A stretch of DNA of 64,000 nt from Hexactinellida sp. DTS-2022 (taxonomy: Eukaryota > Porifera > Hexactinellida). Location: positions 16,110,501-16,174,500 of the forward strand of contig JAPNXP010000001.1 in NCBI GenBank assembly GCA_028753945.1. Reading direction: 5' to 3'. The position numbers and the translations under genes were made by a program. The notes beneath the pieces are model-generated. The model saw nothing but the letters and a program-made list of their open reading frames with translations. It ran no database searches and was not told where the DNA came from. Positions 1-64,000 of the stretch are shown here, piece after piece (position 1 is the stretch's first letter; every line of letters begins with the position of its first letter).

Positions 1-2554
1 GAACATCTTTATGCCATACTTAACTACGCTATGAGACTTGTGTGATATGTTAGCCTCCACGTAATGTTTCATTGTAATAGCAACAGCTATCATGCTAATT
101 ATACCGGACAGCATAAACAGCTCAGCCAGGAGATACGCGAAATAAGCCATTATGAATATAAACATTGGCTCGAGCACACGTATGTGGTCAGTGAAGCGAG
201 TTATGAAACAGGTCAAATACCCGATCACAATTCCTATCAGCACACCGCCGATATTCACAATAAAGAACTTAAGGAAAGCGAAAGCTATATCGTACCACTG
301 AAACGCTACTTCGTCTCGGCCTATGACACAACCAGTAGAGTTCTCCAGGTCTACGCCCCCGAATTCGTGGCTCTCTAAGCCTCTGAGAGGCACGTTTGCG
401 AACTCTAGCAGGACATTGAACATGACCACCGTCACTGCGTCGTTAAATAGAGACTCTCCGAACACTAGGATGTGCAGGAGTTTGTTCACGTGGATCTACA
501 AAGGAATTGTATAATAAATTATTGGAAAGGCATTGGAGCCTGTAGGCAGGGTGACCTGAGAATTTGGGCCAAAACCTGGACATTTCTCAAAATTTCGACA
601 AAAATCCGGGACAATCCTGGATACAGGTTATAAAAAACTGGACACTATTAGTTTAATGTGAACGAATCGGAGACAATTGGATGATAATAAAAAATAATTG
701 CAAAAAACAACAACCTGGACAATTAGAAAATTACTAGACATCGCATAATAATTGTAAAAAAATTGGACAATGGTCACCCAACATGATGAAGGGGATTGAA
801 ATAGTGTCCCTATAAATCGGAATTTCGTATGAACTGTGTTCGTACTAACGAGTTTCTACTTAATGTTATAACGAGGTTCTATTTATTGTTATAACGAGGT
901 TCTACTTAATGTTATAACAGAGTTCTACTGATAAGAATGAATGACTCTACTCACCTCTTCAAACACGACCAATACAGCGACAGGATCAACAGCAGATATG
1001 AAAGTGCCGAACATAAGTGCATTTGGGATTGTGAGGCGAGAAGATACGACATACGTACCCATTATGGACACCTTAGAAAACCCGTATAAAACCATCCCGA
1101 GTCCAAACGCATTCCAAACAGTGTTAACAAGTGCTAGGAGGGCTATGGTGAGTGCGTTTTCGAAGAGAGCTCTGTTGTTCATGAAATAGCCGGCTTCTAG
1201 CACGATGGGAGGCAGGAGCACGAGGAAGAACAGCGTGGGCGTGAAGCTTATTTCTTTAATGTAATTGGGCCTGCCAGCTACGATACTGGATCCCAGGAAT
1301 ATATAACTATTGGAGTACAGTACGCATTATAATATCTATTTATATCCCAATGTTACAGTGTATTTGTTGCAGTTTATGGACGTGCATGGCACGAATTTCA
1401 ACAGCAACAGATTAACTAGTTGTCCCTTGAAATTATAACCAACTTTGAACTTTGATATAAAACAAATGCTGATGGAAAAATGTAATGTAACATTGATTCA
1501 TTTTTATTTTGTGTGGGTATACACTGCACAAAGATATACCATTAATCGAATATAGTATAGACTGTATACAGTAGATACCGGATATAAGAACATACTGGTT
1601 ATAAGAACATACCAGATATATGAACACTATATTGGAAAACGGTTTCCCTATACCCTGTGTAATTTATGCCGTTATAAGAACACTATATGCAGTTCCCGAC
1701 GATGTTCTTATATCCGGCATCCACTGTAGTACAAATTTGAGTATTTGCTAGCATCTTGTATTTACAATAAGATTTAAAATATACTACTGAATATACTTCA
1801 AAAACATCCCTGGTTGATTATAGATTTAGCGTATAATACGTACTGATGGATAGCGTATCACGTATACAGTAGAGCCTCTGAACAACGGACACCTTGGGAC
1901 CGGAACCGTTGTCCGTTATTTAGAGGTTGCTTTTCTATTAGACATATGCTAAATAAATAAATCCGTGCCACGAGGGTTGTCCGTTATTTAGAGGTTGTCC
2001 GCTATTTGGAGTGTCCGTTATGGGAGGCTCCACTGTAATACGTATTATACGAATTATACGCGTATAAATTGCGTATTTAATTAATCAACTTATAAATAAT
2101 AAATAAAACCTAAATTATAATTAAAACCCAGAAAAACCGAATACGCGATGATTACGTATGAAGTATAACATATAACAATGCACAAATCGTAAGATAAAAC
2201 CAACCCAAATATGATTCCAATGATGATAAGCATACAGGACTCTGGAAAGTTGCTTGTGAATTTCTCAAGTTTTGACAAGTGCCACACCAGTTTTGCCAAA
2301 ATAGCAATTAGTATGAATATTGTCACCAGAAAGTATATTTCGATATGATCAAAGTTGAGACCGATTGGGAGCAGTTTGAAGACTACTTCGCTACAGTTCT
2401 TAGGACAGGTGAGGTTAGAGTCGTTAGCAGAAGTTGGGAAGTAAGAACTGACTGAGCTGCCACCAGAGCCAGAGCCAGAGACGAAGTGATGCGCGAAGAA
2501 TATAGTGACTGCAATCCAAATAATGTAAATGTACATCCTGGATCCCCTCTTCAT
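1..2554 (-). CDS. Na+/H+ exchanger, SLC9A/NHE family (5' three exons; 3' end outside window)
   Basis: Electroneutral Na+/H+ antiporter of a plasma or endosomal membrane. Three exons read on the minus strand. Exon 1 (2554-2205) has a hydrophobic N-terminal segment, a Gly/Ser-rich loop, and the PESC motif that ends the second membrane helix in NHEs. Exon 2 (1306-955) holds the LLPPIVLDAGYFM-type motif (here [16 protein letters not shown]) and the AVDPVAVL motif. Exon 3 (495 to the left edge) holds [14 protein letters not shown] and, near the edge, [12 protein letters not shown]. Splice sites are GT-AG and phases agree: donor after 2205, acceptor before 1306, donor after 955, acceptor before 495. 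The start is placed at 2554 because MKRG directly precedes the signal-like helix; an in-frame ATG seven codons upstream is possible. It resembles the NHE1-5 type more than organellar NHE6-9 by motif wording, which is a judgement from memory. The cytoplasmic regulatory tail is not in the window. Confidence 0.93.
496..954 (-). other. intron 2 of the NHE gene
   Basis: Intron between exons 2 and 3 of the NHE gene. It contains short degenerate tandem motifs (GGACA... at about 580-770 and TTATAACGAGGTTCTA at 861-930). The second set resembles the ends of the TA-flanked MITEs found throughout the window. No coding signal seen. Confidence 0.6.
1569..1726. mobile_element. TA-flanked MITE (CAGTAGATACCGG ends)
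   Basis: Short inverted-repeat element in NHE intron 1. It starts CAGTAGATACCGGATATAAG and ends with the inverse (…CCGGCATCCACTG), flanked by TA on both sides. The CAGT ends and TA flanks are typical of pogo/Tigger-type Tc1-mariner MITEs. No coding capacity. A relative lies at 30825-30940. Confidence 0.7.
1867..2035. mobile_element. TA-flanked MITE (CAGTAGAGCCTC ends)
   Basis: Second MITE in NHE intron 1. Ends CAGTAGAGCCTCTGAACAAC and …GGGAGGCTCCACTG, with TA on both sides. Internally it carries several copies of a GTCCGTTATTTAGAGG motif in both orientations. Class inferred from ends and target only. Confidence 0.7.
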
Positions 2555-2578
2555 CGTCACAAACTCTATAAACATATA

Positions 2579-2740
2579 CAGTCAACTCCCGTTGTATCGT
2601 ACTATAAGTATAACTGTAATGACAGCCGATGTCCGGGAATTACAGTACATAATGGATATAGTGATAATTTGGATATAGTGATGATAATTTGGCCAAAAAT
2701 CACATGTCCCCACCATTATCACTATATCCATTATGTACTG
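2579..2740. mobile_element. TA-flanked MITE just upstream of the NHE start codon
   Basis: Starts CAGTCAACTCCCGTTGTATC and ends …CATTATGTACTG. The interior has inverted copies of a GGATATAGTGATAATTTGG motif. It lies about 25 bp upstream of the NHE start codon, so it probably forms part of that gene's 5' UTR or promoter (inference). Confidence 0.6.
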
Positions 2741-3534
2741 TAATTGGAAATTCAAGCAATTAATCATGGCTTTCATTGGCCTGTCATGCTTTAAATGACC
2801 CGAGATTAGTTATAGTCGCCACAACTTATCCGGGAACATTTATGATGGCCATCATCAGGGTTGCCAACTCTGACGCATTAGGCGTGAACATAACGCATTT
2901 TTTAAATCTCCCGGTTACATTCGAAATCTCACGCATTTTATAAAATGTAAAATTGTGCCATCAATTTTAGAAACAAATTTTTTTCTTATATTAAAATCAC
3001 AGAAAGTTGCCATACACAATGCAAATTAGGTCAATAGGAAGCATAGTTTAGCTTATAATCAAATTTATAAACTGGCCTTCTATTTTTTTGGCCTTGGTGA
3101 CATACACGGCCGTATTTTAAGTAGGCCATGGGTCCAGTCTATAGTGGCTAAACACAGCTAACGATTAATTTTATCTGAAGATGGAAGAAGTGTTGCGATC
3201 GAAAAAATAGATATATGTCACCGGTCAGAACCCTTATTTCTGAGTGTACATTAAGGCCCGACCGCAATTTTATTAAACAAATCCATAGTGTAACAACAAC
3301 AAGTAGAGTGTAACGAAGCTACTATAAGTAAAAAGAAATACAAATAAGTCAGGCTATTCCTAACTACGGATCTAAGCCTATAAGTTATTCTGAGCTAAGG
3401 TAAAAATACCAATGATACACATCATACACTAATAAATGGTAAGTCGTTACAATAGTAATGTTTTATTTAATTAGCCAATAAATATTCATTACTTATTTAG
3501 TTATACTATTACGACATAAATATACTTTGGTTTA
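2741..3534. other. intergenic DNA, nothing recognised
   Basis: AT-rich spacer. No gene, RNA or clean inverted-repeat element seen. A GGCCGTATTTTAAGTAGG stretch near 3108 and a GGCCTTGGTGACATACACGG stretch may be old repeat debris. Confidence 0.5.
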
Positions 3535-3834
3535 TTAAGGTGATACTGTTTCGCTATAGGTGGTCCGCCGCCGTAACTGGTCCGGCAGGATCATCCATGG
3601 CAGCCCGTGGATGGTGCACGGAAATTTTGGTACCCTTGGAAAATTGGTCCGGGGGGACCAAAATTTTAATGGAAATTTGGTCCTTCTGTGGAAAATTTGT
3701 CCCTCTGAGGTTTGTGTTTATTTAGTTACCGAATTTACTTGAATTTTAGCCTAGGCAATTTTTCGCCATATTGGGACCAAAAATTTATGAATAAACCTGT
3801 CACTGGAAAATTGGGCGCAGAAAAAATTGATCCG

Positions 3835-4624
3835 GTGTAAGCGCGTTTTAGGTATCCAGCGATTTAGGGATCCCCGTCCCTATATCGCTAGCGATTTAGG
3901 GATCAATTCAGATATATAGGGACCCCACCCAAGGCCACCCATATATAACCTACGTATAGGCTCAAAAACGCTAGCGATATAGGGATCAATTCGGAGATTT
4001 AGGGACCCAAGTGGCGACAGGGTTGCCGTGGGAGTGGAATTTCCATTCCCATCCCATTCCCATATGAATCATTTGCAAATTTCCACACATACAAATAGGC
4101 TGCTATAACATTTCAGAAAAAATGTCGTAACTGGTGTAACCGCTTTGTATCACTTGTATTGATATCCATAAGGGTTTCCTATGGGGATCCATATGGGTAT
4201 CCCCACAGGGAAATCTGATTCCCATACCCACGGCAACCCTGGGTCACCCCACATAAGGCCACCCATATATATAACCTAGGCTCAAGGCATAGTCTTCTAT
4301 ATATTGCCCAAATAAAATAGAAAGTGAAAAATCTAAGTCAAAAATAGAAAGAGGATCGATATATTTTGTAAATGCCGTACTCAGGGAGGAGGCAAAATGA
4401 TACAATGTGCAGATTGTCAAGAATGTATGCGGATCCCGATACTGGCGTGGACAGACCCAAACTATAAGTTGGCGAGTGAAATTTGCAAATAAATGTAGTG
4501 TTAGTTAGGCCTACCATAGGAAGTATAATTACATATCTATATATCATCAAGTAACGTCCCTATATCGCTAGCGTTTTAGGGACGGGGATCCCTAAATCGC
4601 TGGATACCCAAAACGCGCTTACAC
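3835..4624. mobile_element. foldback/MITE element with long TIRs (GTGTAAGCGCGTTTT)
   Basis: The left arm reads GTGTAAGCGCGTTTTAGGTA and continues through TCCAGCGATTTAGGGATCCCC. The right arm (about 4555-4624) is its inverse and ends …AACGCGCTTACAC. Arms pair over roughly 60-70 bp. A diverged relative lies at 44158-44330. It carries another MITE (4018-4241) inside. Confidence 0.7.
4018..4241. mobile_element. hAT-like MITE (CAGGGTTGCCGTGGG ends) nested in the foldback element
   Basis: Starts CAGGGTTGCCGTGGGAGTGG and ends …CCCACGGCAACCCTG. Between the ends are repeated CCCATTCCCATA-type motifs. I could not identify an 8-bp target duplication, so the hAT assignment rests on the termini. A partial relative is seen at about 31725-31790 in STIL intron 3. 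Confidence 0.6.
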
Positions 4625-4925
4625 TGGGACCAAAATTCCATGGAAAACTGGTCCTAGAACCATTTTTCCATGGAATATTGGTCCCATGATGGGACCAAAA
4701 ATTTCAGGCTAGGGCCATTTTTCCATGGAAAATTGGTACCGGACCAATTTTACCCGAAAAAATTGGTCCGGGGGATCAATATTTTCGCGACCAATTTTCC
4801 AGCTACTGTACCACTGTAGTAGTTTTATTAGTTCTAGAGATTAACTTCGGGGCGGGGCCAAAGAAATCCGGAGGTATATACATTACACGGCAGATTAGAG
4901 TCAGAGCACCCCAAATGGTTCCGGG

Positions 4926-5395
4926 CATAGGCGGCGGAAGCACTGCGAGCACTGCGAGCATGCTCGCACCAATATTTTCCCAGAAAATTTGGGCCTAATT
5001 ATTTTTAAGGGCATCAACTGCATTTATAACATCAGTGATCAGAATATTCAGATATTCTATTTGGGTTTAATAGATACAGTAGACTCCGCTTAATAGAGCA
5101 ACTGGTTAATCGGATCAACCTGACTAATCGGGTCACTTGGCTAGAAACAGAAACATATAAATAGCGTTAAATTACTCCGGTTAATCGGGCCAACACCTTT
5201 ATTCCGCTTAATCGGCTCAAAATGGCCTGGTCCCGACTCCCGATGTGACCCTATTAAGCGGGGTAAACTGTAAATTCTGTAATTATGTACTATATTAATA
5301 GTCACTTAGTCAGCTATTATTTGGACCTATTTTTTGTTTTTTGGGCCTAAATGAGGAGTGCTCGCACCTACATCTAAATGCTTCCGCCGCCACTG
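4926..5395. mobile_element. hAT MITE with perfect 8-bp target duplication GTTCCGGG
   Basis: Ends CATAGGCGGCGGAAGCA (left) and …TGCTTCCGCCGCCACTG (right). The flanks at 4918-4925 and 5396-5403 are both GTTCCGGG, an exact 8-bp duplication as hAT elements make. GCGAGCACTGCGAGCATGCTCGC-type subterminal motifs are present on the left. A TA-flanked MITE (5077-5270) sits inside, so that one is younger. Confidence 0.85.
5077..5270. mobile_element. TA-flanked MITE (CAGTAGACTCCGCTTAATAG ends)
   Basis: Ends CAGTAGACTCCGCTTAATAG and …TATTAAGCGGGGTAAACTG, TA-flanked, inserted in the hAT MITE. Internal TTAATCGGGTCA motifs repeat. Same subfamily as 51435-51617. Confidence 0.75.
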
Positions 5396-5689
5396 GTTCC
5401 GGGGGACCATATACGGCGCCATAGATGGTCCGGCCGGACTAACCGTAAGGGGGGACCGTATATGGCATGACAATACACATTTGATTTTTTAATAAATTTC
5501 TTTATTAAAAAGATTTGGAAAAGTTTGGTTCGGATTATCGGGGTCTCATTTTATAGATGCCTATAGAAAATGTATTACTTCACTAATCCGAACGAATTCA
5601 CTAATCGAAACAGAAATCTTTTGAATCTGAACACCTTTGTTCGGATTAGCGAGGATGTACCGTAACAAGAATATGAAGTCATAAAAGTA

Positions 5690-5883
5690 CGTATTTGGGA
5701 ATAACTCTCAGTTTTTATCCGATTCGCCCACAATTTCGCTGGGAAGACAACAACATGAAATTAGACACACGTATACTGGGAACTAATTTGGATTCAGCTC
5801 TTACAATTTTGTAACAATATAAAATACGAGCACCTCGGTCTCGGTCTCTTCGCTACCTATGTTCGTTCGTGGTAGACACTACG
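5690..5883 (-). repeat. Helitron 3'-end remnant plus flank, repeated at 16866-17110
   Basis: The complement of this stretch matches 16866-17110 nearly throughout, including the Helitron-type 3' tail (GAAGAGACCGAGACCGAGGTGCTCG here). The shared sequence extends past the Helitron end, so an older larger repeat carries the Helitron relic. No coding signal. Confidence 0.6.
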
Positions 5884-6019
5884 CAGGGCCGTAGCCATCA
5901 AAATCAAAGTGGTCAGGTTAATTTGACCAACCTGACCGAGTGGTGCCATATTGGGAAATTAATCAACCAAAAGTGGTCAGGTTGAAACCTGACCAACCTG
6001 ACCAGTAAATACGGCCCTG
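5884..6019. mobile_element. MITE with CAGGGCCGTAG ends and 5-bp CTACG duplication
   Basis: Starts CAGGGCCGTAGCCATC, ends …TACGGCCCTG, and is flanked by CTACG on both sides (5 bp). The interior consists of inverted GTGGTCAGGTT / AACCTGACCAAC motifs. A 5-bp duplication with CAGGG-type ends would suit the hAT5 group (tentative). Degenerate relatives lie at about 8798-8935 and 13690-13755. Confidence 0.65.
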
Positions 6020-6197
6020 CTACGTAATACAAATAACGGCCGCTTCGCGGCCTTACCCACCGTGAGGTAGAAAACAGAATTGCAGAATAGAGAAATTTTT
6101 TATCTAGTTCAAATAGGAATGTATATGAACACTTATGCATATCTAAATTTCTAAACTTCTGCATATCTGTATGCTATTAATAAATCACTAATAGAAC

Positions 6198-6325
6198 TGT
6201 TTCGTAAAAATATGTCCAGTCGTAAAAATATGTCCAAGTATAAATATGGACAGTATTTTACAAAACCATGGATATGCTGTAAAAATATGTCCAGTTGTAA
6301 AAATATGTCCAATTTTTAAGTATAC
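6198..6325 (+). repeat. left TIR of the Ginger-like transposon
   Basis: 128-bp terminal inverted repeat. Four direct copies of a GTAAAAATATGTCCA motif and one inverted copy (TATGGACAGTATTTTAC) lie inside it, as expected for iterated transposase-binding sites (inference). Preceded by the GAAC duplication. Confidence 0.92.
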
Positions 6326-6386
6326 TAATACATGAATTTGTTTACTCAAATTCTATATTTATTTTGTCAATCTATTATTATGGAAC

Positions 6387-6909
6387 TGTTTTGACAAAAA
6401 GTGTCCGGCTACAAAAACTGTCCGGCCGGACAATTTTTGTCAAATTTAGCAAAAAACGTTGTTTTGACAAAAAGTGTCCGGTCGGACAGTTTTTGTCAAA
6501 CACTAAATACAATCCTGAATATCCGGATTTTTCGATTATCCGGGAACCCTTGGTTAATTTAATACAATGTGTTTATCCTAATTATCCCAACTTGTTTTGA
6601 GTAATCCCAAAGAGTTCGGATGATCAAGGTTATACTGTATTAGATTATTAGAGGAGTTAAAACAAAGTTAGATTCTCACTTGTCATTTTCTAGTATACGT
6701 ATTTACTGTATTATCACAGATTCTCTTTCTTGCGTAATATGCTGAAAAATATAAGAAAAATATTAAGTTTTTGTAGGCAAATTTTTTTTGTTAAATGTGA
6801 CAAAAACTGTCTGGCCGGACAGTTTTTGTAGCCGGACACTTTTTGTCACAACAACATTTTTTGCTAAATTTGACAAAAACTGTCCGGCCGGACACTTTTT
6901 GTCAAAACA
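6387..6909. mobile_element. non-autonomous Ginger-like MITE, TSD GAAC, nested in the larger element
   Basis: Ends TGTTTTGACAAAAAGTGTCC and the inverse …CTTTTTGTCAAAACA. The inverted arms are about 115 bp and contain CTGTCCGGCCGGACAG palindromes. Flanked by GAAC on both sides (6383-6386 and 6910-6913), the same 4-bp target as the host element. No coding capacity: the ORF-like stretches simply read through the repeats. It sits directly 5' of the first recognisable transposase exon and may have displaced or disrupted the native promoter or first exon. Confidence 0.85.
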
Positions 6910-6910
6910 G

Positions 6911-9646
6911 AACATCAACTTTACAATCATGTATCTACCTCTTTTCTAAAACTTATCAATCAACTAATACATCTCTGAGAAAGAAAATTCGGAGATATGC
7001 AGCTGAGATGATATTAAAGAACGATAGATTATATAAATTAGTTGATGATAACTGCCTTTTAGTAATCAAACGTGAGCAGGTTGCTAATATCCTTAAGGAA
7101 TGTCATGACGATATAGGAGGACATAAAGGGATACATGGTACATATGGTCCAATAAAACAAAGATACTTCTGGCATGGAATGTACCAAGAGGTCAAAAATT
7201 ATGTGAGGAATCTCTCTTTATTACAGATTCTTATATGGTGTATTACTTGAATTTTATTTCATTATTCTAGGTTGAGTCTTGTATTAGTTGCCAGGCCAAC
7301 TCATTCTCCAATCTCAAATCAACACGTCCGTTAAAAGTAATAGAAGTTACAGCAAAACCATGGTATATGTGTGGAATGGATCTGGTGGGCCCTTTAGTGA
7401 TAACCCAAAATGGATACCAATATTTTCTTTCCATGACAGATTACTTTACAAAGTATGTTGCAACGCGACCACTTAAATCTAAAGAAGCTCCAGAAGTAGC
7501 TTCAGCTATATTTTCTATATACTGCCACTTGGGCGCTCCAGTGAGAATAATTACAGATAACGGAACTTGTTTTACAAGCATAGTAAGTAATCATTTTATT
7601 ATTTGTTTATCAAGACAGGTATTATAAAAAGTGTTAATAAATTAATCCCGTTATTTCGTTTAGAACAACAATAGATCGTTGCCAACGTGAAAAATTATCC
7701 CCTGCATGCAAATTTTCTGATTTCTAGTTCATATGGTCTTTCCTATTAATTCTGGGCAAACTCACAAACACACGCAATAATTGTGCTTTTAATCCAATTC
7801 CAAGTTTTATTAACGGTTTTACGTAAATATGCCATCTCCATACTGTAATTACACTACATTAAACTTACACAGTTACACTATATAATTATTTACATTGTAC
7901 TACCTGATAATGACTGTTATTATTATTATGTAAGTTGTTTCTAAAGTGAAGACGTGTTTCATCAAACACAATGAAAACACTTGAACATTTTCCAGTTGAA
8001 ATGATGATAACAATTCTATTATTCAAATGAGTAACTTAATTAAATACTAGACTTTCTATTTGTAATAGTTAATACACGTACTTATTTTAATTAATTATTA
8101 AAACACACTTGGGGTAAAATGTATAATTTGAAAATCACATTTTTAAAAATTGAAAGTGAATTAACTTTCAGTTTCAGTTTCAGTTTCCTGTGCAACGAAG
8201 GGTAAAGCCGATTCTTGTTTGAATTCTTTACAATTAGGACATTAACAATTTGTAATAGTGTTACGTGCCATAAGAAACTATTGATAAGTTGGAAGTTTTG
8301 TTTCAATCTTGTATCACCTCTGAGATTAACGATTTCTAGCTTAATTAGTATGAAAGACTTATTAAATTTTTGTAATAATTTAAAGCCTCTTTTAAATTTC
8401 TTAGGATTTTATATTATTAAATTTAATGTTGATTAAATATATTTTGAATATTGGCATTCTATTAAAATATTATCCCTGTACCTACTATTTGATTCAAATA
8501 ATCCCTTACTTAATATAATTAATACATCTCTTGGTTTAACAAAGATTATAATTCTATCTTAGATAAACAAAGAGTTACAAAAGCATTCTAACACCCAATT
8601 ATGTTTTGCTGCTCCCTACCATCCACAAACAAACGGTCTTGACGAATCTACCAACAAATCAATTCAACAGTAAGTGATCAAAATATGGAATTTAGAATTA
8701 ATGATTAATTAAGATTGAACACTATCTGTTACTTCATACATTGTCCGCCATATTAAATTGTCTATCTGGACTATCTACTGCGACCCACGGCTTATGATAC
8801 AATCAGGTTAGTCAGGTTGAAACCAGACCAACAGTTTATACAAAAAGTATTATGCAATTTGATCATATTTAGTCAGGTTGTACTATTAATACGCTTTCAA
8901 TCTGACCAATTCAAATTAGACTGCAGGGGCATGATATTGTGATAATGTGCAATTATTATTAAATTCGCCTTTAATTCTCTATCACCATTAGTACGTTAAA
9001 GAAAATCTTGATGGGACATTTGGATCACTGGGGAGATTTCCTTGAAGCGGCTACATTTTCAATTAATAATAGAATACGTGAAGCAACAGGATACTCTGCT
9101 CACGAGTTGATGTATGGAAGAAAGGCTCGTTTACCCATAGAAGCAGAAGCTTTGGGGGAATCAGATGGAATTGATGACATTATATCTGCTCCTAATGAAA
9201 AGTGGGATGAAGATGTTAATAAATTCATTGAGGCCTCCAAAAAGATAATGCAGAAAATCCATCAAGTGGCAGAAAATAACATTCGATCTGCTCAAAAGTC
9301 AATGAAGACGATTTATGACAAGAAGTTAAAGAAAGCTCCCAGGTAATGATTCTGATTTTCATGAATTGGCTAAAAATTTCACAATCTGTTTATTCGTATT
9401 AGGGAGCAGATACAACCAGGAAAATTCGTTTTGGTCATCAATCAAGCAAAGCGTAAGCACTTACCGGGAAGCAAATATCAATCAAAATGGTCAGGTCCAT
9501 ATAAAGTGGAAGATGTTCATGGATCTATCGTCAAGGTTGCAATTGGTAGTAAGACGAGGAACTTTCAAATTGAATCTGTTAGACCATTTAAAAAGCGAAA
9601 AGAATCTACTACAAAAATATTCATAGATAAGGTGATTTTAAAATAA
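6911..9646 (+). CDS. Ginger-type transposase: Gypsy-like integrase with GPY/F domain, spliced in at least 5 exons
   Basis: DDE recombinase that would cut and join the element's ends. Exons: about 6911/6980-7202 (5' limit unclear), 7271-7582, 8563-8669, 8992-9342, 9403-9646; junctions are GT-AG and phases agree (0, 0, 2, 2). Domains in order: an HHCC zinc-binding region (H…H in exon 1; the C-x2-C pair CISC at the start of exon 2); the catalytic core with D in MDLVGP (7379-7381), D in TDNG (7556-7558) and E in NGLDE (8644-8646); then a chromo/GPY-F-type tail (SKWSGPYKV) in the last exon, ending at TAA. All three catalytic acids are present and no internal stop was seen from exon 1 to the end. 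The start codon was not found; the nested MITE borders the 5' exon. Domesticated GIN-type host genes are the main alternative, but the surrounding TIRs and TSD argue for a transposon gene. Confidence 0.85.
7645..7800. repeat. repeat in transposase intron 2, shared with 17108-17265
   Basis: Matches 17108-17265 in the same orientation (CCGTTATTTCGTTTA… through GGTCTTTCCTATTAATT and the CAAACACACAAAC run). It looks like a reverse-oriented Helitron 5' end. The rest of the intron (7583-8562) shows no coding signal. Confidence 0.55.
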
Positions 9647-9862
9647 TTTTGTTGATCATCGCAACACAGTTTGGAATATGAATAATATATTCCTCATATT
9701 TTTGATCAATGACAAACTTTAGATTTTCGATCTAAAGATTGTATTCGATCAATTGCATGCTCCTCAGCATAACTTCAATTACTAAGGAAGCATGGGATGG
9801 GCTAAATGTGAATTGTCCAAAATTTCCAGTTTATAGAGGTTACACTGTAGTTTTGTTAATTA

Positions 9863-10309
9863 CGAGTCCTTCGGTCTCGGTCGCTTTGCGACGGATCGGT
9901 GCTACGCACCTCAAGTTAACGGCCGCTGTGCGGCCTTACTCCTCACCCTTTTCTGCCATGGAAATGGTAGAAAGGGACGTTATATACAACCCTTTCTACC
10001 ATTTTCCATAGTTTTAACTTGTTTACCAATAATACCCCTCAGAAGCTAACTTCTACGTCGATTTTGAATTTTCATTAAATTGTTTACCTATTTTAGGTAA
10101 ACAACAACAACAATTATTAATATTCTAAATTTATAAATTCGAAAATCGTTATCAGCATACTTGTTTACCTATTATAACGTTTGTTTATCTATTATAACAA
10201 TTGTAACTTAGTTTCTATCTCATATATAAATGCGGTTTCTATTCCCTCATCACTTTAATACAATCCGGACAAACACACACACACACACACAAACAAACAA
10301 CAATCGAGA
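9863..10309 (-). mobile_element. non-autonomous Helitron (447 bp) between the two transposon genes
   Basis: On the minus strand it begins TCTCGATTGTTGTTTGTG at 10309 and ends …CCGAGACCGAAGGACTCG at 9863, preceded by A and followed by T. TC start, near-CTRR end, a hairpin just inside the 3' end and insertion between A and T fit Helitrons. Related full copies are at 11760-12305 and 62789-63573. Confidence 0.8.
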
Positions 10310-10349
10310 TTTATAATATAGATTGTAAATTTAGATTGATGATACTAGT

Positions 10350-13300
10350 ATGGATATGATTCAAACCTATTTAAAGGCAGGATTTCCTGATCAAAATCCG
10401 TCGGTACATGTAAACCAAGATTCCTTGGTAAATTCATTGAAAGAAATTTCTCAATTTAAGGACTATGTTGATAGTGATGCTGATAGTGACTGTAGTAATT
10501 ACGACTTAATCAATGCAGTGTTTGAGGTAAATACATGTTACGTTTATCTAATCAAGCTACATTACTAGATTTATATATTTAAAGGCCATATAAAATAAAT
10601 AACTTGTTTATCATCCGGATTTTTTCAGAAATACGGACGGCGGACGGGATTTTATTTTTATTTTTTATTCCCGTTAATATGCAAAAAACATTACCCTATG
10701 CCAAACAATAAATATTTATAATTAAATTAAATTATAAAATCACAGGACAATGCCCAAATAATGAAAGTAATGCCCTAAATACAAGACTAATTAAAAATTG
10801 CTAATTTAGGAGTACTTTACACAAGTTTATAGTTAATATCTGTGCGATTATGTTCATAAAATAATAATAAAATATATCCGGACGGGGGGTAAATATTGGG
10901 ACGGACGGGGATGATAAACAAGTTATTTATTTTATATGGCCTAATATAAACAAGTATTCATAAAATTTCCAATTTTCTTATAGAATGATTCAAAAGAGGA
11001 TGGAATAATAGATTTGTTAGGTTAGTAAAGTTATTTTATTCTATTTGGACTGTGGGGATTTAGCACCCAGAATGCTTAATTGTACCTCGTACAGAACGAC
11101 ATAATGCCCATCTATCTGCACCTTCTACTTCCCCTTGTTTGTCAAGCTACTATTTGTGACCAAAACCCTACTATATTTTATTAGATATAAAGGAAATTCA
11201 CAATGAAGATTTGAAGGCTGAAAGTCCTTTGATGATACCAATCACTCAAATTACTGAAAAAATAATCTCACTCAGAGTAAGAATAAGTGTATACATGAAA
11301 TTTACAAATAATTGACTTCCCTTATTATAGGAGCAACTCGTGAAATCAATAAGAGAAAAGAAACTCCTAAACAATTTACAAATCGAACTAGAGAAACGAT
11401 ATTTTTCAAACCCAAAACGTTATGAATCTATTCCACCATGTTGTAGCTTACTCTTACGTGGAGGGGAGGAAAGTGCTGAGGTTAATTTTCTAACTATTTA
11501 TAATTGTTGAACCTTGATCTTAATTGCCTCCATCTCTTTGTTTAGTCTGAAAAAATATTCCAGCTTGTCGTGGATATTTGTAGAGAAGCAATGGATACTG
11601 CAAATGTAGATCCTAAAGCTCCTTCTCATTATGCATATCAAGTGGCATTACCAACGGTTAGTTTGTAACGGTTTTCAGATGAATCTATCCAGTGCTCAAA
11701 CTTAAATTTAAGTAGTTAAGTGCCTGTCCTAATCAACATGTATAATCTATATTATTAAATCTCGATTGTTGTTTGTGTGTGTGTGTGTTTGTCCGGATTA
11801 TATTAAAGTGATGGGGGAATAGAAACCGCAATTAATATTGGGATATAAACTAACTTTCAAATGTTATAATAGGTAAACAAATGTTATAATAGGTAAACAA
11901 GTATGCTGAACACGAATTTCGCGTTTATAAATTTCTCATATTAATATTTGTTGTTGTTGTTTACACAAAATAGGTAAACAAATTAATGAAAATTCAAAAT
12001 CAACCTAGAAGTTAGCTTCCAACGGGTATTATAGGTAAACAAGTATGCCGAACACGAATTTCGCGTTTATAAATTTCTCATATTAATATTTGTTGTTGTT
12101 GTTTACACAAAATAGGTAAACAAATTAATCAGATTCAAAATCAACCTAGAAGTTAGCTTTCAATGGGTATTATAAGTATATAACTATGACAAATATTACT
12201 AACTTTGTAATCAAATGTTTAGTGAGGAGTAAGGCCGCGTAGCGGCCGTTAACTTGAGGTGCGTAGCACCGATCTGTCGCAAAGCGACCGAGACCGAAGG
12301 GCTCGTATATATTAAACCCATTTATGTATTTACCTAGCTTGATCTGCTCTTCACTACAGAGTTTAAATACACAGGGGCTATAAGTACTTCTGGTATATAT
12401 ACGCAAGAACCCATTATAGAAGGTATTTTCTATCTAGATTTGAATTATTCTCCTATTAATATGTATATACCATCTATTTAGAATATTTAAGTCGATGTTT
12501 ATCATGGGGAGGAAAAAACAAAGAAGTATATCTAACTAATACCTGCCCAATTGACAATTTTCTGACCAGCTTAAGTGTTTGTACTAGCGATGTAGATAAA
12601 GCAATCACTATTTCAGAATACTTTTATCAAGATACTTGTTTGCAAAAAATCAGAATACATTTACACGCAAAGGTGAGATGTTACCCTTACTTAAAGTATT
12701 TGGGTATTCAACTATGTTTAGCATCATGTTGTCGTACTTTAGGAATTTGTCTCAGCTAAACTTATATTGGCCAAATATATGGGTTTTAAACATTCTCCTT
12801 ATCTTGACCTCTTTGGTGGTGAACACAAATTGGTTCGTGTTCTTAGAAAAATGGGATTCTCTGCTGATTCATTTAAGATTGATTACACTTGCACTAAATG
12901 TCATCAACATTTTATTCGCGAAGGACATCGGATTGCTAAGGTTAGCGAAGAGATATTCTCAAATACGTACTAATTTTAATTAGGCTAGATTTATATAGTA
13001 TCATACTTAAATAAGTATACATATTAATAATCATTTTGTAGCCATCCTAAGAAAGACATAGCCACGAGTATTGAGAATAAGATCTACATACAGAAATGCA
13101 TACTGTAAGTCTATAACTTTACCTTATATAGTACTAATTGTTTTACACTAATAAAGGAGTCTCCATTATTATCTCGTATTTTTCTAGTTATTGATTATGT
13201 GATTTATATCTTTTAGTCAAATATGTGGAGGAAATTGTGTCCCAGATTTAGCAAAATCTCATTTTGAAGCAATTCCTACTATGATGTTTATAGAAATTGG

Positions 13301-13953
13301 CAAAACAGGAATGTAAGGCCATTTCTACTTAAATAGTAAAGTAAGGCATTTCCTGTAATTTTATGTATTCATTTATAGAATATTAAAAGCAAGCTGGCTT
13401 TCTGAATACTTGTGTATTCCGTCAAGTAATGGGACTTTAAAGTAAGTTACCTTTGAAGCTTTGATACACAATGATAATTTTTTTAGTTTTTGATATAATG
13501 TGTAGAGTTTAAGCAATATATATATATATTACCTATTTTTGTTAAGGTCTCGATATTATAATATAAAAATTGTAATTAAATTTTGATTTTTGTAAAAATC
13601 AATAATCTATATGTTTGAATATCGATTTTATGGAATTAACACGCAATTTGTAAACAAAAACGACATAACATGCCAATAGCAGGGATAGTCAGGTTGGTGC
13701 TAAGTACGATTCAAACCTGACCAATTTAATTAATTCTGATTGCTACGGCCCTGCATAACACACACTTTAATGTAGGTATCAACTTCTATATTTCTCAATT
13801 TACAATTCCAACACACTTCATTTCACAATGAATATCCAAACTACAATGGGGTGGTTTTTATATGACGGATTGGACACAGATTTCTTACTGACCAAATCTC
13901 AGAAGAACCTTCGCTTAAGGAAGAGCCAGAAAATAAATATTCTTCGTATGTAA
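10350..13953 (+). CDS. predicted USP-like (C19-type) cysteine peptidase encoded by the Ginger-like element, 12 exons
   Basis: Exons: 10350-10526, 10984-11020, 11185-11276, 11331-11480, 11546-11656, 12362-12422, 12482-12672, 12743-12940, 13052-13104, 13217-13312, 13379-13441, 13776-13953. They sum to 1,407 nt, exactly 468 codons plus TAA, with GT-AG at each junction and agreeing phases. Motifs in USP order: a Cys box NTCPIDNFL (C231); a finger-like zinc site C323-x2-C326 … C360-x3-C364; a His box LHF (H425) after YQLLYFSIY; and an acidic box W..YDG (D440). This resembles ubiquitin-specific proteases (Cys box, zinc fingers, His box, Y-D-G), though the Cys box is divergent. The family call is my inference; an OTU- or Ulp1-like fold is the alternative, since other Ginger elements are reported to carry such peptidases. 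Possible roles are processing of the transposase or removal of ubiquitin-like tags from it or host factors. The exon 6 acceptor was chosen to keep phase. Confidence 0.75.
10582..10942. mobile_element. MITE in intron 1 of the peptidase gene (GGCCATATAAAATAAATAAC ends)
   Basis: Ends AGGCCATATAAAATAAATAA and the inverse …TTATTTATTTTATATGGCCT. Subterminal ATCCGGA and CGGACGGGG motifs are inverted. The target duplication is unclear (TAA possible). Superfamily undetermined. Confidence 0.7.
11760..12305 (+). mobile_element. non-autonomous Helitron (546 bp) in intron 5 of the peptidase gene
   Basis: Starts TCTCGATTGTTGTTTGTG after AAA and ends CCGAGACCGAAGGGCTCG before T. It contains internal near-repeats of about 120-140 bp with GTAAACAAGTATGCTGAACA. 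Near the 3' end are hairpins GGCCGC…GCGGCC and GTCGC…GCGAC. Same family as 9863-10309 and 62789-63573. Confidence 0.82.
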
Positions 13954-14731
13954 AGAATTCTATTAGTATGTAAAGAATAAATAGGAACAATTATATATAT
14001 TACTATATTTTGGTAGAACAGAATCCAGTGAGATATACGTACTTTAAACTGAATTACATGTAATAAAAATTACACCCTAATGCTGTTTAGCTTTATAATC
14101 ATGTTATATATCTTCTAATATAGTGTAACCAGGGTTTTATATAAACCCCTGCGTGTTATCTACTAGGAGTGGGGGGAGCTTGGGAACCTAGTTATATTTG
14201 GAAACCCCTTTTCTGCAGGTTACATAGTAATGTTGGTTGATAGTATACTAGGTGGCCAAATGTTAGGGAGTACCTTTTAACATACATTGACATACATTCA
14301 TGACATTTCGTAAGATCTCAGTGGAAGTACACTCTGAACGGGACTTCCAATATGTGATAATACACACGTTGGTTTGTTAGGATTAATTTAATAAATTTAT
14401 GAAAAAGGATAATTTTATACTGAGATACAGAGACATACCCATTTGTGTCACTTGTGCCACAAGTGGTAGGGACACTATGCCACTCAATGGATATTGGCTG
14501 AAAATGACCTAAATTATGATGATATAGAAATTCATAAATACAGCACTATAATATTTATAGTCATTTTATTCTGTAAAATGGCCTTTAATTAATACTCTGT
14601 TAGAAGATTATTGTGTCTACATTTTGTTCAAATACATTTGGCCAGGGAGTGTATTATGCCTATTGCTTGGTGTATTAATTGCTAAAGTAAAAGATCTTGA
14701 CTCCAGAATTAATTTCTCCACGTCTATAATT

Positions 14732-14859
14732 GTATACTTAAAGATTGGACATATTTTTACAACTGGACATATTTTTACAGCATATCCATGGTTTTGTAAA
14801 ATACTGTCCATATTTATACTTGGACATATTTTTACGACTGGACATATTTTTACGAAACA
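14732..14859 (-). repeat. right TIR of the Ginger-like transposon
   Basis: Inverse of 6198-6325 over 128 bp. Followed by GAAC (14860-14863), the target duplication, then unique sequence leading into the NHL gene. The span from the peptidase stop (13954) to this TIR holds no further gene that I can see. Confidence 0.92.
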
Positions 14860-14922
14860 GAACTAACTAAACTGGTAATACTGTATTCCTGTTATAATCT
14901 ATATTAGGTACAGTTTGTGTGT

Positions 14923-16670
14923 ATGGCTTGTGTGTCTCACAACTTGACTCCTCTCCCCAAGAGACACAGGGCAAGCTATACCACGCCAGAGGAACAGATG
15001 CAGGCAATGAAACAGGAAATATTGGATAAGATAAAACCACTTAGAGACAAACTGGACGCATTGGAATGTGAGCTCATAGCAGAGGTAGATCGATTGGGAG
15101 CTTTACAGGTAAATATTGATAATAATAAATTGGAAATTATTCTCTAAAATGACATTATTCCTTGTCAGGTCTGCTTGTTGTCACACAATTGTTAGTAATT
15201 TTACAATTTTTAGAAATGCCTATTGTATAATCAGGTTCTTTTATAATGAACATTCAAGGGACCAAAATTGTGTTCATGATAGAGATTCTTTTGGAATAAG
15301 CGAACTCAACTGAATATAATCCTATGTAAGTATTAAGTTCGAGCATAGGGCTTCATTATAAAATATATTCATATTAAGCAGACGAATATTGTTCACAATA
15401 AGCAGACCTGACTGTATTTATTGAAGGAATAATATTCTGTATATAAAATTATAATTTGTTATAGATTAGCGAAAGAGTCGAATTAGAATTAAAACTTGAA
15501 ACATTGAAGAAGGGAAGAATGAATTTAGAAAAGACAAACAAAAGTTTGGTAGTCAAGAGTTCGATTGATTTAGCTATCAAAGATTTGGATCGGAAAATAA
15601 ATGAAGTTTCCCAAGAATTAAATCAATTTCAAGAAATAAATTCATCTTGGGATCTAATTTATTGGGATAGCAATATGTTTTTCACTACTTACACAATAAA
15701 TACGTTGTGTACTCTCTCAAATGTTATAATAACAGATTCTGTTTACAAAAGTAAATCTATTCCTAAATGGCAGATTATCCATGGTACAGGTCCGTCCCAA
15801 TTAATGTCTCCAAATGGTTTTGCTATTCAGGAAAACACTAATAATATATTTGTTAGTGATAGTCAAGGTAAGAGAATTCAGGTTTTTTCCGAAACAGGAG
15901 ATCTGATCAAATTAATTGATACGATTACTAACCCCCTTCAGATATTTTTTGTTAACGAATCTTTTGTTTATGGTTCTTTTAAACCTGAGAAGGGTTGGAA
16001 GGTTATTTTAACTGAAGTTGATCTTTGTAATTTAACAAAACGAGTTATTCAGTATTCTGGTATGAACAGTGCCTCTTCTGAATTTAAGTTAGCTAATTAT
16101 TATTCGCCTCAATCCAAAATGTTCTTTTATTATTTTTATATTTCCAATTTTTATGGTCATTATGGAATAAACCCTAAGAGTAAAACTTGGAATATTGGTA
16201 GATTTTTTGGAAATGAGCCCGAAAATCCAGATCCAAATGTCTCTGCCAATCCTAAGCTTGCACTAACTACAAATTCAACTAAGAAAAATAAAGATTTCTC
16301 AGAATTAGCTAACCCAATCAAACCTTTGGGTATTACAATGAAAGCGGATGTGATATATCTTCTTGTTTTGAATTACGATTATTTGGTGCTAAAATTCAAT
16401 ACCGATTTTAAGCTATTTAAACATTCCATTTGTCCTTCTTCGTTACTAGGAGATCCTCGTGCTATTTGTGTTGACAAGGAAGATAATATAATAATAGCCG
16501 GACACAATAAAGATGAGATCTTTACGACAATATTCATCTATTCTAAAGATGGAGATATTATTCATGTGATAATTCTCTCCTGTGAGGACTGTATTGGGAT
16601 TGCAGTTAACTCTAATTTCAATTTATTTGTACTTAACAATGATACTAATTATCCACTCACTTCTATTTGA
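14923..16670 (+). CDS. coiled-coil plus NHL-repeat beta-propeller protein
   Basis: Two exons, 14923-15108 and 15465-16670, joined in phase 0 (donor CAG|GTAAAT, acceptor TTATAG|ATT), giving about 463 residues. Residues about 25-125 are a heptad-like coiled coil. The rest has NHL-type blades such as SPNGFAIQENTNNIFVSDSQ followed by IQVFSETGDLI, and a later DPRAICVDKEDNIIIAGH blade. This is the tail of a TRIM/LIN-41-type protein without RING or B-box, a pattern common in lineage-expanded NHL proteins; binding partner unknown. The first ATG in a clean frame is at 14923, 64 bp after the Ginger-like element's right end. A paralogue, broken by frameshifts, lies at 23165. The intron carries a TA-type MITE (15232-15414). 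Codon use is AT-rich. Confidence 0.8.
15232..15414. mobile_element. MITE in the NHL gene intron (TTCATAATAAGC family)
   Basis: Begins CAGGTTCTTTTATAATGAAC and ends …AATAAGCAGACCTGACTG. Internal GAACATTCAAGGGACCAAAA and GAATAAGCGAAC motifs. Related elements: 25767-25965 and 34377-34557. Confidence 0.65.
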
Positions 16671-17464
16671 TATTTTATAATCGTATAAGAATTTGTAGTT
16701 TTGTTAAAAAATATTATTTTTCTGAACATTCCTAGTATTATTTACTCTCGTTACTTTTGAATATATCAGTTAGTTACGAGAAGGGTAGTATGGTATGTCC
16801 AATCGTTAATTAAAAGTAATATAATATATGTATAATATAATATTACTAGTTAACCTATCATATTATTGTATTACGTAGTGTCTACAGTCTACCACGAACA
16901 AGCCAAGGTAGTGAGCGACCGAGTCCGAGGTGCTCGTTTTTATATTGTTACAAAATTGTAAGAGCTGAATCTAAATTAGTTCCCATGTGACGTCATAATC
17001 CCATTAATCGGTATACGTGTCTCATTTAATGTTGTCTTCCCTGCGAAAATTGTGGGCGAATCGGATAAAAACTGAAAGTGTTATTCCCAAATATGTGCTT
17101 TATAATGTCATAATCCCATTATTTCGTTTAAACAACCAATAGACCGTTGTCCGCGTGTAAAATTACCCCTGCATGGAATTTTTCAGATTTCTAGAGCTTG
17201 TGGTCTTTCCTATTAATTTGGACAAACACACAAACAACAACTGTGCTTGTAATATCGAGATAGATTTCACAATATTGTAATTGTATTTTTCATATCTGGG
17301 TAGGATTGGGTTCATATATATCTAAGTTGATTGCAGACAAGTTTTTATTAGGCCGGGCTCTGGCCGATACAACAGGCCCGTTGCGACTCTACGAGTAGCT
17401 TATAACTTTTTTGTGACAATCCTTGTTCTTTTTAGCTTATTTTGATTTTATTTATCGATGCCGA
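16671..17464. other. intergenic: Helitron-derived repeats upstream of FDX2
   Basis: 16866-17110 is the complement of the 5690-5883 repeat and includes a Helitron-like 3' tail (GAGCGACCGAGTCCGAGGTG). 17108-17265 repeats 7645-7800. A possible acceptor TTTTTAG at 17429-17435 precedes the FDX2 start, so a short non-coding 5' exon is possible. Confidence 0.55.
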
Positions 17465-17980
17465 ATGTTACCACGGACTTTATTATCCAAAACCCGCGCA
17501 TTTTACTCACTGAGGCTATCTCTATATAACTACCACTTCCCTTCCCATATCGCTTACATTCCAATTACCCAATCCCCTCACCCCCCTCTCCCTCGCGCCC
17601 TACACACCTCTCCCCCCCTCAGAGACTCCGTGGGCATAACATTCGTGGACAGAGACGGGGAGCGGGTGCCCGTGCAGGGCAGGCCTGGGGAGCACCTGCT
17701 AGCGCTAGCGCACAGACACGACATAGACATGGAGGGCGCATGCGACGCCTCTCTGGCCTGCACTACGTGTCACGTGTACATACAGCACGAGTACCAGAGC
17801 GCTGTGCCCGCCTCCAGCGAGGAGGAGGAGGACCTGCTGGACCTGGCTCCCTTCCTGGAGAGCAACTCCCGACTCGGGTGCCAGGTGCGGGTGAGTAGGG
17901 AGATGGAGGGGATGGTGGTCACGCTGCCAAAGGTGACACGCAACTTCTATGTTGATGGACACATACCCAAGGCACATTGA
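17465..17980 (+). CDS. FDX2: mitochondrial [2Fe-2S] ferredoxin, ferredoxin-2 type
   Basis: Adrenodoxin-type ferredoxin of the mitochondrial matrix that passes electrons from ferredoxin reductase to Fe-S cluster assembly. 171 residues, one exon. Residues 1-55 are Arg/Ser/Leu-rich and lack acids, as a mitochondrial presequence should be. The fold starts near ITFVDRDGERVPV. Cluster ligands C93, C99, C102 and C139 have the expected C-x5-C-x2-C-x36-C spacing, in GACDASLACTTC and SRLGCQV. The C-terminal KVTRNFYVDGHIPK matches the ferredoxin-2 (FDX1L) signature rather than steroidogenic FDX1. The ATG at 17465 is chosen because it begins the presequence-like stretch. It is GC-rich compared with its surroundings. 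Confidence 0.95.
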   Translation: MLPRTLLSKTRAFYSLRLSLYNYHFPSHIAYIPITQSPHPPLPRALHTSPPLRDSVGITFVDRDGERVPVQGRPGEHLLALAHRHDIDMEGACDASLACTTCHVYIQHEYQSAVPASSEEEEDLLDLAPFLESNSRLGCQVRVSREMEGMVVTLPKVTRNFYVDGHIPKAH

Positions 17981-18658
17981 GGTGAGGAGTATAATGCGGC
18001 TATTAATATTGACGTATTTATATTTCTACAGAGCTACAATAATTGATTTTCTATTCAAATGAAGCAATGTATTTACATAGCAAATTGGACTTTGGTCGCA
18101 AAGTATGGGATTTTCTAAGTTAGCATTGGCAGCACTGATTTATAATTAAAGCGCAAAATTTGAATTTTATATTTTTAGAACTCTAAATGGGAGCACTTGT
18201 CCGGTTTGATAGTTAATTCAATAGTGTCAGCTGCTCGTTCCGCGCTACGGGAGTTTTCACGTATTGCAATAGGACTTACTACTTCGCTTATACTTTAAAC
18301 ATATTATACATTGAAATTATATGCTGTTGGGAAGATGGAATAATATTTTGATGAAATGGAATTGCTGAACTATATTTTTAATCAGTCGCTAAGGATTTTA
18401 GACTATTAGGATAACTTTTGAGTTAGCTTACCAGCAAGGAATTATCCAGGAGCGCGAGACGCTCCTTTTGGAGTGTCTATTTTGAAAAAAATTATTGGAA
18501 GCACGAAAATTTGAATCTTCTCCTTTACTGAATTTGTGATTTAGGAGCGTATTTACAAATGGCTGTATAATACACTGCTTAGTGCTTACATAGGGAGAGT
18601 GACATTGTCAGGCTATAGTACTTAGTAACTACGTATAAATAAATTATTATATTACGCG
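17981..18658. other. intergenic, nothing recognised
   Basis: FDX2 3' flank. AT-rich, no gene or clean repeat seen. Confidence 0.5.
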
Positions 18659-19052
18659 CAGAGGGTCCGGATGGATTACGGATTTACGGATTTGGCAACG
18701 GATTTGGTAAAATTGTCAAATCCGTTCCAAAATCCGTAAATATCGGATTTTTAATTAATCGATTTGGAAATTATTCTCAAATCTATCTAAAATCCTTTAT
18801 GGTAAAATGGTATAATGAATTTTTGAATTGAGAATTTACTTGGTACCTCCTAAATTTAAATAAATATACACACGATAAATACTAGAAAGCCACCATCTGC
18901 ATCTAGATATCTGTATGGTCCGTATGGATTACGGATTTACGGATTCCAAATCCGTAATTTACGGATATGGAACGGATTTGGAATTTTAATTCTAGATGTG
19001 ATAGATTATGGAGCGGATATGGATACAGGTTCCGATCCATTCGAACCCTCTG
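18659..19052. mobile_element. hAT-like MITE (CAGAGGGTCCGGATGG ends)
   Basis: Starts CAGAGGGTCCGGATGGATTA and ends …GATCCATTCGAACCCTCTG. It is built from inverted GGATTACGGATTTACGGATT motifs. Flanks ATTACGCG and ATTTACGCG could be an 8-bp duplication with one indel. The minus-strand ORF over its right part is an artefact of the repeats. Confidence 0.65.
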
Positions 19053-20343
19053 ATTTACGCGTATACGTATATTCCGTTGGAGTACGTATGCTAGATAGGT
19101 AACAATACTCTTAATAAAAAATTGCGAAAAGTTCTTATCAACAAACCTAACAATAGCCACTATATAAGGTGAGTCCAGTGAAATTTGATAAAGTACATGC
19201 ATGACCAATTAAATTATATCCAATTCTTTTTATAAATTCCTGATAGTAAATATAATGCTTAGCTAAGCAATTTTTTCTGCTTTATTTTGACCCATTGCAT
19301 AATTATATAGCTAATTAGTTGCCTATATTAGTACTACGTATGTGTTATTCTCCATAAAATTTGTGCCAAGAATTTGTGCCAAGATTTGTGCCAACAACCA
19401 CAGATAATTTACGTATTTGTATTACGTACCTATTAAATAGATATTATATTTACAAGTCGAACATTCAGGGTTAATTACATATAGAATGGAATAAGAAGCG
19501 CTACAATAGATGTAATCAAACCATCGTTTATAGCATACATATTTCAGTCTATGGATGTACCTGGTGTGAACACCTGCACACCAAGTACGCCCCAGAAACT
19601 GCAACATACGTACAGTCAAAACCAGTTTTTCTAGCCAGTTTTTTGCATGGAAATAAAGTAAGAAAAATCCGATAGTAAGAATAAACCGATTGAAAATTAA
19701 ACAAAATTGGAATTCCTTAAACATTTAGAAGAAATAGTTAGTTAGAATAACCGGTTTCGACTGTACATTATTCATGGCTATGTATTTCGCCCTACTTAAT
19801 TTAAAATTTTTAATTGTACCTGAATAAGATTTTCTATAAAGAACTTGTTTGTAGTCTCTTTGTAGCGATATTCTCTGCTATCCAATGCAAACATTATATC
19901 AGTGAAATGAATTCCAAACTGCCAGGTTTTAATAGGGCTTAATATTAAATGTACTATATTTAGACTAAGAAATCATATAAGTATAAATAAGCTGATTTCA
20001 TTGGAAAAGGAAAAATGTCCGATTAATATTTCGATCTAAACCTGAACTCTTATACGTATACCTGAGTTTATTCTAGTTTTTAATTTAAATACGTATTGCG
20101 TAGATTAAAATAATAGTTTGTAATATTTAGGGAACTCTATCTTAATTTTGTTATCAGTTACGTCAGATATTATGCAATATTCTTCCATAATAATACCTTG
20201 GCTCATATTTAAACATTTTTATTAGCAACTTAATACTGTGCTTTTAGGTAAATTTACTGCCTGTATAGATTACACCTGTATGTGTATAAATACTACTCTT
20301 CTAGGAAGTAGAGCTTAATTAAAGCTTAAAATAATACTACAAT
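19053..20343. other. intergenic, no gene recognised
   Basis: AT-rich spacer before the UBE2Q-like gene. A 100-codon minus-strand ORF at 19422-19724 has no recognisable family or splice context. AAGATTTGTGCCAA-type short direct repeats occur at 19365-19395. Confidence 0.5.
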
Positions 20344-21600
20344 ATGACGTCCCTACAAAGCGAGTTAGAATTCCTATCTGACCTGAATAAACACGAATCT
20401 CTGAGAGTTACAATCTCAAAGGAACTCTTCACACTAGATATCACAACAAGTTGTCTACATTCATTCTCAGTTCATATCCCACCAGACTACCCTTCAGATC
20501 TCAAATGGAAATCCCCATTAACTCCCAAGCAGCTAGACTTTACACAGGGGAAGTACAGAGCCTCTTACTACCCAATAGCAGCCGGGGTATACGAGATACT
20601 CCTCTTCTACTCTTCTACTTCTATTCTATGTCTAGCCCCAGAGCTGGAGGCCGTTAAGCAGTTCCTGGACGGCGAGGAGAGCTCTCTCTTCGACAGCTTC
20701 GAGGAGATCCCGGACAGCGGGAGTGTGGGCAGCGACTACGAGTTCCTCTGCAGACCTCCCAGCAGCATAGAGTCGCTGGACACGGCCAGCTGCTCCGACC
20801 AGGAGACTAGCGACGACGGCGCTGAGAGCGACACCACGGTAACGGGAGAGGACGAGAATATCCTGGACTCCGTTATAGTGCTAGAGCCGCTAGTCGCCTC
20901 CCCGGCAGCGCTATTGCCGCAGGTGCTGCAGACATTCGGACTCAGTGCCGCCTGCGCGCACCAGCTGCTGGTGTCCAATGGCGACCAATGCGAGCATAGA
21001 CTGTGCATGGAGCTGGGGATAATCAGCGAGTCCGGACTGTACAACGGGCCCGGGGACAGCATGCAGCTGCGAGTGATAGAGGATGATATTAAGAAGTGGG
21101 AGCTGAAGGTATGGGGGTTCCCGGAGCCGTGCAATTTGAATTCTGAACTCCTGCGCTACTCCCCTACAGACTGCTGTGTCACACTTGAAGTAACTTTCCC
21201 TTCCGAGTACCCATTCGTGCCCCCCTTTATCCGTATCGTGTCCCCTCCCATACAGGCGGGACACGTTATAATGGGCGGGGCTCTCTTCCTGGACGTCCTC
21301 CTGCCGACCAGCTGTAAGTACCTGGGAAGCAATAGGGCGTACAGCGTGTCTATATCCCTTATGGAGCTGTTCACACAGATCACGTACTCTATGGTGGATG
21401 GGAATGCAAAGGTTAATAATGACCCAGCGATACTGGAGACGTACACGTATGAGAAAGCGCACTTCGTGTATAGCTCTATTTTGGGACTATTGAGTATAGA
21501 CTGGGGGAGTATAATTAGTAGTGTTATGAGGAATAATAGGGAAAGTATTGGGTATAACAATAATTCTAATTCACGGATGAATTTATATAATAGATATTAA
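20344..21600 (+). CDS. UBE2Q-like ubiquitin-conjugating-enzyme-fold protein without the catalytic cysteine
   Basis: 418 residues, single exon. The N-terminal ~110 residues look like the RWD-like region of UBE2Q proteins, followed by an acidic Ser/Asp/Glu-rich linker (about 115-185). The C-terminal part is a UBC fold: VTFPSEYPFVPPFIRIVSPP, then GGALFLDVLLP, RAYSVSISLMELFTQI and a C-terminal KAHFVYSSI helix, all lining up with UBE2Q1/2. In active UBE2Q enzymes the motif reads GGA-[L/I]-C-M-E-L-L. Here the Cys position is Phe315 (21286-21288). A Cys occurs about 10 residues later (LLPTSCKYL) but not at the canonical place. It is therefore probably a non-catalytic E2 variant acting as scaffold or regulator (inference). 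It is GC-rich, like FDX2 and STIL. No disruption of the frame. Confidence 0.8.
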   Translation: MTSLQSELEFLSDLNKHESLRVTISKELFTLDITTSCLHSFSVHIPPDYPSDLKWKSPLTPKQLDFTQGKYRASYYPIAAGVYEILLFYSSTSILCLAPELEAVKQFLDGEESSLFDSFEEIPDSGSVGSDYEFLCRPPSSIESLDTASCSDQETSDDGAESDTTVTGEDENILDSVIVLEPLVASPAALLPQVLQTFGLSAACAHQLLVSNGDQCEHRLCMELGIISESGLYNGPGDSMQLRVIEDDIKKWELKVWGFPEPCNLNSELLRYSPTDCCVTLEVTFPSEYPFVPPFIRIVSPPIQAGHVIMGGALFLDVLLPTSCKYLGSNRAYSVSISLMELFTQITYSMVDGNAKVNNDPAILETYTYEKAHFVYSSILGLLSIDWGSIISSVMRNNRESIGYNNNSNSRMNLYNRY

Positions 21601-23164
21601 TTGTATCTGATACCATTCTTGTTTAATTTCATATATGATATTTATAGTTTGTATTGTGAATTATTGTAATTATATAATTTAAATGTTTATCTATTGTTTA
21701 TTACAATTTATAATTTAATATTAATATAATTTATTATTATTTAATTACAAGTACCATATGCATATGATAATCTGTATTTAATGTAACATGTTTACTGTTA
21801 TTGAAAATAGGATATAGCATAGTACCTATACCTGTCGACACCTGTTACACATAAAACAATTATAAATAACTTATATACTACTTGCTCAGTTTTTCTAACA
21901 GTAAATTCAGGCACTGAGAAAAGTCCTCTTTCTCAGTTTTAAAAATTCTCCTTTAGCAAGTACAGTAGAAAATGGCATTGAGGTAAACCTCCGTGTCTCC
22001 TCTAACAAATGATACAAAAATAAATTAGATTCAGTTTGGTATTGGATAGGAATTGACACTATGAACTAACCCTACTCAATGGACTTTTCAAAATTATACT
22101 TCCACTCTTTTCCCCAACATCAAGTTTGAATGTTTATAACTCCAAAATTTTTGGAAATTTTAAATACAAATTAAATCACATGAACCTCCATCTCTTCAAG
22201 TATGATTAAAAATTTTCAGAATTGTAAACAAATTTTGAGATATAGTAGTGATTTTTGATGAATACCAACCCTACATTGTATGTTAAAAACAACCAACTGA
22301 AAGTTAATTTTTTTAAAATAAATCATATTACAGTAAACCTCCGTATCTCCTATCTCGAATGATATCAAATTTATTCAAATCTGATAACTAAAAGTGAGTC
22401 AAATATCTGACTGAAGTGACCCTGGTCGAATACTAAGCCAACTTCACACTCATACTAAAGCCCTCTCTTGAGGCCAGGGACCGTCTGGAATTGAAAACAA
22501 AATCTAAAATTACAGCTGTGCCGAAGGTATTTTATACCCTATATTTTGTTGGTTGTTGATAATAATACTTTAATTTAATAAGAAATATAATAACTAGCGC
22601 GCTTCGCTTGCTAGGTCGCTTCGCGGCAGATCAAAACCATACACACCAACAGCTTCCCGGTAGGTGGTGGTTTATATACTCTAACATTGATTATAAAGCG
22701 TAAATAGGCCTTTGTAGTCGAAATTAACAATGTGAAATTTTAGTGATTACGTCATCACGCGACAATGAGTAAGCATGTTGGGAATCTGCTGTGTTCAACG
22801 TGTCCGCATCATTAATGTACATGTTCTATTAAATTTTCAGATTTTTATCTCTTAGAGGGCGCGAGTTATGTGCCATTAAGTGAATTTTCAGGGTTCTCGA
22901 AATGTGACAACTTGTCGAGGTGTGAGAAATTTTGAGTGAAACCTCAACTGTTTTAGTAGTTATTCCAGACAAAATAGAACTTTAACCTAGTAACGAGACA
23001 TTACAACATACACGTGTATAACGCGTGTTGTTGTGTGCTACCACATTATACTCACATCATCATTGTTGCAACAAACTAATCATAACACTACTATAAATAC
23101 ACAGATTATCCATTTAAACTAATTCGTACATCAAGCATCCACATATTATTCTACAAACAATCAA
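21601..23164. other. intergenic with a diverged direct repeat
   Basis: A GTAAACCTCCGT(G/A)TCTCCT motif followed by related sequence occurs at about 21983 and again at about 22335. The second is preceded by TTACAG as in the TA-MITE ends. A hairpin-rich GCGCGCTTCGCTTGC…TCGCTTCGCGGC stretch (22594-22636) resembles Helitron hairpins. No gene recognised. Confidence 0.5.
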
Positions 23165-24180
23165 ATGGCAGCTCGCTATCCCATTCCCCCTCCAGCAGCA
23201 GACCCCGTAGAGACGAACATTCCAACCGAGACACAATTAAGAAGGCAGTGCGAGACACGAATCCTCGAATTGAGAATTTTCCGTCTCGGAGTCAGAGAGA
23301 TTGCACAGGTACCAGTAGGGCCTAACTACGCTACATTCCATTTGCCCACTGTTGCTACTGGGAAACAAGGTAGAGCTCCTGGCGAGTTGCAATACCCATG
23401 TGGTGTCGCCATTAACGAAGCTACAAATCAGATATTAGTAGCCAATTGTAACAATCACAGAATAGAGATATTCTCCGAAACAGGAGAGTATCTCAATCGG
23501 TTAAGTGACGGACAGTTGTACCATCCATATGGCATAGTTATTCATAGGAACAGTTTGTATGTTAGTTGCAACTGGATACACAGTATTACACACTGTGAGC
23601 AAATATTCGCTAACTGATTTTAGCTTCATTAAGCGGATAGGCAAGAAGGGATCGATTAACGGAGAATTCCAATATCCTTTACAACTAACAACAGATCCCA
23701 ACGGACAGGTGTTCATAGCAGAGAACGATAACAACAGAATATGTGTATTCGACACCGACCTAAACCATGTGAGGAACATCACACATCAGGCATTAACAAA
23801 CCCATATGACGTCAAGCTATCGCATGACCGCGTATACGTACTGTGTCCATACGAAAATCCGTCTATGCTGGTACTGTCACTAGAGGGAGACATGCTACAC
23901 TCTCTCATTTTCAAAGGAGAAGGAATGGATGTGTTATGGCCATGGTTCTTCTGTTTGGACACAAATAACAACATTGTCATTAGCGAAGCTAGCTAGCACA
24001 CACTCCATTCGTGTATTCTCCCCAGCAGGCAACCTCCTACACACCATAGGAAGAGAGGGACACGAACAAGGAATGTTATATCGGCCCCAAGGAATAGTTA
24101 TAGATACAAACGGGAGATTAGTTGGTGTATCCTATAACAAAATTACGGTCTCCAAATATTTAGTTAGCTTTTTGTATTAG
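23165..24180 (+). pseudogene. NHL-repeat protein gene broken by frameshifts
   Basis: Paralogue of the NHL gene at 14923. The first frame (23165-23617) has a coiled-coil-like N-terminus (RRQCETRILELRIFRLGVRE) and NHL blades (GRAPGELQYPCGVAINEATN, HRIEIFSETGEYL), then stops. NHL homology continues in a second frame from about 23565 (SKYSLTDFSFIKRIG … DNNRICVFDTDLNHV) to a stop at 23996. It goes on in a third frame from about 24000 (SIRVFSPAGNLLHTIG … GIVIDTNG). The breaks lie near 23575-23590 and 23985-24000, the latter in a GCTAGCTAGC stretch. A third shift near 24140 is suspected. No splice signals explain these jumps. Assembly or base-calling errors are the alternative, but two or three in 1 kb favour a pseudogene. 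Confidence 0.75.
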
Positions 24181-24190
24181 TTTGTTATTT

Positions 24191-25470
24191 GGGAAAATTC
24201 CAAAAATACTCAAGTTTTTTAAAAATTTCCAAATATACTCAACTTTTTACTGATACTCAAATATAAAACTAGATCTTTCCGAATCTACTCAAGTTTTTCA
24301 AAATAATTCCAAATCTACTCAAGTTTTTCAAAATAATTCCAAATCTACTCAAGTTTTCAGAATAATTCCAATTCTGCTCAAGTTTTTTCAATAAATTCCA
24401 AATCTACTCAACTTTTCAGTAAATTCACAGATCTACTCAAGTTTAGAAAGGCTATATTTAGTCTATCTTAAATATTAAATCACAATGTTTTTGTGTTTGC
24501 TTGTTTGTTTGTTTGTTCAGAATTGATTGAGGAACTGGTAAAAGCTACAGACTTAAAATTGAGCAGGGGGGTAGGGATACTGTATGTACAAACAAGTTCA
24601 ATTTCTAAAAAGATATTCAAATCTTCCATCACAAAAGGTGTGAAAACCTTTAGCCAATTAAATTCGAGGGGTGTTCCAGTATGGATTAGCAGCTAGCATT
24701 TCAATTAGTATAATCGAATGCTTTTAGTGTCTGTCAAATGTTAAGTATGCATTATGGAATACTGAGAAAGTAATCTAATTGATCGAGAGGAAGTTCAGGC
24801 ATTTAATCAGTTATTTGTGTTCTGTCTGTCTAGCCATACATTTATAACATTCCATTGTGTTATTTGTTATCAAATTATTATCAATCAATACAATAACTTC
24901 TCCACGTCCCAAAGTTAGGGGTCCACTGGTACAGTTTCTTAGTGATATTTAATTATATATTTGGAATTGGTATATTATTATACATGGACAAGCTCATATA
25001 TCTAGAAAATTATCTGTTCAAATTTGCATAAATATCCAAATTATTTAATCTGTCCTTATAGAAACCTGTAGCTAGGATGAACGGATATAAATAGACAGCT
25101 AGCGGCCAACCATCAAGAACGACATTTAATTTGAAAAGGAGATGCTTTAAATACAAGCGAGGGCCGTAGGCCCGAGTACAAGTTGTAAGGACGCGCGTAG
25201 AGCAGACGAGCAGATTGTACTAATAAATATTTTTTGTGGTTGGGATCTCCATACTAGTTTCAATAATCCAATAAAACTTGAGTATATTTGGAATAATCCA
25301 ATAAAACTTGAGTATATTTGGAATAATCCAATAAAACTTGAGTATATTTGGAATAATCCGGTAAAACTTGAGTATATTTGGAAAAACTTGATTATATTTA
25401 CAAATTAGTTGAGTATTGTTGAGTATATTTGGAAATTTTTAAAAAACTTGAGTATTTTTGGAATTTTCCC
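24191..25470. mobile_element. Mutator-like non-autonomous element with perfect 10-bp target duplication
   Basis: Begins GGGAAAATTCCAAAAATACT and ends with the inverse …AGTATTTTTGGAATTTTCCC. The flanks 24181-24190 and 25471-25480 are both TTTGTTATTT, an exact 10-bp duplication. Long subterminal regions on both sides are iterated AATCTACTCAAGTTTTTC-like (left) and TTGAGTATATTTGGAATAAT-like (right) units of 25-30 bp. A 9-10-bp duplication suits Mutator-like elements. The 24485-24710 interior resembles an old Helitron copy (GTTTGTTTGTTCAGAATTGA … CCAATTAAATTCGAGG). It inserted immediately after the stop codon of the NHL pseudogene. A second copy starts at 58586. Confidence 0.85.
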
Positions 25471-25511
25471 TTTGTTATTTATTCTCTTTTAAACAACAAT
25501 AAAATCATGAA

Positions 25512-25656
25512 TTTACTTATACAGCGATCATTGGCGTTTGTATTAAAAAAACCGGCTAGTTTCTAGCGCTGGTGTTTTGTATAAACATAAAAAAACAACG
25601 CTAGAAACTAGCCAGGTTTTTTAATACAAACGCCGATGATCGCTTGTATAAGTAAA
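25512..25656. repeat. 145-bp foldback hairpin
   Basis: Near-perfect palindrome: TTTACTTATACAGCGATCAT … inverse, with a short loop around TTTTGTATAAACATAAA. A sister element lies at 28108-28251 with different inner arms. Possibly a MITE of unknown class. Confidence 0.85.
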
Positions 25657-25766
25657 CTCTAAAATAATATCCCACATTTTCACATCTATTGTTTAAATTA
25701 CGATTCCTCTACTTTCAACAGCCACCGTCGCTCCAATAAGAGCATCCGATCCTCGTATAGGAGCGA

Positions 25767-25965
25767 CAGTGGCTCCAGTAAGAGCATCGGATGCTCTAAT
25801 TGTTCATAATAGACGAACTTTTTGCAGAGGGGACCAAATATTGTGTATCAATAAACGGATGTTCAAATTAAGAGAGTTCATAATAAGCGAACCCAACATA
25901 ATAGAAACTCAATGGAGGGAGGTTCGGGACCCAAGAGTGGTATTCATAATAAGCGACCCTGACTG
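25767..25965. mobile_element. MITE of the TTCATAATAAGC family
   Basis: CAGTGGCTCCAGTAAGAGCA at the left and …AAGCGACCCTGACTG followed by TA at the right. Internal motif GAGTTCATAATAAGCGAACC. A second small hairpin (25722-25770, GCCACCGTCGCTCC…GGAGCGACAGTGGC) abuts it on the left. Confidence 0.55.
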
Positions 25966-26062
25966 TATGTACACGTATACTAGTTTTTGGATAAATTAGA
26001 TCTGATTGTAATTCGGATCACACTTGAAAAACATATTTATCACAATATTATTGAATTAGTAA

Positions 26063-26527
26063 ATGGCATCTAATTCATACTTTCTGTCCTACTGGGGGAG
26101 TTATTGCAAAGATACTTTGAAGCAATTAATTTTGGGAGATGATCAGGGACTCAAATATTCAGAAGGACTGCTCAACACTCTCTGCTACGAAACAGATGTG
26201 GGGTGTATCCCTCGAGGTATTAAGCTGGATTCTGGAAGCACCACACCCAAATACGCTAATACAAAGAATTGGAATAAGCAGATAAAAGGTTGTTATTGGT
26301 GTGTAGATGATGACACGAGTTGGAATGGAATATGTTGTTCTAAGGAGTGTTTATTCTATCTACACGACTGGTGTATTGAGAGAGTTGAATATTTCACGAA
26401 AAAAAGGTTCTGCAGACTTCCTGGATGCGGCAAGAATACAACTAATCACCATTTGTACTGTAAGGCAAAACACAAAGCTAAATTTGATGTGACATTCCCT
26501 CAGTGGGCTAATCATAAAAAAAGTTAA
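26063..26527 (+). CDS. hypothetical Cys/His-rich protein (probable zinc-binding)
   Basis: 154 residues, start ATGGCATC at 26063. Family not recognised. The C-terminal half has clustered Cys and His: CYWC, then CCSKEC, FYLHDWC, FCRLPGCGKNTTNHHLYC and HKAKH. This suggests one or two zinc-binding modules (inference). A nonsense-bearing paralogue is at 28636-28880, which suggests the N-terminal ~80 residues were once under coding constraint. Downstream, 26550-26585 could encode another Cys-rich snippet (WKCASSGCTGRTQC) before a possible GTACGT donor, so the real gene may have more exons. No membrane segment or signal peptide. Confidence 0.5.
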   Translation: MASNSYFLSYWGSYCKDTLKQLILGDDQGLKYSEGLLNTLCYETDVGCIPRGIKLDSGSTTPKYANTKNWNKQIKGCYWCVDDDTSWNGICCSKECLFYLHDWCIERVEYFTKKRFCRLPGCGKNTTNHHLYCKAKHKAKFDVTFPQWANHKKS

Positions 26528-27109
26528 ACCCCTCACAGACGGGATGGAAGTGTGCTTCTTCTGGTTGCACAGGCCGCACCCAATGTACGTATAATTAACT
26601 GAATTTCAATATTTAAATTACATTTCATTTTAGGTAATATAATTTAATAATGTTTGAATTGTAAAGACTTCAAATGTTTAATTAATTTAACTAAATAAAC
26701 TTACATATTGTTCAATTGTTTGATACATTCTATTCCAAAAATATATTTGCCTCGTGGCATGGATACCCGGGTGGTCAATATGATATGCCTCTAAGATTTT
26801 AGCTATTTCAGAACTAAGATGGTTTTCGAAACGTTCCAAAATGCCTCACTTGTTACGAATTATCTACAAGGAATAGTATTTAGAATAAAGGTTAGTGAGA
26901 GGGTAGGGAATAAACGAGAGCCATTAGAATATTTATTTACTGAGAGTATTCTTTCTTCTAATCGGAAATTTGAAGCCTTCAAACGGAAATTTAACCGAAG
27001 GTATCTTGGTCCAGTTTGAACTTATACGACAAACTATAAACTATATTTATTATAATACGATAAACTATATAACCTTGTGTATACGGGCTAGCCTAGTTAG
27101 AATGTAAGA
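26528..27109. other. intergenic; possible extra exon of the Cys-rich gene
   Basis: 26550-26585 has a possible acceptor (CCCCTCACAG) and Cys-rich reading frame. The rest is AT-rich. The 66-codon ORF at 26819-27019 has no recognisable family. Confidence 0.35.
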
Positions 27110-27190
27110 AGTGGTAAACCTTTTCTTACATTTAAGGCATTCGTACGGCTTGTCTCCCGTGACAGGCACATTATTATGAAGGAAAAAATT
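27110..27190 (-). pseudogene. C2H2 zinc-finger fragment
   Basis: On the minus strand the reading TGDKPYECLKCKKRFTTS is a C2H2 linker plus the first half of a finger (C-x2-C present, His pair missing). It lies opposite in strand to the fingers at 27430-27675, so this is rearranged zinc-finger debris. Confidence 0.6.
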
Positions 27191-27429
27191 TCCTGCACCC
27201 TAAGGTGTTACCCATAATAGGTATAATTATGGTACGTATTATCGGTATAATTCATGATGCGACATTATTTGAATGAGGAAATTTTTTACGGAACTCAAAC
27301 AGAGGTTTATTCTGTAATTTATGGGCCATAAAATCTGGCAGCATCCGACACCTAAATGGAATCACACTGCAAGCACCTTAACCAATCCCCTCACGTGCTT
27401 GTGTGATCTTAAATTATAATTATAGAGAA

Positions 27430-27675
27430 CACGCATATTCACACAGGAATTAATTTATTCATATGTGAGATTTGCAATAAGTAGTTTACTGGAAAGCTAA
27501 ACCTCACTGTACACCGGATACACACGGGAGAGAAACCGTTTCAGTGCACTACATGAAATAAAAGGTTTAGCGTATCCAACTACTCATGTCCGTACCACCA
27601 ATGCAGTTTGCAATAATAGATTTTCTATTTCTTCCAAGCAGAAACAGACATGAAAGGACACACAAAAAAAGTTAG
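27430..27675 (+). pseudogene. decayed C2H2 zinc-finger gene
   Basis: One frame reads a finger CEICNK-stop-FTGKLNLTVHRIH, the linker TGEKPFQC, then TT-stop-NKRFSVSNYS. A terminal RHERTH-KKS-stop follows near 27650 after a gap. Finger spacing C-x2-C … H-x3-H is intact in the first finger apart from the stop. In the second, the second Cys codon has become TGA. Around 27310-27390 a further SGSIRHLN-type remnant is visible. No intact product possible. Confidence 0.7.
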
Positions 27676-28107
27676 ATAGCAAGCAAAAATTGGAAAAGTA
27701 GCTTTTCAATTAACGTTAATAGTTAATTTAATAAATCTACGAAATTTCTACATAGTGGCAGCCTTGAATAATCACTAATAAATGCTAGTAAATTTACTAG
27801 TCTTCTCAAACTGCCTTTGCATTGAAAAAGATTGCATCTGAAGATAACGCTGAATTGCGCAAGAAAAGTCCATTGAAGTCCTTGGAAGTCGCTACCTGTC
27901 ACACTCAAGTATAGTGTATACTGTGAATGATTTAGGTAACAATTTAAATACTTTTCCAATTCTTTTTATACTTCATTTTTTCTTAAATATTAAAATATGG
28001 GTTATTTATATATTTCAATAGGTTGTGGAGTGGTGTTTCATCGCCTCTACACATTTCTTACAATGGAGGAAGTTAAATTATTTTTATTGTTATTATTACT
28101 TTAAGAG

Positions 28108-28251
28108 TTTACTTATCCACCGATCATCGGCGTTTGTATTAAAAAACCTCGCTACTTTCTACCGATTGTTTTTTATGTTTATAAAAAACACCATCGGTAG
28201 AAAGTAGCGAGGTTATTTAATACAAACGCCGATGATCGGTGGATAAGTAAA
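28108..28251. repeat. 144-bp foldback hairpin, sister of 25512-25656
   Basis: TTTACTTATCCACCGATCAT … inverse, loop around TTTTTATGTTTATAAAA. The outer arm (CGATCATCGGCGTTTGTATT) is the same as at 25512. The inner arm differs from it at several positions, and each difference is matched in the opposite arm. Confidence 0.85.
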
Positions 28252-28635
28252 TTCTTACTTTAAATACCCTTGCAAGTTTTAAGTAATTTTATGTAAAATA
28301 TTTCATTTTTTCAGAATCTTTTGATTTTGCTATTTATGAGAGTATTTGAATCTATATTTCTCAGCTCGTATTGTCAAAACATACTATGTACTGGCAAAAT
28401 TTCCTAGTCAATTAACATCAATAATATTCTTTAAGTTTAGAAGTTCAAGCAGCAGTTTTCCACAAACTGGCTCAGGTTCTCGAAGGTCTTTTTCTACTCT
28501 ACATCTTCTCCTGTTCCCCAATCATTTTTTACACAACAAACAAACAAACAAACAATAGAGTTTCATTATTGATTATGTATACATATATTTCGGACTACTA
28601 GCTATATATAATCACCCTAAAATACATAATATATA

Positions 28636-28880
28636 ATGGCATCTAAATCTGAGTGGAGTCCCTTTATCTGCTACTAGGGAAACTATTGTAGAGATAGTTT
28701 CACCGCTAATGAGCGGAGAGGATCAACAAGAATTCAAATATTCAGAACGACTGCTCAACACTCTGTGCTACGAAACAGATGTAGGTTGTATTCCTAGAGG
28801 AATTAAGCTGGATTCTGGAGGCACCACACGGTCCACACCCAAATACGATAATAAAGAGAATTGGAATAAGCAGATATAAG
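28636..28880 (+). pseudogene. dead paralogue of the Cys-rich gene at 26063
   Basis: Starts ATGGCATCTAAATC, closely matching 26063. A TGG codon of the paralogue is TAG here (about 28674), and the frame is lost before the shared LLNTLCYETDVGCIPRGIKL region (28751-28812), which is still readable. Homology ends at NWNKQI (about 28876), where the RanBD relic begins. Confidence 0.7.
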
Positions 28881-28889
28881 TGACCCATT

Positions 28890-29520
28890 CGCTCAACTGA
28901 ATTTAATGGGGATAGGCAGTGGCCAAGCTGCACCAAGCCGTGTGCCCTTCCAGCTTAACTTATCTGCTTCGGGCAGCGGACCGACCGAACTAAGTCTCTC
29001 TTCAAAGGAATCCAACAATTCGTTTGGATCCCTTATCAAGGTAGACACCTCTGATACCTCCACAGAAGTCTTCATATGCACTGCGGAACACGATGTTCTT
29101 ATAGACCTGCCTTTAGTAAGACAGAACTGACGAGGAATCCGAAGACGTATTATCTGTCAGAGAGGCAAGCTGTTATGAGATTCTGCAAAGATAATTATTA
29201 GTGAACCATAATGATTAATTATATATAACTTATATACTTCACAACAAAGCTGTTCCTGTACCGAGACAAAAAGTGGTTGGAGAGAGGAGTCGGGGATATG
29301 AAGTGCTGCAGAAGCGTAACGAGCACAAGTTCCGCCTGCTAATGCGGTGAGAAATAGTCATGAAGTTGTGTTGTAACCTCATTCTATCCAGCCTGGACCG
29401 ACAAAAGCGTCCTGTGGTCTGCTCACACGGACTTCTCTGAACAGACAGACTCCGAGTCTCTGACCCTGGCGATTAGATTCAAGACTCTTAGCGGCTATGA
29501 TCTGTCCGTTTCGGTAATAG
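28890..29520 (+). pseudogene. Ran-binding-domain (RanBD1) gene relic
   Basis: Three blocks read as a RanBD1: DEESEDVLSVREA (29130-29170); LFLYRDKKWLERGVGDMK then, in a shifted frame, VLQKRNEHKFRLLMR (29250-29345); and DKSVLWSAHTDFSEQ…LTLAIRFKTLSGYDLSV (29398-29515). Acceptor-like sites precede the second and third blocks and GTGAGA follows the second, so it was once a spliced gene of the RanBP/NUP50/RanBP3 kind that binds Ran-GTP. A 1-nt shift inside block 2 and the unclear junction after block 1 suggest loss of function. The ORF at 28906-29130 (Ser-rich, LSLSSKESNNSFGS) may be its N-terminal linker. A sequencing error in block 2 would make it a real gene. Confidence 0.6.
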
Positions 29521-29563
29521 GAGGTAACCAGGAGGAAGGCGCTCTCCTCCGAGGCTACTCTGC

Positions 29564-29681
29564 GTGGAGGCGCTTAGATAGGTATATGGCATCCTCTATG
29601 CAGTAGTTATTTAGGAGATATGCATATCTCCTAAACAACTACTGCATAGAGGATGCTGTGTTTCTGTCTAAGCGCCTCCAC
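29564..29681. repeat. 118-bp near-perfect hairpin
   Basis: Left arm GTGGAGGCGCTTAGATAGG…, right arm …GTCTAAGCGCCTCCAC, with centre GGAGATATGCATATCTCC. Arms pair over about 55 bp with few mismatches and almost no loop. It follows the RanBD relic directly and precedes the hAT MITE. Confidence 0.85.
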
Positions 29682-29705
29682 CGTGACGCTAGAGGGATAT
29701 CATAT

Positions 29706-29995
29706 CAGGGGCGTCAGAAGGGGGGGGCACGTGCCTCCCTCAAAAATCTCGGTGCCCCCCTCATCTGTGCATCCCTCGCCTGTGCCCCCTTCCCCTGTCC
29801 TAATATATGAAATAACAACACCAATGATATACAGGAGTTCAAAGTCTTGATACTACTGCTCTTACCCGATGTGAAACTATCAAAAAAGACATAAAGTCAC
29901 GTGGGGTTTTATACTACTAAGAATTAGTTTTTGGTCTGTGCCCCCCCCTAAATTCTGATTGCCCCCTCCCCGATTTCACGCTTCCGACGCCCCTG
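29706..29995. mobile_element. hAT MITE with perfect 8-bp duplication TATCATAT
   Basis: Ends CAGGGGCGTCAGAAGG and …CTTCCGACGCCCCTG. Both flanks are TATCATAT (29698-29705 and 29996-30003). The interior has G-run / C-run subterminal sequence (GTGCCCCCC). Classic hAT signature. Its insertion split an older GC-rich, formerly coding-looking sequence. Confidence 0.92.
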
Positions 29996-30003
29996 TATCA
30001 TAT

Positions 30004-30539
30004 ACGCCGTGTTCTACTTGAGAGTCGAGACCCCCTACATGGCTGTCTCCGCTACGCCCGGACAGACCTGTGTATGCCAGCAGGACACAGCCCCGCCCCG
30101 CCCCAGCCCGAGGCGCTAACGATAAGAAGATCCTCAGCAAGGTAGCACGAAGCTCTCATTCGGCTTCGCAGATAAGAAGGCTCCCCGGAAGCAGACCAGC
30201 GCCGCACTTCCCCTTTTTCCTATCATACCGCTTCTTTTGTAATTACACGTAAATTTTGACGTGATATAATTGTATCTCTATTACGGCAAAAGTACGTTAA
30301 ATGGTACACTTTCCATACTCCTCAGATTACATAATCGGACTTGTATAATGTTATTGTATAACAGTGTCTTATGTCTGGTTTGCTAATTGATAATTAATTA
30401 AAGTAATTATGTCACTCAATACTACTCTAATACGTATTATGTCAACACCTCTTCAATGAATATCCCAAACTAGCAAATAGTATATACGTGTATATATATA
30501 TATAAGTAGTATTTGCATGTAATGTATAATCTGGCTTGA
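30004..30539. other. GC-rich relic then AT-rich spacer upstream of STIL
   Basis: 30004-30215 is GC-rich and could read YAVFYLRVETPYMAVSATPG and KLSFGFADKKAPRK in different frames. This may be the tail of the broken RanBD-side gene, but no family is recognised. 30216-30539 is AT-rich and likely STIL 5' flank. Confidence 0.4.
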
Positions 30540-33500
30540 ATGGTGACTCCATTGAAGATAACATTTCCTAAGACCCGGGACCACCTATGGGACAGCCTCA
30601 GTACAGGGGAGACCATGGATATATTCGCTATAAGCAGCAACAAACTCAGACTGCAGATACGAGTGTCTACACTGAAGCTAGCAGTGCAGCACTGTAGGGA
30701 GAGCGGAGCTAACAGGTTAGCAAACTTAGTATACTATAGCCGGGTATAGTGTTTGGAAAGTAGGAATTGTGCTCATTACAAGGATATGATACCTATGCTA
30801 TTCCTATACTATTACAGTGGATGCCGGTTATAAGCACATCGTCGGGAACTGCACTTAATGTGCTTATAACCGATATAAATTATATAGGGTATATGGCAAC
30901 CGTTTTTCCAACATAGTGTGCTTATATCCGACATCTACTATACCTATGCTATTCCTGCAGCTGCTTCCTGCTGGGGAGTGCCCAGTGCTCGGAGGAGGAG
31001 CTGGTGCTCTCTGTGGACAGATTCGACCCCGGAGTCCCCACTCACTCCTTGGACCTAGGCCCCACCGACGTGCTAGAGGGAGACATCCCTGTCAGGACTA
31101 GGTACGTACTGTACTGTACTGTATTAACTAACTACAGTAGAATTTCATTAGTACGAATTTCCGGTTAATACACGAATACTATTGCTATTCAATCCCCTTC
31201 AAAGCCTTTTCAATAGAAATGGTTTAGATTATTACAAATGCCGGGTAAGGCGAATGCATTTTGACGGTCTCCTGGCGTTCCTATTAACGAGGTTCTACTG
31301 TAGTTAGAAAAAACGATTAGTTAGAAAAGTCCGGTGTTAATACAATCGGTTTCGAGTTCATAATAAGATCTCCCCTATCCCTGTAGCATCTGTACAGAGA
31401 GGGAGTGGCAGGAGAGAGCGCCCTACTCGGAGAGAGAGCTGGAGGAGGCTATAGAGACCCTGTCGCTGCTGGTGTCTCAGAACCAGCAGGTGTCTCTGGA
31501 CATGTTCCTGACGCTCTCTCTCTGCATCCTCCCGCTGTCCGCTCCCGGCCTATTCAGACTGCGCGCCGCCTCTCTGCTCTCAGGCGCACATCTGCTGCTG
31601 CACTCAGTGCCGCCTGTGCCAGTGCTGCCCACTGCTCTCGCTAGGAACCTCACAGGTAGGCACACTCGTGTTCAAATGTTATGGAAGTTAATACCGTAGA
31701 CACTTAGTTAAATAAAATTATGATTCCTATTCCCATCACATAGCCATATGGGTACGAGTATGAGAATTCCCATACCCACGACAATCCAGTAATAACTAAT
31801 TTCCACTAGAAAATATGCCCACTGCTCTGGCTAGGAACAGGCGTGCGTAATTTTGAAAGGAAAAATTTCTAGGCTAGCAAAAATCTACAGATGCCACATA
31901 GACATAATACAAATTGAGTATTTTAGCCGCGTGTGAGCGAGCTCAAACTAAATCTAGGCGCGCAGAATATTCGGGACTACAGTGCTGTTCATGTCTTAAG
32001 ATTATGTAGTAAACCTAACTAATCCGACGCTCGTTGGGTCAGGAAAAATGTGTCGGATTAAGTAGAATTTCTGATATACATACGTAGAGTGAAATTTCCA
32101 TTATACGACGCTCATTGGAATATAAAATTTGTGTCGGAATAAAGGCGAATTCCGGTTTATAGGGTCGGATTACCTGTCTCTACTGTAATACTATATTTCC
32201 TACTGTGCATGTGGTGTGGAACTCGGTCACTTCAGGAAGGAAATAAGTACGTACTAACCGAGTTTATCCCACATAGAAATACAGTGGTGTTGGCGTAATA
32301 GCAAGTCGCATTTTGCACAAAATTTGCTTGCTAATAGGCGAATTAACATTAGATACTCGTTTTGGGACTGGACCTGAATTGCCCCACCTCAGGTGGGAAA
32401 TTAATGTTAGTATGCCCACCAGTGGCGCCGAGCTAGCGCCGTCACTGTACATCAATATTGTTATTAGCCAAACACCACTTTATAGCGTAGTGCCACCTTG
32501 TAAATTCGCCAAACTACGTAATGTACATTTACGTATAGGGTATAACTTGCTATAACGGCCACTCAATACTTACTCACTTACTAGCTATTTGTTGTGTATA
32601 TATTTATATGTATATGAATATCTCCATCGAGTGAGTTGCATTTCACACAAAAGGATTTAATTTGAGTTCACTCACTAGCATTTTGTAAAAGTGCTAGCCC
32701 ACATTTTGTATAAGTCTATGTGAATATCTCTAGATTTTCGATTCTAAAAACCTTGATTATAAACCCAATGTTTACTGTAATTACGCTATCCTCTGCTATA
32801 AGTTATCTCTCCGTAGGCCCCAGTCCTATCTACGAGGTGCAGCAGCGCACCCGCAGCGGCTACCTAACCATGGATGAGTCCCGTCGCCTGCTGCTGCTGC
32901 TGGACTCAGACCCCAAGGCTCCCACCTTCCCTATAGTCGGTGTGTGGGTGGGCGGGGCCTCCTCGGCTCAGCACCCGGCTGTGTGGAGCTCCTGCATGCA
33001 GTACTGCTGCACAGAGCTGCTGGGAGACAGGGCGGCCCCGCCCGCCACAGGGTTCCTCTTGCTGCTATACCCCGGGGGCACAGCTGGGCCTCTGTTCTTC
33101 CATTGCTGCTGTCAGCAGTCAGAGCTCCTGTACTCATTCCTCACAGCAGACACCAGTGTGTATCCCTCGCAGGAGGACACTGTAGTGTGCGACCTCGTGT
33201 CCTCCTCCCAACCAGTGTCCCCAGACTCTCTCAGACTCCTCTGTTCCCAACAGAATCCTCTCTCCTCCCAGCATAACCCGGTCCCCTACCCGGCCCCGCT
33301 CTCCCTCAGCAGGGAGGACAGCCTCCTCAACCTGTCCCTCATAGAGTCAGTAGCCAGTCGCACAGACCGCTTCTCTTTCTGCCAGCAGGTCACATCCTCC
33401 ATGCTGCTCCCGGGCCCCGCCCCGCCCCCCGTGCTCCCCCTCAGCCCCCTACGGGCCCCCGCCCCCGTCCTGACAGCCGAGCGGACAGCGGAGCTGCTCA

Positions 33501-34261
33501 GGGACCAGCAGCTAGAGATAGACGCGCTGCAGGCTCAGATACAAATCCTACTGCGCCGCCACCCCTCCCCCTCCCCTCTGCAGCTCACCCGCTGCTCCAC
33601 GCTAGCCTCACAGGAGCCCTCTCTGCCCTCCCTCCCCTCTCTGCACCCGGCAGACCTGCCCAGCTTCCTCTCGCAGGACTCCTCGCGCAGCTCCGCCCTC
33701 AGAGAGCTGGCGCCCTCGCTCCTGGCGCTCTCCCCCCCGGAGGCGGACCGGACCGACACATTCCTCTCCCAGAGTCCGGAGCCGATCCGCCTATTCTCTT
33801 CTGAGTTCATACGGGAACACGAGACCCACCGGGAGCAGACAGCCAGACAGCAGACGCCCTCTCTGCACAGCTCTCTCCTCTCGGAGCCACCCGAAGCCAC
33901 GCCACTTCACACCTCTCCGTTCTTACAGCTACCAGCTGTAGCGCCATACCACACCTCCCCCGTCTCAGAGCCAGCCGACCCCACGGACCCAGGCGGCCTC
34001 AGCTCCATCTACATCCCGCGCATTCAGTACAGAGCCCCAGTGGGGGAGGAGCTGTTCCTGTCCGAGAGAGACCCCAGCGATCAGCTGGCACTGAAGTACC
34101 TGGAGGGGAGGTCCATCCTGCTGGACCCGTCTGTCCAGCAGCTGTCCTTCATACGGGGGGGCCTGCTCCGGACGGGGGGCTCCGGTATGAATGGCATCAG
34201 TGGGGTGTCTGTGGACACCAGAGCGTACCTGCAGAGACACAACCTGGCGGGAGATATATGA
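30540..34261 (+). CDS. STIL: STIL centriolar assembly protein homologue (4 exons)
   Basis: Core centriole-duplication factor (Ana2/SAS-5 family) that links PLK4 to SAS-6. Exons 30540-30715, 30961-31101, 31387-31655 and 32817-34261; phases 2, 2, 1 agree and the sum is 676 codons plus TGA. Matches to STIL: SCFLLGS…VDRFDPG in exon 2; LPTALARNLTG ending exon 3; GYLTMDESRRLLLLLDSDPK then FPIVGVWVGG in exon 4. A short coiled coil, QQLEIDALQAQIQILLRRH, sits in the position of the STIL oligomerisation helix. The C-terminal QLALKYLEGR matches the STAN motif that binds SAS-6. The region between is Pro/Ser-rich and low in constraint. At 676 aa it is about half the vertebrate length. Introns carry MITEs (30825-30940, 31135-31300, 32005-32186). 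GC-rich exons. Confidence 0.92.
30825..30940. mobile_element. TA-type MITE in STIL intron 1
   Basis: CAGTGGATGCCGGTTATAAG … CTTATATCCGACATCTACTA, inverted ends, same subfamily as 1569-1726. Flanked by a longer duplicate ACCTATGCTATTCCT on both sides. Confidence 0.65.
31135..31300. mobile_element. TA-flanked MITE in STIL intron 2
   Basis: CAGTAGAATTTCATTAGTAC … TATTAACGAGGTTCTACTG, TA on both sides. Same subfamily as 56698-56884. Confidence 0.75.
31656..32816 (+). other. STIL intron 3, filled with repeats
   Basis: Contains a CCCATACCCACGACAATCC fragment of the 4018 MITE family (about 31725-31790), a TA-type MITE pair with GTCGGATTA motifs ending at 32186, and an inverted-ended element from about 32282 (ACAGTGGTGTTGGCGTAATAG) to 32480 related to 41378. 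No exon signal seen. Confidence 0.6.
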
Positions 34262-34376
34262 ACTGGAGAATGTAATTTGTAACCTCTCTCTTTAGACCAA
34301 TTCTGTATCACTGAACTAATAATAGATTGTTTCATTAAAGGAACGCACACGACATTCAATACGTTACACTATAGTG

Positions 34377-34557
34377 CAGTGAGGTACTTTTATTATGAAC
34401 ATTTAAGGGACCAAAGAATGTGTTCATAATGGAGAGACTTCATAATAACCGACCTAAACTTACTACAAAGTTGTTTATTTGGGACCATAGGGCTTGTTCA
34501 TAATCAAACTTCATATTAAGCAGACGAAATCTAATTCACAATAAGCAGACCTGACTG
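34377..34557. mobile_element. MITE of the TTCATAATAAGC family
   Basis: CAGTGAGGTACTTTTATTAT … AATAAGCAGACCTGACTG, with GAACATTTAAGGGACCAAAG inside. Closest to 15232-15414. Confidence 0.65.
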
Positions 34558-35297
34558 TACCTTTTTTCGGTAACAAATTATTTACACTTAAAACTTAATT
34601 GGGAATTGAGAATGGAATGTTATTAAACTTACAGAACATTGCTGCGTCGTCAAGGAAATTAGTCTCAATTGACCGCTTAAACGACCCTAAATTTAATGTT
34701 GATGAAAAGAAAGAACAATATAATTAGTCAGTTAAAAGTGACGAGATGTGATGAAAACCGTTACAAAATAATAATAACGAAAATGTCAATGAGGAAATTT
34801 GAATAGCAGGGTTTTGTCGATATCCCATATTGGGCCGCAGGAAAAGAGGTTGAGACCCCATAGTATATACCACTCAACTGCTGAAAGCAAAAATACCTTC
34901 AACATACATATTACATTCAAATAGAGATTCAAATAGAGAATAGAGACGTACGTATAAACAAATCACGAATAATATTGATTCAAAATAAAACATCCGAAAA
35001 TACACAAGCAGATCATTTTGATTCTGTTGTCTCTGTAGTCTAGAAAAAGAGAGGTTATGAAAAAAAAATGAATAATCAAGTATTTTTAAAAGTTAACGAG
35101 GTTACATATAAATATATTACCTATCTGAATATACAGTATTTGATCAACCAAATACAGTGGACTCTCGTTAAAATACGAATACGCATAAGGTGAAATATAG
35201 GTTAAGGGAACAAAGTCAAATTCGTAAATTCCCATAACCTATATAAATAGGGCTGAAACGAATATTCGAAATGTAACAAACGAACCTTTTTCTAAAC
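34558..35297. other. intergenic, mostly unremarkable
   Basis: AT-rich. A TA-type end ACAGTGGACTCTCGTTAAAAT at about 35154 and an AAACGAATATTCGAAATG motif at 35258 mark older inverted repeats, the latter mirrored at 35630-35660 around the hAT MITE. Confidence 0.5.
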
Positions 35298-35623
35298 CAG
35301 GGTTCCGAAAACTTTAATTTATATCAGGCCACATAATCTTAACAAAATTTCCTCAGGCCGCAAACAATATCGAGAAATATCGAGAAATTTATAACCAAAC
35401 TATTATGTTGTTGTAATACTATAACTATACTAATTTCTAAGCAAAAAGTGCATAAAGGACCCTAGTCAAGGTAATAATCAATGTGTTTATGTGTACAGGC
35501 CAGATGAAAATTAGAAATGTCTCTCAGGCCACACATTATACAAATTTCCATTGGGCTATCTGGCCACACATAGGGTTGTTTCAGGCCGCATGCGCCCTGA
35601 AAAACCTAGTTTGCGGAACCCTG
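35298..35623. mobile_element. hAT MITE with perfect 8-bp duplication TTCTAAAC
   Basis: Starts CAGGGTTCCGAAAACT and ends …AGTTTGCGGAACCCTG. Flanks 35290-35297 and 35624-35631 are both TTCTAAAC. Subterminal CAGGCCACA motifs recur. Inserted inside an older CGAATATTCG-rich inverted repeat. Confidence 0.9.
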
Positions 35624-35989
35624 TTCTAAACGAACGAATATTCGAATATTCGTTCGTTTGGATGATTAAGGAACCAGCAAGTAATATTTAGCCAGGTTTC
35701 AATTGTATGTCTCTAAAAGTTATTCAGAAGTTCCAGAACGCTCCAATTTTTTTATATTCGTGACTGGAAGTCCATAAAAATTCATTCAGAATTTACTCTG
35801 GAATATTTTATGATATATTCTTGTCAGGATGATTCAAAAACCTGAATATATTTGATAAATCCCCTTTATTTAAGAACCTGTTTTCTGTAATTGGTGAAGA
35901 AAAAAACGTATCAATAATACGTTAAATTTCTTCGCTTAGTATGTTATTATACAACTCAGGAATTAACAAATAATATACTAATTTAATGT

Positions 35990-36520
35990 GTAAATCGAGA
36001 TCCGTCACGAAGCTACCGAGAACCAAAGTTCGTTAGAATATTATTTCAGCCAGGGTTGCCAAATCATGATTATGCTCAAAAAGTTCTAACAACATAAGCA
36101 ATATTTCTATTCTTTTCTTTTCAAATTCAAGCTTTTACAGGCTCTATCACTTGACAACTGTATTAAAGGTTATGGCATGGTCAAGATAAACTGGCTACAT
36201 TTACTTCGTTAATTAATTAATCCATACTTTCAAGACAAAATAGTTTGAATTAACATTACATGAACTCCCGAATAACGAAGTAGGATATAACGAAATACCT
36301 GCTTATAACGAAATGGAAATTTAAAATTTTCCCCAGAGCTCTAGATGTATTACAGTCAACTTCCTTATAACGAAGTGCTTGGGACCTGTAAATTCCTTCG
36401 TTATATCCAGATATTCGTTTCAAGCGGATAATACGTAACATCTAGTGATCTGGGGGAAAATCTCCATTTCGTTATATCCTACTTCGTTATAACGGGAGTT
36501 CACTGTAATTATTATCCGCT
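35990..36520. repeat. Helitron-tail fragment and clustered TA-type MITEs (TTATAACGAAG)
   Basis: 35996-36035 reads GATCCGTCACGAAGCTACCG, a degenerate Helitron tail. From 36255 to 36520 several inverted TTATAACGAAGTAGGATATAACGAA motifs form overlapping TA-type MITEs, one delimited as 36353-36505 (CAGTCAACTTCCTTAT … ACGGGAGTTCACTG). Confidence 0.6.
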
Positions 36521-36540
36521 TATAACGAAGGAATTACAGG

Positions 36541-36731
36541 CAGGGCCGGATGAAGGTCTTCGTAGGCCCTAGGCACTTTTAGAATACTAGGCAGCATGCA
36601 GCAATTAGGCCCCAAATTTTTCGTAGGCCCCAAATTTCGTTCGTAGGCCCCAAAATTTCGTTCGTAGGTCCCAAATTTTTCGTAGGCCCTAGGCACAGTG
36701 CCTACTGTGCCTATTGGATAATCCGGCCCTG
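36541..36731. mobile_element. hAT MITE with perfect 8-bp duplication ATTACAGG
   Basis: Starts CAGGGCCGGATGAAGG and ends …ATAATCCGGCCCTG. Flanks 36533-36540 and 36732-36739 are both ATTACAGG. The middle consists of four tandem copies of a CGTAGGCCCCAAATTTCGTT-like unit. Nested in a TA-type MITE copy. Confidence 0.9.
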
Positions 36732-36802
36732 ATTACAGGTCCCAAGCCCTTCGTTTTAATGAGAGTTGATTATATGTGGTCAGTAGTCTGTACGTATTTT
36801 AC

Positions 36803-39800
36803 CTAATCATCAGGTTTGAAATTCAACCACAAATCATGCTCAATACCATACTCATCGGCTACTGCTGTTAGCTCCTTGATGGATTCTTGTTCTGGAACCC
36901 AGAGTCCACTCAACCTGAGGTTCTCCAGTTTAGATACAGTAGGTATGAGGTGTATTAGAGGGAGACAAGATAAGGAGGTCATACTACAGCTATCTAAATC
37001 TAACTTCCTAAAAACAGGATGCTTGATCAGTCCTTCACACAGGGAGAAAAATCCTGTGTCATAGATGTAAATATAATAGAATTTCAATTCAACTAATGAC
37101 TTGAGTTCTCTGATTGTATTACTCCATTAGGTGATGCCGTCAGTTGGTAGCAAAGTGCTTACCAGCTCTAGTTTAACTATGCTAGTACAGAATGCCAAAC
37201 AATTGAGAAATATTTTCCAATCCTTGAACCCTAGACCATCTAAACTAAATAACTTCAGTCCTCTTAATGTGATTCTGTTTCCATTCATTACTTGTCTCAA
37301 ATGATTAGAGACAGTTTCGTCTGATGTTATAACATCACCTATCACAAGATAAGTGATGTTGGTTAACTTCCGTATTGCAGGTAGCAGTGCATAGTGACTG
37401 AATTCAATTTCTTGTAACTTAGAAAATTGCGGTAACACAAATCTGAGAGGTTGAGTGATTGTAGCCGAAATGGCATAAAGGTATAATCCTTTTAGTTGTG
37501 TCAATCCACATAAAGCTGATATAAGAGTGTTGAAATCAATTCCACTTCGTTCAAAATTCTTACTTTTGAAACTAATTTCATTTCTAGATGCTGCTATATA
37601 CAAGTATTCAAGAGCTGAGAAATGGTTGGTTAATTGCCGCTGGGATTCATTAGAGTAATTGAATAGTCGGAATAGTTGCATGCTCGAAAGATTCTTTGGT
37701 TTGAGGAATGGATTGTCAGCCGTCACCCCGGTTAGATCACACCTGAATATCTCTAGACTAATTCTAGTATCTGATAATTGTTCAGTTTCTCTAATCAGAT
37801 CACAGTAAGGTAGGTCTGTAATTAAATCTTTATCGTAGATTTTAATGGCTAGGCATTTTACTGAACAAATTCCCAAACATTGTAACAGAGACTTGAATTG
37901 ATCTAGGTTGATGAATTTTGTGTTGATAGATAATAATTGTATTTTAGAAACAAGTTTGAGAGATTGTAGAAAACAGATCCATTCGTTTGGAGAAATTGCT
38001 TTGAGTATGAATAAATAAATTGGATCAGGGAAAAATTGTTTGAAGTGTGCAATCCAAACTGGAATAGAACTTGAATCTGTCTCATAGAGAATAGCGGTCA
38101 TTTGGAGGTAATTGTCAGTGAACTCATTCCATCCTTCATTATGTGTATCTAGGTCATCATATCTCAGTTGATAGCACATTGGTATATCATTCAATTGGAT
38201 CGGTTGAGGAGTTAGGTATCTGTATAGGATCGATAGCACAGCTGCTGACTTGTCACATATGAGACCGCAAAGAAACCTAACTATCATTCTGAAAAGGGCG
38301 AAATTAGCGATGGAGTGGGAGATATAGCGAATGCTGTAACACTGTCGAGTCCAGGTTGAGGAATATAGCCATAGGGCAGCAGTGAATTCCTGCATTGTAA
38401 GATGAGGAAAAGTCCACACTTTCTTTATCAGTCCAACTGACTCCCTTTTATAATGTTCATGAGCCAAACCCAAGCAGTGACCTGTGTATACATTTTCCTT
38501 GATACTAAGAGGGACATTTTCTTCAGATACTAGATCCCTGTTGGCCACTCCCAGGAACGCGATGACTGCTATTCTATACAGACACTTGAGTATATCTGCG
38601 TGGAAGGAAGAGATTTCTGCGACTCTACTAAACTCTTCTAGACTCATTCTTATGAGTTCCCTCCTAATGAGGTATAGGGTTAATTCGTGGTATAACTTTG
38701 TCAGTGTATTGATGTCGGTAGACTCCTTTTCTTTCAATAGAGTTGCAAAAAGAGATGCGTTTACTGGAATTAGAGATAATTGATTTATTTCGTCATATCT
38801 GGCTAGTAGGTTCATACATTCTCTCAGTTTTGTATCGTCATGTAACTGTTTGGTAAAATACAAGTCCCTATTTTCCGGCGAAAACCCCAATACTTGATAA
38901 TGGCGATCTATTTTGAGTTCGTGAGTTGATGAGATATCGGTCCAAAATCCAGGTCTACTTGTTAGAATAATTGAAGCTCGGATAAGAATTTGTCGTGTTA
39001 GTAATAAGAATAAAAGTGTTTTCTCAAATGTAACCTTTTTCGTGTATTCATCTAATCCGTCTATAATTAGTAACATTCCTTCCCCTTCTGATTCAGACAG
39101 ATGTTTGGCAAGTTCTTTGGACCAGTTTCCTCCTTTTGGCAATCCCAGACACAGCCACTTGCTGGTGAACTCATTATCAAATTCTCCTTCAGTTTCATAA
39201 CGAGTAGTCTCCATTGAATGCCAGTCAGGGTTTCGACAGGGAATTGATATTGAATAGCGGATACCAGATAGTTCACTGCAGCTGAACCTCAGAGCTGTCC
39301 TCCTAGCGAGAAATGTCTTCCCACAGCCTGGGTTTCCAATCAAACACCAAATTTCAGGTTGTGTAGGATTGTACGAGGTTATTTCCTTTGTAAAGTCTAC
39401 TGGCTTTATCTTGACTTCTTTATTAGCTATCTTTCGTAAGGTTTCTATCTCATTATAAGTAGTTTCATCGTCAAGGTTAATTGGTTGAGGTTTCTGTTTC
39501 AAAATGGTCAGGTCAATATATACATATGCTAGATTCACTGTTTCGTCACTGCCTATCATTTGTTTAACTTTCTCATGTTGGGTTTTTGAAAACTGTTTCA
39601 GTTTATTTTCCCATTGTTTCATTTCTTTTGCTTGGGTACCAACTTCTCTACTGAATTTGATCTCAAATTCTCCTTCTTCCATTGATGAGAATATAGATTG
39701 GTATGCTCTCAATTTATTTAAAAGATCAATTCTGTTTATTCCTTTTAGGACATCTGAAAATATTTTCAGGTCTCGATCAATAAATCCCTTCTCCAACATC

Positions 39801-40207
39801 TTGTTCAGTGTTATTTCAAATCCAATATTTTCTCTTGATTCACCTGCTACTGCCATGTATATAAGTATCCAGTTACTCTTTGTAATCTCATTTTTCAGTA
39901 GATCGATTAGGGATTTAATAGTTAGCTCTTCTATTTCTTCCACATAGCCTGCAGAATGTGAGGAACAGAGCCACGGTATTTTACAAGCTGTTTCTATCAG
40001 GTCGGGCCGAGTATCATTTAGTGCTTTGTAGAACGTGACTGGATTGTGTTTATCCCACTGTCTCAAGTCTGATAGGAAGAGAGGTACATCTGACACATTT
40101 TGGCATACCACCTGTGGTGCTCTTATCAAGGTCTGTATCTTCCTAATATCATCTCTTGTTAGCTTGTCGGATAGTTCAACTGTAGCTGCTAGTTCAACTA
40201 TATTCAT
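36803..40207 (-). CDS. NLR-type receptor: death-fold/DED – NACHT – LRR, with one in-frame stop in the LRR region
   Basis: Cytosolic pattern-recognition-type STAND ATPase. Start at 40207. Residues about 5-80 look like a death-fold domain and 92-175 like a death-effector domain (LKIFSDVLKGINRIDLLNKL). NACHT follows with Walker A GNPGCGKT (291-298), Walker B GMLLIIDGLDE (near 373-385) and a sensor-like ILTSRPGFW. The C-terminal half is leucine-rich-repeat-like. A TAA at 37129-37127 ends the 1,026-residue frame. The same frame stays open for 107 more codons to 36803 and continues in LRR style (RELKSLVELKFY … VFRKLDLDSC … LENLRLSGLWV). The stop therefore looks like a recent nonsense change, a null allele or a base error rather than the natural end. 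Single exon, AT-rich. Sponge NLRs commonly pair a death-fold domain with NACHT-LRR (family knowledge). Confidence 0.85.
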
Positions 40208-42330
40208 CTGAGAAGCTTTCTACTATGGAGATGAGATGGAAATAAGTACTAAAGTACAGTAGTGTCACTAATTTAACTATAATAAAAGGACATCTACATT
40301 TCACAAGCCCTTCGGTCTCGGTCTCTTCGCGTCGTATCACTCAACTACTACACAATCTCGATATAACATTAAAATATGTCTAATTAATATTTTTCAACTT
40401 CACAACAACTTAGTTACTAACATTATCTTATTTGCCAGTGGAGAAATTCGATTCTGCGTATGTATTTATTATCATACCCATCGAAAGCTAGTCTCTGTGA
40501 ATTATAATACTTGTCAGCATGTTTACCTATTTTGTAAATATTCATATCCAGCTAACTCATTGATTCGAATTCGAATTTTTAAAAATACACATTTGAAGAT
40601 GTCAAATAAATTAACATCCAACTAGTACAAACAAACCCGCAAAGCGGTTTTTGTGATAAAATAATCCGTAGCGAAGCGACCAGGACCGAAGGGCCTGTTT
40701 AATTAAGTAGTAATTTACTTCGAACATTTCTTGCATTTGTTTTTTTGTTTGTGGTGATGGTCACCTCTGGCAAGTTAAGTTTTAAGCCTGATTTTGATAC
40801 TTTAGGGTTCATTTTGCAATATATATTAACCTGCGCAGTTGTTAACAAAATGTAACCTACTACTGCTGACTCACAGCACAAATTGAGGTTTGGTAATTTT
40901 ATCATAATTAATTAATCCCGCATCATATCGGTTCGAACCATATAAAACTTATGAACGGAATGTTCCATTACAAATCCTAAAATATAACTCACTAGAGTAT
41001 GAACAAAGAGGCAAAGCAAACAGGTAAGATAATCAATCGTAGATAATTAGACACTAGCATAAATTGAGTTGAGTACCAAGTATTAAATATAGCTAGATGC
41101 AGTAAGAGACTATTTATTCGAAATTGTATTTAAGCATATTCTAGTCAATTAACCTAACACAATATCCTTTGTTGCTTAACTAATATGATGGAATATGGAT
41201 TATGTCCTGAAATTACAATAGAAATAATAATCATATAATCAGAAATAAGGTACATTGAAAATATCATGTGGGTCGCTTTGCGACGGTCAACTGCTGTGCG
41301 CTTTCATATGATGCCACAGAAATCACAAAAATAAATTTCATATTATAATTTTAAAAAATGAATTTGTAATCAACATACAGTGGAATTGCTTTATTAGCAA
41401 CTCGCATTTGCATGAAATTTGGTTGCTAATAGGCGAAGTTGCTATTAGAGGAACATAAATAACATTAAAATCCCGCTTGGGAACTTAAACTAACTTGCTA
41501 ATAAAGCAATGTTGTTAATAGGAGAGTTGCTAATATAGCTTGTCTACCTATAGTACCCTTTGAAAGATACCATTTAGATTAATTTTGAATCTTCAATAAA
41601 TAGTTAGCCTTTTTTGTAAATAACAACAGTAAATATTTTTATTATAAAAATTTAACAGGGCTTGCAAACAGATTTAGTGGGCCCAATTCAAATGGGAACC
41701 TTCCAAAGTGATACATCGTCTCAAAACTATTATCTTTATTGCACGAATTATAACCTGGAATTCTCGAGTAACAATTATCAGTGTAATCCCAGCTTTTAGC
41801 ATCCTTCAGAACGAAGAAAAGGGGTTAGTATAATTCGCCATTAACCTCTACTACTATATAAATACTAGAAATTCGAATCTAAATTAAAATTTTTAAAGCA
41901 ATTAATTCAGTAGGATGTTAAAATAATTCTGATGTATGCAAAAATTGCTCATCCTTTGGTACTTGTTTCAACTTTCCGATCGGCTGCGGATACACACGCA
42001 CACACACTGCTTTTATTAATATAGATAAGTTCATATATATCTAGTACAAACAAATCCCCCAACGCGGGTTTTTTGGTAAAATAATCCGTAGTCACGCGTA
42101 GTGAAGAGACCGAGACCGAAGGACTTGTATAATTAGATAGTCATTTACTTCGAACATTTCGTACTTTATTTTTGTGAGATAAATACTTACTTAGAATATT
42201 AGTCGGGTCAAAGTCTCATGTCCCGTGGCCATACTCTGGCGAGTTAGGTTTTAAGCCTGATTTTGATACATTAGGATTAGTTCGAGGGTGTATCTCGCAA
42301 TATAAGCTCCCATACTAGTCTAGGAGTTGG
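40208..42330. repeat. Helitron fragments and a ~1.4-kb-spaced direct repeat
   Basis: Helitron-like tails end at about 40304 (minus strand, reading GCGAAGAGACCGAGACCGAA), 40698 (plus) and 42127 (plus). The sequence after the two plus-strand tails is itself repeated (ACTTCGAACATTTC … TTAAGCCTGATTTTGATAC at 40715-40810 and 42148-42270). A TA-type MITE starts CAGTGGAATTGCTTTATTAG at 41378 and ends near 41555. A CACACACGCA run (41995-42008) marks a reverse Helitron 5' end. No gene recognised. Confidence 0.55.
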
Positions 42331-42332
42331 GA

Positions 42333-42545
42333 AAACTTTAAAGCTGTGACGCCTTGCAGGAGTATCCTAGTGGAGCCTAGGAGAGCGTTACGATGCTGCT
42401 CCCGGAAGTACGCTGGTAACTAGGGGCCGACGGGCGTCGCCGAGGTGGTCGAGGGTTACCCTCCTGCTGAATCCCTGGAATGGGACGAAACCACCTCCAT
42501 TACACATAGACTCCTATGAGTCGGAGAGAGTAGGCGTCTCTGACT
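42333..42545. other. GC-rich island with weak tRNA-Ser/Leu-like sequence
   Basis: About 210 bp clearly richer in GC than its surroundings and not open in any long frame. 42440-42500 has GCCGAGGTGGTCGAGGGTTA, close to an A-box-type tRNA-Ser start, and GGGACGAAACCACC where a B box could sit. It does not fold into a complete tRNA by eye. A SINE head, a structured RNA or a processed fragment are possible. Confidence 0.25.
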
Positions 42546-43939
42546 CGTTACAGAAGTACAAATGGAATTTAAACTTAATTCATTCATTCTTCATTAACCA
42601 TTTATTATGCAGAAAGTAAATTACTTAATTCCATTGATATTTAGTATACGTATATAGTATGCAACCAAACTGGTGGATTTGGTGTGTCAGAGATTTTAGC
42701 TATTGTATTGCATTTTTGTTAACCAAAAGTCAAATCATCCCGATAGTGTTGAAAATAATTGGACACTTTTAAAATCATAACTTTCTCGAAACAATGAATA
42801 ATTTATTAAGTGATAATTTTCCCAAGGGCTTTACATAATTTATTCAATTATATTCCAAATTTACTGGATAATTCCGGACAACCGCACAAACAAATCAGGT
42901 CCGGATTAGGATTGTGCGGGGGGCGCGGCATATTTTCCGCGCGGGCCCCTTGCTCATATTGCAAACGATTAAAATTGCCGTCCTTTGGCTCACGGAATGC
43001 TGAGTTTTGGTGGGATGGATCATGGAGTGCAAGGGCAAATTTGCCTTACACAGAAAATATTTAAGATTAAACGCAGTTCCTTTTGTCCCCTACCGGCCTA
43101 CCCCATTAACATTTCACCTGTATCTTTACTAATTAGGAAATATACACCAGAGTTTATTCTGAAAACACTTGTCTATACGTCTAGTGCATGACACAATGCC
43201 TAATAATATCGAATATAGAATATAAAAATTTACTGTTTTCTTGTTAAACTACATAATTACAAATTAGCTAAATTTGGCTGATTATGAAGAGAATAATAAA
43301 TCTCACTGTAGGTCTTCTAAAAGTTATGTTTACGGGATTTTACAAGAGCAAATTTATGAATGAGCGTTGACAAATCTATGTCACGAAGAACTCTGTGTTC
43401 TATACTGAGTAAAGTTAGGTTGTTCAAACATGTCTGTGTCATACACAATCGAAACTGGTTCTTTATGACACGTAGTTTAGAGAACGAACGCCTACCAGAA
43501 GAATTATAAATCATGAGGCATAGGTAAATGAGCAAAGTGATTACAACGTTCTACAATGCGCAAATTCCTTCATAATGCGGGACAAAGAGACTGTATACTA
43601 ATACTCAAACTGTGGTACATAAAGTTAGTCCATCGATTTCGAACATTTTTTCAAAAAAGAAAACTACCCACCACGCCGCGAGGGGCCCCCGACATATACC
43701 GGCCGCATCAGCCGTATGGTAAATCCGGGCCTGAAACAAATAGATAGACAGATAGTTAGATGATGCAAAATTTATAGACATGTTATAACCTGTACAAAGT
43801 ATAGAATAATTAGGCGCTTAGAGGACCTCCCACTAATAAGAACCGTAGTAGATTATAGGCATATCTTTAGCTTGAGTATATTTAACTCAAATTCTTCTAA
43901 GTTATTTCATTAGTATATAAATTCTTAGTTATTTCATTA
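42546..43939. other. intergenic, no gene recognised
   Basis: Includes a GC-rich 42898-42950 patch (GTGCGGGGGGCGCGGCATAT), possibly repeat debris. Short ORFs on both strands lack family features. Confidence 0.45.
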
Positions 43940-44094
43940 CAGTCGAAATCGGGTTTTTTTGCTTCTCCGGGTTATTTTGCCTCCTTGCTTCTCCTTGTTT
44001 CTTCATAATCTCATAGCACTGTATAATGTTAAATACGGGTTTTTTGCCACTTTTTCCATGCATTTAGGGGGGCAAAAAAACCCGATTTCGACTG
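43940..44094. mobile_element. TA-flanked MITE (CAGTCGAAATCGGGTTTTTT ends)
   Basis: CAGTCGAAATCGGGTTTTTT … AAAACCCGATTTCGACTG, TA on each side, inverted ends about 22 bp. A truncated relative begins at 57793. Confidence 0.85.
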
Positions 44095-44157
44095 TAGTAT
44101 ATAAATTCTTATTATAAATTCTTCAGATTCAATAAATATTACAACCTGTGGTAGCTG

Positions 44158-44330
44158 CGTTAGCACGCTTTGGGGACCCAGCGTTTTAGGGCCACCCGTT
44201 CCTAAAGCCCTAGCATTTTGGATCCCCCGTCCCCATATCGCTAGTGTTTTAAAGCCCAGGGGCCAAAACGCTAGCGATTTAGGGACGAGGGCCCTAAAAT
44301 GCTGGGGGTCCCCATAACGCGCTTCACCTA
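44158..44330. repeat. foldback element related to 3835-4624
   Basis: Inverted arms: GCGTTAGCACGCTTTGGGGA … TCCCCATAACGCGC, with CTAGCGTTTTAGGG-type blocks between, as in the 3835 element but diverged and shorter. Confidence 0.65.
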
Positions 44331-44370
44331 TACCGGTAGTAAATTAAAACATACTAATTACATAATCATC

Positions 44371-44584
44371 TAATTAAGACCAGTTAATCATAGTCACCTT
44401 TGTTGCATGTTGCCCTAATTCGTTCGTGTCTGCACCTCAATTTGTAGGCCTTTTCGTTTTCACATTGTAGTTAGTTTTAATTAAGACCAGTTAATCATAG
44501 TCACCTTTGTTGCATGTTGCCCTAATTCGTTCGTGTCTGCACCTCAATTTGTAGGCCTTTTCGTTTTCACATTGTAGTTAGTTT
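44371..44584. repeat. exact 107-bp tandem duplication
   Basis: Two head-to-tail copies, 44371-44477 and 44478-44584, read the same throughout (TAATTAAGACCAGTTAATCA … GTAGTTAGTTT). Identity suggests a recent event or an assembly duplication. Confidence 0.85.
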
Positions 44585-44639
44585 TAAAACATCACAGAGA
44601 TATATAATTCCAAATAACTGATCAAGGCATAGTAAGGCC

Positions 44640-44710
44640 GAGCATCGTGGTAAATTTTAGGTGCAAAGTGCCGTCTCGGTCGCTAAGCGACCGAGACCGA
44701 AGGCCCATTA
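44640..44710 (+). repeat. Helitron 3'-end fragment upstream of the GTPase-Hint gene
   Basis: Ends GCGACCGAGACCGAAGGCCC, with the TCGGTCGCTAAGCGACCGA hairpin. It lies about 100 bp upstream of the GTPase-Hint start, probably within its promoter region. Confidence 0.6.
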
Positions 44711-44812
44711 TATTATAATCAATGATACTTGGTACCTTTATAACGGTATCTCAATGTATTTATGAATGGATGGCTTATTAACCTCTCCACTCTTATTCTA
44801 ACAGTACTTATT

Positions 44813-47800
44813 ATGGCTGCCAGGGATCTTGTCGTCTCACAGCGTGCTAGAGATCAACACGAACCTCACTTTGACTCTACAATGAGTCTCCCTAGATCTC
44901 TCCACGAGGCATACAAGCTACACCTCTCTACTATGAAGCATCCAGCTGTCAACATGTTCAGCTGCAGTCTTCAGGCTCATCGCTCTTGTAACGAAGCTAT
45001 TATATTCCTGTACGGGGTGAGTGGTGCTGGTAAGTCTGCCACTCTTAACCATCTCTTCGATACTGAGTTAATCCCGACCTCTGCTACAGAGTCATCCACA
45101 GACTCTGTGATTGAGTGGGTGAGTAGTATGCATAGCAAGCATTGGAATGTGTCAAACTTAGAAGTAGGGTTCATAGATGTTCCTGGGTGGGGAGATTCTG
45201 AGGGGAGAGACGCGACTAACTTTGCACTCATGCAGCAGTTTATGTCTGTACACCCAGTGTTAGGTTGCAAGGTAAGGAAGTTCTATCCAAATATTGTATT
45301 GATCGTCTTCAACACGAATGACAATAGAATGTTGGGAACTGAGGCCAGTGCTATGAAGATGTTGAACACATTGTCAAAGTTAGGTATAGTGGACAAGAAG
45401 AGACCGAATGTAGTTATTGTACTAACTCATGTGTGTTCTCATTCTCCTTCTGAGTTTTCAGATATATTATTTGTTCAGTGTGAGATATATCAAAGCATAG
45501 CGCGATCTACTCTGGGAGTTAACCCACCAGTTGTGTGGATCGAAAATAATCCCTCTTACAAGTTAAAAAGGTGCGGAGATTGGACTCTGTTGTATGATGG
45601 GACAGTTCAACCTCTGAACCTGTACGAGGCTATGAGAGAACTAATGGTGAGGGCAGGAGATGAGTTAGGCAAGGAGGCAATACGCCTCTATTTTGAGAAA
45701 CGTAGCTCTAACCCTCCAAAGGAGAGACTCATTGTTAATGCTAAGTTATGCGATAAGAAGATTCTCTCTAGCAGAGAGCGAGAATGGCTTGATACAATGA
45801 AGAGGAAATTACCTACTTTCAAGAGCACTCCTTTAAATTCATACCTACTTGACTACATAAACTCACACCCAGATCTAGCTATACAACAATATCAGGTAAC
45901 TGGTCTACTAGTCGCATTATCTTCTTGTTTTACTAATAAATCTGAAATACAAACAAAGTGTATTGAATATATCGTGTCCAAACTTCAACCTTTTTTAATG
46001 AGTGTTCAAGATAAACGCCTGTTAATCAAGGCCCTAGATTTGAATGTCCCCGAATTACCAGATTGTATCATGGCTGTAGGAAGAGGATATAATATGAGTA
46101 ATGGAACCATAACAGATGGTCTGCTAGTTGAGATTAGTCACTCGAATTCATTCTGCTCCTTCTTGAATCGCCCTCTCCCCAATTCGTTTTCCCTTTTACC
46201 GTTTGAAGGGAATAGAATCACTTTTGGTTCTTTTAATACTCAGCATCGTGATATTAAACAAATAGATCCACATCGGATGAAATCTCAATTTACTTCTGCT
46301 ACATATTTCTGTAGCAAACTAATATCAACAGCAATAGCTAAGATTATTCAGCAACTTGATGATATGAATGTGAATTTTGATGAAGGCAAGCTAAATTTCT
46401 GGGTTGAAGCAGGTATATTCAACGTTCAATTGAACTTGCCATATCTAACTCTTTCCAAAGGATTCTGTGATGCAATTGAATCTCTCCCTGAAAACTCATT
46501 TAACGAGTATGGGCAAGTCAATTCTGAATATACTGATTTTATCAACCAATTACCAATATGGACATTATATCATTATAAAAGCTAATGGAGGAGGAATAAT
46601 TGAAGGATGTATCAATATGGCTTATCATTCCGAGAAAGAACTTGTGGGTATAGTCTTGCCTTGTCTTGAGACTATATTTGATCTGATTAAAGATGGAACT
46701 AACTGGAAAGATGTTAAAGATCAGTTACCTGATAATCAAATACCAATTTTGAGTGAATTAGATTCTACTTGCATACAGTGGTTGGGCGGAGATCAAGCAT
46801 TCACTTCAAAATCAATTAAAGATATACATCCTGACATGTATTTAAAGTGGCTTAACTCTCTCAAACAATTTTCCATCCTGTTTGACTATTCTTTCAGTTT
46901 AATTCCTATTCACCTGTTATTTGCTAACAAATATCCTAACATTTCTGAGTCTTTGAAACAAGCTATAAATTCTCTACTACCAGATAGTGAGAGTAATCTA
47001 TTCCATGGCAATATACCACATAACTTGGATGCTTTAGGTAGTAAAATTGAAAAGTTAGTATTACCTTGCTTTCCAGCTGTAGAGTCGAGTGTTCGTCTGG
47101 CTCCTAAAGCTCTTTCACGGTTGAAAGCAAGAACGAATACGCAAGTGGAATTAAAAGAAACTGAGCATACCAAAGCACTAGTTACCAATAATGGTTCTCC
47201 TATAAAGCCTTCAAGAAAAATTGTAACGGAAGAGGATAAAACTGATATCAATAATGTCGGGAGAAGCTGTTTTAGTTCCGATTCGAAAGTAGTGCTAGAG
47301 AACGGGGAGTGTATTAACATCAGTGACGTAGTGATTGGGGACTCTATCCTCTCTCTAGACAGCAGAACCAATAAACCTGTATATTCCAAGGTGTACATGT
47401 GGGCTCATAGAGATCTAGATACAACTGCTTCCTTCGTGGAGATACATCATGAATACGGTACACTCAAGCTATCTGACAACCATCTACTGCTACAGGGACA
47501 CGAGAGACGAGTGACGACCGCTTCTCGGATAAAGACTGGAGACATTGTTCATTTCTTACAGTCTGTAGATGTACCTGTCTCCAGCTACTGTCTAGTTGCT
47601 AGTAGGGTTACACGTGTGTGTCACTGTGTGCAGAAGGGATTGTGCTGTCCTTTCACTGTTAACAGTAGGATTGTTGTGAATGGATTGGTGTGTAGTGTGT
47701 TTGTTGTGCCAAATAGCTCTGTTGATCAGTTTGCTAGATTCGAGAAGTTAACCAGATTTGCGATGAGTCCATTAATTCTGGCTAACCGGTTAGGTTGTGG

Positions 47801-47879
47801 GAATAGAAGTGGGTTGAATTGTAAGATACACCCCTACTTACAGTTACTGCTAGATTGTTATTACTCTCTTCCGAAGTGA
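44813..47879 (+). CDS. AIG1/GIMAP-like GTPase – middle domain – Hedgehog-type Hint fusion, interrupted by one frameshift
   Basis: First frame 44813-46585. P-loop GVSGAGKS (residues 68-75), G3 DVPGWGD (D122) and G4-like LTHV give an AIG1/TRAFAC-type GTPase. Then comes a helical region and a segment (AVGRGYNMSNG … DFINQLP) faintly like MACPF/SNTX-type proteins. Near 46555-46585 the frame shifts by one base; homology continues in the other frame (IIIKANGGGIIEGCI…) to 47879. The C-terminus is a Hint domain: GRSCFSSDSKVVLENG with the nucleophile Cys at 47268-47270, LSDNHLLL with the block-B His at 47481-47483, and VVNGLVCSVF with a Hedgehog-like late Cys (47691-47693). Hint domains self-cleave and may attach a lipid. 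The start at 44813 (MAARDL) is preferred over an upstream in-frame ATG at 44762. The frameshift means a pseudogene or a sequence error; both parts otherwise look constrained. The middle-domain call is weak. Confidence 0.75.
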
Positions 47880-48536
47880 GACGATATTTACTAATTCCCC
47901 CTTGAGTGATCAACAGCTTTACTTTGATACACTTTTATCAATATCTATACTATTATATCATTCTCATAGTCACTCCTTCTACTCATATTTATTTTATAAC
48001 GCGATTATTGTTTGTAATTGTTTGTTTGATTGTTTTATACTGTAGTTATAGCCTTATAGGAATAAAACACTGTATTTTAGTTATGTAATACTGGCTTTAG
48101 CGGGTGTCATTTATAAATTTATAGACTAGATTTTTGTAGTTATTACGAATCTCACGGTATCCAAAATCCCTGAATAACTAATACAAAAGATTCAGTCTGA
48201 CATAATATCCATATTCGTAGTTTCCTAATACAAATGAATCAATATCTCACGTGACTCAAAATCCCACGAAACGGGCCTCAAGCATAGCATTTTATACATA
48301 AGGCAATTTGTTAGTATGTTCAACTAAATTATATACATATGCAATTCATGTATTTTTCGAAAATAGAAAATCCAGGGAGTAGACAAACCCTTGTTGATAA
48401 TTTATAATCATTACCGATAATTCTTACTGGAATACAGCCACCTTTCCATTTGTGCCACTTATGCCACATAGCAGAGACACATATACCACTTCAAAGATAT
48501 CTACGTAACACAATCTGAAACAGACTACTGCTACGC
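47880..48536. other. intergenic, nothing recognised
   Basis: AT-rich 3' flank of the GTPase-Hint gene. Several AATAAA-like signals; no gene or clean repeat seen. Confidence 0.5.
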
Positions 48537-49440
48537 TTAACTTAATAAACAATAGTCATTATGTTGATTGGATAGAAAATTGAGCACCACTCTACGCAAA
48601 AATTCCATCCTTGGCCTGTAATAAACAAGTTCCTTGAGTGCCATAATTGTGCTGTGACCTATTTTACTCTTGGTTGGTCTAGACCCTGTAATAGATTTGG
48701 TCTGCTTAAACTCAACAAGAGCTTGTTCACGTTTCAAGGCATTGATAAACTCCATATACGTATTTGGGTGATAACAGCCTAGTGATGCGTTAAAGAAACG
48801 CCTAGACACCTCCTCCTGTTAGAAAACGTCCTATGTAAGTCTTTCCGAAGCAGAGGATGAGATCTCTTGCCTCAGGTGTAGGAAGTTGTTCAGCTCAGAT
48901 GCACCACAGCTGAGGAACCTCATCTAGTGCAGCATAAGCTAGAGCTGGAAACAACCTGAAATGAATTGCCAATTCTGCACTTTGAATGTATCCCGCTTGT
49001 ACCTTCCTCCAAACATTTTGAGTCAGATGGAAGAAACAGCCTTTCACCTGTGTGTTCGGCCACAGTTGCTAAAAGCTATTGATTGATGCCTTCTCGAAAT
49101 TCATCAACTTGTGCAAAGGGTACCCTGAGGACAGAGAGATTGTATGTGCTTCCACATTCTTGTGTATCTAACTTGTGTTTTTTTGCAACAAGATGAATAG
49201 GCTAGGTAAGACATGGCCATCTAGTAAAGGATTTGGTCCACCACGCAGTGCATGGATCACATACACTTTCTGGATTAGTGTTGGAGCTGTCTTAAATATT
49301 CCATCTGTTAACCAATGTTGTGAATTGATTAGCAATTTTGCATATCAAAATTTGACATGTCCAAAAATTTTAATCCTTTCTGGATAGGCACCAGAATCGT
49401 AAAGGAGAAATCTCTCTCCTTTTGTTGTGCTTCTGTATTC
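48537..49440 (-). pseudogene. Mutator-like (MULE) transposase, decayed
   Basis: Minus-strand blocks in MULE order but in different frames with stops: WLTDGIFKTAPTLIQKVYVIH (about 49325-49255), KGCFFHLTQNVWRKVQAGYI (about 49055-48990), LFPALAYAALDEVP (about 48960), and LGCYHPNTYMEFINALKREQ (about 48780-48720). The last frame, 48809-48537, is the longest intact piece. These match the DGTF, C…H-FHL and terminal-helix regions of MULE transposases, with the frame lost at several places. It could be kin to the source that mobilised the 10-bp-TSD element at 24191 (inference). Confidence 0.75.
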
Positions 49441-50440
49441 CATTGGAATCTCGAGTTAAAGTAGGTTGAGAGGTTGTGCGGGGCTGCAAGAACTCGTTCG
49501 TGCTGACGTCGAATAATCGTCAGGTTTGGGTTATTTTGCAGCTATGCCCTTTTAAACCAATTAACCGTCAAGAGATTTTTTAACTATTTGATGTGTGCTA
49601 TCTTGTGTGAGTTCTACCTATATTTTTATTCGTGTTTTTATTTATAGTAGCTAATTATATTCTCATCCGCTTCGTAAATATGATCGTTATAATTCCGAAC
49701 AATTTTGAATCTTGGTGAATAATCTGGCTATTCAAATGAGTTCCTCTGACACATTGCCAGTGAATAATTTCCCCTACCTTTGTTTGTTTGTCGTATAAAA
49801 AACCGTTATCGGCTAGCTTGTATACACTTCTACTTTGATTGGAGCAGTCTAATTGTTGTTGAAATTAGGGCATGTTGTACGTATTTCGAATCTATTTGCA
49901 TAATTAAACTATTCTATTTATAACGATAGTCTACATTAGCTTTGTATCATATATTGTACCCAAAATGTTTGCCATTTTTCAATCAGAAGAACGAAATTCA
50001 GATTAAATATTTAAAATTGTGAATGATCAACAACAATAAATTTCTCGACGTCGACATTTCGTGTATCGAAATGTCGGTATTCCGTAAACAATTATACTGA
50101 ATTCGAAATTCGCATTTATACATTTATAATAAATATTTAGTGTTGTTAATTACAAAAATATGTATACAGAATACTAAAAATTCAAAATGAACCTAGAGGC
50201 TTGCTTCTAACGTGTATTTTAAGTAATCAAGTATGCTGATTACGAATTTAAAGACTAAAATTCTGATGTAAACATTTATTATTGTTGTTTACAAAAGAGG
50301 TAAACAAATCTATTATAATTCAATATTAACCTCGAGACTAATTTCCAAAAGTTAGAAAAGATAAACAAGCATGCTGATTACAACTCCATTATTTTATGTA
50401 AATATTTATTGTCTGTTGAAAAAAAGTGAGACCCGTAGCG
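49441..50440. other. intergenic with old Helitron-internal sequence
   Basis: No gene recognised. 50090-50400 has the AAGTATGCTGATTACGAATTT / GGTAAACAAAT motifs typical of the interior of the 62789 Helitron family, leading to the tail at 50445-50491. Confidence 0.5.
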
Positions 50441-50444
50441 GTTG

Positions 50445-50491
50445 AGTTATCCGTCACGAAGCGACCGAGACCGAAGGGCTCGTATTAATTT
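50445..50491 (+). repeat. Helitron 3' end
   Basis: Ends GAAGCGACCGAGACCGAAGG then GCTCG before TATTAA, with the GTCACGAAGCGAC hairpin about 17 nt inside. The 5' end of this copy is not clear. Confidence 0.7.
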
Positions 50492-50612
50492 ATGAATCAG
50501 CACTTGAACCATGTCTCATCCTCATACATAGACACTGAATATAACAGGAGTGGATCCCATATCACGGGCGTCGCACGGCTCTGAAAATTCTCCGGCCAAA
50601 CAGTTAAACTTG

Positions 50613-50926
50613 CAGAGATGCAGGGTCCGGTCCACTTGTTTTCAAGTGCGGTCTGGACCGGTCCAAATTACGATATAACGGTCTGGACCGTTCATATGTC
50701 TGGTGTCTCATCTAGATTGGACAAATGATCGGGTTCAAATCCGTTATTTCCCATTGTTTACAAGCACATAAGTAATAAGTATCTTATAAATACAAGTGGA
50801 TATAATTAGCCACTCTACTTTGCGGTCTGTAACGGTCCAAATAAGGGATATAACGGTCTGGACCGTCCAGAAAAAAATCATGACGGTCCGGACGGTCCAT
50901 GAAATGTCCGGACCGCTGCATCTCTG
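50613..50926. mobile_element. hAT-like MITE (CAGAGATGCAG ends) rich in GGTCCGGACC motifs
   Basis: Starts CAGAGATGCAGGGTCCGG and ends …GGACCGCTGCATCTCTG. AGTTAAA lies near both ends and may be the duplication, slightly displaced on the left. The interior has many GGTCTGGACCGT-like palindromes. Confidence 0.6.
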
Positions 50927-51193
50927 AGTTAAAGTGGTCCGGCCAAAACCGGACCCTCCTATATAATATAGTAGAATAAAGGAAAACTGGTCCGGCCATG
51001 GCCAGACCAGCCGGACTGCGTGCTACGCCTATGCATATGTTATCATACCCACAAAAAATACCAGGTATCCTTGGTTACAAGATTTAAAAACGGGAGGGAA
51101 TTCAAAATCTGTCTCTTCACAGCATCTCACTCTTCAGATTAAGAGGAGAGTTCATTAGCTCCATACAAACAGAAGATAATATAGTCGGAATTA

Positions 51194-51617
51194 CAGTGAA
51201 CTGAACTCCCGTTATAACGAAGTCGGATATAACGATTTCAAGGGAGATTTTTCCCCCAATCCGCTAATAACGAATATCCGGATATAACGAAGGAGTTTAC
51301 AGGTCCCAAGCACTTCATTATAACGAGAGTTGACTCTACTTAGAAGGTGAACTATTTTATGATTATTATTATTATGAATGTAAAATATGTTAGCTTCAAC
51401 AATAAATCGATTATTATATCTTCCACTAAAAAAACAGTCGATTCCGCGTAATAGAGCCACCGGTTAATAGGTTCTCCGCTTAATCGGGTCAAAATATCAC
51501 AGGACTTATAGGACGGAATTAGATTTTGGCTTAAAATATTTCGGTCAATACATTTTCCGCTTAATCGGGTCAAAGCAACCTGGTCCCCGAGGTGACTCTA
51601 TTAAGCGGAGACGACTG
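51194..51617. mobile_element. two TA-type MITEs side by side
   Basis: 51194-51337 (CAGTGAACTGAACTCCCGTT … TATAACGAGAGTTGACT) belongs to the TTATAACGAAG group. 51435-51617 (CAGTCGATTCCGCGTAATAG … TTAAGCGGAGACGACTG) belongs to the same group as 5077-5270. Both end next to TA. Confidence 0.7.
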
Positions 51618-51994
51618 TAGTATACTATAGTATTTGATATATGTATCTTCTGAAACTTATGACATGTTTTTTGTAATATGTGAGCAGCTTCACTTATTAC
51701 GTATTATTCGCATATTACTTTATACGCGTATTATACAACTAAATTTATTTATATTTAATTTTTTTTAATTTCCTATTCTAACAGGTTGTGTGAAATTGCA
51801 ACATAATAGGTTGTTTGAAGTAGAAACCAATTAGGTTTGCATCGAATAGTCGGTATATACCTCGAAAATAATACACAATACACTCACATAATATACAATA
51901 GGATATTCTAAATACTTATTAACTAATGTACTGTTTTTCATTTTACATAATCATTAAACATCTCACTATTTGAGTAGACTTAATTAAATAGGCT
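51618..51994. other. 3' flank of the caspase-Roco gene
   Basis: AT-rich; nothing beyond likely polyadenylation-type AATAAA-like motifs on the minus strand. Confidence 0.5.
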
Positions 51995-54900
51995 CTAAAA
52001 AAAGTAGACTGGTCCTTGCAAATGATTTGTATCTTCAGTACACTGTTGATATTTTTGTGAAAAGAGGCAAACCTTTCTCCTAACCTCCATCATTATGTAG
52101 GTGAACTCCAAATTATTACAGGATTGCATCACACTACAAAACGATTGGATAAAGAATGTTCCAATGGAAGTATCTCGATAAGAGGCATACTGATTAATAG
52201 TTGAATCAGCAATGTATGTATCAATGGGTGAACAGAGTGCCGATTCAAATATAGGTTTATTATGCCTAGTTACATTTTGAAAATTTCCGGTATTAAAGCC
52301 ATCTGTTGAAGGGGGGTTATCCAAATAGTCAACAAATAGGTTTTTATCAAGATTTGACTTAATTTTCTTCAATTCGACTTTTTGTGATTCTTTCCCCCTA
52401 CAGACTTGGAATAGAAATATTCTAGGTTTTGATGCAAGTCCTTTACAATACTTAGGTGAAAACTCAGATACTATTTTAGCTTTTGAAAGTGGGGCTTCAT
52501 CCGAAAAAACAACTTCCTCATTTTCATTTCCATGAGCCATTATTACACAAAAGTAGGAGTCATATTGGGAATGGTCGAGATCCCGAATAGCTCTTTGTGT
52601 TCTGATGTATTCCAAACGAGTTAAGTCCTCGTATACTCTACTTTCATATTGTAAGAAATCAAAAACACGTCTCAATGCATCAATATCTAGTTTTGAACCA
52701 AGTCTATCCTCATAATTTCCTCTATAGCATTCTATGTTAACAATGAACGCTATCCCATGTCTGTTCTTATTCATGGGATAGAAAAAATTCATTGCGTTCC
52801 TTTCAGGGTTGTCAGTTTTTATTACATTTTTTCGGTATGAATTAATGTTTTGATCAAGAAAGCTTCGTAAATATCGATGACCAGGTTCGTTTGAGGTATT
52901 ACACAATGCAAAATAGAATTTGATTGCCCACTGAGGGCCTTTGTGTATCATTTCCATTAAAAACATTTCCGACTTACTTGCATTTAGAATATCTTCTATT
53001 AGTATTATGGCTATTCTCTGCATATTAAATAGTCCAAGTGAATACAAATAGTTCGACAGTATTCTCCAGTTCAAATGGGGTACAAATTCATGACGGTGAT
53101 TAATAATAAAAGCACCTAGCTCAGTGTTGACATAGGATTTACAAATATGATGGAAGAAGGCATCTTCACTAAGAATAAATTTCATACATTCTGTAAATTG
53201 ATTTGTGCAGCAAAATTTGGATGAAGAGATCTCATCGCCATTCAAAGTTACTTGATTTCTTTGTTTCAACTTTGAAACTTCACTTTCATCAATTGACAGA
53301 ATTGTGTCTAGGCAACATTGAGGTTTTATTCCCATTTCTAATAACTCTAGAGTTTTACAAGAATTACATACAAACGATATTTTTGCTAGATTACCACATG
53401 GAATTAGGGTACTCTGAATCTCGACGAGGAAAAGTTGCAAAAATATTAAATAATTGATTACTTCTGAAATGATATATTCCTCTTGAAAAATAGAGGAATC
53501 TATTGTGAAGAAATTTACCAAAATTAAGGAATTATTTGGGATACAATCTATTGAAACAATCAAAGATTTACAAACGTAGAAAATCGCACAATCAAAACCC
53601 AAAAGAGACTTTGGTAGCCTCTTGCCCTTATTTCTGTTCAAACATTTCGCTAGAAGAGTGAAATAAAGAGAAACGGGTAGAAATCGATCAGGAAAGTAGA
53701 TTAAATGTTCAGAAAATACTTTATGAAATGAAACCTTTTTTCTGAGATTAACTAGAGAACCACTTAGTAGATATGGAACATAAAAACAGGAAAATCCAGT
53801 TTCCAATTCACATTTAATTATAATCCCATAGATTTGCAAAAGATCTAAAAGTGGTTCTCTCAGATTAGATAAATTAAGATAATCTAGTAAATACTCAAAC
53901 AGTCTGAATGAAAGTCTACCTTCATCTGTGGATGTTTTAATATCATCTTTAAACACTGTATCACTTTTTTCAACCATTTGAGGAAAAAGTATGTAATAAA
54001 TGAGAGACAGAAATTTTTTTATATTAACGATAATATTATCTTGTTTAAAGAAGAAGAATCCAATATCGTTGAAGAAGTGCAAGAAGTATTGTAATTCATC
54101 TGTACACTTCGAGTATTCAGCTAAATACTGAATACGAGATCGATCAAGAATTGGCTTGTCATCCCTCAGAATATCATTTGCAAGTTTTAACCACTTGATC
54201 GGGATAGGCTCTTCGAATGCAACTTCATCAGACACTCGCTTAATTGCAGATTTCAGTTTTAGAATATTTTGATAATAAGGAGAATCAGTTTTACAGCTAA
54301 TTATAAAAATTCCATCATCTTCATGAACTAGACTGAATGAATTATTCCTGGCTGACATATGAGATTTGAGAAATGTATAATATTTATTTGCTATTTCTTC
54401 AGGTTTTTCTACTTCATCTGCTTTACTGAATACAATTATAATCTTTGTAGCGGTGTAGTGCTTATAACTATCGGTTAATTGGGTTTTACTGATTGAGTAT
54501 ATAGCATTAAACCAAAATTCAAATACTTCCAAATAGGTTGTAGGAACACCTGACTTTGATCTTTGGTCATATCTATCTTCCCTGTGACGAGGTTCAATAT
54601 TATTTTTCAAATCTTTTATTGATAGATCCACTAAAAGTAAATAGACAGATCTCGGAGATAGAAAAAGAGAATGAAAACAGTAAAGATAGTTTTGTCCTGC
54701 AAAATCCCATGCAGTGAAGAAGTCAGATTTACATCTGAGAGATTGAATTCTATCTAATGTTGAACTAATTTTCTCAAATTTATTTACTTCAATCTGATGA
54801 TCACTTGTACCTTGGTCCGAAGATTTTTCTATGAGTGTATTACCAGTTGTTGTATTTTGTCGTATAATATCTGAATTATCAGAATCTGTTGGTTGTGAGG

Positions 54901-56596
54901 GAAAAGTTTGGGCAAGAGCGATATCAACATTAATCGACTGAGTATTTGCTGAATATTCTGAATGAAATATCATCTGTGCGACCAGTTTAATGGCTAAATC
55001 TTGCCTTGTTTCTTCTAGATTACGAATATATGTATCTAAATCTTCAATGTTAGCCCAATCGTGTGAGAACTTTTGAATTTGTACATCATATTTTTCCAGA
55101 AGTTTAGTGCTCTTTTCTTCTTCCTGATAACACAAGCCAGTAAGAACACGTAAAAGTGAGGTTTTTCCCACACCTTCAGGGCCCACAACCATTAAACGAA
55201 AGAATTTGAAAGATTCTGTACCTTCATTACACGCCTTCTCGTAATGTGATTTGAATTCGTCATCCTCTTTGTTCAATAGCTGTGCCAGATGGCCGTGATA
55301 GTTGATATAGAAATTCTTTCTTAATCCATCCACAATTTGTATAGAAAATGACTGAGTGGTATGAATTATTGCACTTCTTAAGAGCGAATGCAATTCAGAG
55401 AAATAATTTCTCTTAATTTCCGAAGCAAAATTGTTTATTAGTGAATTTTTAGATAAGAAAGGCTCGATCGAATGAACAATAAGCATGTGTTCTTTTTCTT
55501 CACTTGACGATATATTTTGAGTCTCAAATAAATGGCTTAAATATATAACTTTAGGTAAATTGGCGAATGTTGTTGATATTTCTCTTAAAAATATATCCAC
55601 ATCAATTTCATTTCTATCTTCAAACATAACTTTGTGAGATGTACTACGGTTTAAAACTATGATGAATACAAATCTACAACCCTTACAGAGAGTTGCATTT
55701 TTTGTAAGCAAATTTGAATAGCTTTGTTCATTCATTAATATCACATCTTCTCCAATCATATAGTTAATAGATTCAAACATTTTCTTAAGTTTTTCCATCA
55801 ATAATTGTGTGTTAGTCCAATTACTTTCCATAAAAGTACTACTATAAATAAAGAAGAAAAAACCGAGAGATTTTCTCACTGAATCAGTTTTCGATAGAGA
55901 TTCAGTGTATTTAACCAATAACGGGTATCTCAATGTATTTTTTGAATAAAACCTTGTATCAATATTGTAACTGTTCTTATCGTGTGCAGGAAAGTAGTTG
56001 AAATAATCATCCCTAATTTCAGTAAAGAATTCGGTTAACAAAAGATGTTCTTCTTTAGAATTTTCGAGGACTTTAAATATTGAGTATACAATTTGGTGAG
56101 AGTTTGCTTCTTTTGGTAAAGATCTTGTGGAACTAGATGCATAGCAGAAAAATGTATTAAAACAGATATTTATATCTTTAGTTAAAATAGCGTTGTTAGG
56201 TGAGATGTAACTACACAATACGATGGCTGGGACTGCATAGGAACGCTGAGATAAACGATGATAAATCAGTGCACTTATATCTTTTTGGGATATATAGTTA
56301 GCGCTCTCATTAGGGCTACCAATATAATAGCTTAGTGTTCCATCAGAGTATTTTACGGGTACTATCTCTCCAATGATAAAAGCTATGAGACAGGTACAAG
56401 GTTCGGTCCACATCATCTGAATAACCTCATCCAATTTTGCATAAAAATATTCCATAGGATTTACTGTATCATTTGTTGTACGAATGAATGAAATAATAAA
56501 TCCAAAATTTGACAAACATTTTGCAATTTGTTGACAAATCGTATTTGCTTGACTTGTAGTATTTTTAGAAGCGTTGAAAAGTATAAATAACCCCAA
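51995..56596 (-). CDS. caspase-like – caspase-like – ROC-COR GTPase – caspase protein (1,533 aa, single exon)
   Basis: Predicted cytosolic STAND/Roco-type signalling protein with a protease effector. Residues 1-195 and about 240-345 resemble caspase folds, but the HG position is lost (LIAFIIGE; VFIIVLNRS), so they are probably inactive. ROC GTPase: P-loop GPEGVGKT (472-479, K478), G3 WDFAGQ (630-635), G4 FSKADE (near 722). A COR-like region follows (IPIKWLKLANDIL; FFNDIGFFFF…NIVNIKKFLSLIYYILFP). Caspase domain at about 1275-1533: HGIAFIVN, catalytic-type H1355 in MAHGNE, C1399 in FQVCRG (the QACRG motif), and a p10-like SYRDTSIGTFFIQSF. Length and frame are intact with no stop. The start at 56596 is the first Met before the caspase-like fold; the 56670 ATG in another frame is not used. 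It may transduce GTP- or ligand-driven oligomerisation into caspase activation (inference). AT-rich like the NLR. Confidence 0.88.
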   Translation of the reverse strand: MGLFILFNASKNTTSQANTICQQIAKCLSNFGFIISFIRTTNDTVNPMEYFYAKLDEVIQMMWTEPCTCLIAFIIGEIVPVKYSDGTLSYYIGSPNESANYISQKDISALIYHRLSQRSYAVPAIVLCSYISPNNAILTKDINICFNTFFCYASSSTRSLPKEANSHQIVYSIFKVLENSKEEHLLLTEFFTEIRDDYFNYFPAHDKNSYNIDTRFYSKNTLRYPLLVKYTESLSKTDSVRKSLGFFFFIYSSTFMESNWTNTQLLMEKLKKMFESINYMIGEDVILMNEQSYSNLLTKNATLCKGCRFVFIIVLNRSTSHKVMFEDRNEIDVDIFLREISTTFANLPKVIYLSHLFETQNISSSEEKEHMLIVHSIEPFLSKNSLINNFASEIKRNYFSELHSLLRSAIIHTTQSFSIQIVDGLRKNFYINYHGHLAQLLNKEDDEFKSHYEKACNEGTESFKFFRLMVVGPEGVGKTSLLRVLTGLCYQEEEKSTKLLEKYDVQIQKFSHDWANIEDLDTYIRNLEETRQDLAIKLVAQMIFHSEYSANTQSINVDIALAQTFPSQPTDSDNSDIIRQNTTTGNTLIEKSSDQGTSDHQIEVNKFEKISSTLDRIQSLRCKSDFFTAWDFAGQNYLYCFHSLFLSPRSVYLLLVDLSIKDLKNNIEPRHREDRYDQRSKSGVPTTYLEVFEFWFNAIYSISKTQLTDSYKHYTATKIIIVFSKADEVEKPEEIANKYYTFLKSHMSARNNSFSLVHEDDGIFIISCKTDSPYYQNILKLKSAIKRVSDEVAFEEPIPIKWLKLANDILRDDKPILDRSRIQYLAEYSKCTDELQYFLHFFNDIGFFFFKQDNIIVNIKKFLSLIYYILFPQMVEKSDTVFKDDIKTSTDEGRLSFRLFEYLLDYLNLSNLREPLLDLLQIYGIIIKCELETGFSCFYVPYLLSGSLVNLRKKVSFHKVFSEHLIYFPDRFLPVSLYFTLLAKCLNRNKGKRLPKSLLGFDCAIFYVCKSLIVSIDCIPNNSLILVNFFTIDSSIFQEEYIISEVINYLIFLQLFLVEIQSTLIPCGNLAKISFVCNSCKTLELLEMGIKPQCCLDTILSIDESEVSKLKQRNQVTLNGDEISSSKFCCTNQFTECMKFILSEDAFFHHICKSYVNTELGAFIINHRHEFVPHLNWRILSNYLYSLGLFNMQRIAIILIEDILNASKSEMFLMEMIHKGPQWAIKFYFALCNTSNEPGHRYLRSFLDQNINSYRKNVIKTDNPERNAMNFFYPMNKNRHGIAFIVNIECYRGNYEDRLGSKLDIDALRRVFDFLQYESRVYEDLTRLEYIRTQRAIRDLDHSQYDSYFCVIMAHGNENEEVVFSDEAPLSKAKIVSEFSPKYCKGLASKPRIFLFQVCRGKESQKVELKKIKSNLDKNLFVDYLDNPPSTDGFNTGNFQNVTRHNKPIFESALCSPIDTYIADSTINQYASYRDTSIGTFFIQSFCSVMQSCNNLEFTYIMMEVRRKVCLFSQKYQQCTEDTNHLQGPVYFF

Positions 56597-56697
56597 ACCT
56601 TTAGAATTGTTCTTCTGATTATAAACACTCTTAAACTTTTCATGATTGATTTGAATATAGTTCTTTTCATCCCTATTTCGAGATATTATTGAAATTA

Positions 56698-56884
56698 CAG
56701 TAGAACCTCGTTAGTACGAACACGGTTAATACGAATTCCCTGATAAGACGGACAAACAGTTCAACAAAATCAGGTCCCTACAATGGCTATTCAATGAGTA
56801 TTACTCCTCCGGTAAATACGAACTCCGGATAAAGCGGACAAATTTTTACCTTCCGTTGGTATTCGTATTAACGAGGTTCTACTG
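56698..56884. mobile_element. TA-flanked MITE about 100 bp upstream of the caspase-Roco start
   Basis: CAGTAGAACCTCGTTAGTAC … TATTAACGAGGTTCTACTG, TA on both sides, inverted ends over 20 bp. Lies in the probable promoter or 5' UTR of the minus-strand caspase-Roco gene. Confidence 0.85.
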
Positions 56885-57110
56885 TAATTGTTGTTGTTTG
56901 TTTGTTTGTTTGTTTGTTTGTAATAAAAGTGATTGGGGAATAGATACGCATTTATAATTGAGTAGTCAAATTTCGTTTACGTATAAATTTTTATTGTTTT
57001 TGTTTACAAAATGGGTAAACAAATAATGGAAATTCATAATGAACCTAAAGGCTAGCTTCCAACGGGTATAATAGGTCAAGGTCACAAGGAATATGCTGAT
57101 TTGGTATTTT
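56885..57110 (+). repeat. Helitron 5' portion
   Basis: TTGTTGTTTGTTTG… then AAAAGTGATTGGGGAATAGA and GGTAAACAAATAATGG, as in the 62789 family 5' half. The 3' end is not present. Confidence 0.6.
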
Positions 57111-58429
57111 GAATGTATTCTCAACTAACTGGGTCGGAGCGCCACTTGTCATTTGTGAAGTTGGAAACGCACTGTTTCGTGATAAGTTGAGTCATTTGTA
57201 TTAGTGTGCTATGGATTTAGATCTACCGAGGTAAAGTGGTAATTTGCATTTTAATTAATTAATTAAGCGTTGGGTCTGAAGTATAAATAGAAAAACCCCA
57301 CAGTTTCACTTTCAATTGAAATTCAATTAACTTTCAGTTTCAGTTTTCACATTCCGAACCAGCTTTGGGTTTTAATTTAATGATTGAACTATAAATTTTC
57401 ATTTTCAGTGTTATTTGAGTCAAATCATGAGAGTACTTCAAATAATTGTCTATGATTGTTGACTAGTATAATAATCATTTTCTTTGATTACGTGACTCAA
57501 AATATCATATCACACAAACAGTCACATTTTTCAAAATATCATTGCACACATAAAGTCAACATCATTCGAACATTCAAGGGAAAATACATTTGGTCGAATT
57601 GCAAATGTTTGAATTATTACATGTATCTCAATTTCTCAATTGTTTGTTTCTCAATTTCTCAATCTCAATTGTTTCCATTGAGTGTGTCACTTGCTTATAA
57701 TAATAAGTTAGATATTTCCATAGGCGTAATCTTTTGTCTATTTTTTCAGAATTTTGGTGGGCACAAGGTTTCAGATTAAAAATAATAACATACAGTCGAA
57801 ACAGGGTTTTCTAACCATTTCTTTTCAGCTAATAAATGGTTAGAAAAACCGATGGAAAATAATAATCAAGTTTGTATATCTTACAAAAGATTGTACAAAA
57901 GAACTCGGTTAGTACGTCCTAGTTTAGTACGTACTTTGGCTTAGTACGTACTAACTTGTATAAACAAAGTTTGTAAATTTCAATGTATCTCTAATATGTA
58001 GTGTCAACTCGGTTAGTATGTACACTTCGCTAATACGTAGATAGTAGATACTAAATTACTCTCCCGAGGGGGTACGTACTAACCAAGTTCTACTGTACCA
58101 CAAAGAAATAGAAAACCGGTTTGACTGAAGTATTTGAGGTTGTGGTCACTCATGGAAGGAAAATATAGAATCTAGCACAACAAATTTAGACAGAGTATAG
58201 TGGACATCATCAAAGTTAATTGAAATCCAAAAGGGGCAGCAACCTCACTAGGCCACTGTAGTGTGTCTGGGGTATGCCCCCTTGAGATTTTGTTAAATTT
58301 AATAATGAACCTGGTGGATCTGGCATTTATCTGTCTTCTGAATTAGAGGTGAGCGTCGTGTTCAAATTTGTCTTTAAGCTAAACGAATACGAAACGAATT
58401 GCGCCACACCAATATGTCACGACACGAAC
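57111..58429. other. intergenic with MITE ends
   Basis: 57793-57850 is a short piece of the 43940 MITE family. 57905-58094 has inverted CTCGGTTAGTACGT / ACGTACTAACCAAGTTCTACTG ends of a TA-type MITE. ORFs here show no family features. Confidence 0.5.
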
Positions 58430-58535
58430 ACGAACACGATACACGAACACGAACACGATACACGAACACGAACACGATACACGAACACGAACACGATACA
58501 CGAACACGAACACGATACACGAACACGAACGTCAA
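58430..58535. repeat. 19-bp minisatellite (ACACGAACACGAACACGAT)
   Basis: About five head-to-tail copies of a 19-bp unit built from CACGAA hexamers, preceded by looser CGAA-rich sequence from about 58380. The Thr/Arg/His-rich ORFs on both strands arise from this repeat. Confidence 0.85.
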
Positions 58536-59129
58536 CACGAAATACAAAGTTGGAAAAATTAAATGAATTCATATAATGAATTAAGGGGAAAATTCCAAAA
58601 ATACTCAAGTTTTTTTTAAATTTCCAAATATACTCAACAATACTCAACTAATTTGTAAATATACTCAAGTTTTTCCAAATATACTCAAGTTTTACCGGAT
58701 TATTCCAAATATACTCAAGTTTTATTGGATTATTCCAAATATACTCAAGTTTTATTGGATTATTCCAAATATACTCAAGTTTTATTGGATTATTCCGAAT
58801 ATACTCAAGTTTTATTGGATTATTGAAACTAGTATGGAGATCCCAACCACAAAAAAATATTTATTAGTACAATCTGCTCGTCTGCTCTACGCGCGTCCTT
58901 ACAACTTGTACTCGGGTCTACGGCCCTCGCTTGTATTTAAAGCATCTGCTTTTCAAATTAAATGTCGTTCTTGATGGTTGGCCGCTAGCCGTCTATTTAT
59001 ATCCGTTCATCCTAGCTACAGGTTTCTATAAGGACAGATTAAATAATTTGGATATTTATGCAAATTTGAACAGATAATTTTCTAGATATATAAGCTTGTC
59101 CGTGTATAATAATATACCAATTCCAAATA

Positions 59130-59699
59130 TCTATATATAAAAAGAGGAATTGTTGTGTGTGTGTTTGTGTGTTTGTTTGTTTGTTTGTTTGTCCAGAATT
59201 AATTGGAAAGACTACGAGTCCCAGAAAGCTGAAAATTTGTATTCAGGGGTAATTTTGTACTGCGACAACGATCTATTGGTTTTTGAAGAGAAATATTTAC
59301 ATTTGAAGGTGACAAAATATGTTAGCCAATTAAATTCGAGGGTTTATAGTATGGATTAGCAGATTTCATCAATTAGTATAAATAGATTGTGCATAATAGA
59401 AATATTTTCTGAGGCTCCAATTTGATTGATTGAAAATTAATTCAATTAACCAATCAATCATTTGTCTATTCTATTGCCTGTTTTTCTTTTAGTATTATTT
59501 TGATTCGAGCTTTCTTATCGTGCAACTTAAATTTATTGAGTTATTAAAACTCATTATTAATGTGATTGCTTTGGGGAGGGAAAGGCCGCGAAGCGGCCGT
59601 TAATTGTATTGCGTAGTACCTAACACGAACAAACAAAAGTCGCAAGCGACTTTTGTGAGAGAGTGATCCGTCGCGAAGCGACCGAGACCGAAGGGCTCG
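59130..59699 (+). mobile_element. Helitron copy A (570 bp)
   Basis: Starts TCTATATATAAAAAGAGGAA after A and ends GAGACCGAAGGGCTCG before T. Comparison with the unoccupied copy near 24955 (complement) shows clean insertion between A and T with no duplication. The interior starts with a GT-rich tract and CCAGAATTAATTGGAAAGAC and has three GAA-loop hairpins near the 3' end. The short ORF across it is also seen in the other copies and has no start context. Confidence 0.85.
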
Positions 59700-59945
59700 T
59701 ATTATTAAATATCACTAAGAAACTGTACCAGTGGTCCCCTAACTTTGGGATGTGGAGAAGTTATTGTATTGATTGATAATAATTTGATATCAAATAACAC
59801 AATGGAATGTTATAAATGTATTGCTAGACAGACAGAACACAAATAACTGATTAAATGCCTGAACTTCCTCTCGATCAATTAGATTACTTTCTCAGTATTC
59901 CATAATGCATACTTAACATTTGACAGACACTAAAGCATTCGATTA

Positions 59946-60525
59946 TCTATCTATCTATCTATATATAAAAAGAGGAATTGTTGTGTGTGTGTTTGTTTGT
60001 TTGTTTGTTTGTTTGTCCAGAATTAATTGGAAAGACTACGAGTCCCAGAAAGCTGAAAATTTGTATACAGGGGTAATTTTATACTGCGACAACGATCTAT
60101 TGGTTTTTGAAGAGAAATATTCACATTTGAAGGTGACAAAATATGTTAGCCAATTAAATTCGAGGGTTTGTTAGTATGGATTAGCAGATTTCTTCAATTA
60201 GTATAAATAGATTGTGCATAATAGAAATATTTTCTGAGGCTCCAATTTGATTGATTGAAAATAAATTAATTTAACCAATCAATCATTTGTCTATTCTATT
60301 GCCTGTTTTTCTTTTAGTATTATTTTGATTCGAGCTTTCTTATCGTGCAACTGAAATTTATTGAGCTATTAAAACTCATTATTAATGTGATTGCTTTTGG
60401 GGAGGGAAAGGCCGCGAAGCGGCCGTTAATTGTATCGGTAGTGCCTAACACGAACGAACAAAAGTCGCGAAGCGACTTTTGTGAGAGAGTGATCCGTCGC
60501 GAAGCGACCGAGACCGAAGGGCTCG
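59946..60525 (+). mobile_element. Helitron copy B, first unit of a head-to-tail array
   Basis: Starts TCTATCTATCTATCTATATA after A (an expanded CTAT tract) and ends GGGCTCG. The next unit follows directly. The 5' flank matches the unoccupied 24191 copy up to GCATTCGATTA. Confidence 0.85.
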
Positions 60526-61094
60526 TATATAAAAAGAGGAATTGTTGTGTGTTTGTTTGTGTGTTTGTTTGTGTGTTTGTTTGTCCAGAATTAATTGGAA
60601 AGACTACGAGCCCCAGAAAGCTGAAAATTTGTATACAGGGGTAATTTTATACTGCGACAACGATCTATTGGTTTTTGAAGAGAAATATTAACATTTTAAG
60701 GTGTCAATATTTGTTAGCCAATTAAATTCGAGGGTTAATTAGTATGAATTAGCAGATTTCATCAATTAGTATAAATAGATTGTGCATAATAGAAATATTT
60801 TCTGAGGCTCCAATTTGATTGATTGAAAATAAATAAATTTAACCAATCAATCATTTGTCTATTCTATTGCCTGTTTTTCTTTTAGTATTATTTTGATTCG
60901 AGCTTTCTTATCGTGCAACTGAAATTTATTGAGCTACTAAAACTCATTATTAATGTGATTGCTTTTGGGGAGGGAAAGGCCGCGAAGCGGCCGTTAATTG
61001 TTTCGCGTAGTGCCTAACACGAACGAACAAAAGTCGCGAAGCGACTTTTGTGAGAGAGTAATCCGTCGCGAAGCGACCGAGACCGAAGGGCTCG
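60526..61094 (+). mobile_element. Helitron copy C, array unit
   Basis: Begins TATATAAAAAGAGGAATTG directly after the CTCG of unit B and ends CTCG at 61094. Same internal order of motifs as A and B. Confidence 0.85.
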
Positions 61095-61661
61095 TATATT
61101 AAAAGAGGAATTGTTGTCTGTTTGTTTGTTTGTTTGTTTGTTTGTTTGTTTGTCCAGAATTAATTGGAAAGACTACGAGTCCCAGAAAGCTGAAAATTTG
61201 TATACAGGGATAATTTTGTACTGCGACAACGATCTATTGGTTTTTGAAGAGAAATATTCACATTTGAAGGTGTTCAAATATGTTAGCCAATTAAATTCGA
61301 GGGTTTGTTAGTATGGATTAGCAGATTTCATCAATTAGTATAAATAGATTGTGCATAATAGAAATATTTTCTGAGGCTCCAATTTGATTGATTGAAAATA
61401 AATTAATTTAACCAATCAATCATTTGTCTATTCTATTGCCAGTTTTTCTTTTAGTATTATTTTGATTCGAGCTTTCTTATCTTGTAACTGAAATTTATTG
61501 AGCTTTTCAAACTCATTATTAATGTGATTGCTTTTGGAGGGAAAGGCCGCGAAGCGGCCGTTAATTGTATTGCGTAGTGCCTAACACGAACGAACAAAAT
61601 TCGCGAAGCGACTTTTGTGAGAGAGTAACCCGTCGCGAAGCGACCGAGACCGAAGGGCTCG
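61095..61661 (+). mobile_element. Helitron copy D, array unit
   Basis: Begins TATATTAAAAGAGG after unit C and ends CTCG at 61661. It has the longest pure GTTT tract of the array. Confidence 0.85.
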
Positions 61662-62217
61662 TATATAAAAAGAGGAATTGTTGTGTGTTTGTTTGTGTGT
61701 TTGTTTGTCCAGAATTAATTGGAAAGACTACGAGCCCCAGAAAGCTTAAAATTTGTATACAGGGGTAATTTTATACTGCGACAACGATCTATTGGTTTTT
61801 GAAGAGAAATATTAACATTTTAAGGTGTCAATATTTGTTAGCCAATTAAATTCGAGGGTTTGTTAGTATGGATTAGCAGATTTCATCAATTAGTATAAAT
61901 AGATTGTGCATAATAGAAATATTTTCTGAGGCTGCAATCTGATTGATTGAAAATAAATTAATTTAACCAATCAATCATTTGTCTATTCTATTGCCTGTTT
62001 TTCTTTTAGTATTATTTTGATTCGAGCTTTCTTATCGTGCAACTGAAATTTATTGAGCTATTAAAACTTATTATTAATGTGATTGCTTTGGGGAGGGAAA
62101 GGCCGCGAAGCGGCCGTTAATTGTATCGCGTAGTGTCTAACACGAACGAAGAAAAGTCGCGTAGCGACTTTTGTGAGAGAGTGATCCGTCGCGAAGCGAC
62201 CGAGACCGAAGGGCTCG
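61662..62217 (+). mobile_element. Helitron copy E, array unit
   Basis: Begins TATATAAAAAGAGG after unit D and ends CTCG at 62217. It shares AAATATTAACATTTTAAGGT with unit C, unlike B, D and F, so C and E are the closer pair. Confidence 0.85.
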
Positions 62218-62778
62218 TATATAAAAAGAGGAATTGTTGTGTGTTTGTTTGTTTGTGTGTGTGTTTGTCCAGAATTGATTGGAAAGACTACGAGTCCCAG
62301 AAAGCTGAAATTTTTTATACAGGGGTAATTTTGTACTGCGACAACGATCTATTGGTTTTTGAAGAGAAATATTCACATTTGAAGGTGACAAAATATGTTA
62401 GCCAATTAAATTCGAGGGTTTGTTAGTATGAATTAGCTAACTTATTCAATTAGTATAAATAGCCTGTGCCTAATAGAAATATTTTCTGAGGCTCCAATTT
62501 GATTGATTGAAAATTAATTCATTTAACCAATCAATCATTTGTCTATTCTATTGCCTGTTTTTCTTTTAGTATTATTTTGATTCGAGCTTTCTTATCGTGC
62601 AACTGAAATTTATTGAGCTATTAAAACTCATTATTAATGTGATTGCTTTGGGGGAGGGAAAGGCCGCGAAGGGGCCGTTAATTGTATCGCGTAATGCCTA
62701 ACACGAACAAACAAAAGTCGCGAAGCGACTTTTGTGAGAGAGTGATCCGTCGCGAAGCGACCGAGACCGAAGGGCTCG
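62218..62778 (+). mobile_element. Helitron copy F, last array unit of this family
   Basis: Begins TATATAAAAAGAGG and ends CTCG at 62778. A 10-bp spacer TATTATTAAA separates it from copy G. Confidence 0.85.
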
Positions 62779-62788
62779 TATTATTAAA

Positions 62789-63573
62789 TCTCGATTGTTG
62801 TGTGTGTGTGTGTGTGTGTTTGTCTGTGTGTTTGTTTGTCCGGATTGTATTAAAGTGATGGGGGAATAGAAACCGCATTAATTTATGAGATATAAACTAA
62901 CTGTCAAATGTAAAAATTTGTAAACAAATGATATAATACGTAAACAAGTATGCTGAACACGATTTTCGCGGTTAAAATTTCTAATATGAATATTTGTTGT
63001 TATTGTTTACACAAAATAGGTAAACAAATTAATGAAATTCAAAATCAACCTAGAAGTTAGCTTTCAACGAATATTATAGGCTAACAAGTATGCTGAACAC
63101 GAATTTCGCATTTACAAATTTCTAATATGAATATTTGTTGTTGTTGTTTACACAAAATAGGTAAACAAATTAATGAAATTCAAACTCAACCTAGAAGTTT
63201 GCTTCCAACGGCTATTATAGGTTAACAAGTATGCTGAACACGAATTTCGCATTTACAAATTTCTAATATGAATATTTGTTGTTGTTGTTTACACAAAATA
63301 GGTAAACAAATTAATGAAATTCAAAATCAACCTAGAAGTTAGCTTTCAACGGGTATTATAGGTTAACAAGTATGCTGAACACGAATTTCGCACTTATAAA
63401 TTTAGAATATGAAAAACAAGTAAAAACTATGGAAATTTTCTAAAGGGATGTATATAAGTCCCTTTCTGCCATTTTCCATGGTAGAAAGGGTGAGGAGTAA
63501 GGCCGCACAGCGGCCGTTAACTTGAGGTGCGTAGCACCGATCCGTCGCAAAGCGACCGAGACCGAAGGGCTCG
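62789..63573 (+). mobile_element. Helitron copy G (785 bp), second family with 140-bp internal repeats
   Basis: Starts TCTCGATTGTTGTG and ends GGGCTCG at 63573. About three and a half internal repeats of 140 bp each start GTATGCTGAACACGA (62949, 63089, 63229, 63369). A further TTTCTGCCATTTTCCATGG palindrome, also seen near 9955-10008, precedes the tail. Same family as 9863-10309 and 11760-12305. Confidence 0.85.
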
Positions 63574-64000
63574 TACTAATTGAAATGCTAGCTGCTAATC
63601 CATACTGGAACAACCCTCGAATTTAATTGGATAAAGGTTTTGACACCTTTTGTGATGGAAGACTTGAATATCTTTTTAGATATTGAACTTGTTTGTACAT
63701 ACAATACTAGTATTCCCCACCCCACTGCCAAATTTTAGGTCTGTAGCTTTTACCAGTTCCTCAATCAATTCTGAACAAACACACAAACAAACAAACACAA
63801 AAACATTGTGATTTAATATATAAGATAGATTAAATATAGCCTTTCTAAACTTGAGTAGATTTGTGAATTTATTGAAAAGTTGAGTAGATTTGGAATTTAT
63901 TGAAAAAACTTGAGCAGAATTGGAATTATTCTGAAAAACTTGAGTAGATTTGGAATTATTTTGAAAAACTTGAGTAGATTCGGAAAGATCTAGTTTTCTA

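Follow-up and report, generated by a model that had tools for sequence, protein, structure and literature searches.

Do a caspase and a Roco-type GTPase that share one open frame in the genome of a glass sponge (Hexactinellida sp. DTS-2022) belong to one protein, and if so, what might that protein do? The frame lies in a stretch of 64,000 nucleotides, here called the window (contig JAPNXP010000001.1, positions 16,110,501 to 16,174,500), which we analyzed together with paralogues from the same genome and relatives from sequence databases.

The large exon and its 5′ edge

Positions 51995-56596 of the window, on the minus strand, hold a frame of 1,533 aa that begins with a TTG codon, so the frame reported in an earlier note on this DNA is present, and the paralogues have long related frames. 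From stop to stop it spans 1571 codons in DNA of ~32% GC, which is far beyond chance. The assembly comprises 112 Mb in 18 contigs, and its genes contain introns. No ATG was found in frame upstream of residue 48 of the 1,533-aa protein. Upstream of the TTG, 38 more codons are open and free of ATG, ending at a stop within a transposon-like element. Two features mark this edge:

56672..56674, minus strand: likely 3′ splice acceptor AG/G, the 5′ edge of the large exon, with position and phase as in the paralogues L012 and L013
56693..56889, no strand assigned: MITE-like element with 31-nt inverted ends in the presumed upstream intron, adjoining the presumed acceptor

Acceptor-like sites are clear in L012 and L013 (TTTCTTTAACAG/G and TTCTTCAACAG/G), and the AG/G of the window is identical to them in place and phase. 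Because this position is common to the three genes and no in-frame ATG precedes residue 48, we infer that the large exon is real and that at least one further 5′ exon is required. The earlier description of the gene as lying in one exon was therefore right about the large exon but probably incomplete. Sequences resembling the ends of the MITE-like element also occur at positions 839-861 and 31278-31300 of the window.

The same 5′ edge would also be expected of a decaying gene that has lost its start and whose frame is open only since the decay is recent: there is no upstream ATG, the transposon-like insert lies ~20 bases from the presumed acceptor, and four related copies are broken (see below). 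However, the conserved acceptor accounts for the absent ATG, L013 likewise lacks a local ATG, and the 1571-codon frame has stayed intact even though dS between the window gene and L012 is near saturation. We regard decay of the window copy as very unlikely.

Domains of the predicted protein

The frame divides into the following features:

55895..56596, minus strand: pseudo-caspase domain 1 (N1, residues 1-234), without catalytic His or Cys; caspase-like by profile and predicted fold
55277..55885, minus strand: pseudo-caspase domain 2 (N2, residues 238-440), without catalytic Cys; from hhalign profile comparison
54197..55234, minus strand: Roc GTPase domain (residues 455-800), with a poorly ordered insert at ~550-625; from Pfam Roc, hhalign and a PDB profile match
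53267..54196, minus strand: COR domain (residues 801-1110); from hhalign against metazoan Roco proteins
52886..53128, minus strand: CARD-like six-helix bundle (residues 1157-1237); from a sub-threshold Pfam CARD match and AF2 helices
51995..52795, minus strand: caspase domain (residues 1268-1533) and stop codon; from Pfam Peptidase_C14
52532..52534, minus strand: catalytic histidine H1355
52400..52402, minus strand: catalytic cysteine C1399

As this order is seen by Pfam, by profile comparison and in AF2 models, an architecture of two pseudo-caspases, Roc, COR, a CARD-like region and a caspase in one chain is well supported. The domains listed earlier were borne out, but their borders had been drawn too short (domain 1 runs to ~234, not 195, domain 2 to ~440, not 345, and Roc-COR to ~1110, not 870), and the CARD-like domain between COR and caspase had been missed.

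Pfam Peptidase_C14 matches residues 1281-1527 with an E-value of 4.9e-34, and the nearest solved sequences to the protein are those of caspase-3 (best E 1.8e-25). The catalytic pair claimed from the first reading, H1355 and C1399, is invariant in 30 of 30 aligned proteins, as are positions 1298 and 1397 of the Asp-binding pocket; position 1474 is conserved in 28 of the 30, with the other two rows gapped, and P0036 lacks the stretch that holds this third pocket residue. We take positions 1298, 1397 and 1474 to be the equivalents of caspase-3 R64, Q161 and R207, the Arg/Gln/Arg pocket for the P1 Asp. Besides an invariant D1459, the intersubunit linker holds another Asp in 29 of 30 proteins, the exception (P0023) being cut short there. 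QACRG is the sequence in nearly all aligned relatives but QVCRG in the window copy, a difference that, like the missing start exon, counts against the mechanism proposed below. Judged by its sequence, the terminal caspase is apparently competent.

The GTPase domain is matched by Pfam Roc with an E-value of 1.1e-9 (39 bits against a cut-off of 27), and the three motifs attributed to it are all present: G1 is GPEGVGKTS (472-480), G3 is WDFAGQ (630-635), and G4 is a G4-like FSKAD (723-727) with S for the usual N or T. Whereas the P-loop K/T and the G3 Asp are conserved in all 30 aligned proteins, the first residue of G4 is S in 22, T in six and N in two. That the window carries SKAD, and not NKxD or TKxD, counts against reading the domain as a GTP switch. 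Against a profile of 24 non-caspase metazoan Roco proteins, Roc plus COR gave 100% in hhalign. A PDB search using the Roc-COR profile of four paralogues returned the LRRK2 Roc (E 1.4e-9) and entry 3dpu (E 1.7e-9), where the best stretches cover only ~35 residues around G3. Entry 3dpu is labelled 'Rab family protein' in the PDB listing, and we take it to be the Chlorobium Roc-COR.

COR directly follows Roc, and by itself gave 97.1-97.9% against metazoan Roco proteins in hhalign, with controls at or below 0.4%, which confirms the COR-like region proposed at first sight. With E-values of at most 0.1 allowed, five of 30 relatives gave a Pfam COR-A match (best E 3.9e-5); in the paralogues L010 and L013 the match stayed below the cut-off, and none was listed in the Pfam scan of the window protein. 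Between COR and caspase, Pfam CARD falls below the cut-off in the window protein (residues 1164-1237, E 0.013) and exceeds it at the corresponding place in the paralogue L009 (E 1.9e-7); seven of 30 relatives match it within the same E limit of 0.1. When residues 440-1533 were modelled by AF2 (mean pLDDT 72.5, pTM 0.67), six helices appeared at ~1157-1233, coinciding with the Pfam CARD region. Searches with this model by Foldseek and VIA-align listed caspases only.

The two degenerate caspase folds described earlier are both caspase-like by profile. In hhalign, N2 gave 97.1% over 191 columns against the caspase of its own chain and 95.5% against other caspase frames. Roc, COR and linker slices compared with caspase profiles gave at most 0.5%, and wishful alignment was rejected on this ground. 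A fold search on the predicted structure, which reached domain 1 only, found a full-length caspase fold there; AF2 modelled residues 1-465 with low confidence (mean pLDDT 63, pTM 0.43). Structure prediction of residues 1-345, the check first suggested, thus upheld the first domain, while the second is identified by profile comparison. In the 30-protein alignment, no row that covers the catalytic Cys column of N1 or N2 has a Cys in it; a Cys stands next to that column of N1 in P0001, P0007 and P0008, and in N2 of P0018 a His lies close to the His column.

Paralogues, relatives and divergence

Loci drawn from the caspase-domain matches in the genome gave ten genes in total, which is a lower bound. 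At least six are intact long frames with the order Roc-COR-CARD-like-caspase: the window gene (1533 aa), L009 (1744 aa, with NACHT in front), L010 (1859 aa), L011 (1704 aa), L012 (1559 aa) and L013 (1548 aa). At least four others are broken, namely L014 (two frames, part of Roc gone), L019 (an in-frame stop, caspase split over two frames), and L024 and L032, which are pieces only. Copies have been both gained and lost within this genome, in subtype A. The frame of L009 (G000:C14:4728000-4735500) contains NACHT, a weak LRR match, Roc-COR, CARD and caspase; downstream of it, short stretches repeat part of its N-terminal sequence (residues 510-544) and of its caspase end. The caspase-domain matches also included a 905-aa frame with immunoglobulin domains and a caspase domain (L015, G000:C13:4962000-4968500, 115-2829, minus strand), a frame with a caspase domain followed by an NHL repeat (L018, G000:C2:2146500-2153000, 4978-6501, plus strand), and eight matches clustered within 14 kb (L033 and L034, G000:C6:322813-336041).

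Database relatives were drawn from listings of 48, 70 and 10 proteins, in which PF00656 and PF08477 occur together in 37 distinct clusters. A chance frame or a misassembly is ruled out by the same order being kept in paralogues and database relatives, and accidental read-through into a separate caspase gene, also rejected, would hardly account for 37 clusters with Roc and caspase in one protein. Three of the 37 bear an organism name, in each case Oopsacas minuta, whose fusion proteins are filed as Caspase-3, caspase-3 or Caspase-3-like. The others are 32 'ena' clusters and two 'lgn' clusters; the latter lie on 5.7 kb contigs barely longer than the coding part and would fit transcripts. NACHT is carried by eight of the 37, as well as by L009. 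Further family rows hold caspase only (three) or Roc only (four), perhaps as cut gene models. The search for the same domain order that had been proposed thus led to one cluster group only, the named members of which are from Oopsacas minuta. PF00656 was listed for none of 43 more distant rows from molluscs, echinoderms, Sycon, a slime mould and others. This absence outside the family is provisional, since the search reaches only relatives that share exact words and in one listing the best 7995 candidates were scored. The fusion is likely restricted to glass sponges.

The three Oopsacas proteins share 71%, 69% and 61% identity with L009, L010 and L011, respectively; one database cluster reaches 90% with L009. 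Each of subtypes B, C and D has one close relative found here and one in Oopsacas, 61-71% identical. Such one-to-one pairs are as expected for conserved functions and would suit an ordinary enzyme of developmental or housekeeping apoptosis, with Roc-COR merely a scaffold; however, subtype A gains and loses copies, and the best database relatives of the window protein are 46-51% identical, which makes a housekeeping role quite unlikely in our estimate. Since one conserved subtype has NACHT and LRR-like sequence instead of pseudo-caspases, the family appears to be a constant Roc-COR-CARD-like-caspase chassis with exchangeable front ends.

In a tree of the caspase domains (45 rows), subtype A (17 rows) was grouped with support 100/99, as were B (6 rows) and the NACHT type (3 rows), and C (8 rows) with support 100/98; all other rows drew long-branch warnings. 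The tree places the caspases of L025, L027 and L028 inside the set of fused ones and P0036 outside it, on long branches, and therefore does not prove a single origin of the fusion.

Between L012 and L013, dN/dS was 0.32 for the caspase, 0.35 for COR, 0.49 for Roc, 0.71 for N1, 0.90 for the CARD-like linker and 1.59 for N2. By Fisher tests on this pair, N2 differs from the caspase (p 0.0026), COR (p 0.0015) and Roc (p 0.019), and N1 and N2 pooled differ from Roc, COR and caspase (p 0.0007), a result from one gene pair and several comparisons, uncorrected. In the same pair, dN/dS of N2 is not significantly above the neutral value of 1 (p 0.26), and N1, taken by itself, shows no difference from the caspase (p 0.09) or COR (p 0.12); relaxed constraint could therefore suffice to explain the divergence of the pseudo-caspases. 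Mean identities by subtype (A, B and C; 11, 5 and 7 rows out of 30) were:

N1: 43, 48 and 56%
N2: 45, 59 and 59%
CARD-like region: 43, 73 and 75%
COR: 51, 67 and 84%
Caspase: 59, 72 and 77%
Roc: 61-64, 77-79 and 82-88%

In all three subtypes Roc, COR and the caspase are better conserved than the pseudo-caspases, and in subtype A conservation of the CARD-like region is as low as that of the pseudo-caspases.

These rates bear on what the pseudo-caspases do. If they are an internal, cFLIP-like partner, one of them would pair with the C-terminal caspase and set its activity, making the protein mainly a self-regulated enzyme and not a pathogen receptor. The full-length caspase fold of N1, the 191-column match of N2, the absence of Cys from both catalytic Cys columns in covering rows, and the alignment of the tandem pair across subtypes A, B and C are consistent with this, yet contact with the caspase predicts constraint where three subtypes show lower conservation, the divergence of N2 between L012 and L013 exceeds that of the caspase, and the NACHT subtype manages without pseudo-caspases. 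We consider an internal partner possible, though not the outcome we expect. In plant NLRs, integrated domains act as decoys or sensors. By analogy, the dead caspases could mimic the target of pathogen caspase inhibitors, so that their engagement would trigger the real caspase. The same slot holds NACHT in another subtype, the pseudo-caspases diverge fast, and subtype A copies are gained and lost, all in keeping with a decoy; against it, no pathogen ligand is known and dN/dS does not significantly exceed 1 in the single paralogue pair, and we find this reading doubtful. Overall, the fast divergence leans toward bait or relaxed constraint, and the tandem fold toward a partner.

A candidate mechanism and its known counterparts

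We hypothesize, with somewhat better than even confidence, that this glass-sponge protein is an initiator caspase switched by GTP within a single chain, and that it would act as an immune or death receptor whose pseudo-caspases serve as regulator or bait. Proximity activates initiator caspases, the dimer state of Roco proteins follows their nucleotide, and CARDs assemble platforms. It is by combining these behaviors that we infer GTP gating, dimerization, self-cleavage and an immune role. In the chassis, Roc would be the switch, COR the dimerizing part, the CARD-like bundle a death-fold contact and the caspase the protease. The exchangeable front end points to sensing, and the N-terminal part would read the signal, with two pseudo-caspases here and NACHT plus LRR-like sequence in another subtype. 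A signal would alter the nucleotide state of Roc and the Roc-COR dimer, which would bring two caspase domains together and turn on Asp-specific cleavage. The first cut would fall within the Asp-containing p20/p10 linker, and cleavage would then extend to substrates that take part in local death or immune signalling. The tandem pseudo-caspases would most likely hold or partner the caspase, or act as bait for pathogen factors. The Roc of other families need not gate its attached effector. Taken as a whole, we regard the mechanism as plausible.

LRRK2 and DAPK1, both Roco proteins, have links to cell death. The sponge protein resembles them in its Roc-COR tandem, where the profile match to the LRRK2 Roc extends over ~35 residues, but it has no kinase, its effector is a caspase, and pseudo-caspases or NACHT stand in front. 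Among its nearest Roc-COR relatives outside the family are invertebrate death-fold/CARD Roc-COR proteins (P0054, P0058 and Sycon P0068), which, unlike the sponge fusion, are not listed with PF00656. In the Apaf-1/caspase-9 apoptosome and in CED-4/CED-3, a nucleotide switch, a CARD and an initiator caspase act together, whereas the sponge parts, a CARD-like bundle among them, are in one chain and the switch would be a Roco GTPase and not an AP-ATPase. cFLIP and other pseudo-caspases are caspase folds without catalytic residues that work beside an active caspase. The sponge protein differs in that a tandem pair of such folds belongs to the enzyme's own chain, and because a tandem DED is absent from its Pfam scan (none at E up to 1), we do not file it as a cFLIP. 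Subtype D resembles the NLRs (NACHT-LRR) in its NACHT and weak LRR matches in front; here, though, the effector caspase sits in the same chain behind Roc-COR, and in the window protein NACHT and LRR are absent from the Pfam scan.

The claim that this architecture is undescribed held within the literature searches made, in which the fusion was found in no paper. The available portion of a Roco review sorts the family into LRR-only, kinase and DAPK1 groups, and describes DAPK1 as coupling a death domain with Roc-COR; 'caspase' occurs nowhere in its main text (PMC6337361). A term search of the main text of the Oopsacas and Aphrocallistes genome papers returned neither 'caspase' nor 'Roco'. In the part available to us, a Dysidea avara paper states that Aphrocallistes has no bona fide NLRs, and because CASc and COR stand in the key of its NLR figure, a related architecture may exist in demosponges (PMC12909245). 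Excerpts from other sources discuss bacterial caspase and AP-GTPase systems (eLife: PMC8195603, PMC7159879) and report Roco domains joined to TIR proteins in the sea-hare immunome (PMC9334734); 'Roc' is absent from the text available of a survey of animal NLRs and caspase-1 (PMC11508797).

More broadly, and with considerable doubt, we speculate that glass sponges have a class of single-chain death receptors, each with an exchangeable sensor (tandem pseudo-caspase bait or NACHT-LRR), a Roco switch, a CARD and a caspase, that would take the place of the ordinary NLRs reported as lacking in Aphrocallistes. If so, one molecule would do the work of multi-part inflammasomes or apoptosomes, a single-chain alternative in an early animal lineage with syncytial tissue, as described for glass sponges (PMC5684314). 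Tethering the protease to its sensor would allow death in a syncytial animal to stay local instead of taking the whole cell. The control of effectors by Roc-COR is debated, and a natural caspase fusion would offer a direct and easily assayed readout of Roc-COR switching. It also provides an example of tandem pseudo-caspases that share their chain with an apparently live caspase.

Two further loci of the window deserve mention. A 1026-aa NLR-like frame at 37127-40207 on the minus strand, 12 kb from the fusion gene, has NACHT (E 2.8e-16), NLRC4_HD2 below the cut-off (E 1.9e-4) and a weak DED match. On the plus strand at 44762-47879, an AIG1/septin-like GTPase frame (607 aa, below cut-offs) overlaps a frame with a Hint module (E 1.8e-24), and the two may be parts of a single GTPase-Hint gene that an intron or a frameshift connects.
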